In this document: piece by piece, positions 1-64,000 of the stretch | How positions within the stretch are numbered: the stretch's first letter is position 1 | Layout of the letters: each line of letters begins with the position of its first letter | NCBI GenBank assembly: GCA_009869945.1 | Contig: WIXG01000171.1 | Span: 1-64,000 of the forward strand | DNA from: Mesaphorura yosii | Lineage: Eukaryota > Arthropoda > Collembola > Poduromorpha > Tullbergiidae | Reading direction: 5' to 3' | DNA length: 64,000 bases | Translations under genes and position numbers: made by a program | The notes under the pieces: model-generated | The model's database searches: none | The model's input: the letters and a program-made list of their open reading frames with translations, nothing else | Told to the model about the DNA's origin: nothing

Positions 1-252
1 GTCTCCAAATTTGGTGTCCCCGCTTTCTCGTGTCACTCATATGCAACACATGCGGCACATGCTCGTGCGTGGCTACTTCGCTGTTTACGATTCTGATCTT
101 GCACGGCACGAGATTGTTCATTGTTCGAGGATGGGTTTATGAAAAGCTTGAAGTTACAGGGAAATTGTCACATGGGCACATCGTAGGCTACGCACATGAA
201 CCTCTTCTAATCTTGAGGTTCAAGAAGTTTTGTGAACCAACTTTAATCCAAA

Positions 253-3200
253 TCACAAGCTACTTGTAGCCACGTTTCCATTTTGTGTAATTTGTGTTGT
301 AACGAGCTCGCCAGTCGCCTCTAAACCGGTGAAGGCTTCCCTTAGCCTTGTGAATGACGGTCTGGTGGCCGGATTCTCATCCCAACAATTTTGCACAATT
401 GTGAATCTAGAAAACCAGGCAATACATGGCCGAGTGTGAAAAGGGCATCTTCCTCAAGTACACTCACATCTCAGGAGGAGCATGGTATGGTTCAGTGATT
501 CTTTCTCCTTCAAGGAGCAATTCAGCGAGCTCTTGCGCATCTTGAAAGTTCCAGCTACCATATGGCACTGCGCCAAGGGAGAAGATTTCCCAGGCAAGAA
601 TGCCAAAAGCCCAGACATCGGACGCTGACGTGAATACGCCATTAAAGCATTCAATGGCTAGCCAACAGAGTGGCAACCTCTGGTGCACGTTCTGTTGCTG
701 GTAAACTAGCGCCCCATACAGCTGACGTGAGAGCCCAAAGTCCCCGACCTTAGCCTGCATGCTACTGGTGAGCAGTACGTTCCTCGCAGCAAGATCACGA
801 TGGAGAAGACCAAGAGACGCCAAAAATTCCATGCCTGTGGCTACGTCCAGGCACCATTGCAGTAGGTGAGAAATATTGAAGCGTCGAACCCTTCTTTGAG
901 TAGGCGCAGCGCGTATGAGGAGATCTTCCAAGGCTGTATGCACATTATTGTATCCAAAATAATTAAGCACTAAAAATCATGAGTACAGACTTTCGTGATG
1001 CGTTTACAATAGTAATGTCCATTCGTGGAAGAGTTTGGCTTCTGTGCTATTGCGGAGGCTCCGCTCTCGTACCCACTGCGGTTTCGCTCAAAAAATTGCT
1101 CCAGTGACCCCTCGTCGCAGAGCTCCATCAGAATATAAATTTCCCCTGCACAGTAAACAACAAAATGAAATGTGAAAACGATTGTGCATATAGACGAGAA
1201 GCTACCGTAAATGGCTCCAGTGAATTCAGCACCGCGTAGACGTACAATATTCTCGTGCTGTAAGTGTGTCATGATCCGCAATTCTTTCAATAATTGAAGC
1301 AGGTCGCCTTCTGGACAAAAGCGCTTCGGCACTTTGATGGCCACCTTTTTATTCTCCCGATTATTGTTCCTGGGTAGAAGGATTCCTTCGTAAACCTTGC
1401 CATACTTACCCGAGCCAAGTCTTCGTGATATGTCTGCGTCAAATGAAAAAGTCACAAGGAAGAATTTGAAATTCGGTGTCAGGGTTCAATAATAATTTTG
1501 CGATCAAGTTCAAGTTCTTACCTATTCGGAAATGTTTTCGTTGAACAATGAATCTTTGATCAAAGGGTCGTATCTCTAAATCGGCAAGCCAGCCCTGAAT
1601 GGGGCCAAGTAGTACTTCCGCCTCGGCATCGGCCTCAGCCTCCACATCGGCTCTAGCCCCGGCAACCTCAACATCAACAGCGTCTACATTGGCTCCAGCC
1701 TCGGCAGCCTCCACATCGGCCCCGGCTTCCACCACCGCATTGTTCCCGGCATGCTCGTTTGTGTATGTCTGCGCGGAACCAGCTCCGTATAAAATCCTGT
1801 CCAAGTCTTCTTGATCGAGAATACGTTTGCGCTGAAAATAGTATTATGAGAATGGCTATGAGAGGGTACAAGGTTCAAAGGGTCCAACCTGACTATGGCA
1901 TATATACCTTGAAAATCAAACATCGGAAGTAAGCTGAGAGAACAAGAGTCACCAGCACCAAGAACCCCAACGCACTCACTCCTAGACCTACCCACAACGG
2001 CCACATGTTCTCCACTGGTACTGCCGGTGGCAGCAACACGTGGAAATCGAACAACGTCTCACCAGCAGCGTTCATTGCAACGCACCTGTACGTGTCCTGA
2101 AGCTCCTTCGTGAACTTCTCAAATTTCAACGTGGTTCCATTGTTGATCGTCCGCACTTCAGCTTCTGATGAGGAGCTAATTGCAACCCACTGTGGAAAAT
2201 GTGAAAATGTTCTGATTTAGCGCCGCATTCCAAAATACTAAAATATTTTCGCTCCATTTGCATTTCACTTACCTTTCCGTCAACACTCCGGGTTCTCCAG
2301 CTGACCAAAGGCGGTGGTCTCCCAGTAACTTCGCATGGAATCAGCTTGAACTCTCCATCGTCTTCCAAATACACTTCCGAATCTTGGCTCAGAATGACAG
2401 GTTTCGTGGAGGCAACCACGTCCAACTTGGCCTCAGCTCGTATCCACGCGTACTCTGTGTCGAAGAGCGGTGCCTCACACACGACACGTTCTAAAGTAGT
2501 CGAAGATATGAAAAGTTCAACTTTCTCGTCGAATGGCCAGTCGGTGCTCGTAGTTTCATTAATGTCTGAGATTCGTGTCGCTGGAATGAAACCCAAATTA
2601 TATAACAATGGGACGAGCGTGCCACACATTCTGAACTGACTACCTTTGTCCAGTTTTTGGAATTGACCTCCAGAAAAGCCGACATAGAAACGTACCCTTC
2701 CGGCAGACCAAAATGGATGGAGCTGGCACCTGAATCTGTACGACATGTTGGTATAATAGATGTACTTGAAGGTCGTCAAGTCGAAGGCTGTGTCCGGCTG
2801 CTTTAATAGTATCATCTCTCTCTGCAGTTCGGTCACGTTAATGGAGGCTCTGTCAGCAAGGTACAAGTAGCTCTTTTGACTACTCAACCCCAGCCACCGG
2901 AGTTGTGTGTACGAGTGACCTTCTCCTGTGCAATGAATAAGACCCCCAGGACTTGGTGCTTGCATTTCTTTACAAGAGACGGCTCCCGTTGGTTTCGCTT
3001 TGCATGCATGACCCATATAAGTCAGGCCACACTGTTGACAAAGGTACGTACGAAAGCGAACTCATTAAAATGTAAACAAATCAGGTTTTGGGTACGAACC
3101 CAGCGTGGCCCAAAGCACTCCGATAACAAATGACACTGCTGAGCGTTGTGGCATCTCAACACTGTCAGACTGACGTTTTCATACACGTGGGAGAAGCACT

Positions 3201-4514
3201 TGAAGCTGGGCCAAGCCGTCGGAGTCTGTAGTGGGGGAGGAACCTCAACCAGCCTCAAGACCCCAGCTCCAGTTGTGGGGGACTCATCATCTGCAATTGA
3301 AACATTGAAAGCAGGGGGAGTCGATTAACGAACCACATACTCACGTCATGGATCGATAATTACCCGCTCACCTTGCGTCGTCCAATTCCATCTGTGTACT
3401 ACTCGTCCGGTGGGCTGAATGCTGAACGGAGTACACGATGTTGATGAGCAAGCCGCCCTGGTCTTGGGCGCAGGCCGGCAACAAAGGAAATCCGTCCCCG
3501 CAGCAAGAGATGTGTTCAGGGAGACTCCACGTGTCATATCGTAGGATACTGCAGGTGCATGAAGGGCGGTCGTGTTTTTGCAGATATCATTCTAATACAA
3601 GCGGCATGCGAAATGTGATGCAAAGCCGAATGAGTGAAGACCAGGTCCATATTTGATATTAACCAAGGATGAACTTACCTTATTCAGGACCTGGTAGATT
3701 AACGGGGTCCGAGCAGGTCCTGGCTCAGGCCAGCCGGTCATGCATGGAATCAGAATCGTGTCTTCAACGCCTTGCTCAAAGGTATGCGGAGGTGGGTCAT
3801 AAATGTAAGCATCAGCCGCTGTAAAAGTTTAGGCACCGAGTACGTCCATCAAGTTACAATTAATCTATGGCAGTTGGCCTCACCCGTGATTTCTGGCTGT
3901 TGCTGCTGTGGAGCGTACAGGATCAAAATAGTTACCGGAATTATCGTCCATGGTCGAAGTTTTCCGTTACTTTTGTTCTCCACGGTACCTGTTATCGTGT
4001 ACCTTGCACTTCGTCGACCTCGTGGGCTAAATGTGACCGTATTCATCCATTCTTCTTTGCCATTCTTGCCGACGAAGGCAATTTGGCGTTGTGAATAGAA
4101 GAGATTGTCATCGTACACTAAATGTTGATCGTATATGAACTCAACTTGTACTTTGATTAGTGCCTCGGACTGGCAACTAATCCGTGACCACTGACTAGCA
4201 GGCTCCATAAATATTTTAATAGTTGTATTGTCAACACATGACATGATGCTCGTGGTCAGCTTTGTTGTTTGAAGTATCGTCGCACTACACAGGAGAGAAA
4301 GTGAATCAGCCGAGATATTAACAGTGGACGTAGCATTTTTGTCACGGAATCGTAGAGCTGGTGGGACCACTGCATCTGAGTCGCACGACGTATACAAGAA
4401 CGAATCCGAACTCGGTTGCCGTTCTCCAATTTCACTGGTGGCAGTGCCACTGGCAGAGTTGATAATCCATAAAGCGGCCACCAGAATTCTCACACTCTTC
4501 CTTGAGTCATACAT
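253..4514 (-). CDS. Receptor tyrosine kinase with Ig-like ectodomain (PVR/VEGFR-like)
   Basis: Multi-exon single-pass receptor kinase. The start at 4514 is followed by a hydrophobic signal segment; an in-frame ATG at 4607 is the alternative. A membrane-proximal Ig-like domain lies at about 2450-2050, with a DTYRC motif near its end, followed by one TM helix (about 2000-1900). The cytoplasmic kinase shows the glycine loop LGSGKYGKV (about 1425-1395), the VAIK lysine, HRDLAARN (about 810-785), GDFGLSR, and a C-lobe CW-DENPATRPSF segment in the last exon (253-406). Traced introns are 407-467, one near 950-1010 and 1434-1523. Catalytic residues are intact, so it should be active. The position after the activation loop reads LPLCWLAIE, with Cys where RTKs usually have Lys/Arg. 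The juxtamembrane segment carries an Ala/Asp/Glu/Val low-complexity insertion. The exact RTK subfamily is inferred; ectodomain exon borders are approximate. Confidence 0.85.
1620..1740 (-). repeat. Low-complexity acidic Ala/Val/Glu/Asp coding tract in the RTK juxtamembrane region
   Basis: Imperfect short repeats built on GCC/GAG/GAT-like codons encode a run of A-E-A-D-V type units between the TM helix and the kinase domain. Both strands stay open through the tract. This looks like repeat-driven growth of a disordered linker. Confidence 0.7.
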
Positions 4515-4607
4515 TGTTGGTCGTACGAGCTGTGAGGCGCTGTAATAGTACACACAATAAACTTGCTTAATTCGCACCGCAGCATTCAACACTTCAGTGA
4601 TGGACAA

Positions 4608-5409
4608 AACTAAAAACTGAAGGAGACCAGGGCGAAGGTCGGTGACAATCTTTACACAATATTTACTTCATAAATAAGTGTAGAGAACGAGAGAACAGAT
4701 ACACATTTCTAGAAATGAGAAAGGATGTAAACATATTTATACGTGCCAATCCACCAGAAATGCATTCTGATCGTCGCATTATGTTGTGCATGCAATATTA
4801 TCGTGGCCATTTCCTCTCAAATTTAGCCAAAGCGACGATGAGACGACCACGACGGGGCGATTAAAATATCTCGTCTGTAGCTGTTCCATGAACTCGCCTA
4901 TTCTCATGAACTTGCAATACTCATATTGACTCATCAATAATTGATGATTGAATTATTTGAACTGGTCCAAAATGCAAAATGAACTGATTCACTATTTGAT
5001 CATATTAGATTAGCATCCAGCATTGCATGTCATGAATGAGCAAGGTGCTATTTTGAAATGCCATTTTGAACCATGTGCCAGGCCATGCTATGGGAATGGG
5101 ATGGGAAATATGATGAAGTGGGAAAGAAGTTGTCATGAATTTCAGACGGAAGGAGGAAAAAACTAAACAGATTTGGGTTGATTAATACGCATTTGGACTA
5201 ATTAAATTAATATTTGTCTCACATACAACATGAACGAATTACGTGGCTAATCAATTAAATGTGCTCCTGCTAGTTTGCAAATAACCGTAATTTAATTATC
5301 CGGGTACGAAAGAACATTATTTACAGTTAAATAGCAAGCCTTGCTATCAAACTTGTCATTTGGTTTTCGTTCAGATGTTTAGCAGCCTCGTATTTATATT
5401 TCATTCGAG
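4608..5409. other. Intergenic, no gene seen
   Basis: AT-rich stretch upstream of the receptor kinase. It has many short stops in all frames. I see no ORF with domain character, tRNA-like fold or long repeat. Confidence 0.6.
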
Positions 5410-5682
5410 TCATTCAATAAGCCAATGCGATTGATTTTTCTCTGCAATTTCTTTGATGACGGTGACAATTTTATGTCGGGTGATGACCACGAGAGGAAAC
5501 AAGGCTGTACTTATTACAACTAAGCTGGTCAACGTGAAATTCCTAAAAATAGCAAATTGAAAATCCCGCATCCTGTCTTGATTGTCCAGTGACCCTGCTG
5601 GCAGGATGCCAGAGTCATGCATGGCTCTGACGATGTTCCTTTCGTGATACTCTTGTGATGAGATACGAGATGCAAAATCCAA
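5410..5682 (-). CDS. Possible terminal exon of an unrecognised membrane protein
   Basis: An open frame of about 90 codons ends in a stop at 5410. It holds a polar N-terminal half and one clear hydrophobic helix (about residues 50-70), followed by a basic/acidic tail. The first codon of the frame is TTG, so if real it is an internal or last exon whose upstream part I could not trace. Nothing in it matches a family I recognise. It may be a non-coding chance ORF. Confidence 0.2.
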   Translation of the reverse strand: MDFASRISSQEYHERNIVRAMHDSGILPAGSLDNQDRMRDFQFAIFRNFTLTSLVVISTALFPLVVITRHKIVTVIKEIAEKNQSHWLIE

Positions 5683-5800
5683 TAAGTCACTTGCGTCATC
5701 TCCTCTTGGCTCCGGTCTCTGCTTATCACTGCCTCAATTTCTCGTGAAGAGGCCCACAGTCTCGTTTTCCAAATTGCGAAATGGTGGATTTCGCACAGAA

Positions 5801-5807
5801 TATATAA
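5801..5807 (+). promoter_or_regulatory. TATA box of the PAN-domain gene
   Basis: TATATAA lies about 30 bp before a TCAGTGC-like initiator and about 85 bp before the ATG at 5892. Confidence 0.55.
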
Positions 5808-5891
5808 ATACAAGACCAAAGACGAAGTTATGTTTCAGTGCATCTTTATCTTCAAGTTTTCAATTCATTACACAAATAAAATTGTCTCAGA

Positions 5892-7231
5892 ATGGTTCTG
5901 AAATTCAGGGTCGGGGTGAACCTCTTCATCCTACTAGCCTTTACAGGGCTCGTCACTGCGACGTGCCCGGCTGAACCGTAAGGCGCAAACTCCGCCTCGA
6001 CCTCGGGCGCCGTGTTTGCCAACGACCCACGCAACGACGACTCGGTCCTAGCCTCGCAAATGACGTGTGTTTCCATGCATGCAGCTCAACGGCGACTGCG
6101 AAAGGCGGGGGGAAATGCATAGCGATCGAGTTCAACCTCAAATCCAAGACGTGCAGGCTGTTTAACCACCGCGAAGGAGGCAAGCACCACGTCCAGGAAA
6201 GGGGCTCCATCACAGCCAAACACCACGTCATGCATCCAGAAACCCGAAGCTCCGATCCGAAGAAGAAAGCGACCCGAAAGAGTGAGCATAAATTCCGATT
6301 CAAGAAACTCGCAGAGGTCGTTCCTCCAGCCCCAGGCGGCTGCGGATGTCACACGCTTTCTGCACTCTGCTGAAGATTGTTTCGACCTTTGCTACGAATC
6401 AGGACGCCAGAAGGGGAGAGGTCAATATTCGGGATGGTCAACGCCAGGCACAGGCGTCTACCCTTACCCTATCGGGTACCCAGGTGGGTCAGAGTGCGAG
6501 GTGCTGACCATTCATCACGTGGGTCCTTCTGCAGTGGACTGCGAAGGATACATGCAGAGCCTGACCTTCGAACCCTTGTCCTACTTTGGCTTGCCTCGCA
6601 TGTATCCTTCGCAGTCCAACACGAACACGACGACGAAAGAGGAGACCACACACACACACACGAACAGATGGAATCCTACACTCCGCGAGTCCATCATGAC
6701 CGTTCCCTCTACTCTGCATTTCCAAGCGGATCTCGACTCAAAGGACGAGCCAAGGTCTCGATCCCTGTCCAACGGGTGGGCCAGTGTAACAACCTCGTTC
6801 ATAGATTAACCTCGCATTTGTTTCCGTGGATCTTTCGCTATGCGTTCAACGCGACGAGTCGAGAGTGCGTTCTGTTTGATCCTGCGGGAGCCAATCAGCT
6901 CCGCGTGCCACCCGAAGAGCACTCGAACAGCAGCAGGCGAGTGGACTCTTCGTACTTTGAAGTCCAACTTCCGCACGAGGCTGAGGCGATGTTCTCCTTC
7001 AGCCGGAGCTGGACCTCGATCGGGGCGAACGCAGTCTCCAGTCTCTGGACCAACCGCCGAGTGTACACCACGAAGTTCATGGCCACGAATTCGAGACACG
7101 AGTGCAGTGCGGGCTGTCTGCGAGATGAGGCTTGTGTCGGTGTTTTGGTTGGCAAGACGCCCTCTTCCCCACTCGTCTTTGCTCAAACCAAGCTGCAAAA
7201 AGTGCAGGAAAAAATCGATGGCGATTCGTGA
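5892..7231 (+). CDS. Secreted PAN/Apple-type protein (exon structure partly resolved, possibly decayed)
   Basis: The ATG at 5892 opens a clear signal peptide. A GTAAGG donor follows at 5978 and a CTAG acceptor ends at 6051, giving a 74-bp intron that restores frame into a Cys-rich segment. Typical PAN/Apple features are the C...C spacing followed by CIAIEFN and KTCRLF. Further downstream, other frames carry similar pieces: SAEDCFDLC (about 6366-6392), FNATSRECVLF (about 6845-6877) and ECSAGCLRDEACVG (about 7100-7140). This suggests three or four PAN-like modules in a secreted adhesion or lectin-like protein. I could not join the later modules with convincing splice sites, and a 21-bp inverted repeat sits between them, so partial decay is possible. 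The last frame stops at 7229-7231. Confidence 0.5.
6535..6618. repeat. Perfect 21-bp inverted repeat
   Basis: The 21 bases at 6535-6555 are the exact reverse complement of 6598-6618, with a 42-bp loop between. The arms lie inside the PAN-type gene. A short CA-rich tract follows near 6646-6661. Confidence 0.85.
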
Positions 7232-7574
7232 GTTATCACGAAGACGAAAGTAAATCGCAATTCCAGAGAATGACCTTGCTAATGATTCATAAGTAATGAT
7301 TAAATTAGACCATTGTATGCAAATGTACCATCGACTAACAGAAGCAGATTAGTCAAAGCCAAAGCTGTCGTTGTGAGATGGTTGATGGTTGGGACGGGTG
7401 AATTCTTGAGGCTTCAGAAGAAATGTGTTGATTTCTGGTGAAAATTTTGTGAATAGTTACGTAAAACATTTTAAAAACGCAATTTCTAGCGAAATGATGA
7501 AAAGCAATTCTTTGGAAAACGTGGAATTACAAAGAAGTTTAAAGATTCAATTGCAGCATGTACCAACAAATTTG
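7232..7574. other. Intergenic, no gene seen
   Basis: AT-rich spacer between the PAN-type gene and the next small secreted gene. No feature is recognised apart from the downstream TATA box. Confidence 0.6.
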
Positions 7575-7582
7575 TATAAAAA
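7575..7582 (+). promoter_or_regulatory. TATA box of the small secreted-protein gene
   Basis: TATAAAAA lies about 94 bp upstream of the ATG at 7676, leaving room for a start site about 30 bp downstream and a short 5' UTR. Confidence 0.6.
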
Positions 7583-7675
7583 GCGACAAGTTTGGAATCA
7601 TTAATTCTCATTCTTCATCATTCCTTAAAAGCGACAATCCGAATTCAGGACAGATAGCTGCATTCAGAATCTACA

Positions 7676-7990
7676 ATGAGACTGTACACAGTCTTAAGCG
7701 TTTTGGTTCTTTGTGCAATCTCGGCCATTCAAGCCGCCGAGTGGACGATGCACCACGGGACGAGTGCGTGGCAACGGGAGTCGCAGTCGCCTGATAAGTT
7801 AACCCCAATAGACAAAGCGGCTAGTGCAAGAGGAGCAGCAGGTACAGCAGCCATGCTCTGGAAAAAAACAGTTGAACCGCAGAGCCTCAGAAGGGGTGTA
7901 CGTTCACCGGATCCCAGCCCGGCTCCTGACAGGATCATCTACCTCACCTACAAACCAAGGACCAGTAGACCGAAACCAATTTGGGTGTGA
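7676..7990 (+). CDS. Small secreted protein, unknown function (104 aa)
   Basis: A single-exon ORF starts with a good signal peptide: a hydrophobic core of about 15 residues ending in an A-x-A-like site near residue 20. The mature part is basic, with Pro/Arg/Ser-rich stretches and no cysteines. It has no domain I recognise. Dibasic and monobasic sites could release peptides, but no repeated peptide is visible. A TATA box lies upstream, and AATAAA at 8060-8065 lies about 70 bp past the stop, so the transcript unit looks complete. The function is not inferred. Confidence 0.6.
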   Translation: MRLYTVLSVLVLCAISAIQAAEWTMHHGTSAWQRESQSPDKLTPIDKAASARGAAGTAAMLWKKTVEPQSLRRGVRSPDPSPAPDRIIYLTYKPRTSRPKPIWV

Positions 7991-8059
7991 ATTTATTCGT
8001 GATTTCTGATAACCGTATCTGTCTCGCTACTTGTTGGCTGGAAAAATTGTCATAAAAGC

Positions 8060-8065
8060 AATAAA
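8060..8065 (+). terminator. Poly(A) signal AATAAA
   Basis: AATAAA about 70 bp downstream of the small secreted-protein stop codon, on the same strand. Confidence 0.5.
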
Positions 8066-8459
8066 GGAGGGTATGCATTAAGGGGTGGTTTTGGGCCACA
8101 ATTTTTTATTTTTGCGATCAATAGGCCTTAATCCATAGAATCCATTTGATTTTTGACCTGTGCTGGTTGCTGCATGACTTCTGCTCCCTCGCCCACGTCC
8201 GGCAATTGGGTGGATGTGTGCAGGGTGGCTTTACTCTGAGCCAAATTTCACCACACGAACTCATGTTTAAATGTTCATTTATTTGAATAAATTGCACTGT
8301 AGCCACTTTCTGTGGTAATCGTAATAAAGTGACTATACTTCGTTAATAATTGTTATAAAATGTAAATTTTAAAATATTGATTTGCTTTGGTTAACTGAAT
8401 TACTTTCCCCAGAAAAGTTCAAGACTTGCAGCCAGAATTATTTGCCCAGATTCGCATTT
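8066..8459. other. Convergent intergenic spacer
   Basis: The spacer lies between the 3' ends of the small secreted gene (+) and the carboxylesterase (-). It is AT-rich with no ORF of interest. Confidence 0.55.
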
Positions 8460-10611
8460 TTACAATTCCTGGCGCCCAGGCCTACCTTGCCCAGCTCCAG
8501 TCCCGTATTTCTTGAGGAGTTGATCCCAAAAATTCATCCTGGACGTGAAATCTTCGCGCTGCACTCTAGAGACCTTGTCAAAATGAAACCATTCGATGGG
8601 CTTGTCCTTTTCCGCTTTTGGCCACCCGGTGGCTACTCCAAGAAAACTGGCGTCCGGTTTCCTTTCAATAAAGGACGCGATAAATTAATCCAAGAAATTA
8701 GGCCAGCCCCAATTATTGAGAAATTCCCCAAATTCGTACCCTGTTTTAGCGAAGCTCACGAGGACCTTCACAAACTTCTTCGAATACTTCGTGGATTCCG
8801 TATTGCTCGGATTCAGGGGTCCATATGTGGGTCCACTAAACACGTACGGTTGCTCTTCGCCATGCAGCACCTTTCCAGCATACTTTTGCGGGACCAGACC
8901 CCGAAATCCGGCGTCTGGTGCCAAGTAGTCCCATATGTACGGGTACACGTCCGCACCATGTCTCACGTACTGCTGCACCGTCGCCCGGATCCCGTGGATG
9001 AAATAACGGTCGCTATGCATCAGCTCAAGCGCGTCTTCATTCTCTTCCACACGCGCGCCCGTAGACCCGAAGTAAAATTTCCTAATTTCTTGCGCTACTT
9101 CAGCGTACTTAGCCACGGGCACTTCGCCTCCATGCAGGACTTGAGTAAATGGCACGATTTTGTCCCAGTTGTCATTCAACATGCTCGTGAGCTGCGGGGT
9201 AATGAGCATGGGAAGGACGAAGAAGGTACCTTCGTTTCGGTCAAACCCGATCAGCAGGGAAACCTTTTTAGCGAAGCGCCCGGCTCGAAAAAGGGCTTCG
9301 GGGTGGTCGGGTAGGAAAGTGGACGCGGATCCGTTTTGAACTTCGATGGACGGTCCGAATGGAAGCGGGATGGGAATGTCCAACGTCCAATCCTGAAGGT
9401 AACAAAAAGATGAAATATTTACAATAAGTAAAATATTCTAGGCCCGAAAACAAGTCTTTTGCTGGCACGATTTTTTTATCAGTATCGGTGCACTACTTAC
9501 GGGTACAGGGTGGAGGCTTGCACTCTTTTCGATTATTTCCTTCGCATCTCTAGCCAGTAAACATTTCACAAGTGTCTGCGAGGTCGATACGGGGCAGCCT
9601 ACGGCTTTGCCGAGCTCCGTCGCATAGAAATTTGGGTTTGGATTGATTGCCCATGGATTGAGTGCCGATCCACTTGCAGCCATCGCGTGCTTAAATAAAC
9701 CTTTGCTGAGTGGACTCAGGAGATGGAAAATGACCGACCCACTCCCAGCACTGCTCCCGTAGATGGTGACAAGCGCCGGATCACCACCAAAATGTGCAAT
9801 GTTGTCATGCACCCATTTCAGTAGTAGAGTTTGGTCTTTGAGGCCCATGTTACCCGACGCCAGCTGGGAATTGGCCGAATCTTTGCTGTTCATGTGGCCA
9901 ACATTCAAGAACCCAAGTGACGAGAGGCGGTAGTTGAACGTCACGAGTACGACGTCTTCATCCATCAAATAATCAGCGCCAAAATCGGCTCCCGACCCAA
10001 TCTGCAATGAAAGTCAAGTCAAATCAGTCAGTTCTTAATATGATTGAAGTCACACCAACTAGCTGGCATCCTCAGTTAGGGCATGCGAAATTGCTTTTTT
10101 TACAAAATTTATGTTGGGTATGTTCTAATTAATTATGACCCCGATCTAGCTGATCTAATCAAGAATTAATCGAATATGTTACCATGAACCCACCGCCATG
10201 GATGTAGACGATGACCGGCTTTAATTTGCCATCATTATCAGTGACAGTGCCGGTGGTGCTGGTAAACACATTCGCATAAAGACAGTCCTCAGATCCGACC
10301 GCCTTCCCCCCGTCGTAGTGGTTGAAGAGCCCCACTTGCACGCAGAGAGGCGGCGGAGTAGTCTGGCGCCTTGTACCGGTCCAACTGGGCAATGGGGCAG
10401 GTTCTGGTGCCTGGAATCGAGCTGGAGGAGTCTTCGCATAAGGAATGCCGAAGTACGAGTAGAATTCGGCTCCATTTCGAGATTTGGAGGGCACCCCTTG
10501 TAGGAGACCTTGTGGCAGGTTAACAGTCGGTGGATCTGCTGCTCCTACTGCCACCACGCTGATTGCTGCAAAGCAAAGTGCAGAAATGACAAGGAGGACT
10601 CTGGTTTCCAT
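8460..10611 (-). CDS. Secreted carboxylesterase (type-B esterase family)
   Basis: An alpha/beta-hydrolase that cleaves carboxylic esters; the family includes juvenile-hormone esterases, detoxifying esterases and cholinesterases. The ATG at 10611 opens a signal peptide. Exon 1 has the conserved FGIPYAK and EDCLY motifs and the oxyanion-hole HGGGF. Exon 2 (to about 9440) has the nucleophile elbow GSSAG. Exon 3 has the acid residue in RNEGTFF and the histidine in LHGEEQPYVF, so the triad is complete. Exon 3 runs to SFAKTG, where a GTACGA donor follows; a CCAG acceptor rejoins frame at F-LGVATGWPKAEKD, the usual C-terminal block, ending at 8460-8462. Without this last intron the frame stops early at 8685. 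The substrate cannot be told from sequence. Part of the exon 3/intron junction is duplicated at 11417-11479. Confidence 0.9.
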
Positions 10612-11416
10612 TCTTGAGGCTCTGGTACTGGTGCTGGAGATTGAATCAGATCGGAATCAGAATCAGAACTGGAGAAGATACAGTGAACTGTGACTGAATA
10701 AATATCGCACAATTCGTAACGGAGATAAGAGTAATGAGTCAAGGTTGCATTTCTGTGCAAAGTCAAGGACACTTTAGATGAGCGAATGGCAAACAGTTGC
10801 ATAATGTAAGCTCATGCAAGCGAATTATTTTCTAATACGTCGACCGTATACTCAAATACATTGCCCAAGTTGATTTGTCATAATGATTCGTTTTGAATAC
10901 TGTACCTTTGATTATGTAATCCATTAAGCCAGTTGCAGTAGAGACAGAGTACAAAGTGTAGCGCTCTCACGTTCCGCACGGACCGCACGCATAATTTTTT
11001 GTGACCTTCCTGTACATTCGCCATATGCGCGTGCATGTGCAGTACGAATGTGCCAAGTGTGTTGTCATGAGGGTTTTTTGTTGTTGCGAATTTGGATGCA
11101 ATTTTTACCCGCAGGATGTTCATTGAGATGCTCACAGATTTTAATTGATTTTAACGCAAGAAACTTGAATATTGTTCGCAAAATTTGCAGATTTCACACC
11201 TTTGCTATTATCCACTCATTATGATGCACTCTCAGTGTGCTGTGTACGATTCAAATTCAGCATAAAGTTCACAAAGACAGACAGACATGAGATCTGTCGA
11301 GTCTGTGTATTCCAAATTTTCAAGTCTTTTATTCCAAGGTCTAGAATTATACAATACTGATCGTTTCTCCCATTCCAAATTTGCAACATCGGTCTACGAT
11401 TTATGTCGTGCACCCA
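10612..11416. other. Intergenic, no gene seen
   Basis: Upstream region of the carboxylesterase. It contains a TATTTATT-like sequence near 10695 on the minus strand. No convincing coding sequence. Confidence 0.5.
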
Positions 11417-11479
11417 GGCCAGGCCCAAATTATTGAAAAATTCCCCAAATTCGTACCCTGTTTTAGCGAAGCTCACGAG
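11417..11479 (-). pseudogene. Duplicated carboxylesterase fragment (exon 3 end plus intron start)
   Basis: This 63-bp stretch matches 8701-8762 with only three differences (two substitutions and one inserted A). In the esterase that stretch encodes SFAKTG, the GTACGA donor and about 40 bp of intron. The copy therefore carries intron sequence and arose by DNA duplication, not retrocopying. It sits about 30 bp upstream of the ATG at 11509 of a small secreted-protein candidate. No other esterase exon is visible around it. Confidence 0.85.
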
Positions 11480-11508
11480 TTCGAAGCACCCAAGTGCAAT
11501 TCGCAATC

Positions 11509-11994
11509 ATGTTCAAGTCACTACCACTCTTTGTCCTGACGGTCGCGGTGGTGACCGCTGTGAATCTTATATCCATTCGTACGTCTTGATCCTAGGCCCG
11601 TCTGTCAACGTGATCCTTACGAATCACGCTGGACAACTCTCGATGTTAACGGAGGACACGAGGCTGAAGGGGATGCGGTTTGACCTGGCATTTCAGTGCA
11701 CGTACAGACAGAATATGGTGTTGCCGGGTGACATCAAGGGGGTAAGCCGCTGTGTGTGATAAGGCGGAACTGATAAGACGACAAATTTCTGTGTACTGAA
11801 TTCATATTTCACGGAATTTATAATTTCCTGCAGTGCGCCGATTTAAGACTGCGAGTTTACCAGAATTTCTTGTACCCGCCCTGCGTTGTTACTGCTGCTG
11901 GGCATGATGTAACCCTGCTGACTTGTATTGTACGCGTGCGCGGATCAGATTTACAGTTCACTCCGTTCATAATGATAACCATAATTCTTGCATA
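11509..11994 (+). CDS. Possible small secreted protein, unknown function
   Basis: The ATG at 11509 gives a strong signal peptide (MFKSLPLFVLTVAVVTAV) but its frame soon stops. The adjacent frame is open from about 11580 to a GTAAGC donor at about 11740; a CTGCAG acceptor near 11834 continues in phase with a Cys-containing exon ending in TAG at about 11992-11994. Joining the signal exon to the rest needs removal of a GT...AG piece of only 17 bp (11579-11595), or a frameshift, or a different 5' exon. The mature part would have several cysteines and a hydrophobic C-terminus. No known domain is seen, and the model is weak. Confidence 0.35.
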
Positions 11995-12253
11995 GCGTTG
12001 CACGCATGTCTCACTCATTGTATGAATGCTCGTACTTGTTAGAATGATGCTAAAATGAAAGGTTTTCATTTCCTTTATCTCGGGAGAAATCCAAAGACGT
12101 ACGCAGACATTCCGTATATGCAAAGTACAAAGTAAAATTTTCAATACAATTTGTCACATTTTTTTATTTACATACACTAATCAACATCTTCTTTTGCGAC
12201 AAGGTAAGCCTTCTGAGGATTTTTTCCAAAGCCAACAATCGCTAAATGCAATC

Positions 12254-13710
12254 TCAGACGAGACCTTGGCGTAGAAGAGGTCGAGGCTCATGATACATGG
12301 AAGGAGAATCGTCCACCGTCCCACTCGACCCAAACTTTCGCTTCATACACCGTGCAATGGAAGCCAATCCACTAAACACGATTAATAGGAAACCACCAAC
12401 CATCCATCTGCCCGCACCTGAACTGACTCCTCCACCCCCATATGAACTAACACTGTCGCCATATGAACCACTGCCATATGAACCACCGCCATATGAACCA
12501 CTTCCATATGAACCACTTCCATATGAACCACTTCCATATGAACCACTTCCATATGAACCACTTCCATATGAACCACTTCCATATGAAGTGTAGACTGTTC
12601 TTGTCCATACTTGGTGGGTGGTCCCACGACACGTACTGGCGCTCTCGTCATAACTCATAAGAGAGTCCGAACTTGAATTTGTGCTCGTGTTTTTTGTTCC
12701 AGTACCATTACCATCAAGTACGTCGGGATTAAGAAGAATGTCCCAAATGCTTGTCACACAGTTCAGTTCACCATTGCAAAAGAGTCCACGTGCGATGCAA
12801 GTCATATTGTGGAATTTGGAACACGGTCGAAGGTTCAAGTTCTTCAAGTTGGAGCGAGCCGCCGGTTCCGAGCAGTCTGTGAATGTACACACAAAAGATT
12901 CATTTGCAACTTTTTGAGCAGATTTCATTTCCTAACTTGTCACCTTGGTAAAGTGTGAATGTTAGTCCACCAATGGACTTTGCTGGAATGGAGCGACCGG
13001 ACGTACTTCTCCAGGGGGTACCACTACCACGGTCAAATAAACTGATTCCCCCAAACTCATAGAATCCAACATATGTAATTTCAACAAACACACTTCCAGG
13101 CCCTTTGTAATCTTCTAGCGCCAGGATATTGTACACATCATCTGTGTACTCCCCCGTCCCTCTTTTGCAGAGGTATGTGGGCTGTTTGGCCTTATCTTCT
13201 GGGTAACTAAACTGCAGGTACACGCAGAAATTAAGTAGTAATGTCAATGTGCCAAATCTGCACCTGCTGCTTTTGACTTCATCTTACCTTGATCCAGTAT
13301 TTACTGCAGATCTTACTCTCTTTTGTTTTCAAGCCTGAATCTGAACTATCTGTTTTGTTCTCCACAAGTTCCCATGCACTGATAAACATCCCAGTACCAT
13401 TTTGACGGACATGGATTGTAAAGTTATAGACCATCTGCCATTCAGACGATTGCAAGTAATGTGTGTATGACTGGAATGGGTACGTGTCCAGAAGCAGGTC
13501 CTGGTTGTTAACTTCGCTCACGGATGTCGAGTAGGATTCTTTTCGATCTACGCAATTAAAAAAGTGTTAATCCATTTATCTTTCATCTTTGCAATCAGTT
13601 CAAAATGTACGGAATGACTTACAGGTTTTTGCGAGTGCCGCTGCCGCATCGGCTAAGATGCACGCAGAAACCAGCCCAAGTGCCACAAAAGGGATTAGGG
13701 CTGAAACCAT
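12254..13710 (-). CDS. Single-pass membrane protein with LDLa-like module and Gly/Ser/Tyr repeat stalk
   Basis: The ATG at 13710 opens a signal peptide. Exons then run through about 13521-13279 and 13247-12900 to the last exon (about 12890-12254). The ectodomain has several cysteines and Asn-glycosylation sites. A CIARGLFCNGELNC segment resembles the N-terminal half of an LDL-receptor class A repeat. It is followed by a Ser/Thr-rich part, a run of YGSGS pentapeptides, one TM helix (about 12385-12330) and a short basic cytoplasmic tail. This is the layout of a cell-surface protein with an extended flexible stalk. Exon borders in the middle are approximate. I do not recognise a named ortholog. 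The repeat stalk is coded by a 15-bp minisatellite. Confidence 0.6.
12459..12590. repeat. 15-bp coding minisatellite (about 8 units)
   Basis: Tandem units of CATATGAACCACTTC with few changes. On the minus strand they encode repeated YGSGS. The unit has no stop in any of the six frames, which produces several overlapping spurious ORFs. Confidence 0.9.
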
Positions 13711-15649
13711 TGTAGAAGGACGACGATGCGAAGTTTTATGCCAGACTGGGTCGAATTTCGCAAACACCTCAACTTGTTTCAAGTGCCCGACTGACCATGG
13801 AGGCTGACGAAGTGAAATGCGATTCTACAGGTTGGTTCAGAGGATATTATTACTCAAGCGATGTCAGCTAAAGATTCCCAGGAAAGAAAGATGAAAACGA
13901 CAAATCTTGCTATGCGTATGTATGAGCGACGATTTTTAAAATAACGTTTTATCAACGTGTGGATTAATTTATTGCAAGATAGGCTAAGAAAAGTTAAAAG
14001 ATAAGGTTCGGGTTCTTTATCTTCTGTATACAGTACAGATTCTGTCCTGCTAAATATAAACGTTCACTTCTAAGAATCCTGTGAAGAAATCGTCTTGTTT
14101 AGCAGTTCACGTCCGTGCGCATGTCGAGAATGATGATGCTAATGCTGATGAGCAAAGGTCAAAACGGATATTTTATTACAATTTCCAGCTTTTCCTGCAG
14201 TGTTTCGTTGCTTTTGCGTTATGATGAGCAAAATAGCAAAATGAGCACTCAACATTTACCATGGGGAATTGAGGTTTGTCCTGGAGGAGGAAAGTGCACA
14301 AGATTTTCGCACTCGTTGCATATTTCATGCATAGTCACTTCTCTACCAAATGCAAACTGCAAAAAACGATATAAAACAAAGTACAAGCGGAAATAGATTG
14401 TGCGGGGCGTTTAAACAAGCTCGGTTTTGTTTACATTGCGAACACGAGCAAGTCACGGCAGTGAGTGCTGGACTGGAAATCCAGGTACAACAATTTTTGC
14501 TAATTTTGTGAGATAGCCCTCTCGGGGCTTTCTGCAAAATGCGGCGGAACACTCAACCTTTTACAAACAAGTCAATTTGATAAGATATACCTTGAAAACA
14601 TGAATATTTGACTGTCGTTTGGTCAAAAATTTGCATGTCCCAATAAACCGCGCGTAACCCACAAAATCAAACTATTATTTTTGTTTAGCAAGCAGAGATT
14701 GATCTGATCAGAGCTTGTTGCGCAATTTGTCCTTCAATTTTCGGTTTAAACGCACCTTGCGAATGCTTTTTCCTCTTTGCCTATTGAATCAATTCACATG
14801 AGATGAACAATAAATGAACTTTGAAATCATCATCAGTAAACACCATGCCCGCTCACACGCAAGCATTTTTTATCCGTAATATAAACCGTCATAAAATTGT
14901 CAATAAATTGGGAATCCAAACCGTAATAAATTCTCAAACCACCCATTACAGCTTACTGAAGTTCACTTTACAGGCCAGAACATAGGTCATAAATGTTTCA
15001 ATACCCCCAAAAGTGGTACATGCCACACGCACCAAAAATACAAAATCCCGCGACACCCGCGAGCGAACGAAACACACGATCATATGTTTCAAACGCGAGA
15101 CCACTCACGCGATCGAATTTTGGTCAGCAGATGAAATATTATATCTGTCGTTTTGTTTTCACCAGCGATGAGCTTTTAATTCAATTATTTACCCAAAAAC
15201 TAAATCAACAAGTGAATGACGACTGCCGACTGTCATTTCTACATGCACCTGTATCTCTAACTTATCTCTTCTCTTTTGTTACTCATCCCAAAGAGTTACA
15301 CAAAAGTCCCTTCCCATTCATAACAGGCACGTATTTTCAGAGTCGGATGTAATTTTCTTGAAGGCACAATCACAGTTAATCGTTGTCTACCTTAACTTTT
15401 TAACGCTAAATAAGCTTATTGAATTTGGAATCTCTCTCTCAGTCTGAGAATCCCATAAAAACCCCAAGCCTTCAATCTGGAGTTTAACTTCACAATGATG
15501 AGGATTTTGGTGTTATAAAAACACAGATGCCCAACCGTAAACCAAATCTACCCTGCATTAAATGCAAAGGCTCGACAGTGCCGCCTTGAACACGTAAATG
15601 TGCACGTTGTCTACGTGATTTATCATGTAGTCTAATGTACAAGTATCTA
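13711..15649. other. Intergenic, no supported gene
   Basis: AT-rich region with two open frames on the plus strand (14115-14396 and 14993-15352). Neither shows a signal peptide, domain or clean exon context. No TE or RNA gene is recognised. Confidence 0.45.
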
Positions 15650-15919
15650 TTATTTACCATTATTAAAACGGTTTAATTTTAGCCAGTCGCATTGTGCTAG
15701 AACCAAAGCCTGATTGCCATGCGCCCGCGCTAGAGTCCAAGTACAATCCAAAGAATTTGACGAGAGGTTGTACACGCTCAAGCTGAGCGCGTCATATCGA
15801 TCGCCTTGTGACGATCTGCGCCGATGCGAGGGGCGCCCATTTGCAACTGGAGTTTGCATTGGTTTTATGGCGACGGTGCAGTAAAGCACCGTCAAAGCAA
15901 GTAACCACAGTGACACCAA
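15650..15919 (-). CDS. Possible exon of a small secreted protein
   Basis: The open frame starts with a strong hydrophobic signal-like segment (LVSLWLLALTVLYCTVA) followed by a basic linker and a part with a C-T-W motif vaguely like the start of a CUB domain. There is no ATG at the start of the frame. A TAG just upstream could be a splice acceptor (GCATGTAG), so an upstream exon would have to supply the start. A possible GTAAAT donor lies at the end. No partner exon could be traced. Confidence 0.25.
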   Translation of the reverse strand: MVSLWLLALTVLYCTVAIKPMQTPVANGRPSHRRRSSQGDRYDALSLSVYNLSSNSLDCTWTLARAHGNQALVLAQCDWLKLNRFNNGK

Positions 15920-16476
15920 TTTCTACATGCTGGCAATCAAATTCAGTCTGGTCGTTTGTGATGACGTTACTCGTGGCTGATGTGCTATTTATACCTTTTC
16001 GTACCTGAACTTAGCGATGGGCAACAGATACGAAATCTCTTTATTAACATCGACCCAAGGAATGCATCATTAAAACTCAATTTTATTGTTATCCCTTTGT
16101 ATCGAGACCTAGCTTCCTTCGATAAAGGATGTGGACTACGTCGTGGGGTCGCCTGTAACGGATATCAGCACCTTCGTCAATGGTTACATGCTGACCAGTT
16201 ACTTCAACATTTACTACGCGGTGGGAGGATCGCGGTCGACATCAACACATTGCAAATTGCTTTGCATAATTCACAAAAGGTGTCAAGGTCAAATTTCAAA
16301 TCAGAGGGAGTACAAGCATGGCTGAGGGCCGCAGTTGCATCACTCTTATGTCCCTCGTTCGCCAGTTCAAATACATCAATATTTGGCTTGACTTGGCTTC
16401 GGACCATGTGTTTTTCCCCTACCAGTTGATGTTTGATGACGTTCAACACTTGAACCTAATTCCCAGGTATTGGAGT
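15920..16476. other. Unresolved region with short open frames
   Basis: Several overlapping plus-strand frames (15980-16429 and 16131-16325) are open, but none has a clear start, domain or splice context. It lies just past the 3' end of the ankyrin gene. Confidence 0.35.
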
Positions 16477-18303
16477 TCACGCAATTGCACAACATTTATT
16501 GCATCTTTGAGGGTCAGGTCGCGGTTTGAAGGAGCCGCCACGCTCAGCACCTGCCACTGAGTCAGCTCCGCGTGGTGCGACTCCAGGGGCTGCCGCACTA
16601 TACTGTTGACGGAGCAGGTACTCAACAACTTGAGTGTGGTCACGAGCGGCCGCGAAGGCAATCGGAGGCGGGTGTCCGCTGTTCACAACTGCTCCGTGCT
16701 CGACGAGACATTGGACGACGGGAAGAAAGCCGACGTGTGCAGCGAGTTGCAGTGGATTGAGCCCTGCTGCCATTTCCTGTGCCACACGATTGACGCTCAC
16801 GCCTCGCTCACACAAATAATGAACCACCTCCAGGTACCCGTGCTCAATGGCGAAAGCGAGTGGATCTGCACGAGTGGAACCGGGCACGTGGGCAGGTTCC
16901 AGCTCCGCGCCTGCTTTGGTCAGTAGCTCAAGGATGCCGTCCGCCTTGACTTGGTCCAACTCCGGCTTTGTTTTTGCAACCAACGCGAAGATAATGGGTG
17001 AAAGACGAAGTTTGGCCAAGTTTGGATCCGCGCCTGCCTCCAGCAAGAAAGCGACCACGGGAAGTTGCTGGCTACCAATTGCTCCCATCAGCGCCGTGAC
17101 CTGGCCTTTCTGCAGCAACGCGTTCAGGTCCGCACCGTTTTGCACCAGGCACCGAACACTGTCCAATGCGCCGGCCTTCGCCGCCGTGAAAAGCGGGCTC
17201 TCGTCATTCTTGCTCCTCACCTCAACCTTAGCCCCGGCTTCAATCAGCCACTCGAGCACAGCGTAGTGGCCCGATCCGGCGGCAAGGTGGAGCGCTGTCA
17301 ATCCGTCCGAAGTCGGCGCCTCCAGCTGGGCGCCAACGTGCACCAGGTGCTTGACTGTGGCCAAGTAGCCACGACATGCCGCCATGTGCAGAGCTGTGCC
17401 CTTCACACAGCCGTCTGTCGCATTCACGTCGGCTCCTTGTTCCACGAGAAATTGGACAATGTCCACCAGATCCCTCGGCTCGCTCAGGACGATTCCAGTG
17501 TAGTCGATGGTTCCGTTGTCCCGCTTAAAGAAACCGATCCTCTCGTCGCGCCCCATCGCAGCCAGATGCAGGGCGCTGTACCCAATCGTGGTCGTTGTGA
17601 GCACCGGTGCTCCGCTCTGGACGAGGGTCTGTACCGACTCCAAGCTGCCGCTCCTGGCAGCATGATGCAGGGGAGTCTTTCCGTCTGCATCGAACACGGA
17701 CAAAGCTGCTCCGGCTAGTACGAGGGCCTTGATCATACCTGCATGGCCGCCCATTGCAGCGACGTGAAGTGGAGTCAGGCCCCCGACTCGGCTCGCTGTG
17801 CTCGGCTTCAGCTTGAGTGTGTCGAGGAGAAACTCAAGAACCGCCGCCTGCTCAAAAATGACGGCGATGTGCAACGGAGACGCGAACTCGTTGCTGGAGA
17901 AGTCTACTCGCTTGGCACTGGCGCCATCAGCCAAGTACTTGAGTATGTTCATGTCTCCCCGGCGGACTGCGATGTGGAACGGGCTGAAGGTACCGTCGTA
18001 CAGGGTCAGACTCAGGCCTGGGTTCTTCTCCAGGAGGTACTGCAACATGTCCAGGCGGGAGTGGTTGACCGCTACGTGTGCAGCAGTGATTTTCCTGCCC
18101 TCGGCGCCCACGTAATGCTGGAACGCGTCCACGAGCATTCGGTACAGGGCAGGATTGTTGGCTGGTTGCTGTAGGATGAGTGCCATCGGCCCCAAAAATG
18201 ATTCAAAAAGCGCCTGCGTGACACACTCGTTCTTCCGCAAGTCGGACTCGATTTTGCTGACCTCACTGTCCAGCTCCGGAATCCTGTGTGGCCCGGAGTT
18301 CAT
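16477..18303 (-). CDS. Ankyrin-repeat protein, intronless coding region, CaaX-like C-terminus (608 aa)
   Basis: One uninterrupted ORF from the ATG at 18303 to the TGA at 16477. After about 65 N-terminal residues it is almost entirely ankyrin repeats, roughly a dozen, shown by repeated TPLHVAA / TALHLAA helices and GAD-VNA turns. Ankyrin repeats bind protein partners; no enzyme domain is present. The tail after about residue 565 is low-complexity and basic and ends ...NKCCAIA. The last four residues (CAIA) fit a CaaX prenylation box, which would anchor the protein to membranes. A likely 5' UTR intron is seen: GTAAGC donor near 18651 and ACTAG acceptor near 18330, with a TATA box upstream, so it is a spliced host gene. 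No specific ortholog is recognised. Confidence 0.85.
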   Translation of the reverse strand: MNSGPHRIPELDSEVSKIESDLRKNECVTQALFESFLGPMALILQQPANNPALYRMLVDAFQHYVGAEGRKITAAHVAVNHSRLDMLQYLLEKNPGLSLTLYDGTFSPFHIAVRRGDMNILKYLADGASAKRVDFSSNEFASPLHIAVIFEQAAVLEFLLDTLKLKPSTASRVGGLTPLHVAAMGGHAGMIKALVLAGAALSVFDADGKTPLHHAARSGSLESVQTLVQSGAPVLTTTTIGYSALHLAAMGRDERIGFFKRDNGTIDYTGIVLSEPRDLVDIVQFLVEQGADVNATDGCVKGTALHMAACRGYLATVKHLVHVGAQLEAPTSDGLTALHLAAGSGHYAVLEWLIEAGAKVEVRSKNDESPLFTAAKAGALDSVRCLVQNGADLNALLQKGQVTALMGAIGSQQLPVVAFLLEAGADPNLAKLRLSPIIFALVAKTKPELDQVKADGILELLTKAGAELEPAHVPGSTRADPLAFAIEHGYLEVVHYLCERGVSVNRVAQEMAAGLNPLQLAAHVGFLPVVQCLVEHGAVVNSGHPPPIAFAAARDHTQVVEYLLRQQYSAAAPGVAPRGADSVAGAERGGSFKPRPDPQRCNKCCAIA

Positions 18304-18676
18304 GTTGCAAATTGCAGTGAAATGTAGACTCCTAGTTTGTCGATTAATGCAGGGCGGAGGAGCAGCAACACTTGCAACAGTTCGCGAACTATTGAAATTG
18401 TGATTCCCAGACGGATGGGCTGTGACTCATTTTGTCGTACGTGTTGCATATGCTTTATCGCACTAAGCCCACACCCAGAGTCAGTCAGTGAACGAGAGCG
18501 AGAGCAAAAGATAATGAGACACTTATTTCTTCCTCTGAATTTTGTACTTGCGATATCTGCGAATGCAAGCATGAACGAGGGAGAACGTATCCTAACATTG
18601 TCGAGTTTTAATTTACACAAGACGCAAAGACAAATCCTCCTGCTTACCTTCAGAATGCTGTTGCCTGAGTGAATCA

Positions 18677-18683
18677 TTATATA
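18677..18683 (-). promoter_or_regulatory. TATA box of the ankyrin-repeat gene
   Basis: On the minus strand this reads TATATAA, about 30 bp before a short putative first exon that ends at the GTAAGC donor near 18651. Confidence 0.45.
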
Positions 18684-18689
18684 AGACCT

Positions 18690-20190
18690 CTCTCATGGAC
18701 AACTTGGTACATGCAATAAGAATCATGAAGAATTAGCCAATCTGGATAAATCCGATTAGTTTGACGTCAATGCCATCCCAAAAGGTAGTTCAAATGATCG
18801 CAGGTGCGGGTGCTCACCTCCGACGTCACCATATCAATTAAATTTTTCTCATGCATGGTCCAAAGGTGGGTAGAGTCCAAAACGGGATTGTGAATTGTGT
18901 GTTCGTTCTTAACGCAGACTCGTATCTACGTGTAGAGATTCTCTTTTCTGTTAGAGTGCGTAAAAATAGAAACTAGTTCATGGTCAAACACGGTGCTGTG
19001 CCGCGGTTCGAGTTCGCCATCTTTGGCTTCGAAAAATGTGCATACGGGCACATTTAAGTACGAATAAGTAGGCTAGAGTATCACAATGTCATAGAAAATT
19101 CAGTGGACAGTGGAAATTTGGCTCTCATTCTGAAAAGAACAAAAATGAAAACTCATCATGCTCAAAAGTAGAATCCAGATTGTACGGTTGGCTAAATATT
19201 TCAACATTTTAGCTTGTCATTTCACTTTGTGAATTAGAGTTCAGGTTAGGGCACTGTACAGCATATTTAAAGTAAACTGAATGTTCATTTCTCTTTTCGA
19301 AGCCATTCAATGCGAGGCAAGAGTCAGTCGTCGACACTCTGCTGGACAGTTAACATTGTCATAAGCATTGTGAGTATTTGTCATCATTACTGGTCAAGTC
19401 CGCTAGAATCAGTTGTCCAGTCGAGTGAGTGTCCGTGCCACTCTGTCAATTCCTAACCCCTGTCGTCTCATCATCATCAGAACCATTCATTCCAGTCCTC
19501 TCATTCTCCGCTGAATACAGATCTTCAGTTTGGATTCAACAGTTTGCAATCTACGGGTTATCTGCGCTGAGCTCTGATGTCTTTATCCGCGCGTTTGCAA
19601 ATTGGGTATTGACCTGTCCATTTTTATTGACTATTGACTCTAAGATCAATTCATGGAAATGGTGGTATTAAAAGAAACAATAAATACTGTATTGCACAAA
19701 TTTGCGAATTCAATGGAAAAACAGTAAAATCCAGCACAAGCTTCTGAGCTAAGTAAAATATTAATCAGTTTAACGATAAGATAGCCACGATCCACAGTTC
19801 GTTTGTTCGCAGTCAATGAGTTCGCGTCATGCTGTTAGCTGTGACAAATTACATTACTCATTTAATAAATATTGGCGATGCTCTCAACATAATAAAAACC
19901 TAATCGTTTACAAACTCACATGCGTGATCTGCGTTGTCGAATATGTGGGTTTTTGCTTTCAATCAAAAGTGATAAGAGGCGTATCAGGGCAAGCAATTAG
20001 ACTGGACACCGTCGCCAATAAAATATATTTTACTCCAGTCACACTGAACCCATTTAATTTTGTTACCACATCTTCAGTTGTTAGAAGTTGCGCCTCAATT
20101 GGTGCCACCGCGAGATATAAGAAGCTATAACTAGAAGCGCAATTAACTGTGAGACTGCCAACGACACAATTTTGATCGAATAACGTACAT
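18690..20190. other. Intergenic, no gene seen
   Basis: AT-rich spacer with short plus-strand frames (19429-19671 and 19816-20130) lacking domains or exon context. Confidence 0.5.
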
Positions 20191-21357
20191 TTAAACTACA
20201 GCCAGCAGGATCGAGATGAATGACTGCGAAAGGTAGGACACGTACTCAACCTTTGTCGACCTCTCGACCACAAACTGCCCGGCGATGATGCAATGAATTG
20301 GTCTACAGGAATCCACAATTTTCTGGAGTACAGTGTCGTGATAACTCCTATCAGTCGACCGGATCTTGATTGAGCGTATCAACTCGACGGAGAGACCCGA
20401 CACATCGCCCATGGCCGATAGTGTGCATATAAGTTGGCCAAGACCAAACGGAGATGCCAACGGGAACAACACGTATACCCAGAATTCAGCCACGTGATGA
20501 AATTTTATGGTGCCGTATAGGCAGAAGAGTGTACAGATCTCCATGCACATCTTGAACGTGCCGAACAGAATTGAGCAGAACCCGTTGTTGTACATTGTTG
20601 ACAGAATGATCAACGAGCGGTACATTTCAGTCGCCTGGATGTTCAATTCCTTACCGCCGCCTGGGCCTAATCCAGACCTTATTGCCTTCTGCCAGACGAT
20701 GCTCGTCTTTAAGTACGCGTAGCTAAGATAGAATGAGAACCAGTTGTTAGTAATCATTTTCCAGAGGGTGAACGTCTCGAGCGAGACGCAGGCACCAAGA
20801 AGAAAACCATTCTGCCACTGAGCCGGAACCATTGAGAAGTAGTTGAACTTGTGGTACGGTTTTATGATCGAGAGCACTGGGGCCACCATGCAAATGAGGG
20901 TAAGGTAGACTGGCAGGATGTAGAACAGGTTGTCGAGACGCGATGGGCGAGCATATTCTTTACCCAGGTATTTTTTCCCTTGCATCTTGTTGAAGCACAG
21001 CAACTGATTCACGATGCTGCACAACTCGGACGGATTCAGGGTTGCTCCGACCTGCTCGATGAAGGTCGACGAGTAGGCGATGACCATAAGGAACTGGAGC
21101 ACGACGGAGTAGTGCAGAGTCTGGAACTCATACTGCGTGTACCCAAAAGGTAATCCGGGGATCAGACGCACTATGACGTAGCCAGCGTGGAAACCGGTTA
21201 GCGCCATGTTCACATTGCGGATCCATTTGATCCAAACTGATTTTGTAGGTAATAGCTTGCTGAAAGACTCCGCCGAGTTCCATGTAAGTGGAAAATTTGT
21301 GACCGATGCGAAGGCTGCGCACAGTTCAAGCATCCGGTGCTCCTTCTTCGTCAACAT
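20191..21357 (-). CDS. Multi-pass chemoreceptor-like membrane protein (388 aa)
   Basis: Single-exon ORF with ATG at 21357 and TAA at 20191. It has about seven hydrophobic segments spaced over the length, short loops, and a C-terminal part with a SCRPIHCIIAG block before the last helix. Size and topology are those of the arthropod gustatory/odorant receptor superfamily. I infer a lineage-specific, fast-evolving chemoreceptor expected in sensory-neuron membranes. The canonical TY-x5-QF ending is absent, unlike the receptor at 39.7-41.3 kb, so the two belong to different subfamilies. Family assignment rests on topology and context, not on a diagnostic motif. Confidence 0.6.
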   Translation of the reverse strand: MLTKKEHRMLELCAAFASVTNFPLTWNSAESFSKLLPTKSVWIKWIRNVNMALTGFHAGYVIVRLIPGLPFGYTQYEFQTLHYSVVLQFLMVIAYSSTFIEQVGATLNPSELCSIVNQLLCFNKMQGKKYLGKEYARPSRLDNLFYILPVYLTLICMVAPVLSIIKPYHKFNYFSMVPAQWQNGFLLGACVSLETFTLWKMITNNWFSFYLSYAYLKTSIVWQKAIRSGLGPGGGKELNIQATEMYRSLIILSTMYNNGFCSILFGTFKMCMEICTLFCLYGTIKFHHVAEFWVYVLFPLASPFGLGQLICTLSAMGDVSGLSVELIRSIKIRSTDRSYHDTVLQKIVDSCRPIHCIIAGQFVVERSTKVEYVSYLSQSFISILLAVV

Positions 21358-22016
21358 TTTGGAGTCCTATTCCGGTCAGGCGAGGCAGAACTGGACAAGG
21401 CAGGATCAAGTGTCAGACTAATATGATAGCAGCCCTCAATAAACGGGCGAAGGATGGACGAACAGGTGACGAAGGCATTGCGAAATATAAAATTCGATAA
21501 TCAGTGGAAAATTTCCACTAATTATCGTTCCACGCTCTTTAGGTCTTTGGAATTATTTATTCATTGAAGTCAATCTTGCATTTCACACCTTGAACTACTA
21601 CCGGTGCAATTAAAATAGAAATAGAGTGGTTTACGGGCACAGATAAGAGTTTAATTTGATGCGATTTGGATTTGATATTGATCTTTCAAACACACTACAG
21701 TCACTGTGTCATCAATTTAGTCAATCTTAATTTCAAACATTAGCTTGGATCTATTTCAGAATTGTAGACAGAAGAGCTTAATAATTGCCAGTCACAACGT
21801 TTCTTGTTTCTCAGAATTTCTGAACGTCAAACGCCATGTCGGTAATTAGTGAAAGGTGATCCAATACTTTTCATACTATTGCATTGGTAAAAACAACAGG
21901 AGAGAGGTCTTGTGCACTAAAATTGTCGCCCAAACTCGCCACCGCCGAACTCTCACTTACAAGGAACTATGTACTGAAAATGTGGACTACACCACAAATG
22001 CAAAGGAGTAGATATT
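21358..22016. other. Intergenic, no gene seen
   Basis: AT-rich upstream region of the chemoreceptor-like gene. Nothing is recognised. Confidence 0.5.
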
Positions 22017-22258
22017 TTACATTAGGTTAAGATTACATAAAAATAAATAAATGATATAATCCAAATGATAAGCTACTCCACGTAGGTAAGCCACAACAGC
22101 AGTATTGTAAACTTCGATGTCCTCATGTTTTTCGTACGACTCGACGACTTTCTTAAGAAGGTCGGCAGCTAAATTGTACTTGTGTCGTCCTGACCCGACA
22201 TCTCCACCAAGAATAACTTCTGGGTAATCCCATAATCGTACAATGTAATTTATTTATG
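22017..22258 (-). pseudogene. Coding-like fragment with helical (TPR-like) character
   Basis: A minus-strand frame of about 80 codons without an ATG start ends at 22017. It contains a strongly helical stretch with heptad-like charge and Ala/Leu pattern (AADLLKKVVESYEKHEDIEV, then AVVAYLRGVAYHLDY). It resembles a TPR or helical-repeat exon. It lies downstream of the NTPase stop at 22366, but the phase of the only nearby GT donor does not join it in frame. It may be a relic exon of the NTPase gene or of a lost neighbour. Confidence 0.4.
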
Positions 22259-22365
22259 TAACAATCAACCAACAGTTTAGCTTAACAATTTTGGTAACGA
22301 ATTCCAAGCACACGTGTGGGTGTTACAAAATATCAATTATTAGTGACAATGGAGGAATAAAGTGA

Positions 22366-24613
22366 TTAGTACATGGATTCCTTCTGCGGAATCAGTCCGC
22401 AATCGCAATCCAGCCTCCCGATAAATTCCTCGACAACCGGCTGCAAATGGTGAAACCGTTGAACGCCTTCTTCATCTTCCGCGTCAGCCACGTACTCCTT
22501 CCACACTCCATCGACGATTGGCGCAATCAGTTTCCGTTCTTTCCGCTTACAATTTTGGAACAGTTCGAGAAAGGGTTCAATTTGGCCCAACGCAGTTGCG
22601 AAAACTGCTCGTCTCAGTGGCTTGTTCTCAGCTTTGGCAAGCATCTCCAAAATTGGCTCATGATAGAGGGGATTCGTAGCAATCGCCATCGAGCTGTTGG
22701 CGACGCCGCCGGTACTTTCTTCCCAAATGATAAAACTCGCATCCTTCAATTCTTTTAATTCCTTTTTGGGAAACCCCAATTCTCTTCCCATTCCGTACAG
22801 AATCAGAACGGGGATTCTCGGCGTATACTTGTTGGTCAGTGCGATAAAGTACAGCAAGCATTCCAATTCTGGTCGTGTATTCAGGCGACTAGTTTTCAAA
22901 TTCAGATTGAGGAGAACGTCAAGTTGAAGGTCTCGACTGCCGACGCCGTCTGCATTTGGAAGTCCCACTTTCTTCAGCATTCCACTCAACCCGCACGATT
23001 CATCTGAGATCATTACAGTGCGAGTTTCAAAGTTGTACTCTTTGACCACAGCTTGAACAAATACTTCCAACGAAACCGGGTACCATTTAAATACGTTATA
23101 AATGGCTTGAATCGCTGTGCAATTTCGTTCATTCAGTTCAGCATTTATTGAGCGAAGCAGTCCATTCTGAAACTGTGGCAGCGTCAAAACACCAAATTCC
23201 AAAACCACATCACTGGACCTATTGCCAGTCACCAGTTCGTTGTGCTCATCCACGCAAAATATGATTTTGAACTTGGGATTACCGAGTACTCCTCCAATTC
23301 GCTCCGCCATGACTCGTGGGCTGTCAAAGTTCTCAAACACGAATGTTGTCACTCGTCCCGTCTTCGCAAGCTTCGCCAAAATTTCTTCCAGTATCTTTTG
23401 CCAACTCGATCTCGAGCTTTCCGCGACAGAAGTGTGCAGCTCCTTGGTAGCGATTCTTTCAAGTTCGGCACAGAATCCCGCGTCTACCAATGTTGAACCT
23501 CTGATACTAATGATATGGTGATAGAATTTGTCGTAGTCTTTAAAATGTTGCTTCAAGAAGTCTACTTTACCGGACAAACGGTTGCCAACAAGTATAACAG
23601 TTTTGTTACTGGCGATCCGCTGATGTAGCTCTCCAGATAGGATGTAAATATCTGGAAATTGGATCTCAAGGTTTATGTTTACAAGGCGTGGAGGAGGAAG
23701 GATGAATGGTTGAGCGATTACTTCTGTCTTGATGGATTTCGTCAGCACATCGCGAATGAAGAAAGGATCCTTGAGTGAACGAAGCACGTAATTTCCTTTA
23801 TTTTGAAGTTTTTCAATTTCCCATGAGAATGCTTGGCGGTACAGGCGATCTACAGGCTTCACGGCAAATATACCCTTCTTTCTGTAGTACTGGTGGCTGG
23901 GGTTAGGAGATACAATAAGGCCCATGCCTTCCGACGAGTAAATTGGCCGATGAATCAATTGAAATGAGTAAAGGCTCCGGCTAACCAAAATCCAGGCCAG
24001 AGTCTGATGAGTTTGAAGACCAAATCTCGAGATCAATCTTGTATCCCGATATACTATCGAATTGTTTCCTTTTATCTCTCGATTTTCCTTTAACGACAGC
24101 CCTGGTCAAAATTTGTACATTTTCTGCATGTTGGCTTTTACAGGCCGCCAATGTCAATTTGAAGCCATTCTCATCAATGTACTTGACAATTCGATCCCAT
24201 GCATCTTCTGCCAAGTATTGAATCAAGAGTTTACTGTTTTTACGGCTGACCATGTAAAACACGTGCTGGAATTTGTCCAACAATTCAATTGCAGTGTCCA
24301 TCAGGAGTGCACGTCTCAATTGGTCCAGATCTTGCTCCAGTTCACCAGAATTATACAGAAATGCCTCGGTCACTTTCTTTGCTTTTTTGTATAGTTTTTC
24401 TGTCGCAGAGCTTCTTACAATCCACTCAACTACCCGAATGCCTGGAACTACCTCTAGACAGTCTACAAAATTTGCCACTCTCTCTGTCGTTCTTGTACTT
24501 CCCAATTCTTCGTTTCGCATGTATTCCGTGTGCGCTTTCAGTTGTTCTTCTGCAAATTCGCAAAAATGCGACACAAAATTACGAAAACGTTCTTTGAAAA
24601 GGTTATCAGACAA
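22366..24613 (-). CDS. P-loop NTPase, STAND/NLR-like (at least two exons)
   Basis: Two overlapping minus-strand frames (24613-23981 and 24036-22366) must be joined by a short intron or shift near 24000; a GTTAGCC donor follows the first frame. The N-terminal 200 residues are helical and charged, without a domain I can name. The second part has a Walker-A-like GNRLSGKV (about 23586-23563), in which the usual Ser/Thr after GK is Val. An hhhhEN segment (TTFVFENFDS) fits a Walker B/sensor region, followed by KIIFCVDE. The size and order fit STAND ATPases, which oligomerise as signalling platforms. The first codon of the long frame is TTG; an in-phase acceptor (CATTTAG) lies just upstream, so a further 5' exon is likely. 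It is divergent from the CARD-DD gene next door. Confidence 0.6.
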
Positions 24614-24932
24614 AATTTCGTTTTGTAATTCGTAAAGATACTAAATGCAAACGTGAGACTCAAATACTGTAAGTAAGCTGGCTGTTCTTGCTAAGCGTTC
24701 GTTAAGCGGACCTCAATTCAACTCCGTAGAAATAAATCTGTGTTTGATGTGTTAAATTCTCATGCTCTTATCTTATCTATCTCGAGTGGACAGTTAACGG
24801 ACAACGGAATGCCAGATAACCCTGCTTAAGCAGGAAACTCCATTGCGCAGCGTCCAACAATTTTGACAACACTCGCCTGCGGATTTCTTTTTGATTCAAC
24901 TCATCGTCGCTGAACCCAATTTTACCTGCGAA
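24614..24932. promoter_or_regulatory. Shared upstream region of the NTPase and CARD-DD genes
   Basis: About 320 bp separate two head-to-head genes with no other coding sequence of note. It may act as a bidirectional promoter. Part of it may be the first exon and intron of the NTPase gene. Confidence 0.4.
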
Positions 24933-25711
24933 ATGTCCAACGAAAAGATTCGTTCCGTGCTGCGTGAAAATAATAACTTGCTGCTGGAAAATTTGAATTC
25001 CGACCCACTGGTGCAGTATCTGTGGATGAAAGGAGTGATTAATGACCGAGACAAAGATATTGTACTATCCGCTCGCACCAGATTCCAACAAAATGGGGAA
25101 CTACTGGATTGCCTACGGAGAAAGTAAGGTTGCATTAATTATGACAATTTAATTCGGCCTAAATTAAAAAATTATTCAGGCCTGACAGCGCCCTAGAACA
25201 CATGATTCACTTTTTGATTGAAGACGGCACTCAACCGCATGTCTTATCAGCTCTCCAGCGTTCCCTCGAGAAACTAGGGTCAGCCAACGACGGAGGCGCA
25301 GCATCGAGCAAAGCGATCCCCAGTGGCGACTTTGTTTTGAATTCAAGAGGAGCTGTCAAAGTTCGGGATTCGGTCCTTAATAACGTCGACGTAATGATGA
25401 ATTGGCGCATCATCAAAGACGATTTCGTCGATACTGCCCTGGATATTTACAATGTGGAAAAAGAACTAAGGGATGGTCAAGTCGGTCCAGCTGTATTGCA
25501 AACTCTTGGATTGTGGATTAGTAGAAGGAGCGGCGAGGCCACATTTGACAAGATGATAAAGATTTTTGAGAAACACAAATGTACCAAATTGATCCGTAAG
25601 GCTTTAACCTTTTGACCTGTTTTACCATCGTTTTACTATTTACTTCATTTACTTGTCTTTGAATTTACAGAAGAAATTAAGGAGCAGAAAGAAGACATTC
25701 GGAAGGCGTAG
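24933..25711 (+). CDS. CARD plus death-domain adaptor (CRADD/RAIDD-like, 215 aa)
   Basis: Three exons: 24933-25123, 25180-25595 and 25671-25711, with GTAAGG donors and TTCAG/TTACAG acceptors and phases that join cleanly. The N-terminal ~90 residues look like a caspase-recruitment domain: a helical bundle with NLLLENLNSDPLVQYLWMKG, then NDRDKD, then a LLDCLRRKP-type helix. The C-terminal ~90 residues fit a death domain, with a DIYNVEK helix and a core LGLWISRRSGEATFDKMIKI like the W-x-x-R-x-G-x-x-A-T-F segment of CRADD. CARD then DD, at about 200 residues, is the layout of CRADD/RAIDD, which links PIDD-type platforms to caspase-2. The assignment is from motif order; sequence is divergent. If exon 3 is not used, the frame stops at 25615. 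Confidence 0.7.
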
Positions 25712-25808
25712 ATAGCAATCAATTGCTGACTTGTTAATCTTTCATTTAACTCCGTATTAAAAGTATTGTGATTGCAAAGAACACTGTACGGAAATACTGA
25801 GCATTTAA

Positions 25809-26298
25809 TTAAGGTCTTCGGGAGACCCACTCCCGAATTCCGTTCGTGCCAAAACACAAGCGACTGATGCGTGCTCAACGCCGGGTAATTGTCCAGGAGT
25901 CCAGGCCGAGCCTCGGTGTGCATCTGCAGGTATGCCGCCACGCAGAGGTCGGCGATCGACAACCGGCTGCTGACTAGGTATTTCGACCTCGTGTGGCCTT
26001 CAATATTGGTCTGCAAGCGAGCCAAGTAGAATGGGAATGTTTCTTCATACAACTTGTGCTCTAGCTTCTTCTTGGTGGGATCCGGGTCCAAGCAGGCCGT
26101 GAATTGCGCAATTCGTAGGTCAACCATCGCCTCGATTAATTCGTCGCATTTGGTCGACTCCCAGTCATTGTCTCCGGCCAGATTGTGGGTGCGACCAAGA
26201 TAACGGAGAATTATTCCCGGTTGGGTGATGATTTCCTCGTTGCCGACGTGGAGAATAGGGAGATTGCCCCACGGAGTGCGTGCAGGGACAAAGAACAC
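25809..26298 (-). pseudogene. Sigma-class glutathione S-transferase, frameshifted and N-terminally incomplete
   Basis: The sequence reads TPWGNLPIL, then QPGIILRYLGRTHNLAG, matching the end of the thioredoxin-fold domain, and continues through the all-helical domain (LSIADLCVAAYL; NYPAL). The expected C-terminal block IREWVSRRP followed by a stop is present at 25841-25809 but in another frame; only about 30 bp separate the frames, too short for an intron. In the uninterrupted frame the protein runs on to 25645, into sequence opposite CARD-DD exon 3. The N-terminal part with the catalytic Tyr could not be found; 26300-26475 has stops in all frames. This looks like a pseudogene, or a gene with an assembly error plus an untraced first exon. 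Confidence 0.65.
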
Positions 26299-26658
26299 TG
26301 CGGTGAGCTGGAGCCGCAGCGGTACAACTCATTCTCTAATAATACTTTGCACTGGTGCACCTGTAATCACGGAATTAATTTCATTACTCCCTGCAGCCAG
26401 TACACCGCAGTTTGCTCAGTTAGACCCTTGACCATCAACACGTTAGAAAAATCAGTGCCGCCACCGTGACATTGCTCGTTGTTCGCGGAATATTTCTGAA
26501 GAGGTGGAAAGGTGTTTGCACAGGGGGAAATGGTGGAAGTGGCCGTAGTTTGACGCAGACAAAGCGCATGACTCTAAACTTTCCACACCAAGCATAAAAG
26601 CATTCAGATTTTGCTCAACAGTCTGATTTCATTTCCTAACTCAAATTAAGCATTAAAT
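26299..26658. other. Intergenic / degenerate region
   Basis: May hold the decayed 5' part of the GST. A CATAAAAG element near 26592 could be the TATA box of the kelch pseudogene. Confidence 0.4.
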
Positions 26659-27859
26659 ATGACGTGTTCGACTCTTTTCAAGGTTTGCATTTGTTGGTTG
26701 CTGGCAGCTGCAGTAGCTGTTTTGGCGGAATCCTGGCCCGTCCTGCGCATGGTGGACACTGGCGCTCGCCTCCCTGCCGCAGTCATTCACCCCACTGCCG
26801 TGTACGACGGACTTGATTCCATCTACTCGATTGGAGGATACGCGAGTGGCTCCTATTGGCTATCAGACGTGACACGCTACTCTTTGACGTCGGGTACCGT
26901 GGAGGCTGTCCACCACTTCCCCAAGGGGCGTCAGGGCGGCGCGTCAGTCGCAACTGGCGATTCCGACGGTGCAGTGCTCTACATTGGCGGCTGGGAATCG
27001 AGTTCCCGTTCTGCGGTCATGACACGTGGCTTTGTGGCAGACATTTACGAAATTTCTGGTCAGGGGAACGTGACACGCGCCGGCAGCCTGCCCCGACGCG
27101 CCGAGGACGTGGCTGCGGTTTGGGATCCGGCACACGGTGCCGCCTACCTGTTTGGTGGCTACACGGAGGTCGGCATCAAGATGAACACCATTTTCCGCTA
27201 GGACCGGGGCACCGAAACAACGACGGAGATGGGTCGCCTTCCTGAAACGCGGTGCTGCGCTACGGCAGTGTGGAACACGGAGGAGGCGGTGTACCTTTTT
27301 GGAGGGTTGACGCCTGACGCTGGAGGACGCGATATTTAGCGCTACGACCCTGCAACGGGGAACCTGACCAAGCTGGAGGTGAGCCTGCACAAAGGGGAAG
27401 GCTCTCCATGCGCCATGTATGCTGGAGGAGGGTGGACGTACATTGTCGGATCCGCCAACGTGTTCCGCTTTCATCCGGACGCCCCTGAAATGGAGCCACT
27501 CCAAGAGCACGACATGTACACGCAGATGGACCAACTCGCGTGCGCCTACGTGCCCAAGCTGAACCGGATGTATGTTCTCGGTGGCAGCGGTCTTTACGGA
27601 AATGAGACGGGGTCCACGTACAGGGATGAGATTCGATACATTGAGCTGAACGGAGAGGAGGAAGTCACAACGACCGCAAAACCACCTCTACACCCCCGAC
27701 TGCAGCGATGGGGCGACCCGAATCCTCCCTGATGTGGAGTGTTGCAGAAGTTTCTACCTTTGCAATGCAGGAGAGGGAACGCGTTTCGAATGTGGCGAGG
27801 GGCAGCAGTTTAACCCTGCGGCGCTCGAGTGTCAGGAGGCCTATTGGATCCATTACTGA
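26659..27859 (+). pseudogene. Secreted kelch-repeat protein with C-terminal CBM14 chitin-binding domain, disabled
   Basis: The ATG at 26659 opens a signal peptide, followed by kelch-type repeats marked by SIGGY, YIGGW, YLFGGY, YLFGGL and VLGGSG, the blades of a beta-propeller. The reading frame is broken by TAG at 27199-27201 and TAG at 27337-27339, yet kelch sequence continues in the same frame after each. A Thr/Pro linker (TTTAKPP) then leads to a CBM14 (peritrophin-A) domain that needs a +1 shift: Cys pattern with ECCRSFYLC, RFEC and ALEC, ending at TGA 27857-27859. Both TAGs stand where an aromatic residue is common in kelch blades. An intact copy would be a secreted chitin-associated protein of cuticle or gut lining. 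AATAAA lies at 28285-28290. Confidence 0.8.
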
Positions 27860-28525
27860 ACTGGACTCGGAGTGGTGGCTGATCATCAATGATTGCTTGT
27901 AATTGATTGGAGGTATCACCGAAGATGAGGCAAACATTTAGAGCCCCAGGATGAATTTTGAGTTGTTGGAGACTGCGCATCACAGACTGTGTTCTGAGTG
28001 AAGCAAGGAAACGAGTCACCTCGTGTGAGATGAACGCAGTAGAATGTTTCACTTTGTTTTTCACAGACTTTTGCCACATGGGGGGTTTGACATCATGTCC
28101 ACGAATTTGCTGCTTTGATGTGCCAAATTCTGTGTGCTATACGCAGGCTACTATTCTATTTTATTCTTTCCGAGCTCTGCATGTGTGACACTAACAGGAT
28201 AACTGTACATAGATGATACGAATGGAACGGATGATTGACAAATGACAATCTGGAAGATCTGGAATCTTGCAGCAGTACACCACAAATAAACTACCCCACG
28301 GCCCTGGAAAATGCGAATGGCCAGAACGTGCTTTAATTTATTTTAATCGATTAATTTGACAATACCGAATACTGTCACATACATACATATCATTTAATAA
28401 ATAATATCATAGTAAAGTAGTGTGACTCAGAAGTGGACCATCTAAATGCTAGAAATTAACACATTTTCTCAAGACGAATTAATCATCATGCAATACAGCT
28501 GACGCCAACGCCAAAAAAGTGTACA
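27860..28525. other. Convergent spacer
   Basis: 3' flank of the kelch relic (AATAAA at 28285-28290) and of the GPCR gene. No coding sequence is recognised. Confidence 0.5.
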
Positions 28526-31500
28526 TTACTGCGATGAGCCCATCACCACCAGTTTCTGGAAGAAGATTTAACATTAGCAAGCTTAAGTTCGTTAATAATG
28601 TTTGCTTAAGGAGTTGAGGCAAGGAGTATTCTGTTCGATGCTTACTTTGTTGGGTTGCGTGAGCCGGTTGGAACTCCTCGTCGACGTGGACTCGCTTTTC
28701 GTGGTCATTTCGACGCGCAGAGTGGAACAACATGAACGACTTGTTAAAACAGACTAAGAAACAATTAGACGTAAGTAATTAAGTCGTACACACAATATTT
28801 GAATGGATAGGACTTACTTTAAACCCTGAACGGTACTTTTTGTTGAAGAACGCATAGAGAATTGGATTAATACAAGAATTTGAGCTTCCCAGCCATTGAG
28901 CCATTGGCGTGAGGGTCCGAATGAGTTGATCCTCCCATTCACTGATGGGCTGTGGACCGAACTTGACTCGAGTGAAGATTGCGTACAGCGGGAGCCAAGA
29001 CAGCGCAAAGAGGATGACGACGACCAGCAGCATTTTGATCACTTTCATCTTGGACCTCTGCACGAGGAGTTCGGTGCTCGCATTCTTTGCTTCCTGTGGA
29101 ATATGGCGCTGGGACACACGCCGGAGGATGAGGGCGTAGCAGATTGTGATCAGGAGCAGCGGGAAGAGGTAGCAGAGGGTCAAATGGGCCACGGCAAAGT
29201 AAATGTTGCCAGCACGGGGCTCGGGCCATTGCTCCAAGCAGACCTAAATGAAAAATACCCGTTTAATTTCAAACCACATATCACTGGCTAGCCATTTGCT
29301 ATTTTGCTGCTTTTTGCTCATTCAATTCTGCTCTTACCAAGAAGTCAGTTTGATTATGCAACGGCTGTAGCTTGAAGAAGATCGCCCAGGGAATGGTGAT
29401 GGACAAGGAAAACGCCCAAATGATGAATATGATGAGTCGACAGTTCCTCGACGAGATCTGACATTTCATCGGATGACAAATTGCGAGGTAGCGCTCAATC
29501 GCAATGGCGATTAGTGTGTCGATGCTCGCCGAGACGCTGACGCCTTGCAAGTACGGAACAATCTTACAGACCCATTCGCCAAGAATCCACGCTGAAAGAT
29601 AGGACGTAACAAGAAAATTAATTAAGAAACGGATCGCGAAGCTCGAAAGACTCGAATACTACTCGATCACGATGGCACTGACTCAATCAGCCGTGCTTCA
29701 AATAACTTCCTATTGCGATTTCTATTCTATTTCCAGGAAAATTACGCTTCACGAATGAGAAATTGAGTTCATCAGATGGAAGAGTGACCTAATTCGATAA
29801 AATACGGCCAGCGTCGCGCATGATGAATGTACGTGGACGCATACACATACTGATTTCTTCCCGTAATTATAGATTACGAAGTATTCTTTCATAACAAAGT
29901 TTGTAGTTTGTAGGAAGCGAAGAAAGTTCGTTCAGGGTTCATTTACTTTCGTGTATGCTTTCACTTTCATTTTCTGCATTGTCCATTGTAGTTTGGCATA
30001 AGCCAGAAAGTAAATAAAAGAGGCTCACGACACACAAAAAACTCAACGAACCTGAACTCGGAATAACACCCACCATTCTTATCGGGTCTTGTAGCACTGC
30101 GAACTGCGATTCTGCGATACGATGCCAAGAAATGAACTCAAGGTTTTCTATTACAAATTACACGCTACGCCACGGTTCAGAGGAAAAGAAAACGTGAGCT
30201 GTCTGCGTCTTCAGAAAAACTCTTTTGACAGTGAAAGCAAAAGTCTAAAAATGGGGTTAAACACTTGGAAAAGGAATCTGAGGGAGTTGCGGGTTGAGTT
30301 TCTGGCGTTTCTGGTTTCTGTACTGGAAGCATATTTCATTATGATGAAATTATTGCGACTTGTGCGCGTCGCGTTCGCTTCAAAACAGGGAAGATGGGTT
30401 TGCCTCGCCAATTCCACATCCGCATCCGCACTTGAATTACGATTTACGAATTACTCTTGCGTACTCTTTTTTTCTCTCACTCTGGAACTCTTAAGCATGA
30501 TTACGAATTTGTGAATTTCAAAATACACTTAACGGTAGCTCGCAAATTACGTCCAATTCAGGCCCGGTTCGAAAAACAGAAATGTATGACACGACAAAGC
30601 AAACGGGCATGCAGTGAGTCGGCGAAGGAGAGACAGGCGATAATCCTTCACGCTAATCTCATGAGACTCATGCAAGCTTTGCAAGCAGCCAAGTCAAAGC
30701 CAGTGCCAGGGTCTCCAGAGACCACCAACACTTGCCTTTGCCAGCTGCCAAAAGAGTTGTCGATGATAATCATCTCGACATCATTACTCTCGACTCGCAA
30801 TGCTGCCCGTGCTTTTTCCCTTTTCAACCCGAATTCATTGTCAGATAATCGCAATCGCAGTCGCAGTCAGCCTGCAACACAACAGAACGCTGCGTGGACT
30901 TTGGACGCTCATAATTCAGTCGGAATCCCAAGCACAAACGTTTGGGCTAGTAAAGAATATCATTAACCTACTTCATTCGAGCTCGCGTCGGCCGACGGAC
31001 GACGGCAGATTTAAATGGAAACTTCCACTTTCTCGTTTCTCGCATTACGCAATGGAGAAGAATTGCATGAATGAACCCATAATCGTATATTATCCTATTA
31101 CGATACAAGGCAAAAGCGAAAGCAGACTCAAAGGCTGGCTTGTCTGATTTGAAATTGTATTTATGGCCATGAAGAAGAGCACGTACGCGTACGCCGGAGT
31201 CATGAGTCCAAGCGCCAAGCCAACCCGTATCGCAATTTATCAAAAGATTTGATCGCGATTTGGATTCACGAACCACGACTCACGGCCAACGACTTACAAG
31301 AATTTACAATTTAAAGATTTCGGCTCGAGTCTGCTTTGAATGGGCACGCACACGACCGCGACGAGAGGCGACACGACGCGCGACCCAAAAATAGCTTTCA
31401 GCGTAGTGCCTGGCGCGTACGGCACGGTGTAGACAAAATAATTCCAAGTTCCAAGCCTGAAAGCAAAAGCACTGAATTTATGAATGACATGTTTACTCTG

Positions 31501-34500
31501 CCACTTCTCTCCTGCTTCAGCTATGATTCCGAAGAAACGCATGCCCGCCTTCCGCCCGCGCTGCGCTATGTCCCTGCCGTGGGTCTTGTCATAATAACAT
31601 TAATAAACTGCGTTTGACAAATCGAGTCCCTGTAATGGAAATGGTAATGATGAAAGTTTTACAACAGCAACGCCACGACAAAAATAACAAGCTGGTAGCT
31701 GCTACACAAATTACATCGTGATTTTGCTCTTTGCTGATCTCATGAGTCGTGTTTTCATTTCATCGAGTTTCGCGTCCGTATCGAATGCTCAATGAGCCGT
31801 TGACAGTAATTTATGACTAATTTTTGGAATTTTGCGTATAATTTCCGAGTTTTGAGCGTGGAAACCCAGATTTTGGGTGTAACAATGCATTTGAGGGTGT
31901 TGTACGTGGATGTCGATTTATGTTGGGCGTTATTTGAGCTTGAATACAACGACGACGATGACATACTCGGAAATCGGTGGTAGATTGTATGATCCAATTT
32001 CGTCAACAGAGTCGGATTTTTATACTATCAAATTGACCCAAATTCAGTCTTTGAAGAGTTTCTTCGTATTGGTTTTCGTTCCGAGCTCAACGCCTTTTAA
32101 TTACTGAGAAAAGACTAATGAAACTCTAACAAAATTAAGATTCGAAAACCTCGACCTTCTTATTAACGATGTGCTCAATGTAATCTAAAATTTTATTTTA
32201 TTTCGTTTGCTTATAGGTTTATGACTCGCCTGTGCGTCAAGTGAAAGTGAAAACCGCGTCCTTGCCCATGAAATTCCTGCCCCTCCCGTTTGGGTCAAGG
32301 CCGTCATAGTCATAGTCATAAGCATTAAATAGTAAAATCCCATCATTAGTCAGACTCATGCCCATAAAAGTACAGACTACAAGATCAAAACTGTAATAAT
32401 CATAATCTTCTACGCTCTACCAACAGGGCTTTCACCTCGGCGTTGTATGGCACAGTAAAAGTAATCCGACATCCGAGGAAAACGGTATTTTACGATCTCC
32501 AGTTCGATATTTTCAATTTGTCATGCCTCTTTGCCTGTGGTGTGGCACGGAATTAACAGCCAATTTATATCCGAGCAGCAGCAGCATGCATTTGGCATGG
32601 GGCGGATCACCGTGGCCGTGACGTGCTATAAACTTTTATTGCCATAAATAACGATGGGGGAAAGTGATAACCATTTATGACATGCGACTGCCGCCGCCGT
32701 GGCTTGGCTTGCCTTGTCGCGAACCGTGCCATGAAAGTGAGGCTGAAAGTGGGAACGATCAGAATCTTTTATAGAGCCTTTCCCTTTGCCTTTCGCCTCG
32801 AGGAAATAGATTCCAAGGAAGATATTAAAAAGAGTCAAGGCGAAGGACTCTGGAAACTGAAATTGGGTGTCGGAAGTCATAAAATAAAGTATTTCCACAT
32901 TCCAAAATATGAAATATGAACGTGCAGTAATTTCAGTGCGTGAAACATGAACTTGAGACTAGAATTCAAATCAGAACAGAATCCAAAGCCTCTCTGCATT
33001 GAATGTGGGTCAACTTTATTATGTCCAGCACTAAAGACATGGTTTAATAGCCACACTTACGTTTGCTCTGCAATAAAATACGCGCCCGCGTCGCTTCGAC
33101 TTACGAGTGATGAGATTGGACAGGAGTGTGACCGGAAGACAGCAGACGAGCACGAGGAGATCGGCCAGCACGAGGTTAAGGAGGAAATAGTCAGTCACCG
33201 ACTTCTTTGACTGGATAATCACGACGGACACGATCGAGTTCCCAAGGAGCCCAAAGATGAAGACAAAAATGTAGATGAGGGAGAGCGTGAGGCTCACCGG
33301 AGCTGAGTACCTCCAGTAAGACTCCATTGTCAGCGGAACCGGCGGGCCGCCGGGCAACGGTATCGGCCCGGTGTGCATTGCTTTGGTGCTGGCGTTTACG
33401 GTAATTGACGTTGATGAGTGTTGCCATTCACTTTTGGAAGACTAACCCTTCACTTTCCTCCACTAAAATTCATGCTAACTTAAAACTGTGGCGTGCTAAT
33501 TTCGTGCACAAATTGCCAAATCGTGAATCTTTCAAATCTCAAGTTTTCTTCACAGAGAAAAGAGGAAGATAATTGCTTCAAAACTTCAAACTTTCAACAA
33601 GACAAGAACAAGAATCGCTTTCATTTTGGCGGCAGGCTCACTTGCGGCTTTCAACTGTACGACGTGGCTCACTTTGCTTTTGCTCTTCGTTCCGATGCAG
33701 AGAAAAGTAGACTGAAGAAAAGTTAAACTTTGTTTTCCGGATTTGGATATTGAGTTTATCCTGCCTGCCTGCCTGAGACTTCGTTATTCCTTACTCGCTC
33801 GAGCCTCGGCCTGAGCATCGAGCATGGCATGCATAAGAGAGTTTGGTTTTGGTTTTGGCTTATGTGAAAAGTTTTGTACACTTTTCCTCCACTACCGCAC
33901 ACGCGGACGTGTACCATAATAAAATCTTATATTATACACGCCACCGCAACAGCAGCAGAAGCAGAAGAAGTATTCATTATTTTCGACTGAGGCGAGTACA
34001 ATGGACGATGATTGCGAACCAGTAATCATATGCGCATTGTGCCAGTTGCCAGTCGAGCTTTTAAAGTGTAAAGTTTTACTTTTACTTTTCATGGCTTTCA
34101 TGGCTATTGTTAATTCGGCACTATTCTGCATTCTCTCATATACAGAACGTCCAGAAAGAAGAAAACTTCTGCCTTGCGTGTGGTTTTCTGAATAATGCGT
34201 TTAAAACTTAATAACCCAGTTTAGTCTTTAGTCCAGTCTACTTTAAGTCCGTGAATGATCGTATTATAATAACAATTGTGGTTGTCGTTGTCGTTTTCGC
34301 GGCCGCCCCACCGAGAAATCGTTGAAATGTTGAGAATGTGAATAATTTCTGCATTGAATTCAATTGAGAGGCTCATAATCGTACAGGGAACAGGGAAATA
34401 GAAGAAAGTGGGACAAAATCTGGGCGGGTTGCGGCTGCTCCGCTTTCAACAAAAGTCGGCACGGTAACAAAGGTAATGATTGTCGTCATCCTCACAAAAT

Positions 34501-36791
34501 AATGTAACGACAACGACAACGGCCGAAATAATGGCAAATGGCAGCAACGGATGAAAAGACGAAGCGACAGAAAGCAGAGCGAGCGAGCGAGCAGAATCCA
34601 TTAATTATTATTATCAAAAGCGGCAGACGTGCGCGTGAGCAACTCAGCATTCAGCAAGGCAATTTTATGGCTGAAGCGTAGAATTTGGTTTCGAGAAGCT
34701 GGAGAAATTGGGAAACTTTGTCATCATTACAAAGTTCAATATTGTGAAAGCGAATAGCGAATACACGAGTCTCCGTTTGTCTTGTCTTGCCCTGGAGTGG
34801 ATTTGGGCTTGAACCTTCATTGAATTTCTATTTTTAGCCTAAATTCAATGTACAACATGCAATTTGTATTCATTCAGATGTAGCGTACGTACTGAAAACA
34901 AAGGGTTTTGGTCAGAGTTATGCTTTCTGCGTATGGCGCTCAGAAAGAGAGGTCACATTGATAGTAAACGAAAGGAAATTAAAGTCGTAAAACTACATCT
35001 CAATGAGTCAGTACCCAGCACGCCAATGCAGCGCGACAAGAGCAACAAATCAACAAGTTTATGAATCAGTGCCAGTCAACTTAACGAGTGCACCATATTC
35101 CGACCAACAACTGAAACTCCGCAGCTAACACAGCACGCTGAGAATAGGTTGAAATCAAAAAATTCGCAACGGAGTTTAATTTCTCAAGTGCAACACAATT
35201 TCACGAGAGTTTCACTTTCGAAACTTTCAACGACAAATCAATCATGGCCATGACAGATCAAAATGCTCTCGGTGCGGATGAAATGGTTTCGGCTCGGAGA
35301 CGGCGGTTATCATTTGACTCCGAATTAGAATCAAGCCTGCTGGATTTCCTGCTTCGCGTCCTTTAAGTCCTTGTCTTAAGCAAGCCTTGTCCTGCCCAGC
35401 AACTCAGTTCCACTTTAAGATGCCGAGACTGATAACTATGCCCGCGCCCTTAATTTGTCTCGGGTGCCGTGATGTGCATTGTTCATATTTCCATTCCCAG
35501 AATTTCACTTTGTGCCAAATTGTGGGTGAAATCATCAAATGTGACCCAGTTTCCAGTTTTCGTGCTGCAAACAACAACAGGGCTCCAGCCGTCGGAGTAC
35601 GAGTAGATTATTCCATCATCTACGCTGCCTTACGCTGCGTGGCCGTGGAGCGCGCGGAGCCAAAACCCTCGGCGCTCGAAAGGATTTTGCTTTTTGCAGA
35701 TACAGACTCAATAATTCTGGGAAATGAGACGAAAGCAAAGCGATAAAGACGAAGACGCCTTCGCCAACGCCGTAGCAGCCACAATCACAGCCACCAGAAT
35801 GAGACAATGAATTATTAGCTTCAGTTTGCCATTTGGAGCGGCAACGCAATATTTTATTAGAAAGCTACGCATCCTAAATCTAAAAACAAAGCCCCGCGCC
35901 TGCACTTCAGTCAAGCACTCGAGCCTGAAACCCGAAATGACATGACATGATAAAGCGATGGGAAATAGAATTGCTCAATTTGTTACGTAATAATACACTC
36001 AGGCGATTGCTGCACTGCGCTGCTGTGCTCTGACAAGTTTGGAACAGAAAATATAATTTATACGCGTTATCACCGCCACAATACCCGAATGGGGCAAGTA
36101 AAGGCTTTTATGAGTCTGGAAAATCAGTTTTTAAACTCGGAGCGAGGTTCCGTGCCAAAAAATTAAATGAAATCCATTGAAAGTGGTGCTTGCTTTCTTG
36201 AAAAGCAAAGGAATTCAGGCCAGACTCGCAAATTGTGGAGTTTGGACGCAAATTCAGTGTTCCGCGGGTCGGATTTTGGGAAACAGGCTTCAAAGGGGCG
36301 AGATTTGCTTAAAAGCCGTTAAAGAAGTTGAATTTAACAGCAAGTGTGAAACACAAGCATTAAGTACATTTGTTGGCATAAAGACTTACATGAGTAGATG
36401 TTTGTCAGGAGCGTTGTCGGTAAACAGAGCGTAATTATGAGAAAATCTGCTGTCGCTAGATTTGCGATGAAAAAGTTCGTTGGAGTGTGCATTTTCGGGA
36501 ATCTGATGACTACGTCTGAAAAGAGCAGAGCAAAGCAGAGATCATTATCAGATCATGCAAGGCATGAATCTAGTCTATACTCCTAAAAGAATCAAGAGGT
36601 CAGGGCCAGAGCAAGAATTTCTACGACTCACCGATCACGAATGAGTTTCCAATGATCCCGATGATGAAGATCAGTGCGTACGCAAAGCATAACGCGATTC
36701 CGGCTGGCAATGTAACTCGATATTGCTGAGACGGAGACGAAGGGTCGGCGTCAGTGTCAACACTCACAATGTGATTAAGATCTCGTTCCAT
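28526..36791 (-). CDS. Rhodopsin-family neuropeptide GPCR with two alternative TM1-TM2 modules (SIFamide/trissin-receptor-like)
   Basis: Shared exons: 29338-29591 (TM3-TM4; WILGEWVCK, then [14 protein letters not shown], the DRY-type motif), 28818-29243 (TM5-TM7; LSWLPLY and NPILYAFF), 28646-28753 (Ser/Thr-rich tail with CC) and 28526-28555 (stop). Two 5' modules end with phase-1 donors that fit the same acceptor at 29591. Module B is exon 33105-33378 (ATG 33378; TM1-TM2, [21 protein letters not shown]). Module A is exons 36632-36791 (ATG 36791; GNSFVI) and 36390-36515 ([12 protein letters not shown]). Either gives an in-frame protein (363 aa with B, 367 aa with A). Family: class A peptide receptor coupling to G proteins at neuron or target-cell membranes. 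The QGVSVSAS stretch in TM3 suggests SIFamide or trissin receptors; the ligand is inferred. Confidence 0.8.
29592..33104 (-). other. Large intron of the GPCR gene
   Basis: About 3.5 kb between the TM3-TM4 exon and TM1-TM2 module B. Short open frames occur on both strands but none looks coding. Long introns are otherwise absent in this window, so regulatory elements are plausible. Confidence 0.55.
33379..36389 (-). other. Region between alternative GPCR modules B and A
   Basis: No second set of TM3-TM7 exons is visible here on either strand, which matters for the shared-exon interpretation. AT-rich with no other gene recognised. Confidence 0.5.
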
Positions 36792-38216
36792 TTTTCTGTA
36801 GCCCTGCCGAAATTCAAAATCTCCTCGTCAAGTTTCCCCTCAATCTGAATTCTGGACACCTTTGATTTCAACTCGACTGTATAATTGCCTCTATCACATA
36901 GTAGAAACGGCACTGAAACAAAAATAAAAGTTCCAAGCTGTGCTGGAAGCTGGAAAGGTTGGAAAGGAATAAATTCTTGAACTCCACCTTCAGACTGTTC
37001 TTGGTGTCAGTCAAAGATGAACTGGAATGATAGACTCGGCGCACCTTCACTAAAGTTTTAAATCACTGTAGCTTCCTAAGTTTCTTGCAAATCTCTCACT
37101 TTACACTTTCAAGCGTGTGTGTAAACACTGCACTTAATTCCAAGCCAAGCGCAGCTTGGCGATGGCAGTGAGGGCATTAAGCATTTATCTGGCTTCTGGA
37201 CTGGAAGCGGTGGCGAGTTGACCCACTTTTAAAGTAATCATAATGAATCCGCTGCTTTATTGTCGTCTCTTCATTCAGTTCTGAGTTTTCACTTTTCACT
37301 TTCTTCGCTAATGACTCTACTATTCTGTATTCTATTCTCTGTCGAGCTTCTCCGTCACCGTCATCACGCTGCTGTCTCTGTTTATGTTTACTATTTTCAC
37401 TTTTTCGCTGCGCAAATCGCAAGCGTCGCATTCGCATCGCAGTCACCGCCCGCCATTAAGGAGATTAAGGCCATTTAAAAGTGGAGACGAGGCTCGGCCA
37501 CGTTTGATAATTCTTCCTAGCCCACAAGAAATCGATTTGAACTAGCTGACACACGAATAATCTCGGCGTTTTTGTATACCTCGCTTTAATTTTCACTTAA
37601 TAATTAATAAACTAAGGTGATGCAGTTTGACTTGAGGATTGTTGATCAGCTTTGCTTTGTGTATCGCGTTGCGTGCGCAGTGAGGTCGAGCGAAGAAATG
37701 ACCGAGGACGAGTGGATTTTCTCCATTGTCATCAGCACCAGGCCACCTCCACCTCGGTTTGCACAGCCAAGAGTCAGTGGACAGAAAGAGAGCTAATGCT
37801 AATGGACGACGATGGTGATGGCAGAGATGAAGAATGGCACTTGTACATGATCCATTAGGCTGAGAAGGTGACGAGACTATAAAGTCTTTGAGAATCCAGT
37901 CTCCAGCCAAGAAAGAAAGAAAGACAGGATGCCGTGCCCATACTAATTAAATGCTATACTGGAGCTGTCTGGAGGTGATGTGAGGAAGATGTTACTGTAT
38001 TACTTATCAAGACCGTGACGGGCGAAAAGAAGCCCAGCACAGTATAGCACAAATGAAGGAAAGGTCAACACCTTGAGCTAGAAACCGCCACCGCACACTT
38101 GTGTATTGCAATCACGATCTACGCATTTTATTTCCAAATTCCGTTCTGCGCTGCGAAGCCGCGACGCGCGACCAAAGGAATTGTGATAAAAAATACTATA
38201 AGTACGATACGCGATA
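36792..38216. other. Intergenic, no gene seen
   Basis: Upstream of GPCR module A and downstream of the four-TM gene. Small open frames only. Confidence 0.5.
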
Positions 38217-38807
38217 CTACAAAGAATCTAACGACTCAGCAAGACGACGGATCCACATCGCTGATTTGCCCAGCAACGGCCTTACCAAGCTCGCATTCAT
38301 GACCAACGTGATGATCAGCAGGATCTTGAAGAACAGTGCGAAGAGCGACACGATGTCCGAGAGGTTTGTGACGATTTCCAGAAGCAGATTTCTCAGCAGG
38401 GTGCAGAGCACGAGTGAGCATAGCGTCATCGCGATTGACTGCACGAACAGGAGCCGCTGTTCCTTGAACGGTCTCTCGAAGATGACCTCCGGGAAGGAAT
38501 CGTACGGCCCGGTCATGAAGTGGATGTAGCAGAACCAAATCAGGATGATCAGGGCGACGCTGCTCGGTGGCGCGAAGAATGGGAAATCGAAACACGCACT
38601 GAAGACCGCACGTACGGCGGACGGCAGCAGGGAAGTCAGGACGGAGAGCTGCAGCACTTGCCGGAAGACTCCAAAATTGGTCTGTGGCTTCTGCGCCTGC
38701 CTGTGCGCCTGTGCTTGTGGCGGAGGTTTAGGCTTGGGCTTAGGCTTAGGCTGAGGCTGGACCTTGGTAACCATTTTAATTGGACAAGAACTCACTGCGG
38801 ACTTCAT
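38217..38807 (-). CDS. Four-TM membrane protein, unknown function (196 aa)
   Basis: The ATG at 38807 is preceded by a likely 5' UTR intron (TTGCG-GTAAGA donor near 38881, AATTCAG acceptor near 38850). The N-terminus is short and polar with a Pro-Lys run (PQPKPKPKPKPPPQ), followed by four hydrophobic helices separated by a loop carrying FMTGPYDSFPE. Both termini probably face the cytoplasm. No family is recognised. A seven-codon upstream ORF ends on top of the start codon (ATGA overlap), so translation may be dampened. A later ATG at 38774 is possible. Confidence 0.6.
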   Translation of the reverse strand: MKSAVSSCPIKMVTKVQPQPKPKPKPKPPPQAQAHRQAQKPQTNFGVFRQVLQLSVLTSLLPSAVRAVFSACFDFPFFAPPSSVALIILIWFCYIHFMTGPYDSFPEVIFERPFKEQRLLFVQSIAMTLCSLVLCTLLRNLLLEIVTNLSDIVSLFALFFKILLIITLVMNASLVRPLLGKSAMWIRRLAESLDSL

Positions 38808-38827
38808 CTCTCGCCTGTCAACAGCAT
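38804..38827 (-). promoter_or_regulatory. Short uORF overlapping the start of the four-TM gene
   Basis: ATG at 38827 followed by six codons and TGA at 38804-38806, which overlaps the main ATG as ATGA. Confidence 0.5.
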
Positions 38828-39741
38828 GAAATGCCACATCGAGAAAAACCTGAATTTGTTGAAATCTATGTAATTTCTTACCGCAAGATATCAACGATAT
38901 TATTCGCTTGGATTTTGGGTGTTGTAAATCTCTGTACAGAAGTAGAAGCTTACGATCCGTGAGCTTTCATCATCCAATGTGACACACCACGCACGCACGA
39001 CTTGAAGTATGTCACGGATTCGACGGGTCACCGACACAATGCAAGTGAATTTCTATGAGAACTGAGAACGTCCCTCCACAAGCGAATCCCAGACGGCCTG
39101 CTTGGAATTAGCTTTAGCTTGGAAAGGACCGACACGAGAGCCGTTGTGGCCTTTGACCCATAGCCCATTGCATTGCTTATCAACACTCATAATTTACAAA
39201 AAGTTGTACAACTGCTTGACAGCTATTCTATTCCCGTCGTCGTCCTGAAAAAGTTCCCAAACTGCTGCACTCTGAAGTGCTTTAATGTAGGTCAGGACAT
39301 GCTGCCTACAAGAGTATTTTTCTGGCCTACATTATTCCACCGCATCGTATTACTTTTCTATCGATAAGTGCAACGCAATCGTAAGTTCCGCTTCTGATTC
39401 TACGCGGATAATAACCGTTTATATTGTGAGAGACGATTATTGTCAGTTTAAGTGTATAACTTTAGTTGTTAAGGTTTATTAGCCGACGACCACGAGGTGG
39501 GTCTTGTACGCTGTACTTTTGGTCCATGTAACCTGTACTGCCTGATGACCTGATTTGGTCTCTTGTACAATTTACTCAAGGTATTCAATATCATAACAAT
39601 CATTTTATTGTTGTGTTTTCGGTTTTATTTCATGTCTTGATGTTTTCTAGTGCAACCATCTATGCAATTACGGAAAGTTACACGAACTGACTACGCCCGT
39701 CTCCAGTTCCCGACCTCATTACAGATTAGTGAGTCTCCTGT
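38828..39741. other. Intergenic, no gene seen
   Basis: Contains the 5' UTR of the four-TM gene and the 3' flank of the gustatory receptor. Nothing else is recognised. Confidence 0.5.
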
Positions 39742-41291
39742 CTACTGCCCCAACGATGCAACTTGGAACTGGAAAAGAATCACAATGTACGCGGTGATTG
39801 ATCCGATTATCTGCAAAGAATCTAGTGTTAAAGTAGCCTGGTCACGCAGTCTTTAATTGGGGCGAAAGCGAAGAAGCTGCCGTACGCACATTCGTGAACA
39901 AACATCGGTTCAGCTTGAAGTAGTTGCACCCCGTCGCCTGAAACTTCAGCCCCGCTCCATTTGCGAACAAAATCTGCAACCTTTGCAAGTACTCTGCGTC
40001 CTCCTTGAAGCGCAGATTGAGCGTGGTCGTCGACGCGACTACGGCCATGTGTGGAGATACCAATGCCAAAGCAGAAGCAGTGCCGATAGTAAAACGAAGC
40101 TGCCGAGCCTAAATACAAGAACTTAAACAGGTGCGTCTGCTTGGAACTACACATTGGGTTTCATGAACATACACGTGTTCTCAGCATTTCACCACCATTC
40201 GACAGCGTCCACAAAATGTACAAGTCGAAGGCCAAAAACGTCGGGAATAGAAAAAGGGAGTCGTCACTAAACCAGCCAAAATATGTCCAGATTGCAGTCA
40301 TGAATACAAGAATCGTCGCGTTTGTAGTAAACATTCCAATTAAGAGGACGGTGGAGCTTCCACTCGCAGATTCAAAAGACTCAAAGATGTTATGAAGTTC
40401 CAGAACTTGGTAATAAACGGACTTGATGCTCACCGAGACAGACTCTCCCGTGCAAGTGTGCATAGTTTCTGCCAGCGTCTTCGTCACAGCGTCCAAGGAC
40501 CCGGACATGTGCCCCATTGACCCAATAATTAAATGAAATGTGATCATCATGGAGGACACGCACAAGAAATCGTGCAGTAAGATTGCATTGGAATAAAACA
40601 CGGGCGCTGGGCTTCCCGACAGATACCGCTCGTTGTACTGAGCCCATGTCGAGAAATTTGCATTCGACTGCACGTGAATGTGCAGGTCCACGACAAGTCT
40701 CTTGTATGGGAGTGCCGTGAAGAAAGCCACAGTCATCCAAAGGATTGCCTGAGCCAGGTTAGCAAAAGCGGCTGGCGTGCACTTCCACGAAGAGGCTCCT
40801 GCGTACTTGTCGTCAGTGTATTTGACATGAAAAGCATTCAGCTGATTAATCAAGCGTACGAATTTGGGTACGGAGAAGAACCAGTTCAAGTGCAGGACGT
40901 AAGTCCCCACCAGAAAGAAGAGAATAAGGCCATGTGTGATTTGTGTCGCGAAGATGGCTTCTTTCAGGACTGCTTTGTACCTTTGGAGGGCCTCCTGCAA
41001 CTCGAGCGTGATGTGGTACAAAGTCGAGATAAGGAAATACGCACAGAAAATGTTGCCAACCATCACGAAAAGAGTCCACAGCCCATGAGCACCAGAAACC
41101 GTCAACTTCAGAATGTAATTGCTTCCTTGAGTAATTTTTGAAAAAGGTTGCTGGCCTATGAACTTGGCAAATAGTAAGTAGAAGCGAAGGAACTTGATTT
41201 CAACTTCCATGTTCAAGAAATCGCGATGGCGGCTGCGGTAAAGTGAAACCAAAAACTGAAGTTGACTGCAATGGAACATGTTAGCATTCAT
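39742..41291 (-). CDS. Gustatory receptor (insect Gr family, three exons, 444 aa)
   Basis: Exon 1 (40175-41291) codes for six or so TM helices and ends in phase 1. Exon 2 (39890-40038) starts after a CGTAG acceptor and carries the family block FQATGCNYFKLNRCLFTN. Exon 3 (39742-39810) gives IIGSITAYIVILFQF, the C-terminal TY-x5-QF signature (here AY-IVILF-QF) of arthropod gustatory receptors. All phases join and the total of 1335 bp is divisible by three. The protein is a ligand-gated channel subunit in chemosensory neurons with an inverted 7TM topology; the tastant is unknown. The start may instead be the in-frame ATG at 41210. Reading exon 1 alone gives a stop at 40161 that would lose the signature. 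Confidence 0.85.
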
Positions 41292-42025
41292 TTAGGAAAA
41301 TCATCAATGCCTACGCGAATAAAGCAATTAAACTAATTATTAAATGGGCGCAGTATTCTTCTGTTCTGCAAATTAGTATCCATCTAGAATTAATTCCCAC
41401 TTGAGACTAGAAGTTCACATTAATGATGATGGTAGTGTAATACCAAATATCCACTGTGTTTGTCTATGGGTTTGACCGCATAATAATAGAACAGCTCACA
41501 TGTCATTGATATTTCATTTAAAAAGCGAAGCATCGAGGATTTCACTGTCATTCTTTATACATGCACGAGAATTTTGTGCTTTCGAGTTAAGGTCGTCCTT
41601 GAGCCTCAGGACGAGACCGTCAGGCAGGCGAAAGTGGAATTCTAATTCATTAATTGCTAATACTTCCGAGTAAAATCGTTCATCTCAATTCTGCCAGTCG
41701 GTGACCGACGACCGAAATGGCTAGACCCGAAATAAGTAGATGAGTTCCAATTTATTAATTGAAGAATGATGAAAGCAGCGACAGCGTGGTTTCGGGCATT
41801 GTTAAATGTTTAATGCTACCATGAAGAGCCCGGAATGAGAATACTTGAAAGCTATAAAATTTCGCCATTAAAATTGATGGAGAATAAAAGTCTTTGCTGC
41901 TTTGACCGATGTTGAGGCAGGCGCCAAATGCTGAAATGCAACTTCCTCATTTCATAAAAGGCTTACACCAAAATCAAGATTTTTCTGGCTAACTGGTCGA
42001 ATTCCCTTATTCGTCCTTCAACCGG
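41292..42025. other. Head-to-head spacer between two chemoreceptor genes
   Basis: About 0.8 kb separate the two start codons; the plus-strand gene has a TATA box at its end. AT-rich with no coding sequence. Confidence 0.5.
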
Positions 42026-42032
42026 TATAAAA
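42026..42032 (+). promoter_or_regulatory. TATA box of the chemoreceptor-like gene at 42.1 kb
   Basis: TATAAAA lies 85 bp upstream of the ATG at 42111, with a GCAGTCA initiator-like sequence about 28 bp downstream. Confidence 0.6.
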
Positions 42033-42110
42033 CTGACGAGACAAGGTCGAATTGCAGTCAAAAAGCTGAAAGCCCGGCCAGTCCAGTTCCAATACGATTC
42101 CAGCTCCAAA

Positions 42111-43341
42111 ATGTTGTCCAGAAAAGGGTTTGAGCGATATGCCGTCGTTTTGTACTTGTTCACTTCGCTGTGTCTTCTCCCTTGCGACTGGGACGTCTGC
42201 AAATGCACGCTGACACGAACCAAATACTGGCTACGCCGATTTTTAAACAGGCTCGTCGTGTTTGGGCTTGTTGTCATTTTGATATGGTTTGCAGTCGGAA
42301 TTTCCATCGACGTGTACTGGCGGTTAGTTACCCCAAATCAGTTAATCATCATCCTCCTCCTTTTCCTGTTCATGCTGATGATGGTGTCGGTGGCTCTGGC
42401 CTGCTGCTTCTTCGACGACTTCCTGATGGTCAGCATCAATACGCTGTTTGCAACGAACCGGCATTTTCGACGTAAGCAACACAATCTTTTTCGAACTATG
42501 ATTTTCAATCTTTAACGATTCCTCGTACAATTTTTCTGAAGGGCACGCTCTTAATCGGGCCGAACGCGAAGAACTCGACAGCAGAAAATCCTTCACTGTC
42601 CAACTTTCGAACGTGCTCGAATTATTTGCGATGGTTCACTCAATGTGCATCACGGCGCTATTCTTCGAAGACTTTGACCCATTTCGTCGATACTTTTACA
42701 ACATCGTCGCTTACTTTCTGGATTTGCAGTCGCCTATGGACGAAATCCCTTTCGTGATTCTGTACTTTTGTCTGGTACGCGTCATATACGGGTATTTTCT
42801 TCTCCTCTGCTTTTATTTCTCCGGGTATCAAGAGACGATGATTTACTGGCTCGAACTCCCGGTTTCTAACGACCGTTACCTGTCGAATCCAGTGAAATAC
42901 AAGGAGAATGTCAGAGTAATTTTTGTTTCGATGACCCTTCTGAACCGGCTGTACATTTCGAGCCAGACGTTAGCCCTCCTCTTCCCTGCACTGCTCTCTG
43001 GCGCGTTCGTGACCTTGATTATCAGTAATTTCGCGAGCATTCGCTTATTTGGCACGATTAACTTTTTCACATACTTGTTTCTGCCGTCCATCTCCATTCT
43101 ACTGTCGTTTTACATCAGAATGTGGTCGTACTACTGTGGGCAGTACGAAACTCTGTCCACGGAGTTTGTTCGAGTCTGGAAAGAAAAGTTGAGCTACGAT
43201 CGAAGGTATAAAAGATTCCTGAGAGCATGCCGACAGCTTTTCGTGCCCGTCAACATATTTTTCCGTCTTAATTTGGACCGATACGCCGATTTTCAACAGT
43301 TTTCAGTAGATAAGACGGTTGAGCTCCTCGTTTCTACTTAA
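42111..43341 (+). CDS. Multi-pass chemoreceptor-like membrane protein (386 aa)
   Basis: Two exons, 42111-42471 and 42542-43341, joined across a 70-bp intron (CGTAAGC donor, TCTGAAG acceptor) in phase 1. About seven hydrophobic segments are visible, with a large charged loop between exon 1 and the third helix. Size, topology and position next to a canonical gustatory receptor suggest the Gr-like superfamily. No TY-x5-QF ending is seen; the C-terminus is polar (DKTVELLVST). It may equally be a lineage-specific membrane family of other function. Membrane location is well supported; the ligand is not inferred. Confidence 0.65.
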
Positions 43342-43498
43342 TTGTCGATAGAATTTTGGAATCAAAGCTCAAATGAGTAATTTGAAGGAAGATTTCTTTA
43401 TTTCAAGACATTAAATGCATGGCAGAGGCAACGAGACACATTGAACACTGAATCAGTAATGAATAATAAGAATAATGAAGCAAAACTCTAATGTTAAG

Positions 43499-44781
43499 TT
43501 AATCCTTTTGTGCTTTCAATAAAAGTTCCTGAGCTTTCGCCTGAGAAGAAGTCAGTTCCGCCTTCGCTGCATCCAACTCATTGATCGCGTTCATCCATTG
43601 TTCTCTGGTCATACTTCGACCAATTACTTGAAAATGGCCAGACTCCTTTGCTTTCTTCTTCAATTCCTTGTTTTCTTCTGCCAACTTGAGATTCTTCGCG
43701 TAAAGCTCCGACTGTTTAATTCCAAGCACTGTCAATTTGTCCATGAGCAAATCTATCAAAGAAGAGAAACATTGCGAATTTATCAAGACTCATTGCTGGA
43801 TGATCGCTTCTGGAGAATTTGTACCTTTAATTTCTGCGCCTTGCTCCAACGACTTTTCAAGCTCTGCAATTCGCTGCTCCATCACCGAATCCAGCTGGCG
43901 GTTATGAAACGATTTGATGTGAACATTGTACACTTCTACCTCTCGTTTGTAGCCTTCCAGAACCTCAGCCATCCGCTTTTGAGCAGATTGGCAAAGGTGG
44001 AGGTTTCTGTTGGTAAAAATTCAATTTTACATCAATTCGTAAGCGGTCTGCAGCGCAGTCTTCCCATAAGCTGGGTCCCACTCACCTTGTAATATCCTGA
44101 ATTGACTCTCGAATTCTTTTCGTGTAGTTATCGAAGAACTTCTTGAAATTAGCGTACGCAACTCCTTCCTCCGTGATTTCTACCAACTGTTGAGAGACTT
44201 CCCATTTCTCCATCTAAAATACTGCCACATTGGAAACTTGCTCTGATGAATTTTATGTGCAATAAAAGTCAAATACCTCAACAACTTTCAACTGCTCTTT
44301 CAACAACTGAGTTTCTCGAGATGTGGATTCAGCTTTTTGCTTCCAAGTTTCAGCCTCACATTTAATTGTGTATATTTGAGCCTTGAAGTCCATTGAAGCC
44401 TTCTCAAGTTGTAAAGATGCCTTCTTGGATTCTTGATCACGCAATGACCGTTCTGCGACGAGTTTCAGTTCCAGATCACGAACTGCGTCTTGGCATTTGT
44501 TAAGGGCTTCACGAAGTTTCTCAGAATGCTTCTGGAAATGAAACGAAAGCCATACGCCAAATTCAACAAATCAACCTACGCACACAGGCAAGCCCAGATT
44601 ACAATTTGTCGCCGCGTGCGTGTAAGATTCTTACCTTTTCCAGTGCATGCTTCTCCATGAGTTCAGAATTTGACTGGTGCTGCAAAGTATCACCCGTGAA
44701 CTCGTCGTCCAAGATGGTGATATCGTCCATGACCATGTTTGTATTATGAGTTGATTGATTGGGCTCTCGACCGTTGTCCAT
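43499..44781 (-). CDS. Coiled-coil protein, unknown function
   Basis: About five exons with short introns. The ATG at 44781 gives an acidic N-terminus. The next exons are almost wholly helical and charged with heptad patterns (for example QLLKEQLKVVE, KRMAEVLEGYKREVEV, ENKELKKKAKES), ending at 43499. It has no zinc finger or motor domain. It resembles cytoskeletal or signalling scaffold proteins in composition only, so no ortholog is claimed. Exon borders were not all fixed. Confidence 0.6.
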
Positions 44782-45187
44782 CACCGAATCACTGCCACCA
44801 CTGCACGTGCGCTGTGCCAAAATCCCCTTGAAAGCAATTAATCAGCAAGAGTGTACCAAGAATTCTCTGATTGCACTTATGATCAATTCGACCAGCTATC
44901 AGCTTGTTTTCGTTTCATTCCACAACCCACAAAGGATTCGACATTCGAATAAAAACAAACGATTCAAAACGAATAGAAAATGAAGGCCGCTGAATAGGCA
45001 AACGGGCAAATACCAAAGCCGTTGAAAATTCAAACTTTTCCGTCATTTATGACACGTCAAAAAATAGATATATTGTCGTTCCGTGAGAAGAGCACGATTG
45101 ATTGACTTGGGCGATTGGAGGCACTTTATTTAATAGATTGAAGTTACATTTACATTTACAGTAAGTAAATTATGAATTCGGTATAAT
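44782..45187. other. Intergenic, no gene seen
   Basis: Spacer between the coiled-coil gene and the small membrane protein gene; both run on the minus strand. Confidence 0.5.
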
Positions 45188-45644
45188 TTAGCGATAAAGC
45201 AAGGAACTCCTTCTTCGTCGGTTGTGCTGCTCGGGATTGATGGTCAAGTGTTCGTCCACGTTCGAGTCTCTCCACGAATTTCCGTTGGTGCTGGCCGAGT
45301 CAGGAGTTGTCAAACTGATGCCGGGAGTGGTCCCGTTGCTGGATTGCATGAAGAAAGATGACGATTTGCAGAAATAGTGGTAAGTCTGTACAAAGTGAAA
45401 TAGTAGATCGGAGCCAAATTTCCAATTTTATCTTGGCTATGATATGAATTAATATGGCCTTACCAGGAAAGAACCAATGGCCACTCCAAGAAGAAAGACG
45501 TGGCTGGTGCAAAACTGGACAAAAAATCAATCATAGCAGTAAATTGCCTGATTTATTCAACAACCCAATGATTTGACTTACGAGAGTATCCCAGAATGAC
45601 GTTTGCGCGTCGTACTTGTCGTCGGAATCCGCCATGCTGACCAT
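45188..45644 (-). CDS. Small single-pass membrane protein, three exons (103 aa)
   Basis: Exons 45582-45644, 45464-45514 and 45188-45385 join in phase 0 with GTAAG donors and CAG acceptors. The protein has an acidic N-terminus (ADSDDKYDAQTSFWDTL), one TM helix spanning exon 2 (FCTSHVFLLGVAIGSFL), then a Ser/Thr/Asn-rich tail ending in a basic RRRR stretch. The second in-frame ATG at 45635 is an alternative start. FWDTL next to acidic residues fits a W-x-x-L LC3-interacting pattern, a weak hint only. No family is recognised. The exons are too short to stand out as single ORFs; the support is three matching splice junctions and a sensible TM placement. Confidence 0.6.
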
Positions 45645-47338
45645 GGTCCAAAGATTTAATCAAGCAAGTAAGAAATCGGCAAGTCGTCCAGCAGAGATTT
45701 TCTGTACGTGGTTTAGTTTTACCCAACTTGCTGTAGGCCCTCACACACGTCGAGATCCGTACGAATCCGTTCTTGAACCCGAACTGACAGAAAATTCCGG
45801 CCTGGTAATAATTCTTATTCGACTCGATACTTGTGACTTGACTTGCGGGCTGCGGACCGTGAAAGCTGTATTCTGTGATGTGAATTTGGGGTATTTTGTT
45901 GATACAAACTTGAACCAACTCACATATGCACAGTATTATTTATTATGTGTTTATTTTAAAACCCATCACCAGAGTCGTAAATACCGAGCCAAGAAATAAT
46001 TCGCAACATCCAAAAGCATGTACGACATGACGTGTACTGATCTGTGCTGCATTTTATTTTCGGCATTTTTGCGCATCCATAATCATAAATTCCGTTCCAA
46101 GAAACACAGAAGGCGGATTTTCGTATTCCCAAAAAAAAGTCAAGCCAAATTCTTGCACTGCCGCACGTTTAATTAGGACGCATCACGAGAGACCTAAAAT
46201 TAAGTTCTCGGGTTCTACCATTTGTTTATGTCTGTCAAGCCTGTCTTTTATGCCCCGACCCGAAAGCCGCTGACATGCCACGCTTGCGATTCAGTGCGAT
46301 AATCCAAAAAATATGATGATCAAGGTAGAATTATTATTAGACCATACATTTAGTGAAAATATTGTACAGATTCATCGGAAATGTCAAGATCCGGGACGCA
46401 GGCTATTCTGCTTCATTTTTTGATCGTAAAATTCCATCGAAGACGGAAAACGCTGTACTCGCAATTCTACCTAGCAATACTCGAAAGCACCAATGATCAA
46501 ATGGAAAAGTTGTGCAGAATAAATTCGTTCAAAATAGTTCTCATTGTCTTGTATTCTCACGAAGCTTTTCTCTTGATCTTAGTTTTGGTGTGTACTATAT
46601 CCCATTTCCCTTTTGACATTTGACAGCGATCGTGATCCACAAGCAGTCATCACCATCATCGTTGTGTCATCACATATCATATCTCCCCTTTTCTCACATG
46701 ACATCACACGCGCTGCATCACATTTTATGCTCTGTTAATGACTTTCCGAAGGGCAAGGCGCAAACGCTGCGAATTTAACATCTAACCACACGTGCTAGTA
46801 ACTAGGTTCAATAGTGCATAATGAAACGTGTGAATGAATGAAATAATTACATAGGATCTGTTTTCTATTTCTTTTACGATCAGAATGCCAGGGCCAGGAC
46901 GGCCAGAATCATTTCGCACTATCGCACGTGCTATTTTCTCAGTTGGATGGTGCGCAGTCCGGAACACACAGCAATTGGTGAGTTGCGTGGGAGGGAGCCG
47001 GAAATTAAGATCTCAAGATTCAAGATTCAAGATCGGTCATCGCATCGTTCCAACAAGACAAGCAGATCGATCTCCGATTTGGATTTGATCTGATCAAGCA
47101 AAAGCAAGTCATCACCCATGTAATTTCATTGCTTATGCGTAACAAAGACCGTTTGTCTCAGATTTCCAGCAGCGCCAGCTACAAATGCCAATGCCTGTGT
47201 TCGTTCAAGTCCAAAGGAATCGACTCAATTGACCACGTGCAGAGGATATAACTTTTTAAACTTTTGAATCACATCTAGTCATTCACTGCTGCATGAATTT
47301 AGTAACTCGTTCAGTGATTAGTAAACCTTACAAACAAG
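45645..47338. other. Intergenic, no gene seen
   Basis: AT-rich region of about 1.7 kb upstream of TTC27. The frames at 45616-45999 and 46381-46623 lack domains and context. Confidence 0.5.
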
Positions 47339-50300
47339 ATGAATTCAATATTCACAAAACAAGAGGAGAGTCTGCTGGCCGGGCTCGGATTTACATTCCA
47401 ACCGATAAAGCGGAGTCGAAGCAGAATTAACTTCAAGGACTCGACGGACAGTGTGAGTGGTGATGGAAAGATGACCCACTGCAACATTTACGATCTGTAC
47501 GGGGATTTGATATCTAAGCAAGCGTTCAATACCGGAAATCTTCATAGCCTCTTCACGCTCACGAAAGAATTCATCGATTCCATTGAGATTTCGCCAAGTG
47601 ATCAAGCATGCGCGACTCTCGATGCTGAAACTGAATGGTAAGTTATTGATCGATCTCTTCCTTGATAGATAATGAAAGAAATCCTGGCTCATGTGTGTAG
47701 GGACTTCCAGGAGCATCTGCTGCTTGTGTTTGCACTGCTATCCTTTTATATCAACCAGAATTATGTTGGGCCACGGCTTCTGCAGGCCTTGATTCCAGAT
47801 GACATGAAAACTTGGCTGCATGCGCAGGAGCAGAAGACAAGGTCTTCCACTACTGAAGATGAAAATAGTTTGATTCAGAACACCCTCATTTTGGATGGCG
47901 AAGATCTGGTTGAAAATATCGAGTTTCCAATCCTGCTTCTGATTGTGGAGAAAATACTGGGCAATGCCGAACGCACTTTCATAACGCGCACCTTAGAGCC
48001 TGAGCACAAAGAAAAGAATTCGACGCGATCAGATCACGCACTGATTTTGTGGTGGAAGATTAGAACTTGGTTCCTGCATCAGCAGTTGTTAGAAGAAAGG
48101 TCGCAAGAGTTATTTAAACGAATTACGGAGACAGAAAAGCAATTCCTGACCATAATTGGAAATATTGAACGCGAACAAGAGATTAAACTCCAGCCTCCAC
48201 TCCAGGCCATGTTTTATGTAGAACTAAGTGAAATCTATCTGCATTATTATGACATTGAGAAATCGAAGCGTTTGGTCGAATTGGCCAAGGCTGCAGCTGA
48301 AATGAGAGCGCAACCCGCAGGTAAATCACATGACATGTGCCACTCATTACGGGAGTCTTGATTAAGAAATCTTTTATTTCTCAGGTGCACTTGGCCGAAG
48401 AACGAAGTACCAGCAGACGGACTTAGCCCAGCTTGTATTGCATGTGGAGCTGACGGACTCTAGTTATCCAAAACCAGCCGCTGTTTTCATGTCCCTTGAC
48501 AGAGCAGTTTTCCCACAGGTAACGACGATGAATTTCAAGCCTCCATTAAACTCTCAATTCCTAATGAGGTGAGTTGTGTCTATTTGTTCCAGAACGTATT
48601 ACTGGAAGACGACGTGCGATTAGAACAAATTAAACTCAGCACGGCGACTATGCCCACAGACTCAGAAAATATTAATCCAGAAATTACAGCAGGACACTTG
48701 ACGCCATTGCAACATTTGGTTTTGCTGGCTGACTTGTAAGTTTTATTGTAAAACTCGACTGACGTTTTCAGCATTTCAATTTTAATTCCCTACATCTTAT
48801 TTGCAGCCGGGCAAGAAGTAAATATTTACCTCGGGACGGTGTTTACAACGAAGAGCTGCTTGCGTACCTGCAGTACTTAATAGAATACCCTAAGCTATGG
48901 TGTGTCCAATTCTTAGCGTTATTCAAGCGATCTCTGCTGGAAACAGATCAACGGCGAACCGTAGAAAGATCAATGAACCAGCTGCAGAGTCTGAAGACGT
49001 CCATGAACTCAGATTTGGCAACTCTACAGGAGAGGATCAAATGCTTCTTTGGGTCAGGACTTCCACAGAGTTGGGAAGTAGAGGTAAAGAATATTTAAGA
49101 TCTGCTTCATAGCTTCATCATCTGTCACTTCATGTACAACTAGTACTCTTTGTTCCTTGTAGGACGGACTTGGGAAAGTGTTAACATCGCTCGGTCTTTA
49201 CAAAGAAGCTCTCGATATTGCGCTACGCCTGAGCAAGTGGGAAGATGTGATAAGCTGCTACAATTTGCTGAATCTGAGGCACAAGGCGGAAGAAGTTATC
49301 AGGGAAGAATTGTCGAAGAACGGCGAAAGCGTCAAGTTGTGGATTTATTTGGGTGATGCGACTGATAATGTGGAGTATTACGAAAAAGCGTGGAATCTCT
49401 CACAATGCAGAAGCAGTCGAGCACAGAGGCAGTGGGGAAATTATCATTTTAGCCGGAAAGAAGTAAGACAACCGCCAAATTCCAAAGTTGCTGAATTAAC
49501 TGTTCTCTTCAGTGTTCACAGTTGTCTGTTATGCCAATTTCAGTATGAGCAATCCATCGAGCACTTTGAGCTCAGTGTGCAATTGAATCCGCTGGAGCAT
49601 TCCACATGGATAAGACTGGGCTTTGCTGGGCTGCAGTGCGAGAAATGGGACGTATCAACGAAAGCTTATCAGCACGCAACTGAATTAGATTCTGATGTAA
49701 AAGCTCTACTGTACCCACACTTTCCCCAATTATTCGTCTCCATTATTTTAAACCCCTTTTCTTTTGCCCTTTGGATTCCAGAATTTTGAGCTTTGGAACA
49801 ATCTTGCGAACGGTTTTCTTAAATCCGGGAACAAGACGAAGGCGCTGCGTGCATTCCACGAAGCGGTCAAGTGCAACTACGAAAACTGGAAGGTTTGGGA
49901 TAATTTGCTTGTCGTCGCGACCGACTGCAAAGTGTTTGACGACGTGCTTCGAGCATACAATCGACTGATTGACTTGAAAACAAAGTGGGAGGACGAGCAA
50001 GTGCTAACGCTTTTGGTGCGTGCGATTGTCGTCAATTTGGAAGACGCTGTGGGGAATCCGTCAAGGCCAAAGTATTTGAAGGATGTTCTGAAATTGTTTG
50101 GACGAATTACGTCGTCGGTAAGTTACTAAATGCGTTGTGTTTTTCAATTCACTGTCTGCAAATGGCTTCCTGACTTGTGATTCTCAGGTGCGTGGAAATT
50201 CAACAATTTGGAAACTGTACTCTGATCTCCAAGCCGTGGCTGCCGCCGACCTTAAAGAAAGTTCGCGGCCAGAGTCTCCAGAAGACATTCCAGAAACACA

Positions 50301-50809
50301 TTTGTACAACAGCGTCTCGTACATGGAACGAGCGATTAAATGCTCCATTCTGGACCCAAATTGGAACAAGACGGAGGACAAAATCAAAGTGACTTCCGAT
50401 TTCGTACTGCAGTACATCGAAAGTAAGAACGAACGCATGCATGCTGTCAAAAAATTTGATTTTATTCATGCTTTTATTGCCATTTATACATTTTTTATAT
50501 ATCAATTTAGGAATAGCTGAATTTCAGAAGTTTCAAATGAATTCTTCGAATCCTGGATCATCAGAGCAGCTAAAGAATGATGCTCAATTCTTGATAAAGA
50601 AAGTCTTTAATGGGATCAAGGTAATATTTCTTCTTCAAATTGAAAAATAGCACACCAACGAATCGCATCATCTGATTGGTCTGATATTTTTATTTTTATT
50701 TCTATATTTTTAGAGCACAAATCAAACGGCGGTAAATCCCGAGCCGCTTCAAGAATTTCTGACAGAGCTTCAGGAGGAAATGAAAATCCTTGGCTTCCAG
50801 ATGGAATAA
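47339..50809 (+). CDS. TTC27: Tetratricopeptide repeat protein 27
   Basis: Eleven exons: 47339-47637, 47701-48320, 48385-48518, 48593-48735, 48807-49083, 49163-49462, 49544-49696, 49782-50117, 50188-50422, 50511-50620 and 50714-50809. All phases close, giving 900 residues (human about 840). Family landmarks in order: a long helical N-terminal half with WWKIRTWFLHQQLL, the GALGRRTKYQ block, then TPRs with YLGDATDNVEYYEKAW, RSSRAQRQWGNYHF, LNPLEHSTWIRLG, ELWNNLANGF and CNYENWKVWDN. TTC27 is a conserved cytoplasmic TPR protein related to yeast Emw1. AATAAA lies at 50891-50896, inside the 3' end of the convergent MAGE gene. Confidence 0.93.
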
Positions 50810-50890
50810 TTTAATCTTTAATCTAAATTCTTACTTAGCCTTAATTTAATAATTAGCCAGTCTATTCCAGAAGCTAAGGTTATTTACAGA

Positions 50891-50896
50891 AATAAA
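50891..50896 (+). terminator. Poly(A) signal of TTC27
   Basis: AATAAA 82 bp past the TTC27 stop codon, on the same strand and 20 bp short of the end of the convergent MAGE coding sequence. Confidence 0.55.
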
Positions 50897-50915
50897 TTTC
50901 CCGGCTTCACGCTTA

Positions 50916-52553
50916 TCAGTCGCTGTCGTTGCCAATAGCACCGGCACCACGTCTTTCATTCCAATTGCGATTTCCATGATTACCATTGTTGGGAGGTTCA
51001 GCTTCTACTTCCGCGTCCATCGCTGTACCTGATTCGGTGGAGACCTCTGCCTCTGCATCCGACGCTGAAGCTGTAAACGTCATATTTTGAATACTGCACA
51101 TACGAGTTTAACGAAATGCATTTTTAATTAAGGATTTAAGCATACTTGCGACAGTTCCATCGTCCTCGTCGGCGCTGCTGTCAGAATCCTTAGCGTGCTT
51201 CTCCCACTCCAACAGCTCTGTTCGGGCAATTCTCGCCTCCTCCGAATTTAAGATGAACTGCAGTGGTCCAGCAAAATCTTGTGGTTTTTTGCCAGGAAAT
51301 TGCTGTAAGAAATGAAGATATTGGATAAGAAAAAAGAAAGAAGGGATACGTCAGTAATTTAGCGATAGATTTGACGTACACGAACTGCGTGCTTGAAAAG
51401 GCTCCATTTGCTGATTTCCAAGTGAGATCGTGGACCCCAAATGTAACGAATGATTGACACGCCTTGCTCCTCATTTTTCTCCTCTTGAATCTTAAGGTAC
51501 ATTGGAACAACGTACTCCTAAGCCGAAATGCAGGGAATTAAAATTAATCACAACGTTGTACCAGTTAATACTTCTGTTTTCTTACAGTTTTCATGAATTT
51601 CTTGAAATCCCTCTCAGCAATGTCCAGTTCCGCGTCGAGCTCAAGTGAAGTTACTGCATTCCAGAGTTGACCTTGAGGCAAATCAAGTATGCGTATAATT
51701 TGACAAAGATTTTCTGATAATTGGGTCTAATATAACTAATATTGCCTGTCAACGTGCTGTACTTACTTTCTTCGATTCCATAGTCGAGATTTTGCATGAA
51801 AATTAGGGTCAGAAACACAACCAGCAGCGCCTGCTTAGCCTCACGAGTCCTGTCTTCCTCAGTGCGCCTCTTGACTTTATTAATCAACTTGGTGATTCCC
51901 TTATGCTTGCTGATAACGAACCAGCAGCTGCAGCCGACCTGTTGTATATCCAGGCTAAGTTCAGCCGAACCTTCGTTATAGCCCCATACATAATAGCCAA
52001 ACACCTGTGAGGAAGGAATTGAACAAGTTGGTCTTAAGATCGTAGTTTAGCTTAAGACACGGGCTAATCTTACATTTTCCATGGTTCGTTGGACCTTCCG
52101 AATCACGTTATTTACCAGCTCCGCCTCTCGCTTCTCTTTTCCAAAAATTCTTTGCAGAAAGTCGGTTCTCCTGACGGGAATCTTGTTTCCAGTTGTAAAT
52201 GTCAAGTACATGATTCCATTCTTGACCAGTGTATCCTTATCTCGAGCAGTTTGTTCCCTCTCTTTCCTTTTCATCTCTAGTCTGGCTTTGGGCTCCACAG
52301 CAGCTTGCTTTGACGACATGACCATTGCAGGAGCGGGGATATTCTGTAATGGTGATCCGGGCCAGGGCTCCTGTGTTCGGGCACCGCGCTTGGGGGTTGC
52401 CTCAGCCCTCTGTGCCATGGATTGTTCCGTTTTCTGCGACGTTGTTTCTCGGAGTCGACTTCTGACATCTGACCTGTCTTCCGCTTCCTTTTGACCGCCT
52501 CTTCGTTGACTTTGACTCATATTGACAGTTGGCTTAAAACTAGTCCTTGTCAT
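50916..52553 (-). CDS. NSMCE3: MAGE-domain protein (NSE3/NSMCE3-like)
   Basis: Six or so exons. The ATG at 52553 starts a basic, Gln/Arg-rich disordered N-terminus. The MAGE homology domain follows: IPVRRTDFLQRIFG, then FGYYVWGY, ...ALLVVFLTLIFM, and the diagnostic YIWGPRSHLEISKW block (about 51455-51410). The tail is acidic then Gly/Asn/Arg-rich, ending at 50916. In most invertebrates the single MAGE gene encodes NSE3, a subunit of the SMC5/6 complex that pairs with NSE1 and NSE4 in DNA repair; that role is inferred from family. Splice sites traced include 52074 (GTAAGA) and 52005 (CACAG). It lies tail-to-tail with TTC27, 107 bp between stop codons. Confidence 0.87.
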
Positions 52554-53330
52554 TGATTGTAGTATATTTTCTCCGTCTGTTTGCCCCAGCTGACTGCTAA
52601 CTGACAATTAATTACTGATGAGACTGGTGACTATCAAAAAGTGCGTAAACAATCGAATTCGCCTTCCGATCACCAATACAGAACAACCCAATAATGATTC
52701 AATAATCTGGATTTTCTGGATTCAGAATTCGGAGAATCCACAATACTCAACACGCTTTTTACTTTTCATGTTTTCTCTGCCTCCGCTGAACTTATTTTAG
52801 TTTTCTTCAGACATGCAAAAACATCAAAGATTTGCATTTTGCATGGTCATCGACTCAAAACTTCCAGAATCTTCACTACAAATAATGGAAATAACCTCTA
52901 ATTGAATAAATTCGCACACTTCAACACTCAATTTATTAAGAACTTTGGCCCCTTTTGGACAAATTTATGAGAAACAAACACTCAAAAATACACATAACAT
53001 TACAACAAATGTCAAAAATAACTAAAATGACACACAATAAGAAAAACTACACAAGAGTTCACAATTCCTAAAGCAAATAAATGAGCATTGGTTGGATTGT
53101 GCAAATAAGAAAGACATGAGCAGCAAAATTAGTAAAGCAAAAATGCGAATAAAATATCAGTCATGGACGCCACAGTTCAGACCAGGCTCTCGTAATTTGC
53201 AAGTCAAAAGCGCTACATTAGCACAGATTAAATTGTAAAGTTTATATAGAAGTTAATCAAGTGACTAAATTAAGTCAGCCGAAATTATGCGAAGTGGATC
53301 GCGGGTCCGCAAGGACGAATTTGAGTTGAA
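52554..53330. other. Intergenic, no gene seen
   Basis: AT-rich region upstream of the MAGE gene and downstream of the xylosyltransferase. No feature is recognised. Confidence 0.5.
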
Positions 53331-56300
53331 TTATGGCAACAATGATCCCGTGACGGGGTCCATACTTTCAATGACTCCTTTCGGATCAGGATACAGGGAA
53401 CTCCAGGCTGTTTCTGTGCACGCTTCAGCCTCAAAGTGTCCCTGACTTTCTTGCAGTGTGTCGTCTTCGTCATGTTGAGCATTTCCATTTAGTGTCGCTA
53501 ACAAAACTTGGCTGACAGGCTTCACATAGCAGAGATCCTGAAGCTCGTAATAATTTCCAATTAACGAGTCGATTGTTAATTGCAATTCTTCCAGCTCTGT
53601 TTGCGTTGAATTCAGAGAATCGACGCGAATTCCATCATGAAATTCCAGTGGCACAATCAAAAACTTTACAGATGCCAGTACTTGGCGAGAAGGAGTCTGA
53701 ATTCTTACTGTCCAGTTTCCAGTCGGCAAAGGAGGTCGGAGAGTTGGCTTAACAAAGCTTGCCTATAAAAATAGACAAAGGAAAATCATGAGATGTAAGA
53801 AACTTATCTTCTTTATGGCTAGGAATTTGTGTTTACCGTTTCAGCAGAGTTAACGACCATGTTCACAGAGCTTTTCATTTTTTTCTCCGGATTTATCCAG
53901 ACAAATGAAATATTGAATGACTCATCTGTGTATAAATTGTAGGCAAGCGCCGGTTCGCTGAACGGGCCTAAAATTCCGGCATAGTTACGAAATATTTGCT
54001 CTTTCTGATCGTAATCTTCGCCAATTCTTAAATTCTGCAACAAATATGGCAATCAAATGTCGCTTTCTTGTCCGTAACCGAGAAGAATTTCAATTGTAAT
54101 ATTTTACCTGAAATTTCCCTTCGAATTTTCCAAGCTTTCTCGAATCTTCTTCATAAACAGCCAACCCCGGTTGAGACTTAAACCAGCCTTCTAGTTTGAG
54201 ATTTACATTCTCCGGAAGATGTGTTTCAAATTTAACTAGAATTCCTTCCATTCTGTCGTTTTGAACGAAAACGTGCAGATCCTCAACACTGGTTTCTATG
54301 TCGGTGCTTCTGTACTTGATCGATCCTGAACGTTGTTCAACGAAACTCTTCAGAAATGCTGCAGTTGAGATTCTTGCTAATGAATGCCCCAGAGTCAAGA
54401 TAGCGTCTTTTGGTTTAGGCGACTTGTCATGGTGATTGTACACACTTTGCCAGTACTTATCGAGAATGGCGTGCTCGCCATAGACGTGATGGCCTGGGTT
54501 TAATTTTAATTCCAGTTTATTGATGATTGCTTGATTCACAATTGGCTCAAACTTGCGTCCAAAGAATATCAGCTTCGACTCCGCTAACTGCATCAAAGAA
54601 AAATATAACAAATAAACTTCATTTTTAGGTGGTCTTCTTTGTCGACATTTCAATATTCTAGAGGGACTTTTTACCTCCAAACGAGACCAGTCAGCCAACC
54701 GGAAGTCATTTGGTGAACAGCCACACCAGTCAACAACGCTCTTGTACTGGCATTTGCAGCCCAGTTTCCTTCTCCAGTTCGTTACGTGTAAATTATTGTC
54801 AATGAATGATTCGCAAAAGGCCGAGTTACGAAGAACTGTATGGAAGAAGCTTTCGGCAGGAAGCAAAGTGTTTTTGTAGACAATTCTGAGACCCTTCACA
54901 AGTTCGTCTTCTGTGCTGACGACGTACTGAATGAATTCACGATGTAATGCGATCCAATCACTTCCGCCATCAAAAATAATGCCTGGAAGGAAATGATTTT
55001 CATCAATAAAAGATAAAGAAGGCATGATGACAGTGAACGCTTATAGAATTAGCTTTTCAGTACCTCCAGGCAATTTACGATCTTGTAGCCTCCACATTCT
55101 GTGTTCGCACTCAACAAACGTTCGGTCGAGTCCCTGCTTGGTGACAAACTTCTGCACGTCTCGCCCATGTGACTTCACAAAATTCCACCCGTTGTTCAGC
55201 GACAGAAATGTTTCCAGCTGTTCAACCGTCCTGTGTTACAAAAATACCGTAGTAATAAATCAAAGCGTACATTGAAGACTCACACAAGACACAAATGTCT
55301 CGAATTGTCACGAACTTCAGCGGAAAGTCCGACTCGCTTAGATTGATGACGTAGTCCCAATTCCAACCCCAATTCTTCGAATTTTCAGTCAGATCCTTCA
55401 TTCCATTAAGCAAAACTGTCAGCAAGCTAGCACCACCCCAAATTGTAGCTTCTCGGGACTCCATAAAGCGGATATTGTTGGGAATTTTCTCAAGGAGTAT
55501 TTGCAGTTCACGAAACATGTAGTCTTGCCTCTGCCAGCAAAAGTCAAACTCACAGAGTACAACGACGCAGCCAACTAAAAAGTGCTATCACGCAAGAAAG
55601 CCTTTTTTCGAAAATACTTACGGCGTCCACGTGAATGTAAAAATAATGCTGCTTTCGGAAGAGATTTTTAATCAGCCGAATTACTTGTCGACTCGCCCTT
55701 CCGTTTAACGTCAGGAAAAACACAATTCCCGTTTTCTTTGTGGGCGGATTGGAAGAATAACCCGAAAGCTCCCGTTCCACATCATCCAGACCCTTGACAT
55801 TTTTATCTCCAGATAAACCTACAGTTATGTTGAAACTCGTTTTAAATTCCGATCTCATCACCCAACACTAATGCTGGCGTAAAAGAAGCAACTTACTGAA
55901 CACTCCAGTTTCGTAGACGTTCATTCTAAAATAGCCACCGCAGATTCGACTTTGGTTTTTGGTATTTAACTTTGAAGGGCACTTCATGTTGCATTCGTCT
56001 AGCGGAAGACGCAAGTCCTCAGCCGGTCTCTTGTTCCCACAAAAACATTCGATTCTGCACAATCGAAGTAAACTCACAGTTTTAATGAGTAAAATAATTC
56101 TAGAATCTTGACACTTGACACTTACGAGTATTGAACTCCTGCAAAGGCGTAGCCAGCTTGAAGGCACAGATCTACACAGTTTTGGGGAGAATTGCTTAAT
56201 TTAAGTAAGGCAAAGTGGTCAGGCAAAATACGATCCTTTTGTTCATCTTGGTAGCATCCATTGTGTTCCATGTACGTAAATTCTGTGCAAATGATCGAAA

Positions 56301-57020
56301 CGAGAAGAAAATGTTAGCCCTTTGTCTCAAGTGGATTAGCAATCTGTTAGCTTTACTTACCACTATTTTTGCAGTATCTAGGAAGCTTGGCCGGGTACTG
56401 CGGACCAAGACAGACCGTTTCAGAAAGTTGCCTCTTACATTCTTGTGTTTTGGCACGCTGAATCGCGGATATTGAGTCCTTATTTGTAATATGACATTCT
56501 GGGACGAAATCCAATGACTCCAGATTGAGTTCCGACGAGGAAGGACTAGATGACTTTGACTGATTAAGTTGCGGCTGAATCTGCGGTTGAACCGGTTGAG
56601 TATCCACGCCCGTTAAGTGTTCGGAGGAATCCTTCTCATCCAAGAGGTCTGATTCGGTGCCAGTGTCCTGTGGCAAACCAGTTAAATTAACATTTCGCCT
56701 TGGAGAGCTTAAATGTATTTCAAAAAAATCCTTACCGGCACCCGCCGTCCATCCGCCGGCAGTGCCCTATCCTCGGATTTATGCTCCTGGAAGGCGATGT
56801 CATTAGTGTGGCTGTCTTCGCCTCCATTTTCACTCTTGATCTTCGCAGTAGCGCTGGAGCTACCTGATTCCTTACTAATTTGATTGTCGTTATTAATTAA
56901 CACAACTCTGATGGCAAGAAACACTTGCAGCAAGAAAAGCAGAGCAACGATTAGACATATCAGTGATACTACCTTATATTTCTTAACAAATCTCGCAAAA
57001 ATATCCAAATCTCTATTCAT
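53331..57020 (-). CDS. oxt: Peptide O-xylosyltransferase
   Basis: Type II Golgi membrane enzyme that transfers xylose from UDP-xylose to serine, the first step of heparan and chondroitin sulfate assembly. The ATG at 57020 gives a short cytoplasmic end and a signal anchor (about residues 17-40), then a long acidic stem, a WSC Cys-rich domain (YPAKLPRYC; IECFCGN; CNMKCPS; CGGYFRMNVY), and the GT14 branch-type catalytic domain (FFLTLNGRASRQVIRLIKN; YFYIHVDA; NWDYVINLSESDFPL; IIFDGGSDWIALHREF; FHTVLRNSAFC). The xylosyltransferase C-terminal domain follows, ending at 53331. About a dozen short introns interrupt it, and the domain order is complete. An upstream frame that overlaps the start begins with GTG and is not counted as a uORF. 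Confidence 0.92.
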
Positions 57021-57816
57021 TGTGTAACGTTACTGGCCAGGCAAAGAGCTCCTTTGCCCTAAATATCTTCGGTTGCCGTCGTTGCAGTCTTTCTACCGTT
57101 TCGTTGCCAGTTGCGTCCTGATAAGAATTCGAAGATAAGTCACCATCCTGTTTCCGGTCGTGTGCGATTGCGATTAATGTGTTGCTTTGTGCTGATTCCA
57201 CTCTTCTTATGATCTGATGCCATAACTTCGTTATTGTCGTTAGTTTGCAAAATGCAGAGTTGCACTAATAATATCTAATAGCGAAAATAGCGCTGATCAG
57301 ATCAGATTCTGATCAGATCTGTGACGTATACTGCCTTATGAGATTGAGATCACAAATTTAAATGAAGGTGCAATATAAACAATGGGCTGAGGTGAGCTTG
57401 AATTTGACATTTTGAGTCACAGCACGGCCCGGTGACGAAAGACATGTGAAACGCACAACTCGACGAAGCCTTTGTTTTGAAGTTCTCCTTCTCGAATGCC
57501 TTGAATCGTTGTTAATGTGTAATTAATCAGTTTTATTCTTCAATGTATAAAAGTAATGCTAAGAACAAAATGCTTAACGCTTAATTAGTTCAACTGCTTA
57601 CGAATGTGCAGGCTGCAAGCAGGAGGCAGGTTATCAATGTACAAAGACATTTAAGACACACAAATATCCGATTAGCTTAAAATTTTCCACGCAATTAAGT
57701 CCTTAACGTACGAATTATTCTTATCAATACACATATCAGTTTTACAGGTAGAGATTAAGGTTCACGAATTCAAGTCGCGAGTTCTTCACCGCTGCTCGGC
57801 GTATCGTGTTTGTTCT
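57021..57816. other. Intergenic, 5' flank of oxt and 3' flank of CP110
   Basis: No coding sequence recognised. A repeated GATCAGATC motif near 57296-57322 is the only structure noticed. Confidence 0.5.
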
Positions 57817-60800
57817 TTACTTCCAGGGTTTTGTATTCCGACTGATTGATTTCCGCGGCGTGCCACGGCCGCCTGTGGCGCTCGCTCGAGTGGACGTTGA
57901 CGAGTAATGGTAGCCACTGTGGTTAGAACCAATGCTGAATCGTGAGGACGAGGTCGCGGAACCACCAGAAGTATTACTTTGCTGCTGTTGTGATTTGGGC
58001 CTGGGCCCCAGCTGGATTGGAGCCGGGCCTGATGTCAATAGATTACTAAAAATATCCTGGCTCAGTGTGTCGGCGCCGCTGAAGTTGGTTTCAATCCTGC
58101 CTGGAATCGCTTGAAACCCGGCTCCGCTTCCGGTTCCTTTCATCGTGTAGGTGACATTGTGCTCGTGAATGCTGGAAGTTCCTTGGTGCATTCCAACAGA
58201 AGCGACTGAGGTTCTTGGCTTCCAATTATTCCCGTTTTGATCTGCAAACATACACACATCAAAATACAGGTTGGGGGTATCTGCGTGTTCTGAGTCTGTG
58301 TTCCTTGGTAAGTAATGTAGTTCACCTGTCACGGCTGCCGGTCGAACAAATTTCGGCGTTGCTACATTGACATTCGCGTTGCTTTGTGAAGAAATCTTCG
58401 ACAATCGTTTGCTGTTTTTCGTCAGTCCCGTGTCGACCGCTGCCGAAACATTTCTGAGTGGTTTGGACACGTAGTGACTCAAACGTCTCCTTTTCGTACT
58501 TGGACTTGGGCTCATGCCAGCACCAAGCTTGAGTTTTGCGAGTTGTTTTGGGTTGACGCTCTTCGAACCCATCGCAGCTTCCGATTGCGACGGCAGTTTC
58601 CTTGGCGGATGGTAAACAGGAGTCTTCGGCCTGAGTACACAAAATAGGAACAAAAACTATCAACAATGTCAGTCACGAATTATTTTAGCAATTCTTTCGA
58701 AAGCGATAGAGTTGGCTCGTGGACTTACACTTGCTGTTGAGCATTTGGGACAAAACTCTGCCTGCGTTCAATCGCCTTCAGTGTGGCCGTCGAAACATTG
58801 CGCTTGTATTTTGATTGGTCATTCGAAGTGTTGTGCTGGGATAAATGTTCCTTCATCGCCTTGGCCTTGAGTTTTTGACGATCAGTCGCGATGATTGCCA
58901 TTCTTTCGGGTGTAGAGAGCTTAAAGAAGATTCCATGGAAGGAACTGCAGGCTCCGTTCAGCTAGAAACCAGAGCAAATCAAATTAATTCTCTAATTTCG
59001 ATTCTGAAATCCTGATATATAAAACTCACCTGCTGAATCAGCATGCGATGCAAATTCATGTCCTCCGATTTAATTTGCAGACGCGTCGGATCATTCGGGC
59101 TCTCTTCGTAGAGCCGCATGACAAAATCCACGGTGTCCCGAATTGTTTGGACAATCGTCAGGATTTTGTCGGTCCGAAGTAGGCGTCTTGTCAGGTAGCC
59201 TCGAACGCACGCGCTGACCCGAGCGTATTTGGGTGCCATTTCGGGCTCCAGCGCTTTGGGCGGCACGCGCACAGGAGCGTGAGATCGATGGAGGGGATTC
59301 GGGAACGCCACACCTTTCAGAAGTGGTGATCTCACTTCCCCGCCTATTTTTCGGTACTGCGGTGAAAGGGCTTTCATTTTGGCTTGCAATTTTGATAAGC
59401 CGACATTGCCCAATTCTGTCAACGTGTTTGTTGTGCTTGTGGACATCACGGATTTGGTATCACCTTCAAAGTCGGTGATGGTGGTCCAGTCCGATGCGGG
59501 ATAATTTGAATGAGCAGTAGTTGCGGTTGACGTAGCGCTGGACAGCCCCGACCTCAGATTCTGGTCTGGATCGGGAAGTACGATTGGAGGAGGGTCAGAA
59601 GCAGCACGCGTAAGTGGCGCGCGAGCTGGTGAATGCAATACTGGAGCCGGAGCAGTGACAATGGCAGTGACGAAAGGATTGGTCGAATTTCTTAAGGACG
59701 TAAAGCTTTTAACGGACACGCTTTCATTCTGGACGTTTCTCGGCGTTGTTGGAAGAGATTTGGGAAGAGGACGAGTAGAACCTTTCAGTTGCTCGAGAAA
59801 GAACGCTCGTTGCCTCTCGAAGTCCTCCTTTAGCTTGTGCTCTTGCTCGCGATAAACTTTCAGTAACTGTTCCAGCTGTCTTTGCTGCTGTTCCTGCAAT
59901 TCGTTGAATTTCTCCTCGACTTCCTGCTGGAAGTCCTTTTTCGGCGGTGATTTGCTGACGATTTGAGGAGAAAAATCAATTGAACTCGAGCCCACAGATT
60001 GCCTTTGCATGGGCGAGGAATTTGAATCTGCAACATCTTCCATGTATCTCTCCAAGTGTTTTTTCTTATTCAGCTCAACTCCAATCTGCAGTTGCTGCAA
60101 ATGACGGTCGAGAGCTTCCAGTTTGTTGTCCAGTTCCTCGGCTGTCGGTGTTGGCATCACTAACATCTTCGCAGGGATATCAGAGAATTTTGCTGGCGTC
60201 AACAGAGGAAATGGAATGACGTCGAGTTCTTGAGCTTGTGTGTCACTTGACTTCATCCCAGACGCCAGAAGAGCGTCACTGGGTTGTTCCAGCGTATACG
60301 AAAGTTTTCGAACATGTCTTTTGTGCGAGCCGGAGTGCGATGATTTAGATGTGTCGTGATTTTCCTTATCGCTGTCACTTTCTGGAGCAGCCTCTCCTTC
60401 TTTGGATGTGCCATCGTCCTCGCATTTTTTGATTGGCGTGTTCTCAGCTGACGACGGAATTTTTGTGGATAAGGTGACATCATAGGGAGAATTGCGAGGC
60501 AGCCGCTGACGATTCTGCCTTACAGTGTCCGAATTCTCGTCGTTCTCAAATGACTGGCTCGGCTCGGGCGTTCGAGGCGAAAGTTGAGCGTCAACGTCGA
60601 AAATATCACGGGGCATGGAATTGTTGGCTTCGGTCCCTGGAAAAGAGTTGGATGCTGCTGAAACACTCGACCAAGTCACATCTGGAGGAAGAAACGGATT
60701 TAAACTTATGGATGATGAAGTACCCTTCGACGGCTCGGAGCATTCAAATGTTGTCTCTAAGGTCATGGCTTCTGATTCAACTTCAACCTCCGACTCGGAT

Positions 60801-61694
60801 TCGTCTGCATCTTCATCATCGTCTGCTTCATCAAAGTAGAAGGCTGGCCGCTTTCTTTTGCAACTTAAAATCAAATCGGCTGGAGATAGAGTTTCCTTGT
60901 CAGGCGACAAAGACGCTTCACCCTCGGAACGGGCACCTTCAACACCTTTTTCATCGTCGTCCACAGACCGCAACGACTTGCTGCTCCCTTTCTCGCCGGC
61001 AGCACCAGGACCCACTTTCTTGATAAAAGTGGCGATGCTTGAGTCGACAGATGCGAAGTCATCGCTGGAGCTGCAACCTTCTTCATCTTCACCAATTTTC
61101 TCCTTGTTTTCTTCATCTTTCAGTGACCGTGACGGCACCTCAGCTTGATTTTCAGTTATCTCGGGCTCGGTAGGCGTAGGAATACCGGGTTTTCTGATCA
61201 CAAAGTGTTCACCAAATCCAGCCTCCGGTTTCAATACATTCTCTACCACAACAGCTGGCGATTCGAAGTCTTTTCCCTTCTCAGGTTCTGATAGGATTGC
61301 ATTCCTATCAGAAGCCTTTACTTCTTGATGAACCGCTTCGCCCTTTTGTAACGACGAAGGAATGGTAGGAATGGTCAACTGCTTCTTCTGTTTAAGTTGG
61401 GTTTCTTTGTCGATTGCCAACTCTTTATATTTCTGCATCTCGGCCCTCTTAGCTTCAGTCATCTAAAAATCAAAGATCATTGTGATTCCTTGGCCTAGGT
61501 TTATAACCATCTGCAGCTCATGACGATGGTCAGAAACTGTTTGCACGTACCAGCGGAGGAAGAATCGGCCGTCCATCTATTTTAATGCATGACACGTATG
61601 TTGATGCTGGCGGCATGGTTGAAGGGGTTGTATTCAGTCCATGACTTTCTTCGGAGGATGAGTTCATTTTCAGTTTGAGATCCGTAGAACACAT
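57817..61694 (-). CDS. CP110: Centriolar coiled-coil protein of 110 kDa
   Basis: Four exons: 61551-61694, 59030-61462, 58729-58961 and 57817-58630. All phases close, giving 1207 residues. The N-terminal block GRPILPPLMTEAKRAEMQKYK matches the conserved CP110 start. A very long acidic/Ser-rich middle follows, then a coiled coil (QQEVEEKFNELQEQ; LKVYREQEHKLKEDF). The C-terminal conserved region has CVRGYLTRRLLRTDKI (an IQ-like segment) and, in exon 3, FHGIFFKLSTPERMAIIATDR. CP110 caps the distal end of centrioles, controls their length and blocks cilium assembly. The tail after exon 3 is Ser/Pro-rich and disordered. Confidence 0.92.
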
Positions 61695-64000
61695 TTTAGT
61701 TAATTATGAAGAGCAGGTAGATGAGAAAGAAGTGAAGTACGTTTCCAATCTTGCAGTCCTAAAAGACCAGCAGAGAAATCACAGAACAATCAAAAGAGAT
61801 ATCCACGAGTGTCATATCACTTCTATCTTAACCTACCTGTATTAATCTGGCTGATCAGTTGACCATTATCAGTCTATAGTTGGTTAGGAGCATAATCTTC
61901 CAGGGTGCAAAATATTCCATTTCCCTTAGCAAACCACGTACGAAAGGCCTTCGCTTAGGCTAGGACGGACAGATTCAGATTTAAGTGAGCAAAGTTAAAA
62001 TTGATGACAACCCCACGCGAGAGATAAGTGACAGGTGAGTCAGTCGATCAATGTTTACAAAAACGGCCGTTGAACTTGTTGAGCAGCGCAGACTCAATCA
62101 TTACATGGAATCCTTGAAAGCACTGCTTCTCACTGAACAAAGTTAACAGATCCAAAACGTTCAAGAAGTACTAAAAATGGCAGTTTCAGTCATAATCGCG
62201 TAAAATAATCCAGGACGAGACGGGCAAGGCACGAAACGACACAACGGAACGCAACAAAAGAATTGATCTGTTTGTTGACTTTTTGAATTCTCTCAATCTC
62301 CCTTCAGTTTACGTGTTACGAAAGACAAGGTGCTCAATCCCGCTCGATTTGTTTCCTTTCTTTCAAATGAGACAAAACGAACCGCAAGTTTTCTGATTCC
62401 ATACTCACGTACACTTTCGCGAGATGGATTTAATGAGAATTAAAATCTCCCACCTGTTTCATATCATAATTTTTTATTAATGTTGAATCATAATACCAAT
62501 AATAATGATCTTTATCGTATCGTATCGTATATAATAGTAATTATGTGTAGTAATATTAATAATCCTCATTTTCAGATCGGTACGGTACGTAATCTTAAAC
62601 AAATTACTTTCTCCACGCAGCTCGCGTCGTAAAGTAAATTTTAACTAGGATAATTTCAATATCAAGATTTAACCAAGAGTCGGTTGTGTCGTGAAGCATG
62701 AAGAAGCAAGCTGCATCAATTGAGATTTTTGCCTGGCTAATTTCAGATTCTTAACTTCAATCCCAGACTCACGCATCTCACGCTCACGTGGTATCAAAAA
62801 AATATATCAAGATCGCAGTCGTCAACATTCCAAAATTAAATTAAAGTAAAGTATAAAGAAAAATCCTGTCCACAGTCAACAGAGTATCAATATCAAGTGA
62901 ATCATGGCTGAATTGTTCGATGATCTGGTACATATACTCAAAATCATAAGAGATAAGGGTAAAGTAAAGTAAATTGTAGTTGCGTAAGGCGTGGCGTTAC
63001 ACAAAAAGAGATGACATTCTTAAAGAAATCAGTACATAAAGTCAAAGAGACTGATGAAGGTAATGATTCACCATAAAATAAACAAATCTACGTCTACTCT
63101 AAGTATGATTTTTACGTAATACATTTTGAGTGTTCTAATATGGCAAGATGTGACAAGATCTTTGCGTTTTTGGAGAGAGAATTTCGTTACTCTTAATCGC
63201 AAGCCCAACTAGGCCAGGCTGTAGGAGGCGCTAACTACAAAACTAACTAATCGTACGGAGTATGTACAAAAGTCATGCATGCAATTGCATTTCACGTGTC
63301 GTCGTGTAAGGAACTCGTGTAATGTGATGTAATCAGTAATCAGGAAACAAAAGTGGGCTCAAGAAAGCTGTAGTGGAGAGTGGATTGGAAATTAACGGGT
63401 TTCTTCGATCACATTTCCACGTCGGCTCGTAAAATATTAATGCCCTACATCTCACTTTAGCAAAATTGAAGCCCTGCTTTGATTCGCGTGGATTCAGAAC
63501 TGTGATCTTCCAGCAATGCTTGCTTACTTAATCCTAACTTTACGTAGCGTAAATAGCAATTTGAGTAAGTGTGTCAAAGGTTTTTAAAGTTAAACGGTAA
63601 TAGAAAGATCCTTGTTCAATAGCAGTTAACAAACTATAGAGTAATTAATAAGAATATATTCTCACTTAGCTAGAAATCGCCTCGCGTATCTACAAATTGA
63701 GTGTTTCTTGTGTTAAATTGCCTTAGTCAACATAAAAGATCACATTATTAAAATGAGTCATTTTGTTTCTCGTTTCTCCGTAATTTGTAGACTTGTACGT
63801 TGTGCTACAGAAACTCTGCCACGACAAGAAACTCTACGCCACAAAATAGAGTACACGTACACTAAACTGCTGATGGCTGGTCTAAGCTGACTCTCTCGAC
63901 TGACTTGTTGGTCCTACTCTAATATATTGTAATATCAATGCTTTGTGTCTTGTGTAATTTGTTTGGTAATAAATAAAGTTATTGAATAATTTCTTGTGTG
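61695..64000. other. No gene recognised
   Basis: About 2.3 kb upstream of CP110, strongly AT-rich, with no long ORF on either strand. A short ATCGT repeat is near 62515-62530. AATAAATAAAG near 63967-63977 on the plus strand could be the poly(A) signal of a transcript, but no coding part is visible. Confidence 0.5.

Follow-up and report, generated by a model that had tools for sequence, protein, structure and literature searches.

The closest described systems to the locus presented here are CRADD/RAIDD of the PIDDosome, the NB-ARC scaffolds of the Apaf-1/CED-4/Dark type and, in organisation, the paired NLRs of plants. A survey from 2007 counted one NB-ARC gene in the fly and one in the worm, and described NB-ARC proteins with a DD or a CARD in amphioxus and with a DD in sea urchin (PMC2246300). 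Ecdysozoa are presented as having undergone a massive loss of such death/immune networks (PMC2246300, PMC3308963), and PMC3308963 gives no NLRs as reported from ecdysozoans or lophotrochozoans. In plants, NLR pairs are mostly arranged head-to-head and share at least several hundred bases of intergenic DNA, and mutation of the sensor P-loop leaves RGA4/RGA5 and RRS1/RPS4 active (both statements from PMC9528088).

Here, we analysed a window of 64 kb (C171:1-64000) in the genome of the springtail Mesaphorura yosii, which comprises 93.0 Mb in 1127 contigs. The pair of interest resembles CRADD/RAIDD in that one gene encodes a CARD followed by a DD within about 200 aa, with the RAIDD CARD at the top of the PDB list for the adaptor profile. 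It differs from CRADD/RAIDD in that at least three diverged copies are present, each with a neighbouring partner gene whose family has no name. As in the NB-ARC expansions of amphioxus and sea urchin, NB-ARC genes of this genome are fronted by a CARD or a DD, and the partner in the window appears to be a distant NB-ARC relative; unlike those expansions and the scaffolds Apaf-1, CED-4 and Dark, it has no recognisable CARD or DD, its N-terminal domain is an unnamed one and its P-loop is damaged. With the plant pairs RRS1/RPS4 and RGA4/RGA5, as described in PMC9528088, the springtail pairs share two linked, head-to-head genes with a common intergenic region, whereas one of the partners here is a small CARD-DD adaptor and not a second NLR; the likeness is one of organisation only, and no common descent is claimed.

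The pair lies in a genome where the Pfam models match at 67 places for NB-ARC (52 over cut-off), 26 for CARD (10 over cut-off, the window CARD included) and 19 for Death (11 over cut-off), these counts being places rather than genes and lower bounds. Of the 34 NB-ARC stretches examined, 29 have a DD or CARD upstream of them in the same orientation, a share that is not unbiased, since some stretches were picked through their CARD or DD. Given the proteins of amphioxus and sea urchin set out in PMC2246300, the NB-ARC repertoire as such has parallels. In the open-access literature searched, we found no account of such NB-ARC/death-fold genes in springtails or arthropods, and no parallel for a paired adaptor and partner family.

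The CARD-DD adaptor gene

The adaptor is predicted on the plus strand as a product of 215 aa from three exons with GT-AG borders (24933-25711), the splice sites being read from the sequence rather than from a transcript. The start codon and the first two thirds of the CARD are located in exon 1 (24933-25123), as indicated by the sequence, Pfam and leave-one-out profiles. Exon 2 (25180-25595) carries the end of the CARD, a linker and most of the DD, which begins at about 25355, and exon 3 (25671-25711) supplies the C-terminus and the stop codon.

Pfam CARD was matched at residues 8-91 (E 3.7e-10; 40.1 bits against a cut-off of 23.9). The Pfam Death model gave 14 bits on the adaptor, under its cut-off of 22.6, and the domain was absent from the matches of the genome-wide Pfam Death search. 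Using a leave-one-out profile built from nine death domains found elsewhere in this genome, with the window's own excluded, we found that the DD scores 41.0 bits (E 1.1e-11), whereas the highest of 499 shuffles reached 8.5. Tested likewise, the first half of the CARD gave 54.4 bits. Since the leave-one-out profiles recover both domains, the CARD-then-DD order of CRADD/RAIDD, which the first-pass annotation had proposed for this gene, is judged genuine.

A profile of four adaptors searched against the PDB returned the human RAIDD CARD (3crd) as its top match with an E-value of 2.7e-5, and the DD half of this profile matched FADD (E 0.015). Moreover, a donor of the form AA|GT[AG] coincides with the last Lys codon in 14 of the 20 CARD first halves examined, the window's included, and an intron at AA|GT[AG] is also present in the CARD of C890, one of the paralogous loci described below.

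The partner gene and its relation to NB-ARC

The partner is read from the minus strand as two open frames. The N-terminal domain lies in a frame of 219 aa (23984-24640; first in-frame ATG at 24520) and belongs to a family common to loci C1017 and C890; as previously suspected, the domain is an unfamiliar one, matching no Pfam family. The NB-ARC/winged-helix-like part is carried by a second frame of 579 aa (22369-24105), and its join to the N-terminal frame is ambiguous. The coding bias is for the most part that of the first frame between ~24570 and 24000 and that of the second from ~23970 onwards, with a switch near 24000-23940, and the in-frame candidate introns that could join them have weak splice sites. 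The homologue at C890 is a single open frame of 781 aa, continuous where the window partner needs an intron. In addition, an ATG is missing from the window partner where the C1017 and C890 homologues start, near the beginning of the open frame, and no upstream first exon was found by eye in the shared intergenic DNA. The window partner may thus have an unseen first exon or be undergoing decay. Single-sequence AlphaFold models of 509 residues of the second frame and 155 residues of the N-terminal frame had mean pLDDT values of 36.4 and 40.6, respectively, both too low to use.

No Pfam family exceeded its cut-off in either partner frame, none was matched by the 579-aa frame at E-values up to 10, and the window is not among the 67 genome matches of the Pfam NB-ARC model. 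A PDB search, carried out for the 579-aa frame only, gave a best E-value of 0.47, and the matches at this value and above were dismissed as chance. In contrast to these searches with general models, a profile of 32 NB-ARC domains from the same genome placed the 579-aa frame at the top of 403 entries, a database that contains this frame twice, with 11.0 bits and E 0.0028 against 1.6 bits for the next entry. Local alignment of the window partner to NB-ARC by hhalign scored 43.5 with a probability of 67–70%, whereas none of 16 other ORFs in the window, each at least 230 aa long, exceeded 16.4. A joint alignment of the window core and the C890 core, compared to NB-ARC in the same way, scored 36.3 (27%), exceeding 100 column shuffles (at most 22.8) and the reversed alignment (10.9).

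The motifs of the core are degenerate. The Walker A, GNRLSGK followed by Val-Asp (23566-23586, minus strand), was recognised from the sequence and from its alignment to the P-loop of paralogues, and the consensus GxxxxGK[ST] is not intact, as the window reads GNRLSGKV with no Ser/Thr after the Lys. A Walker B-like stretch, FVFENFD (23323-23343, minus strand), aligns to LFIFDNVE of the paralogues. In C890, the stretch that aligns, weakly, to the window P-loop has no P-loop Lys. The MHD-like site H347-R348 is invariant in 12 aligned paralogues, and by eye the window protein has no clear counterpart, in a part where the alignment is weak. As for C-terminal ligand-sensing repeats, neither of the two window frames nor the C890 protein matched a Pfam repeat family.

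The partner had been annotated as a STAND-like NTPase. A distant profile homology to NB-ARC supports this in part; a Pfam NB-ARC match and an intact Walker A are absent. Because the P-loop has no Ser/Thr after its Lys, the term NTPase may describe ancestry only, and such damage argues against nucleotide hydrolysis. Taken from its sequence, the window partner is probably a distant, degenerate relative of NB-ARC proteins rather than an active NTPase.

Repeated head-to-head pairs and their promoters

A paralogue search of the genome with the window partner as query returned only itself. Its relatives surfaced by locus-to-locus comparison and then by using the C1017 domain as genome query. The window N-terminal domain matches a frame at C1017 (9252-9857, plus strand) with a Smith-Waterman (SW) score of 77, the best of 1000 shuffles being 49. 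The genome search with the C1017 domain revealed C890:8780-9286 (plus strand; E 2e-25), within the 781-aa frame; a further match, C192:52150-52344 (E 0.11), was rejected as chance. In comparisons with C890, the domain scores 57 for the window (best of 1000 shuffles 51) and 259 for C1017 (best of 1000 shuffles 54), and identity among the loci is only 25–36%.

At C1017, a CARD-DD gene lies on the strand opposite the partner frame. At C890, the minus strand opposite the partner carries a CARD (59.9 bits) and a DD (28.1 bits), both scored with the leave-one-out profiles. Thus, in this one genome, all three confident copies of the N-terminal domain stand head-to-head with a CARD-DD gene, and the linkage reported for the window is therefore hardly accidental. 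The two genes are separated by 412 bp in the window, 473 bp at C1017 and 462 bp at C890. In the window, the shared intergenic region (24521-24932) measures 412 bp when counted up to the first in-frame ATG of the partner, or 292 bp when counted to where its open frame ends; the earlier figure of about 320 bp is replaced by one or the other according to the partner end used, and the head-to-head layout itself stands.

The relationships among the adaptors agree with this pairing, in that C1017 and C890 are mutually closest in the adaptor as in the partner, and the window adaptor matches both. It scores 202 (SW) against C1017 and 211 against C890 (best of 100 shuffles 52 and 45), and the C1017 and C890 adaptors score 384 against each other. 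The cores of the partners are less alike. The C890 core is only weakly similar to that of the window (SW 57; best of 300 shuffles 54), and the C1017 partner ends after its N-terminal domain, with no NB-ARC-like frame in the DNA up to the contig end. Two further CARD-DD genes, at C284 and C939, have no recognisable partner within 1.5 and 1.0 kb upstream, respectively, and the CARDs of the five adaptors do not group together as a single clade. A flanking gene (window 20191-21366 against C1017 10202-11101) was considered as part of a common block and rejected, its SW score of 42 lying below the best of 200 shuffles (54).

We then compared promoters, taken as the 400 bp that precede whichever domain comes first in each gene, be it a death-fold, an NB-ARC or an N-terminal domain. 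GATAAG was the most enriched of 2080 hexamers, with 52 of its 216 occurrences in this set against 12.3 expected. It precedes 34 of 50 entries or, since three entries are the same gene (C895) and the entries therefore represent 48 gene starts, 34 of 48, the intergenic DNA of each of the three pairs being counted from both sides. By comparison, GATAAG was present in 795 of 4000 random 400-bp stretches and before 7 of 35 other ORFs in the window that are at least 120 aa long; the latter difference gives a Fisher p of 6e-6, with the restriction that paralogous promoters are not independent samples and that their sites may be common by descent. The pair promoters carry a GATA signal that is also found at about two dozen NB-ARC death-signalling genes. 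These common motifs support a probable co-regulation of adaptor and partner, as had been hinted for the window.

A tandem GATA word, AGATAAGATAAG, is located at 24767-24778 (minus strand), 155 bp before the adaptor ATG, and is the sole one in the 64-kb window. Likewise, the tandem word written as GATAAGATAAG has a single copy in the window, between the pair genes, and a single copy in the C1017 pair. In two of the three pairs, a tandem word stands ~155 bp ahead of the adaptor start; at C890, the pair contains GATAAG as two single sites and lacks the tandem word. Among the examined loci, seven of eight tandem words lie inside the upstream stretches, the eighth (C368) being near a weak CARD outside the gene list. 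Genome-wide, AGATAAGATAAG has 91 matches compared to 108 for the reversed control; the tandem word itself is therefore not enriched, and only its placement is unusual. Its matches close before genes of the set number four (C171, C1017, C934 and C368), of which only C934 and C368 are independent, because the word was chosen by comparing C171 with C1017.

Possible role of the pairs

We hypothesize, with a probability of about one half, that the pairs form a co-regulated death or immune module in which a RAIDD-like adaptor is made together with a non-catalytic, STAND-like partner. At least three head-to-head gene pairs related as paralogues are present, that of the window included, with one gene of each pair encoding a RAIDD/CRADD-like adaptor (CARD then DD) and the other an N-terminal domain of a previously unnamed family. 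What follows this domain in the window looks like a degenerate core of NB-ARC/winged-helix type, whereas C890 has a weakly similar core and C1017 nothing recognisable. By the logic of the PIDDosome and the apoptosome, the adaptor DD could dock on DD-NB-ARC sensors and its CARD could recruit a CARD-caspase. A bidirectional, GATA-driven promoter would produce the partner in step with the adaptor, and the partner might bind the adaptor and set its threshold. In this role it would be a scaffold or guard without catalysis, not a wheel driven by ATP. Such a balance between adaptor and partner would resemble the sensor/helper balance of head-to-head plant NLR pairs.

The STAND-like nature of the partner is itself open to a different reading, namely that an unrelated alpha/beta protein resembles NB-ARC by chance. 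This would fit the lack of any Pfam family over cut-off or PDB match, an hhalign run, presumed to be in global mode, that scored 19.1 with only 8% probability, and the C890 core, which alone scores 18.0 against the NB-ARC profile (probability 0.3%), hardly above the unrelated window ORFs. We nevertheless consider it very unlikely, given that the window frame ranks first among all entries of the in-genome profile test, that its local score is far from that of the next ORF (43.5 vs 16.4), and that P-loop and Walker B align in register.

Even if the partner descends from an NB-ARC protein, the pairing could be functionless today, with the adaptor an ordinary functional RAIDD-like protein and the partners relics of an old duplicated block, the window copy being a pseudogene. 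The missing ATG at the homologous place, the two frames joined by weak splice sites only and the C1017 copy without an NB-ARC-like part agree with such decay, as does a partner-core fragment at C277, which contains two in-frame stops. This fragment has no CARD or DD match nearby, a point against the module of paired genes. However, the window partner retains 579 and 219 stop-free codons with coding bias over most of its length, the C890 copy is one uninterrupted frame, and the head-to-head order has been kept at three loci despite the low identity of the domain, so that we regard relics as unlikely. A role in developmental or gut apoptosis instead of immunity, with the adaptor in a conventional PIDDosome-like caspase switch and the GATA sites reflecting gut or blood-cell expression, appears to us somewhat unlikely. 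GATA sites are well-established elements of gut and haemocyte expression, and the top PDB match of the adaptor profile is indeed the RAIDD CARD, but the 52 NB-ARC matches over cut-off resemble a receptor repertoire and not a single developmental switch.

If the co-regulated module is taken a step further, this ecdysozoan may hold an animal counterpart of plant paired NLRs, with GATA-controlled DD- and CARD-NB-ARC sensors alongside several dedicated head-to-head pairs of a CARD-DD adaptor and its cognate pseudo-STAND regulator, the latter bearing the hitherto undescribed N-terminal domain; we put this forward tentatively, with the odds leaning against it. Were it true, an animal genome of only 93 Mb would hold both a large repertoire of NB-ARC/death-fold receptors and paired genes for adaptor and regulator, in a plant-immunity-like organisation. 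It would also offer a compact system in which to ask whether a head-to-head adaptor and dead NTPase restrain cell death, and a promoter signature usable to seek further members. Among the genes whose upstream stretches were compared here, C895 combines a CARD and a Peptidase_C14 (caspase) domain on one strand.

NB-ARC and caspase loci in the genome

A Pfam NB-ARC search of the 93-Mb M. yosii genome returned at least 52 matches above the cut-off, and many of those at the loci examined have a DD (death domain) or a CARD upstream. Judged by sequence, this animal genome is predicted to hold a large NLR-like repertoire.

At C895:289-1816, a CARD is followed on the same strand by a caspase domain (Peptidase_C14), and its domain order points to a probable initiator caspase; the CARD intron position at this locus is shared with the window's CARD-DD adaptor gene. 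On contig C800, a caspase match (18848-19432, + strand) and an NB-ARC match (15837-16445, - strand) point away from each other, possibly forming another functional pair.

Further adaptor-like and partner-like loci

The order CARD-DD-CARD was observed on a single strand at C699:8791-10957, perhaps representing CARD-DD genes in tandem. A fragment at C277:42083-42717, similar to the core of the C890 paralogue of the adaptor's head-to-head partner, carries two in-frame stops and may be the remnant of a fourth partner gene; the genome-wide CARD and Death matches included none near it.

Other genes

Within the window, the adaptor lies tail-to-tail with a glutathione S-transferase frame (25648-26328, - strand; Pfam GST_C), and a 649-aa ankyrin-repeat frame occupies 16480-18426 (- strand). 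Springtails are known to carry non-ribosomal peptide synthetase genes (beta-lactam pathway); a 3156-aa open frame at C420:24688-32376, with three Condensation-type matches, would agree with a springtail host and probably encodes such a synthetase.
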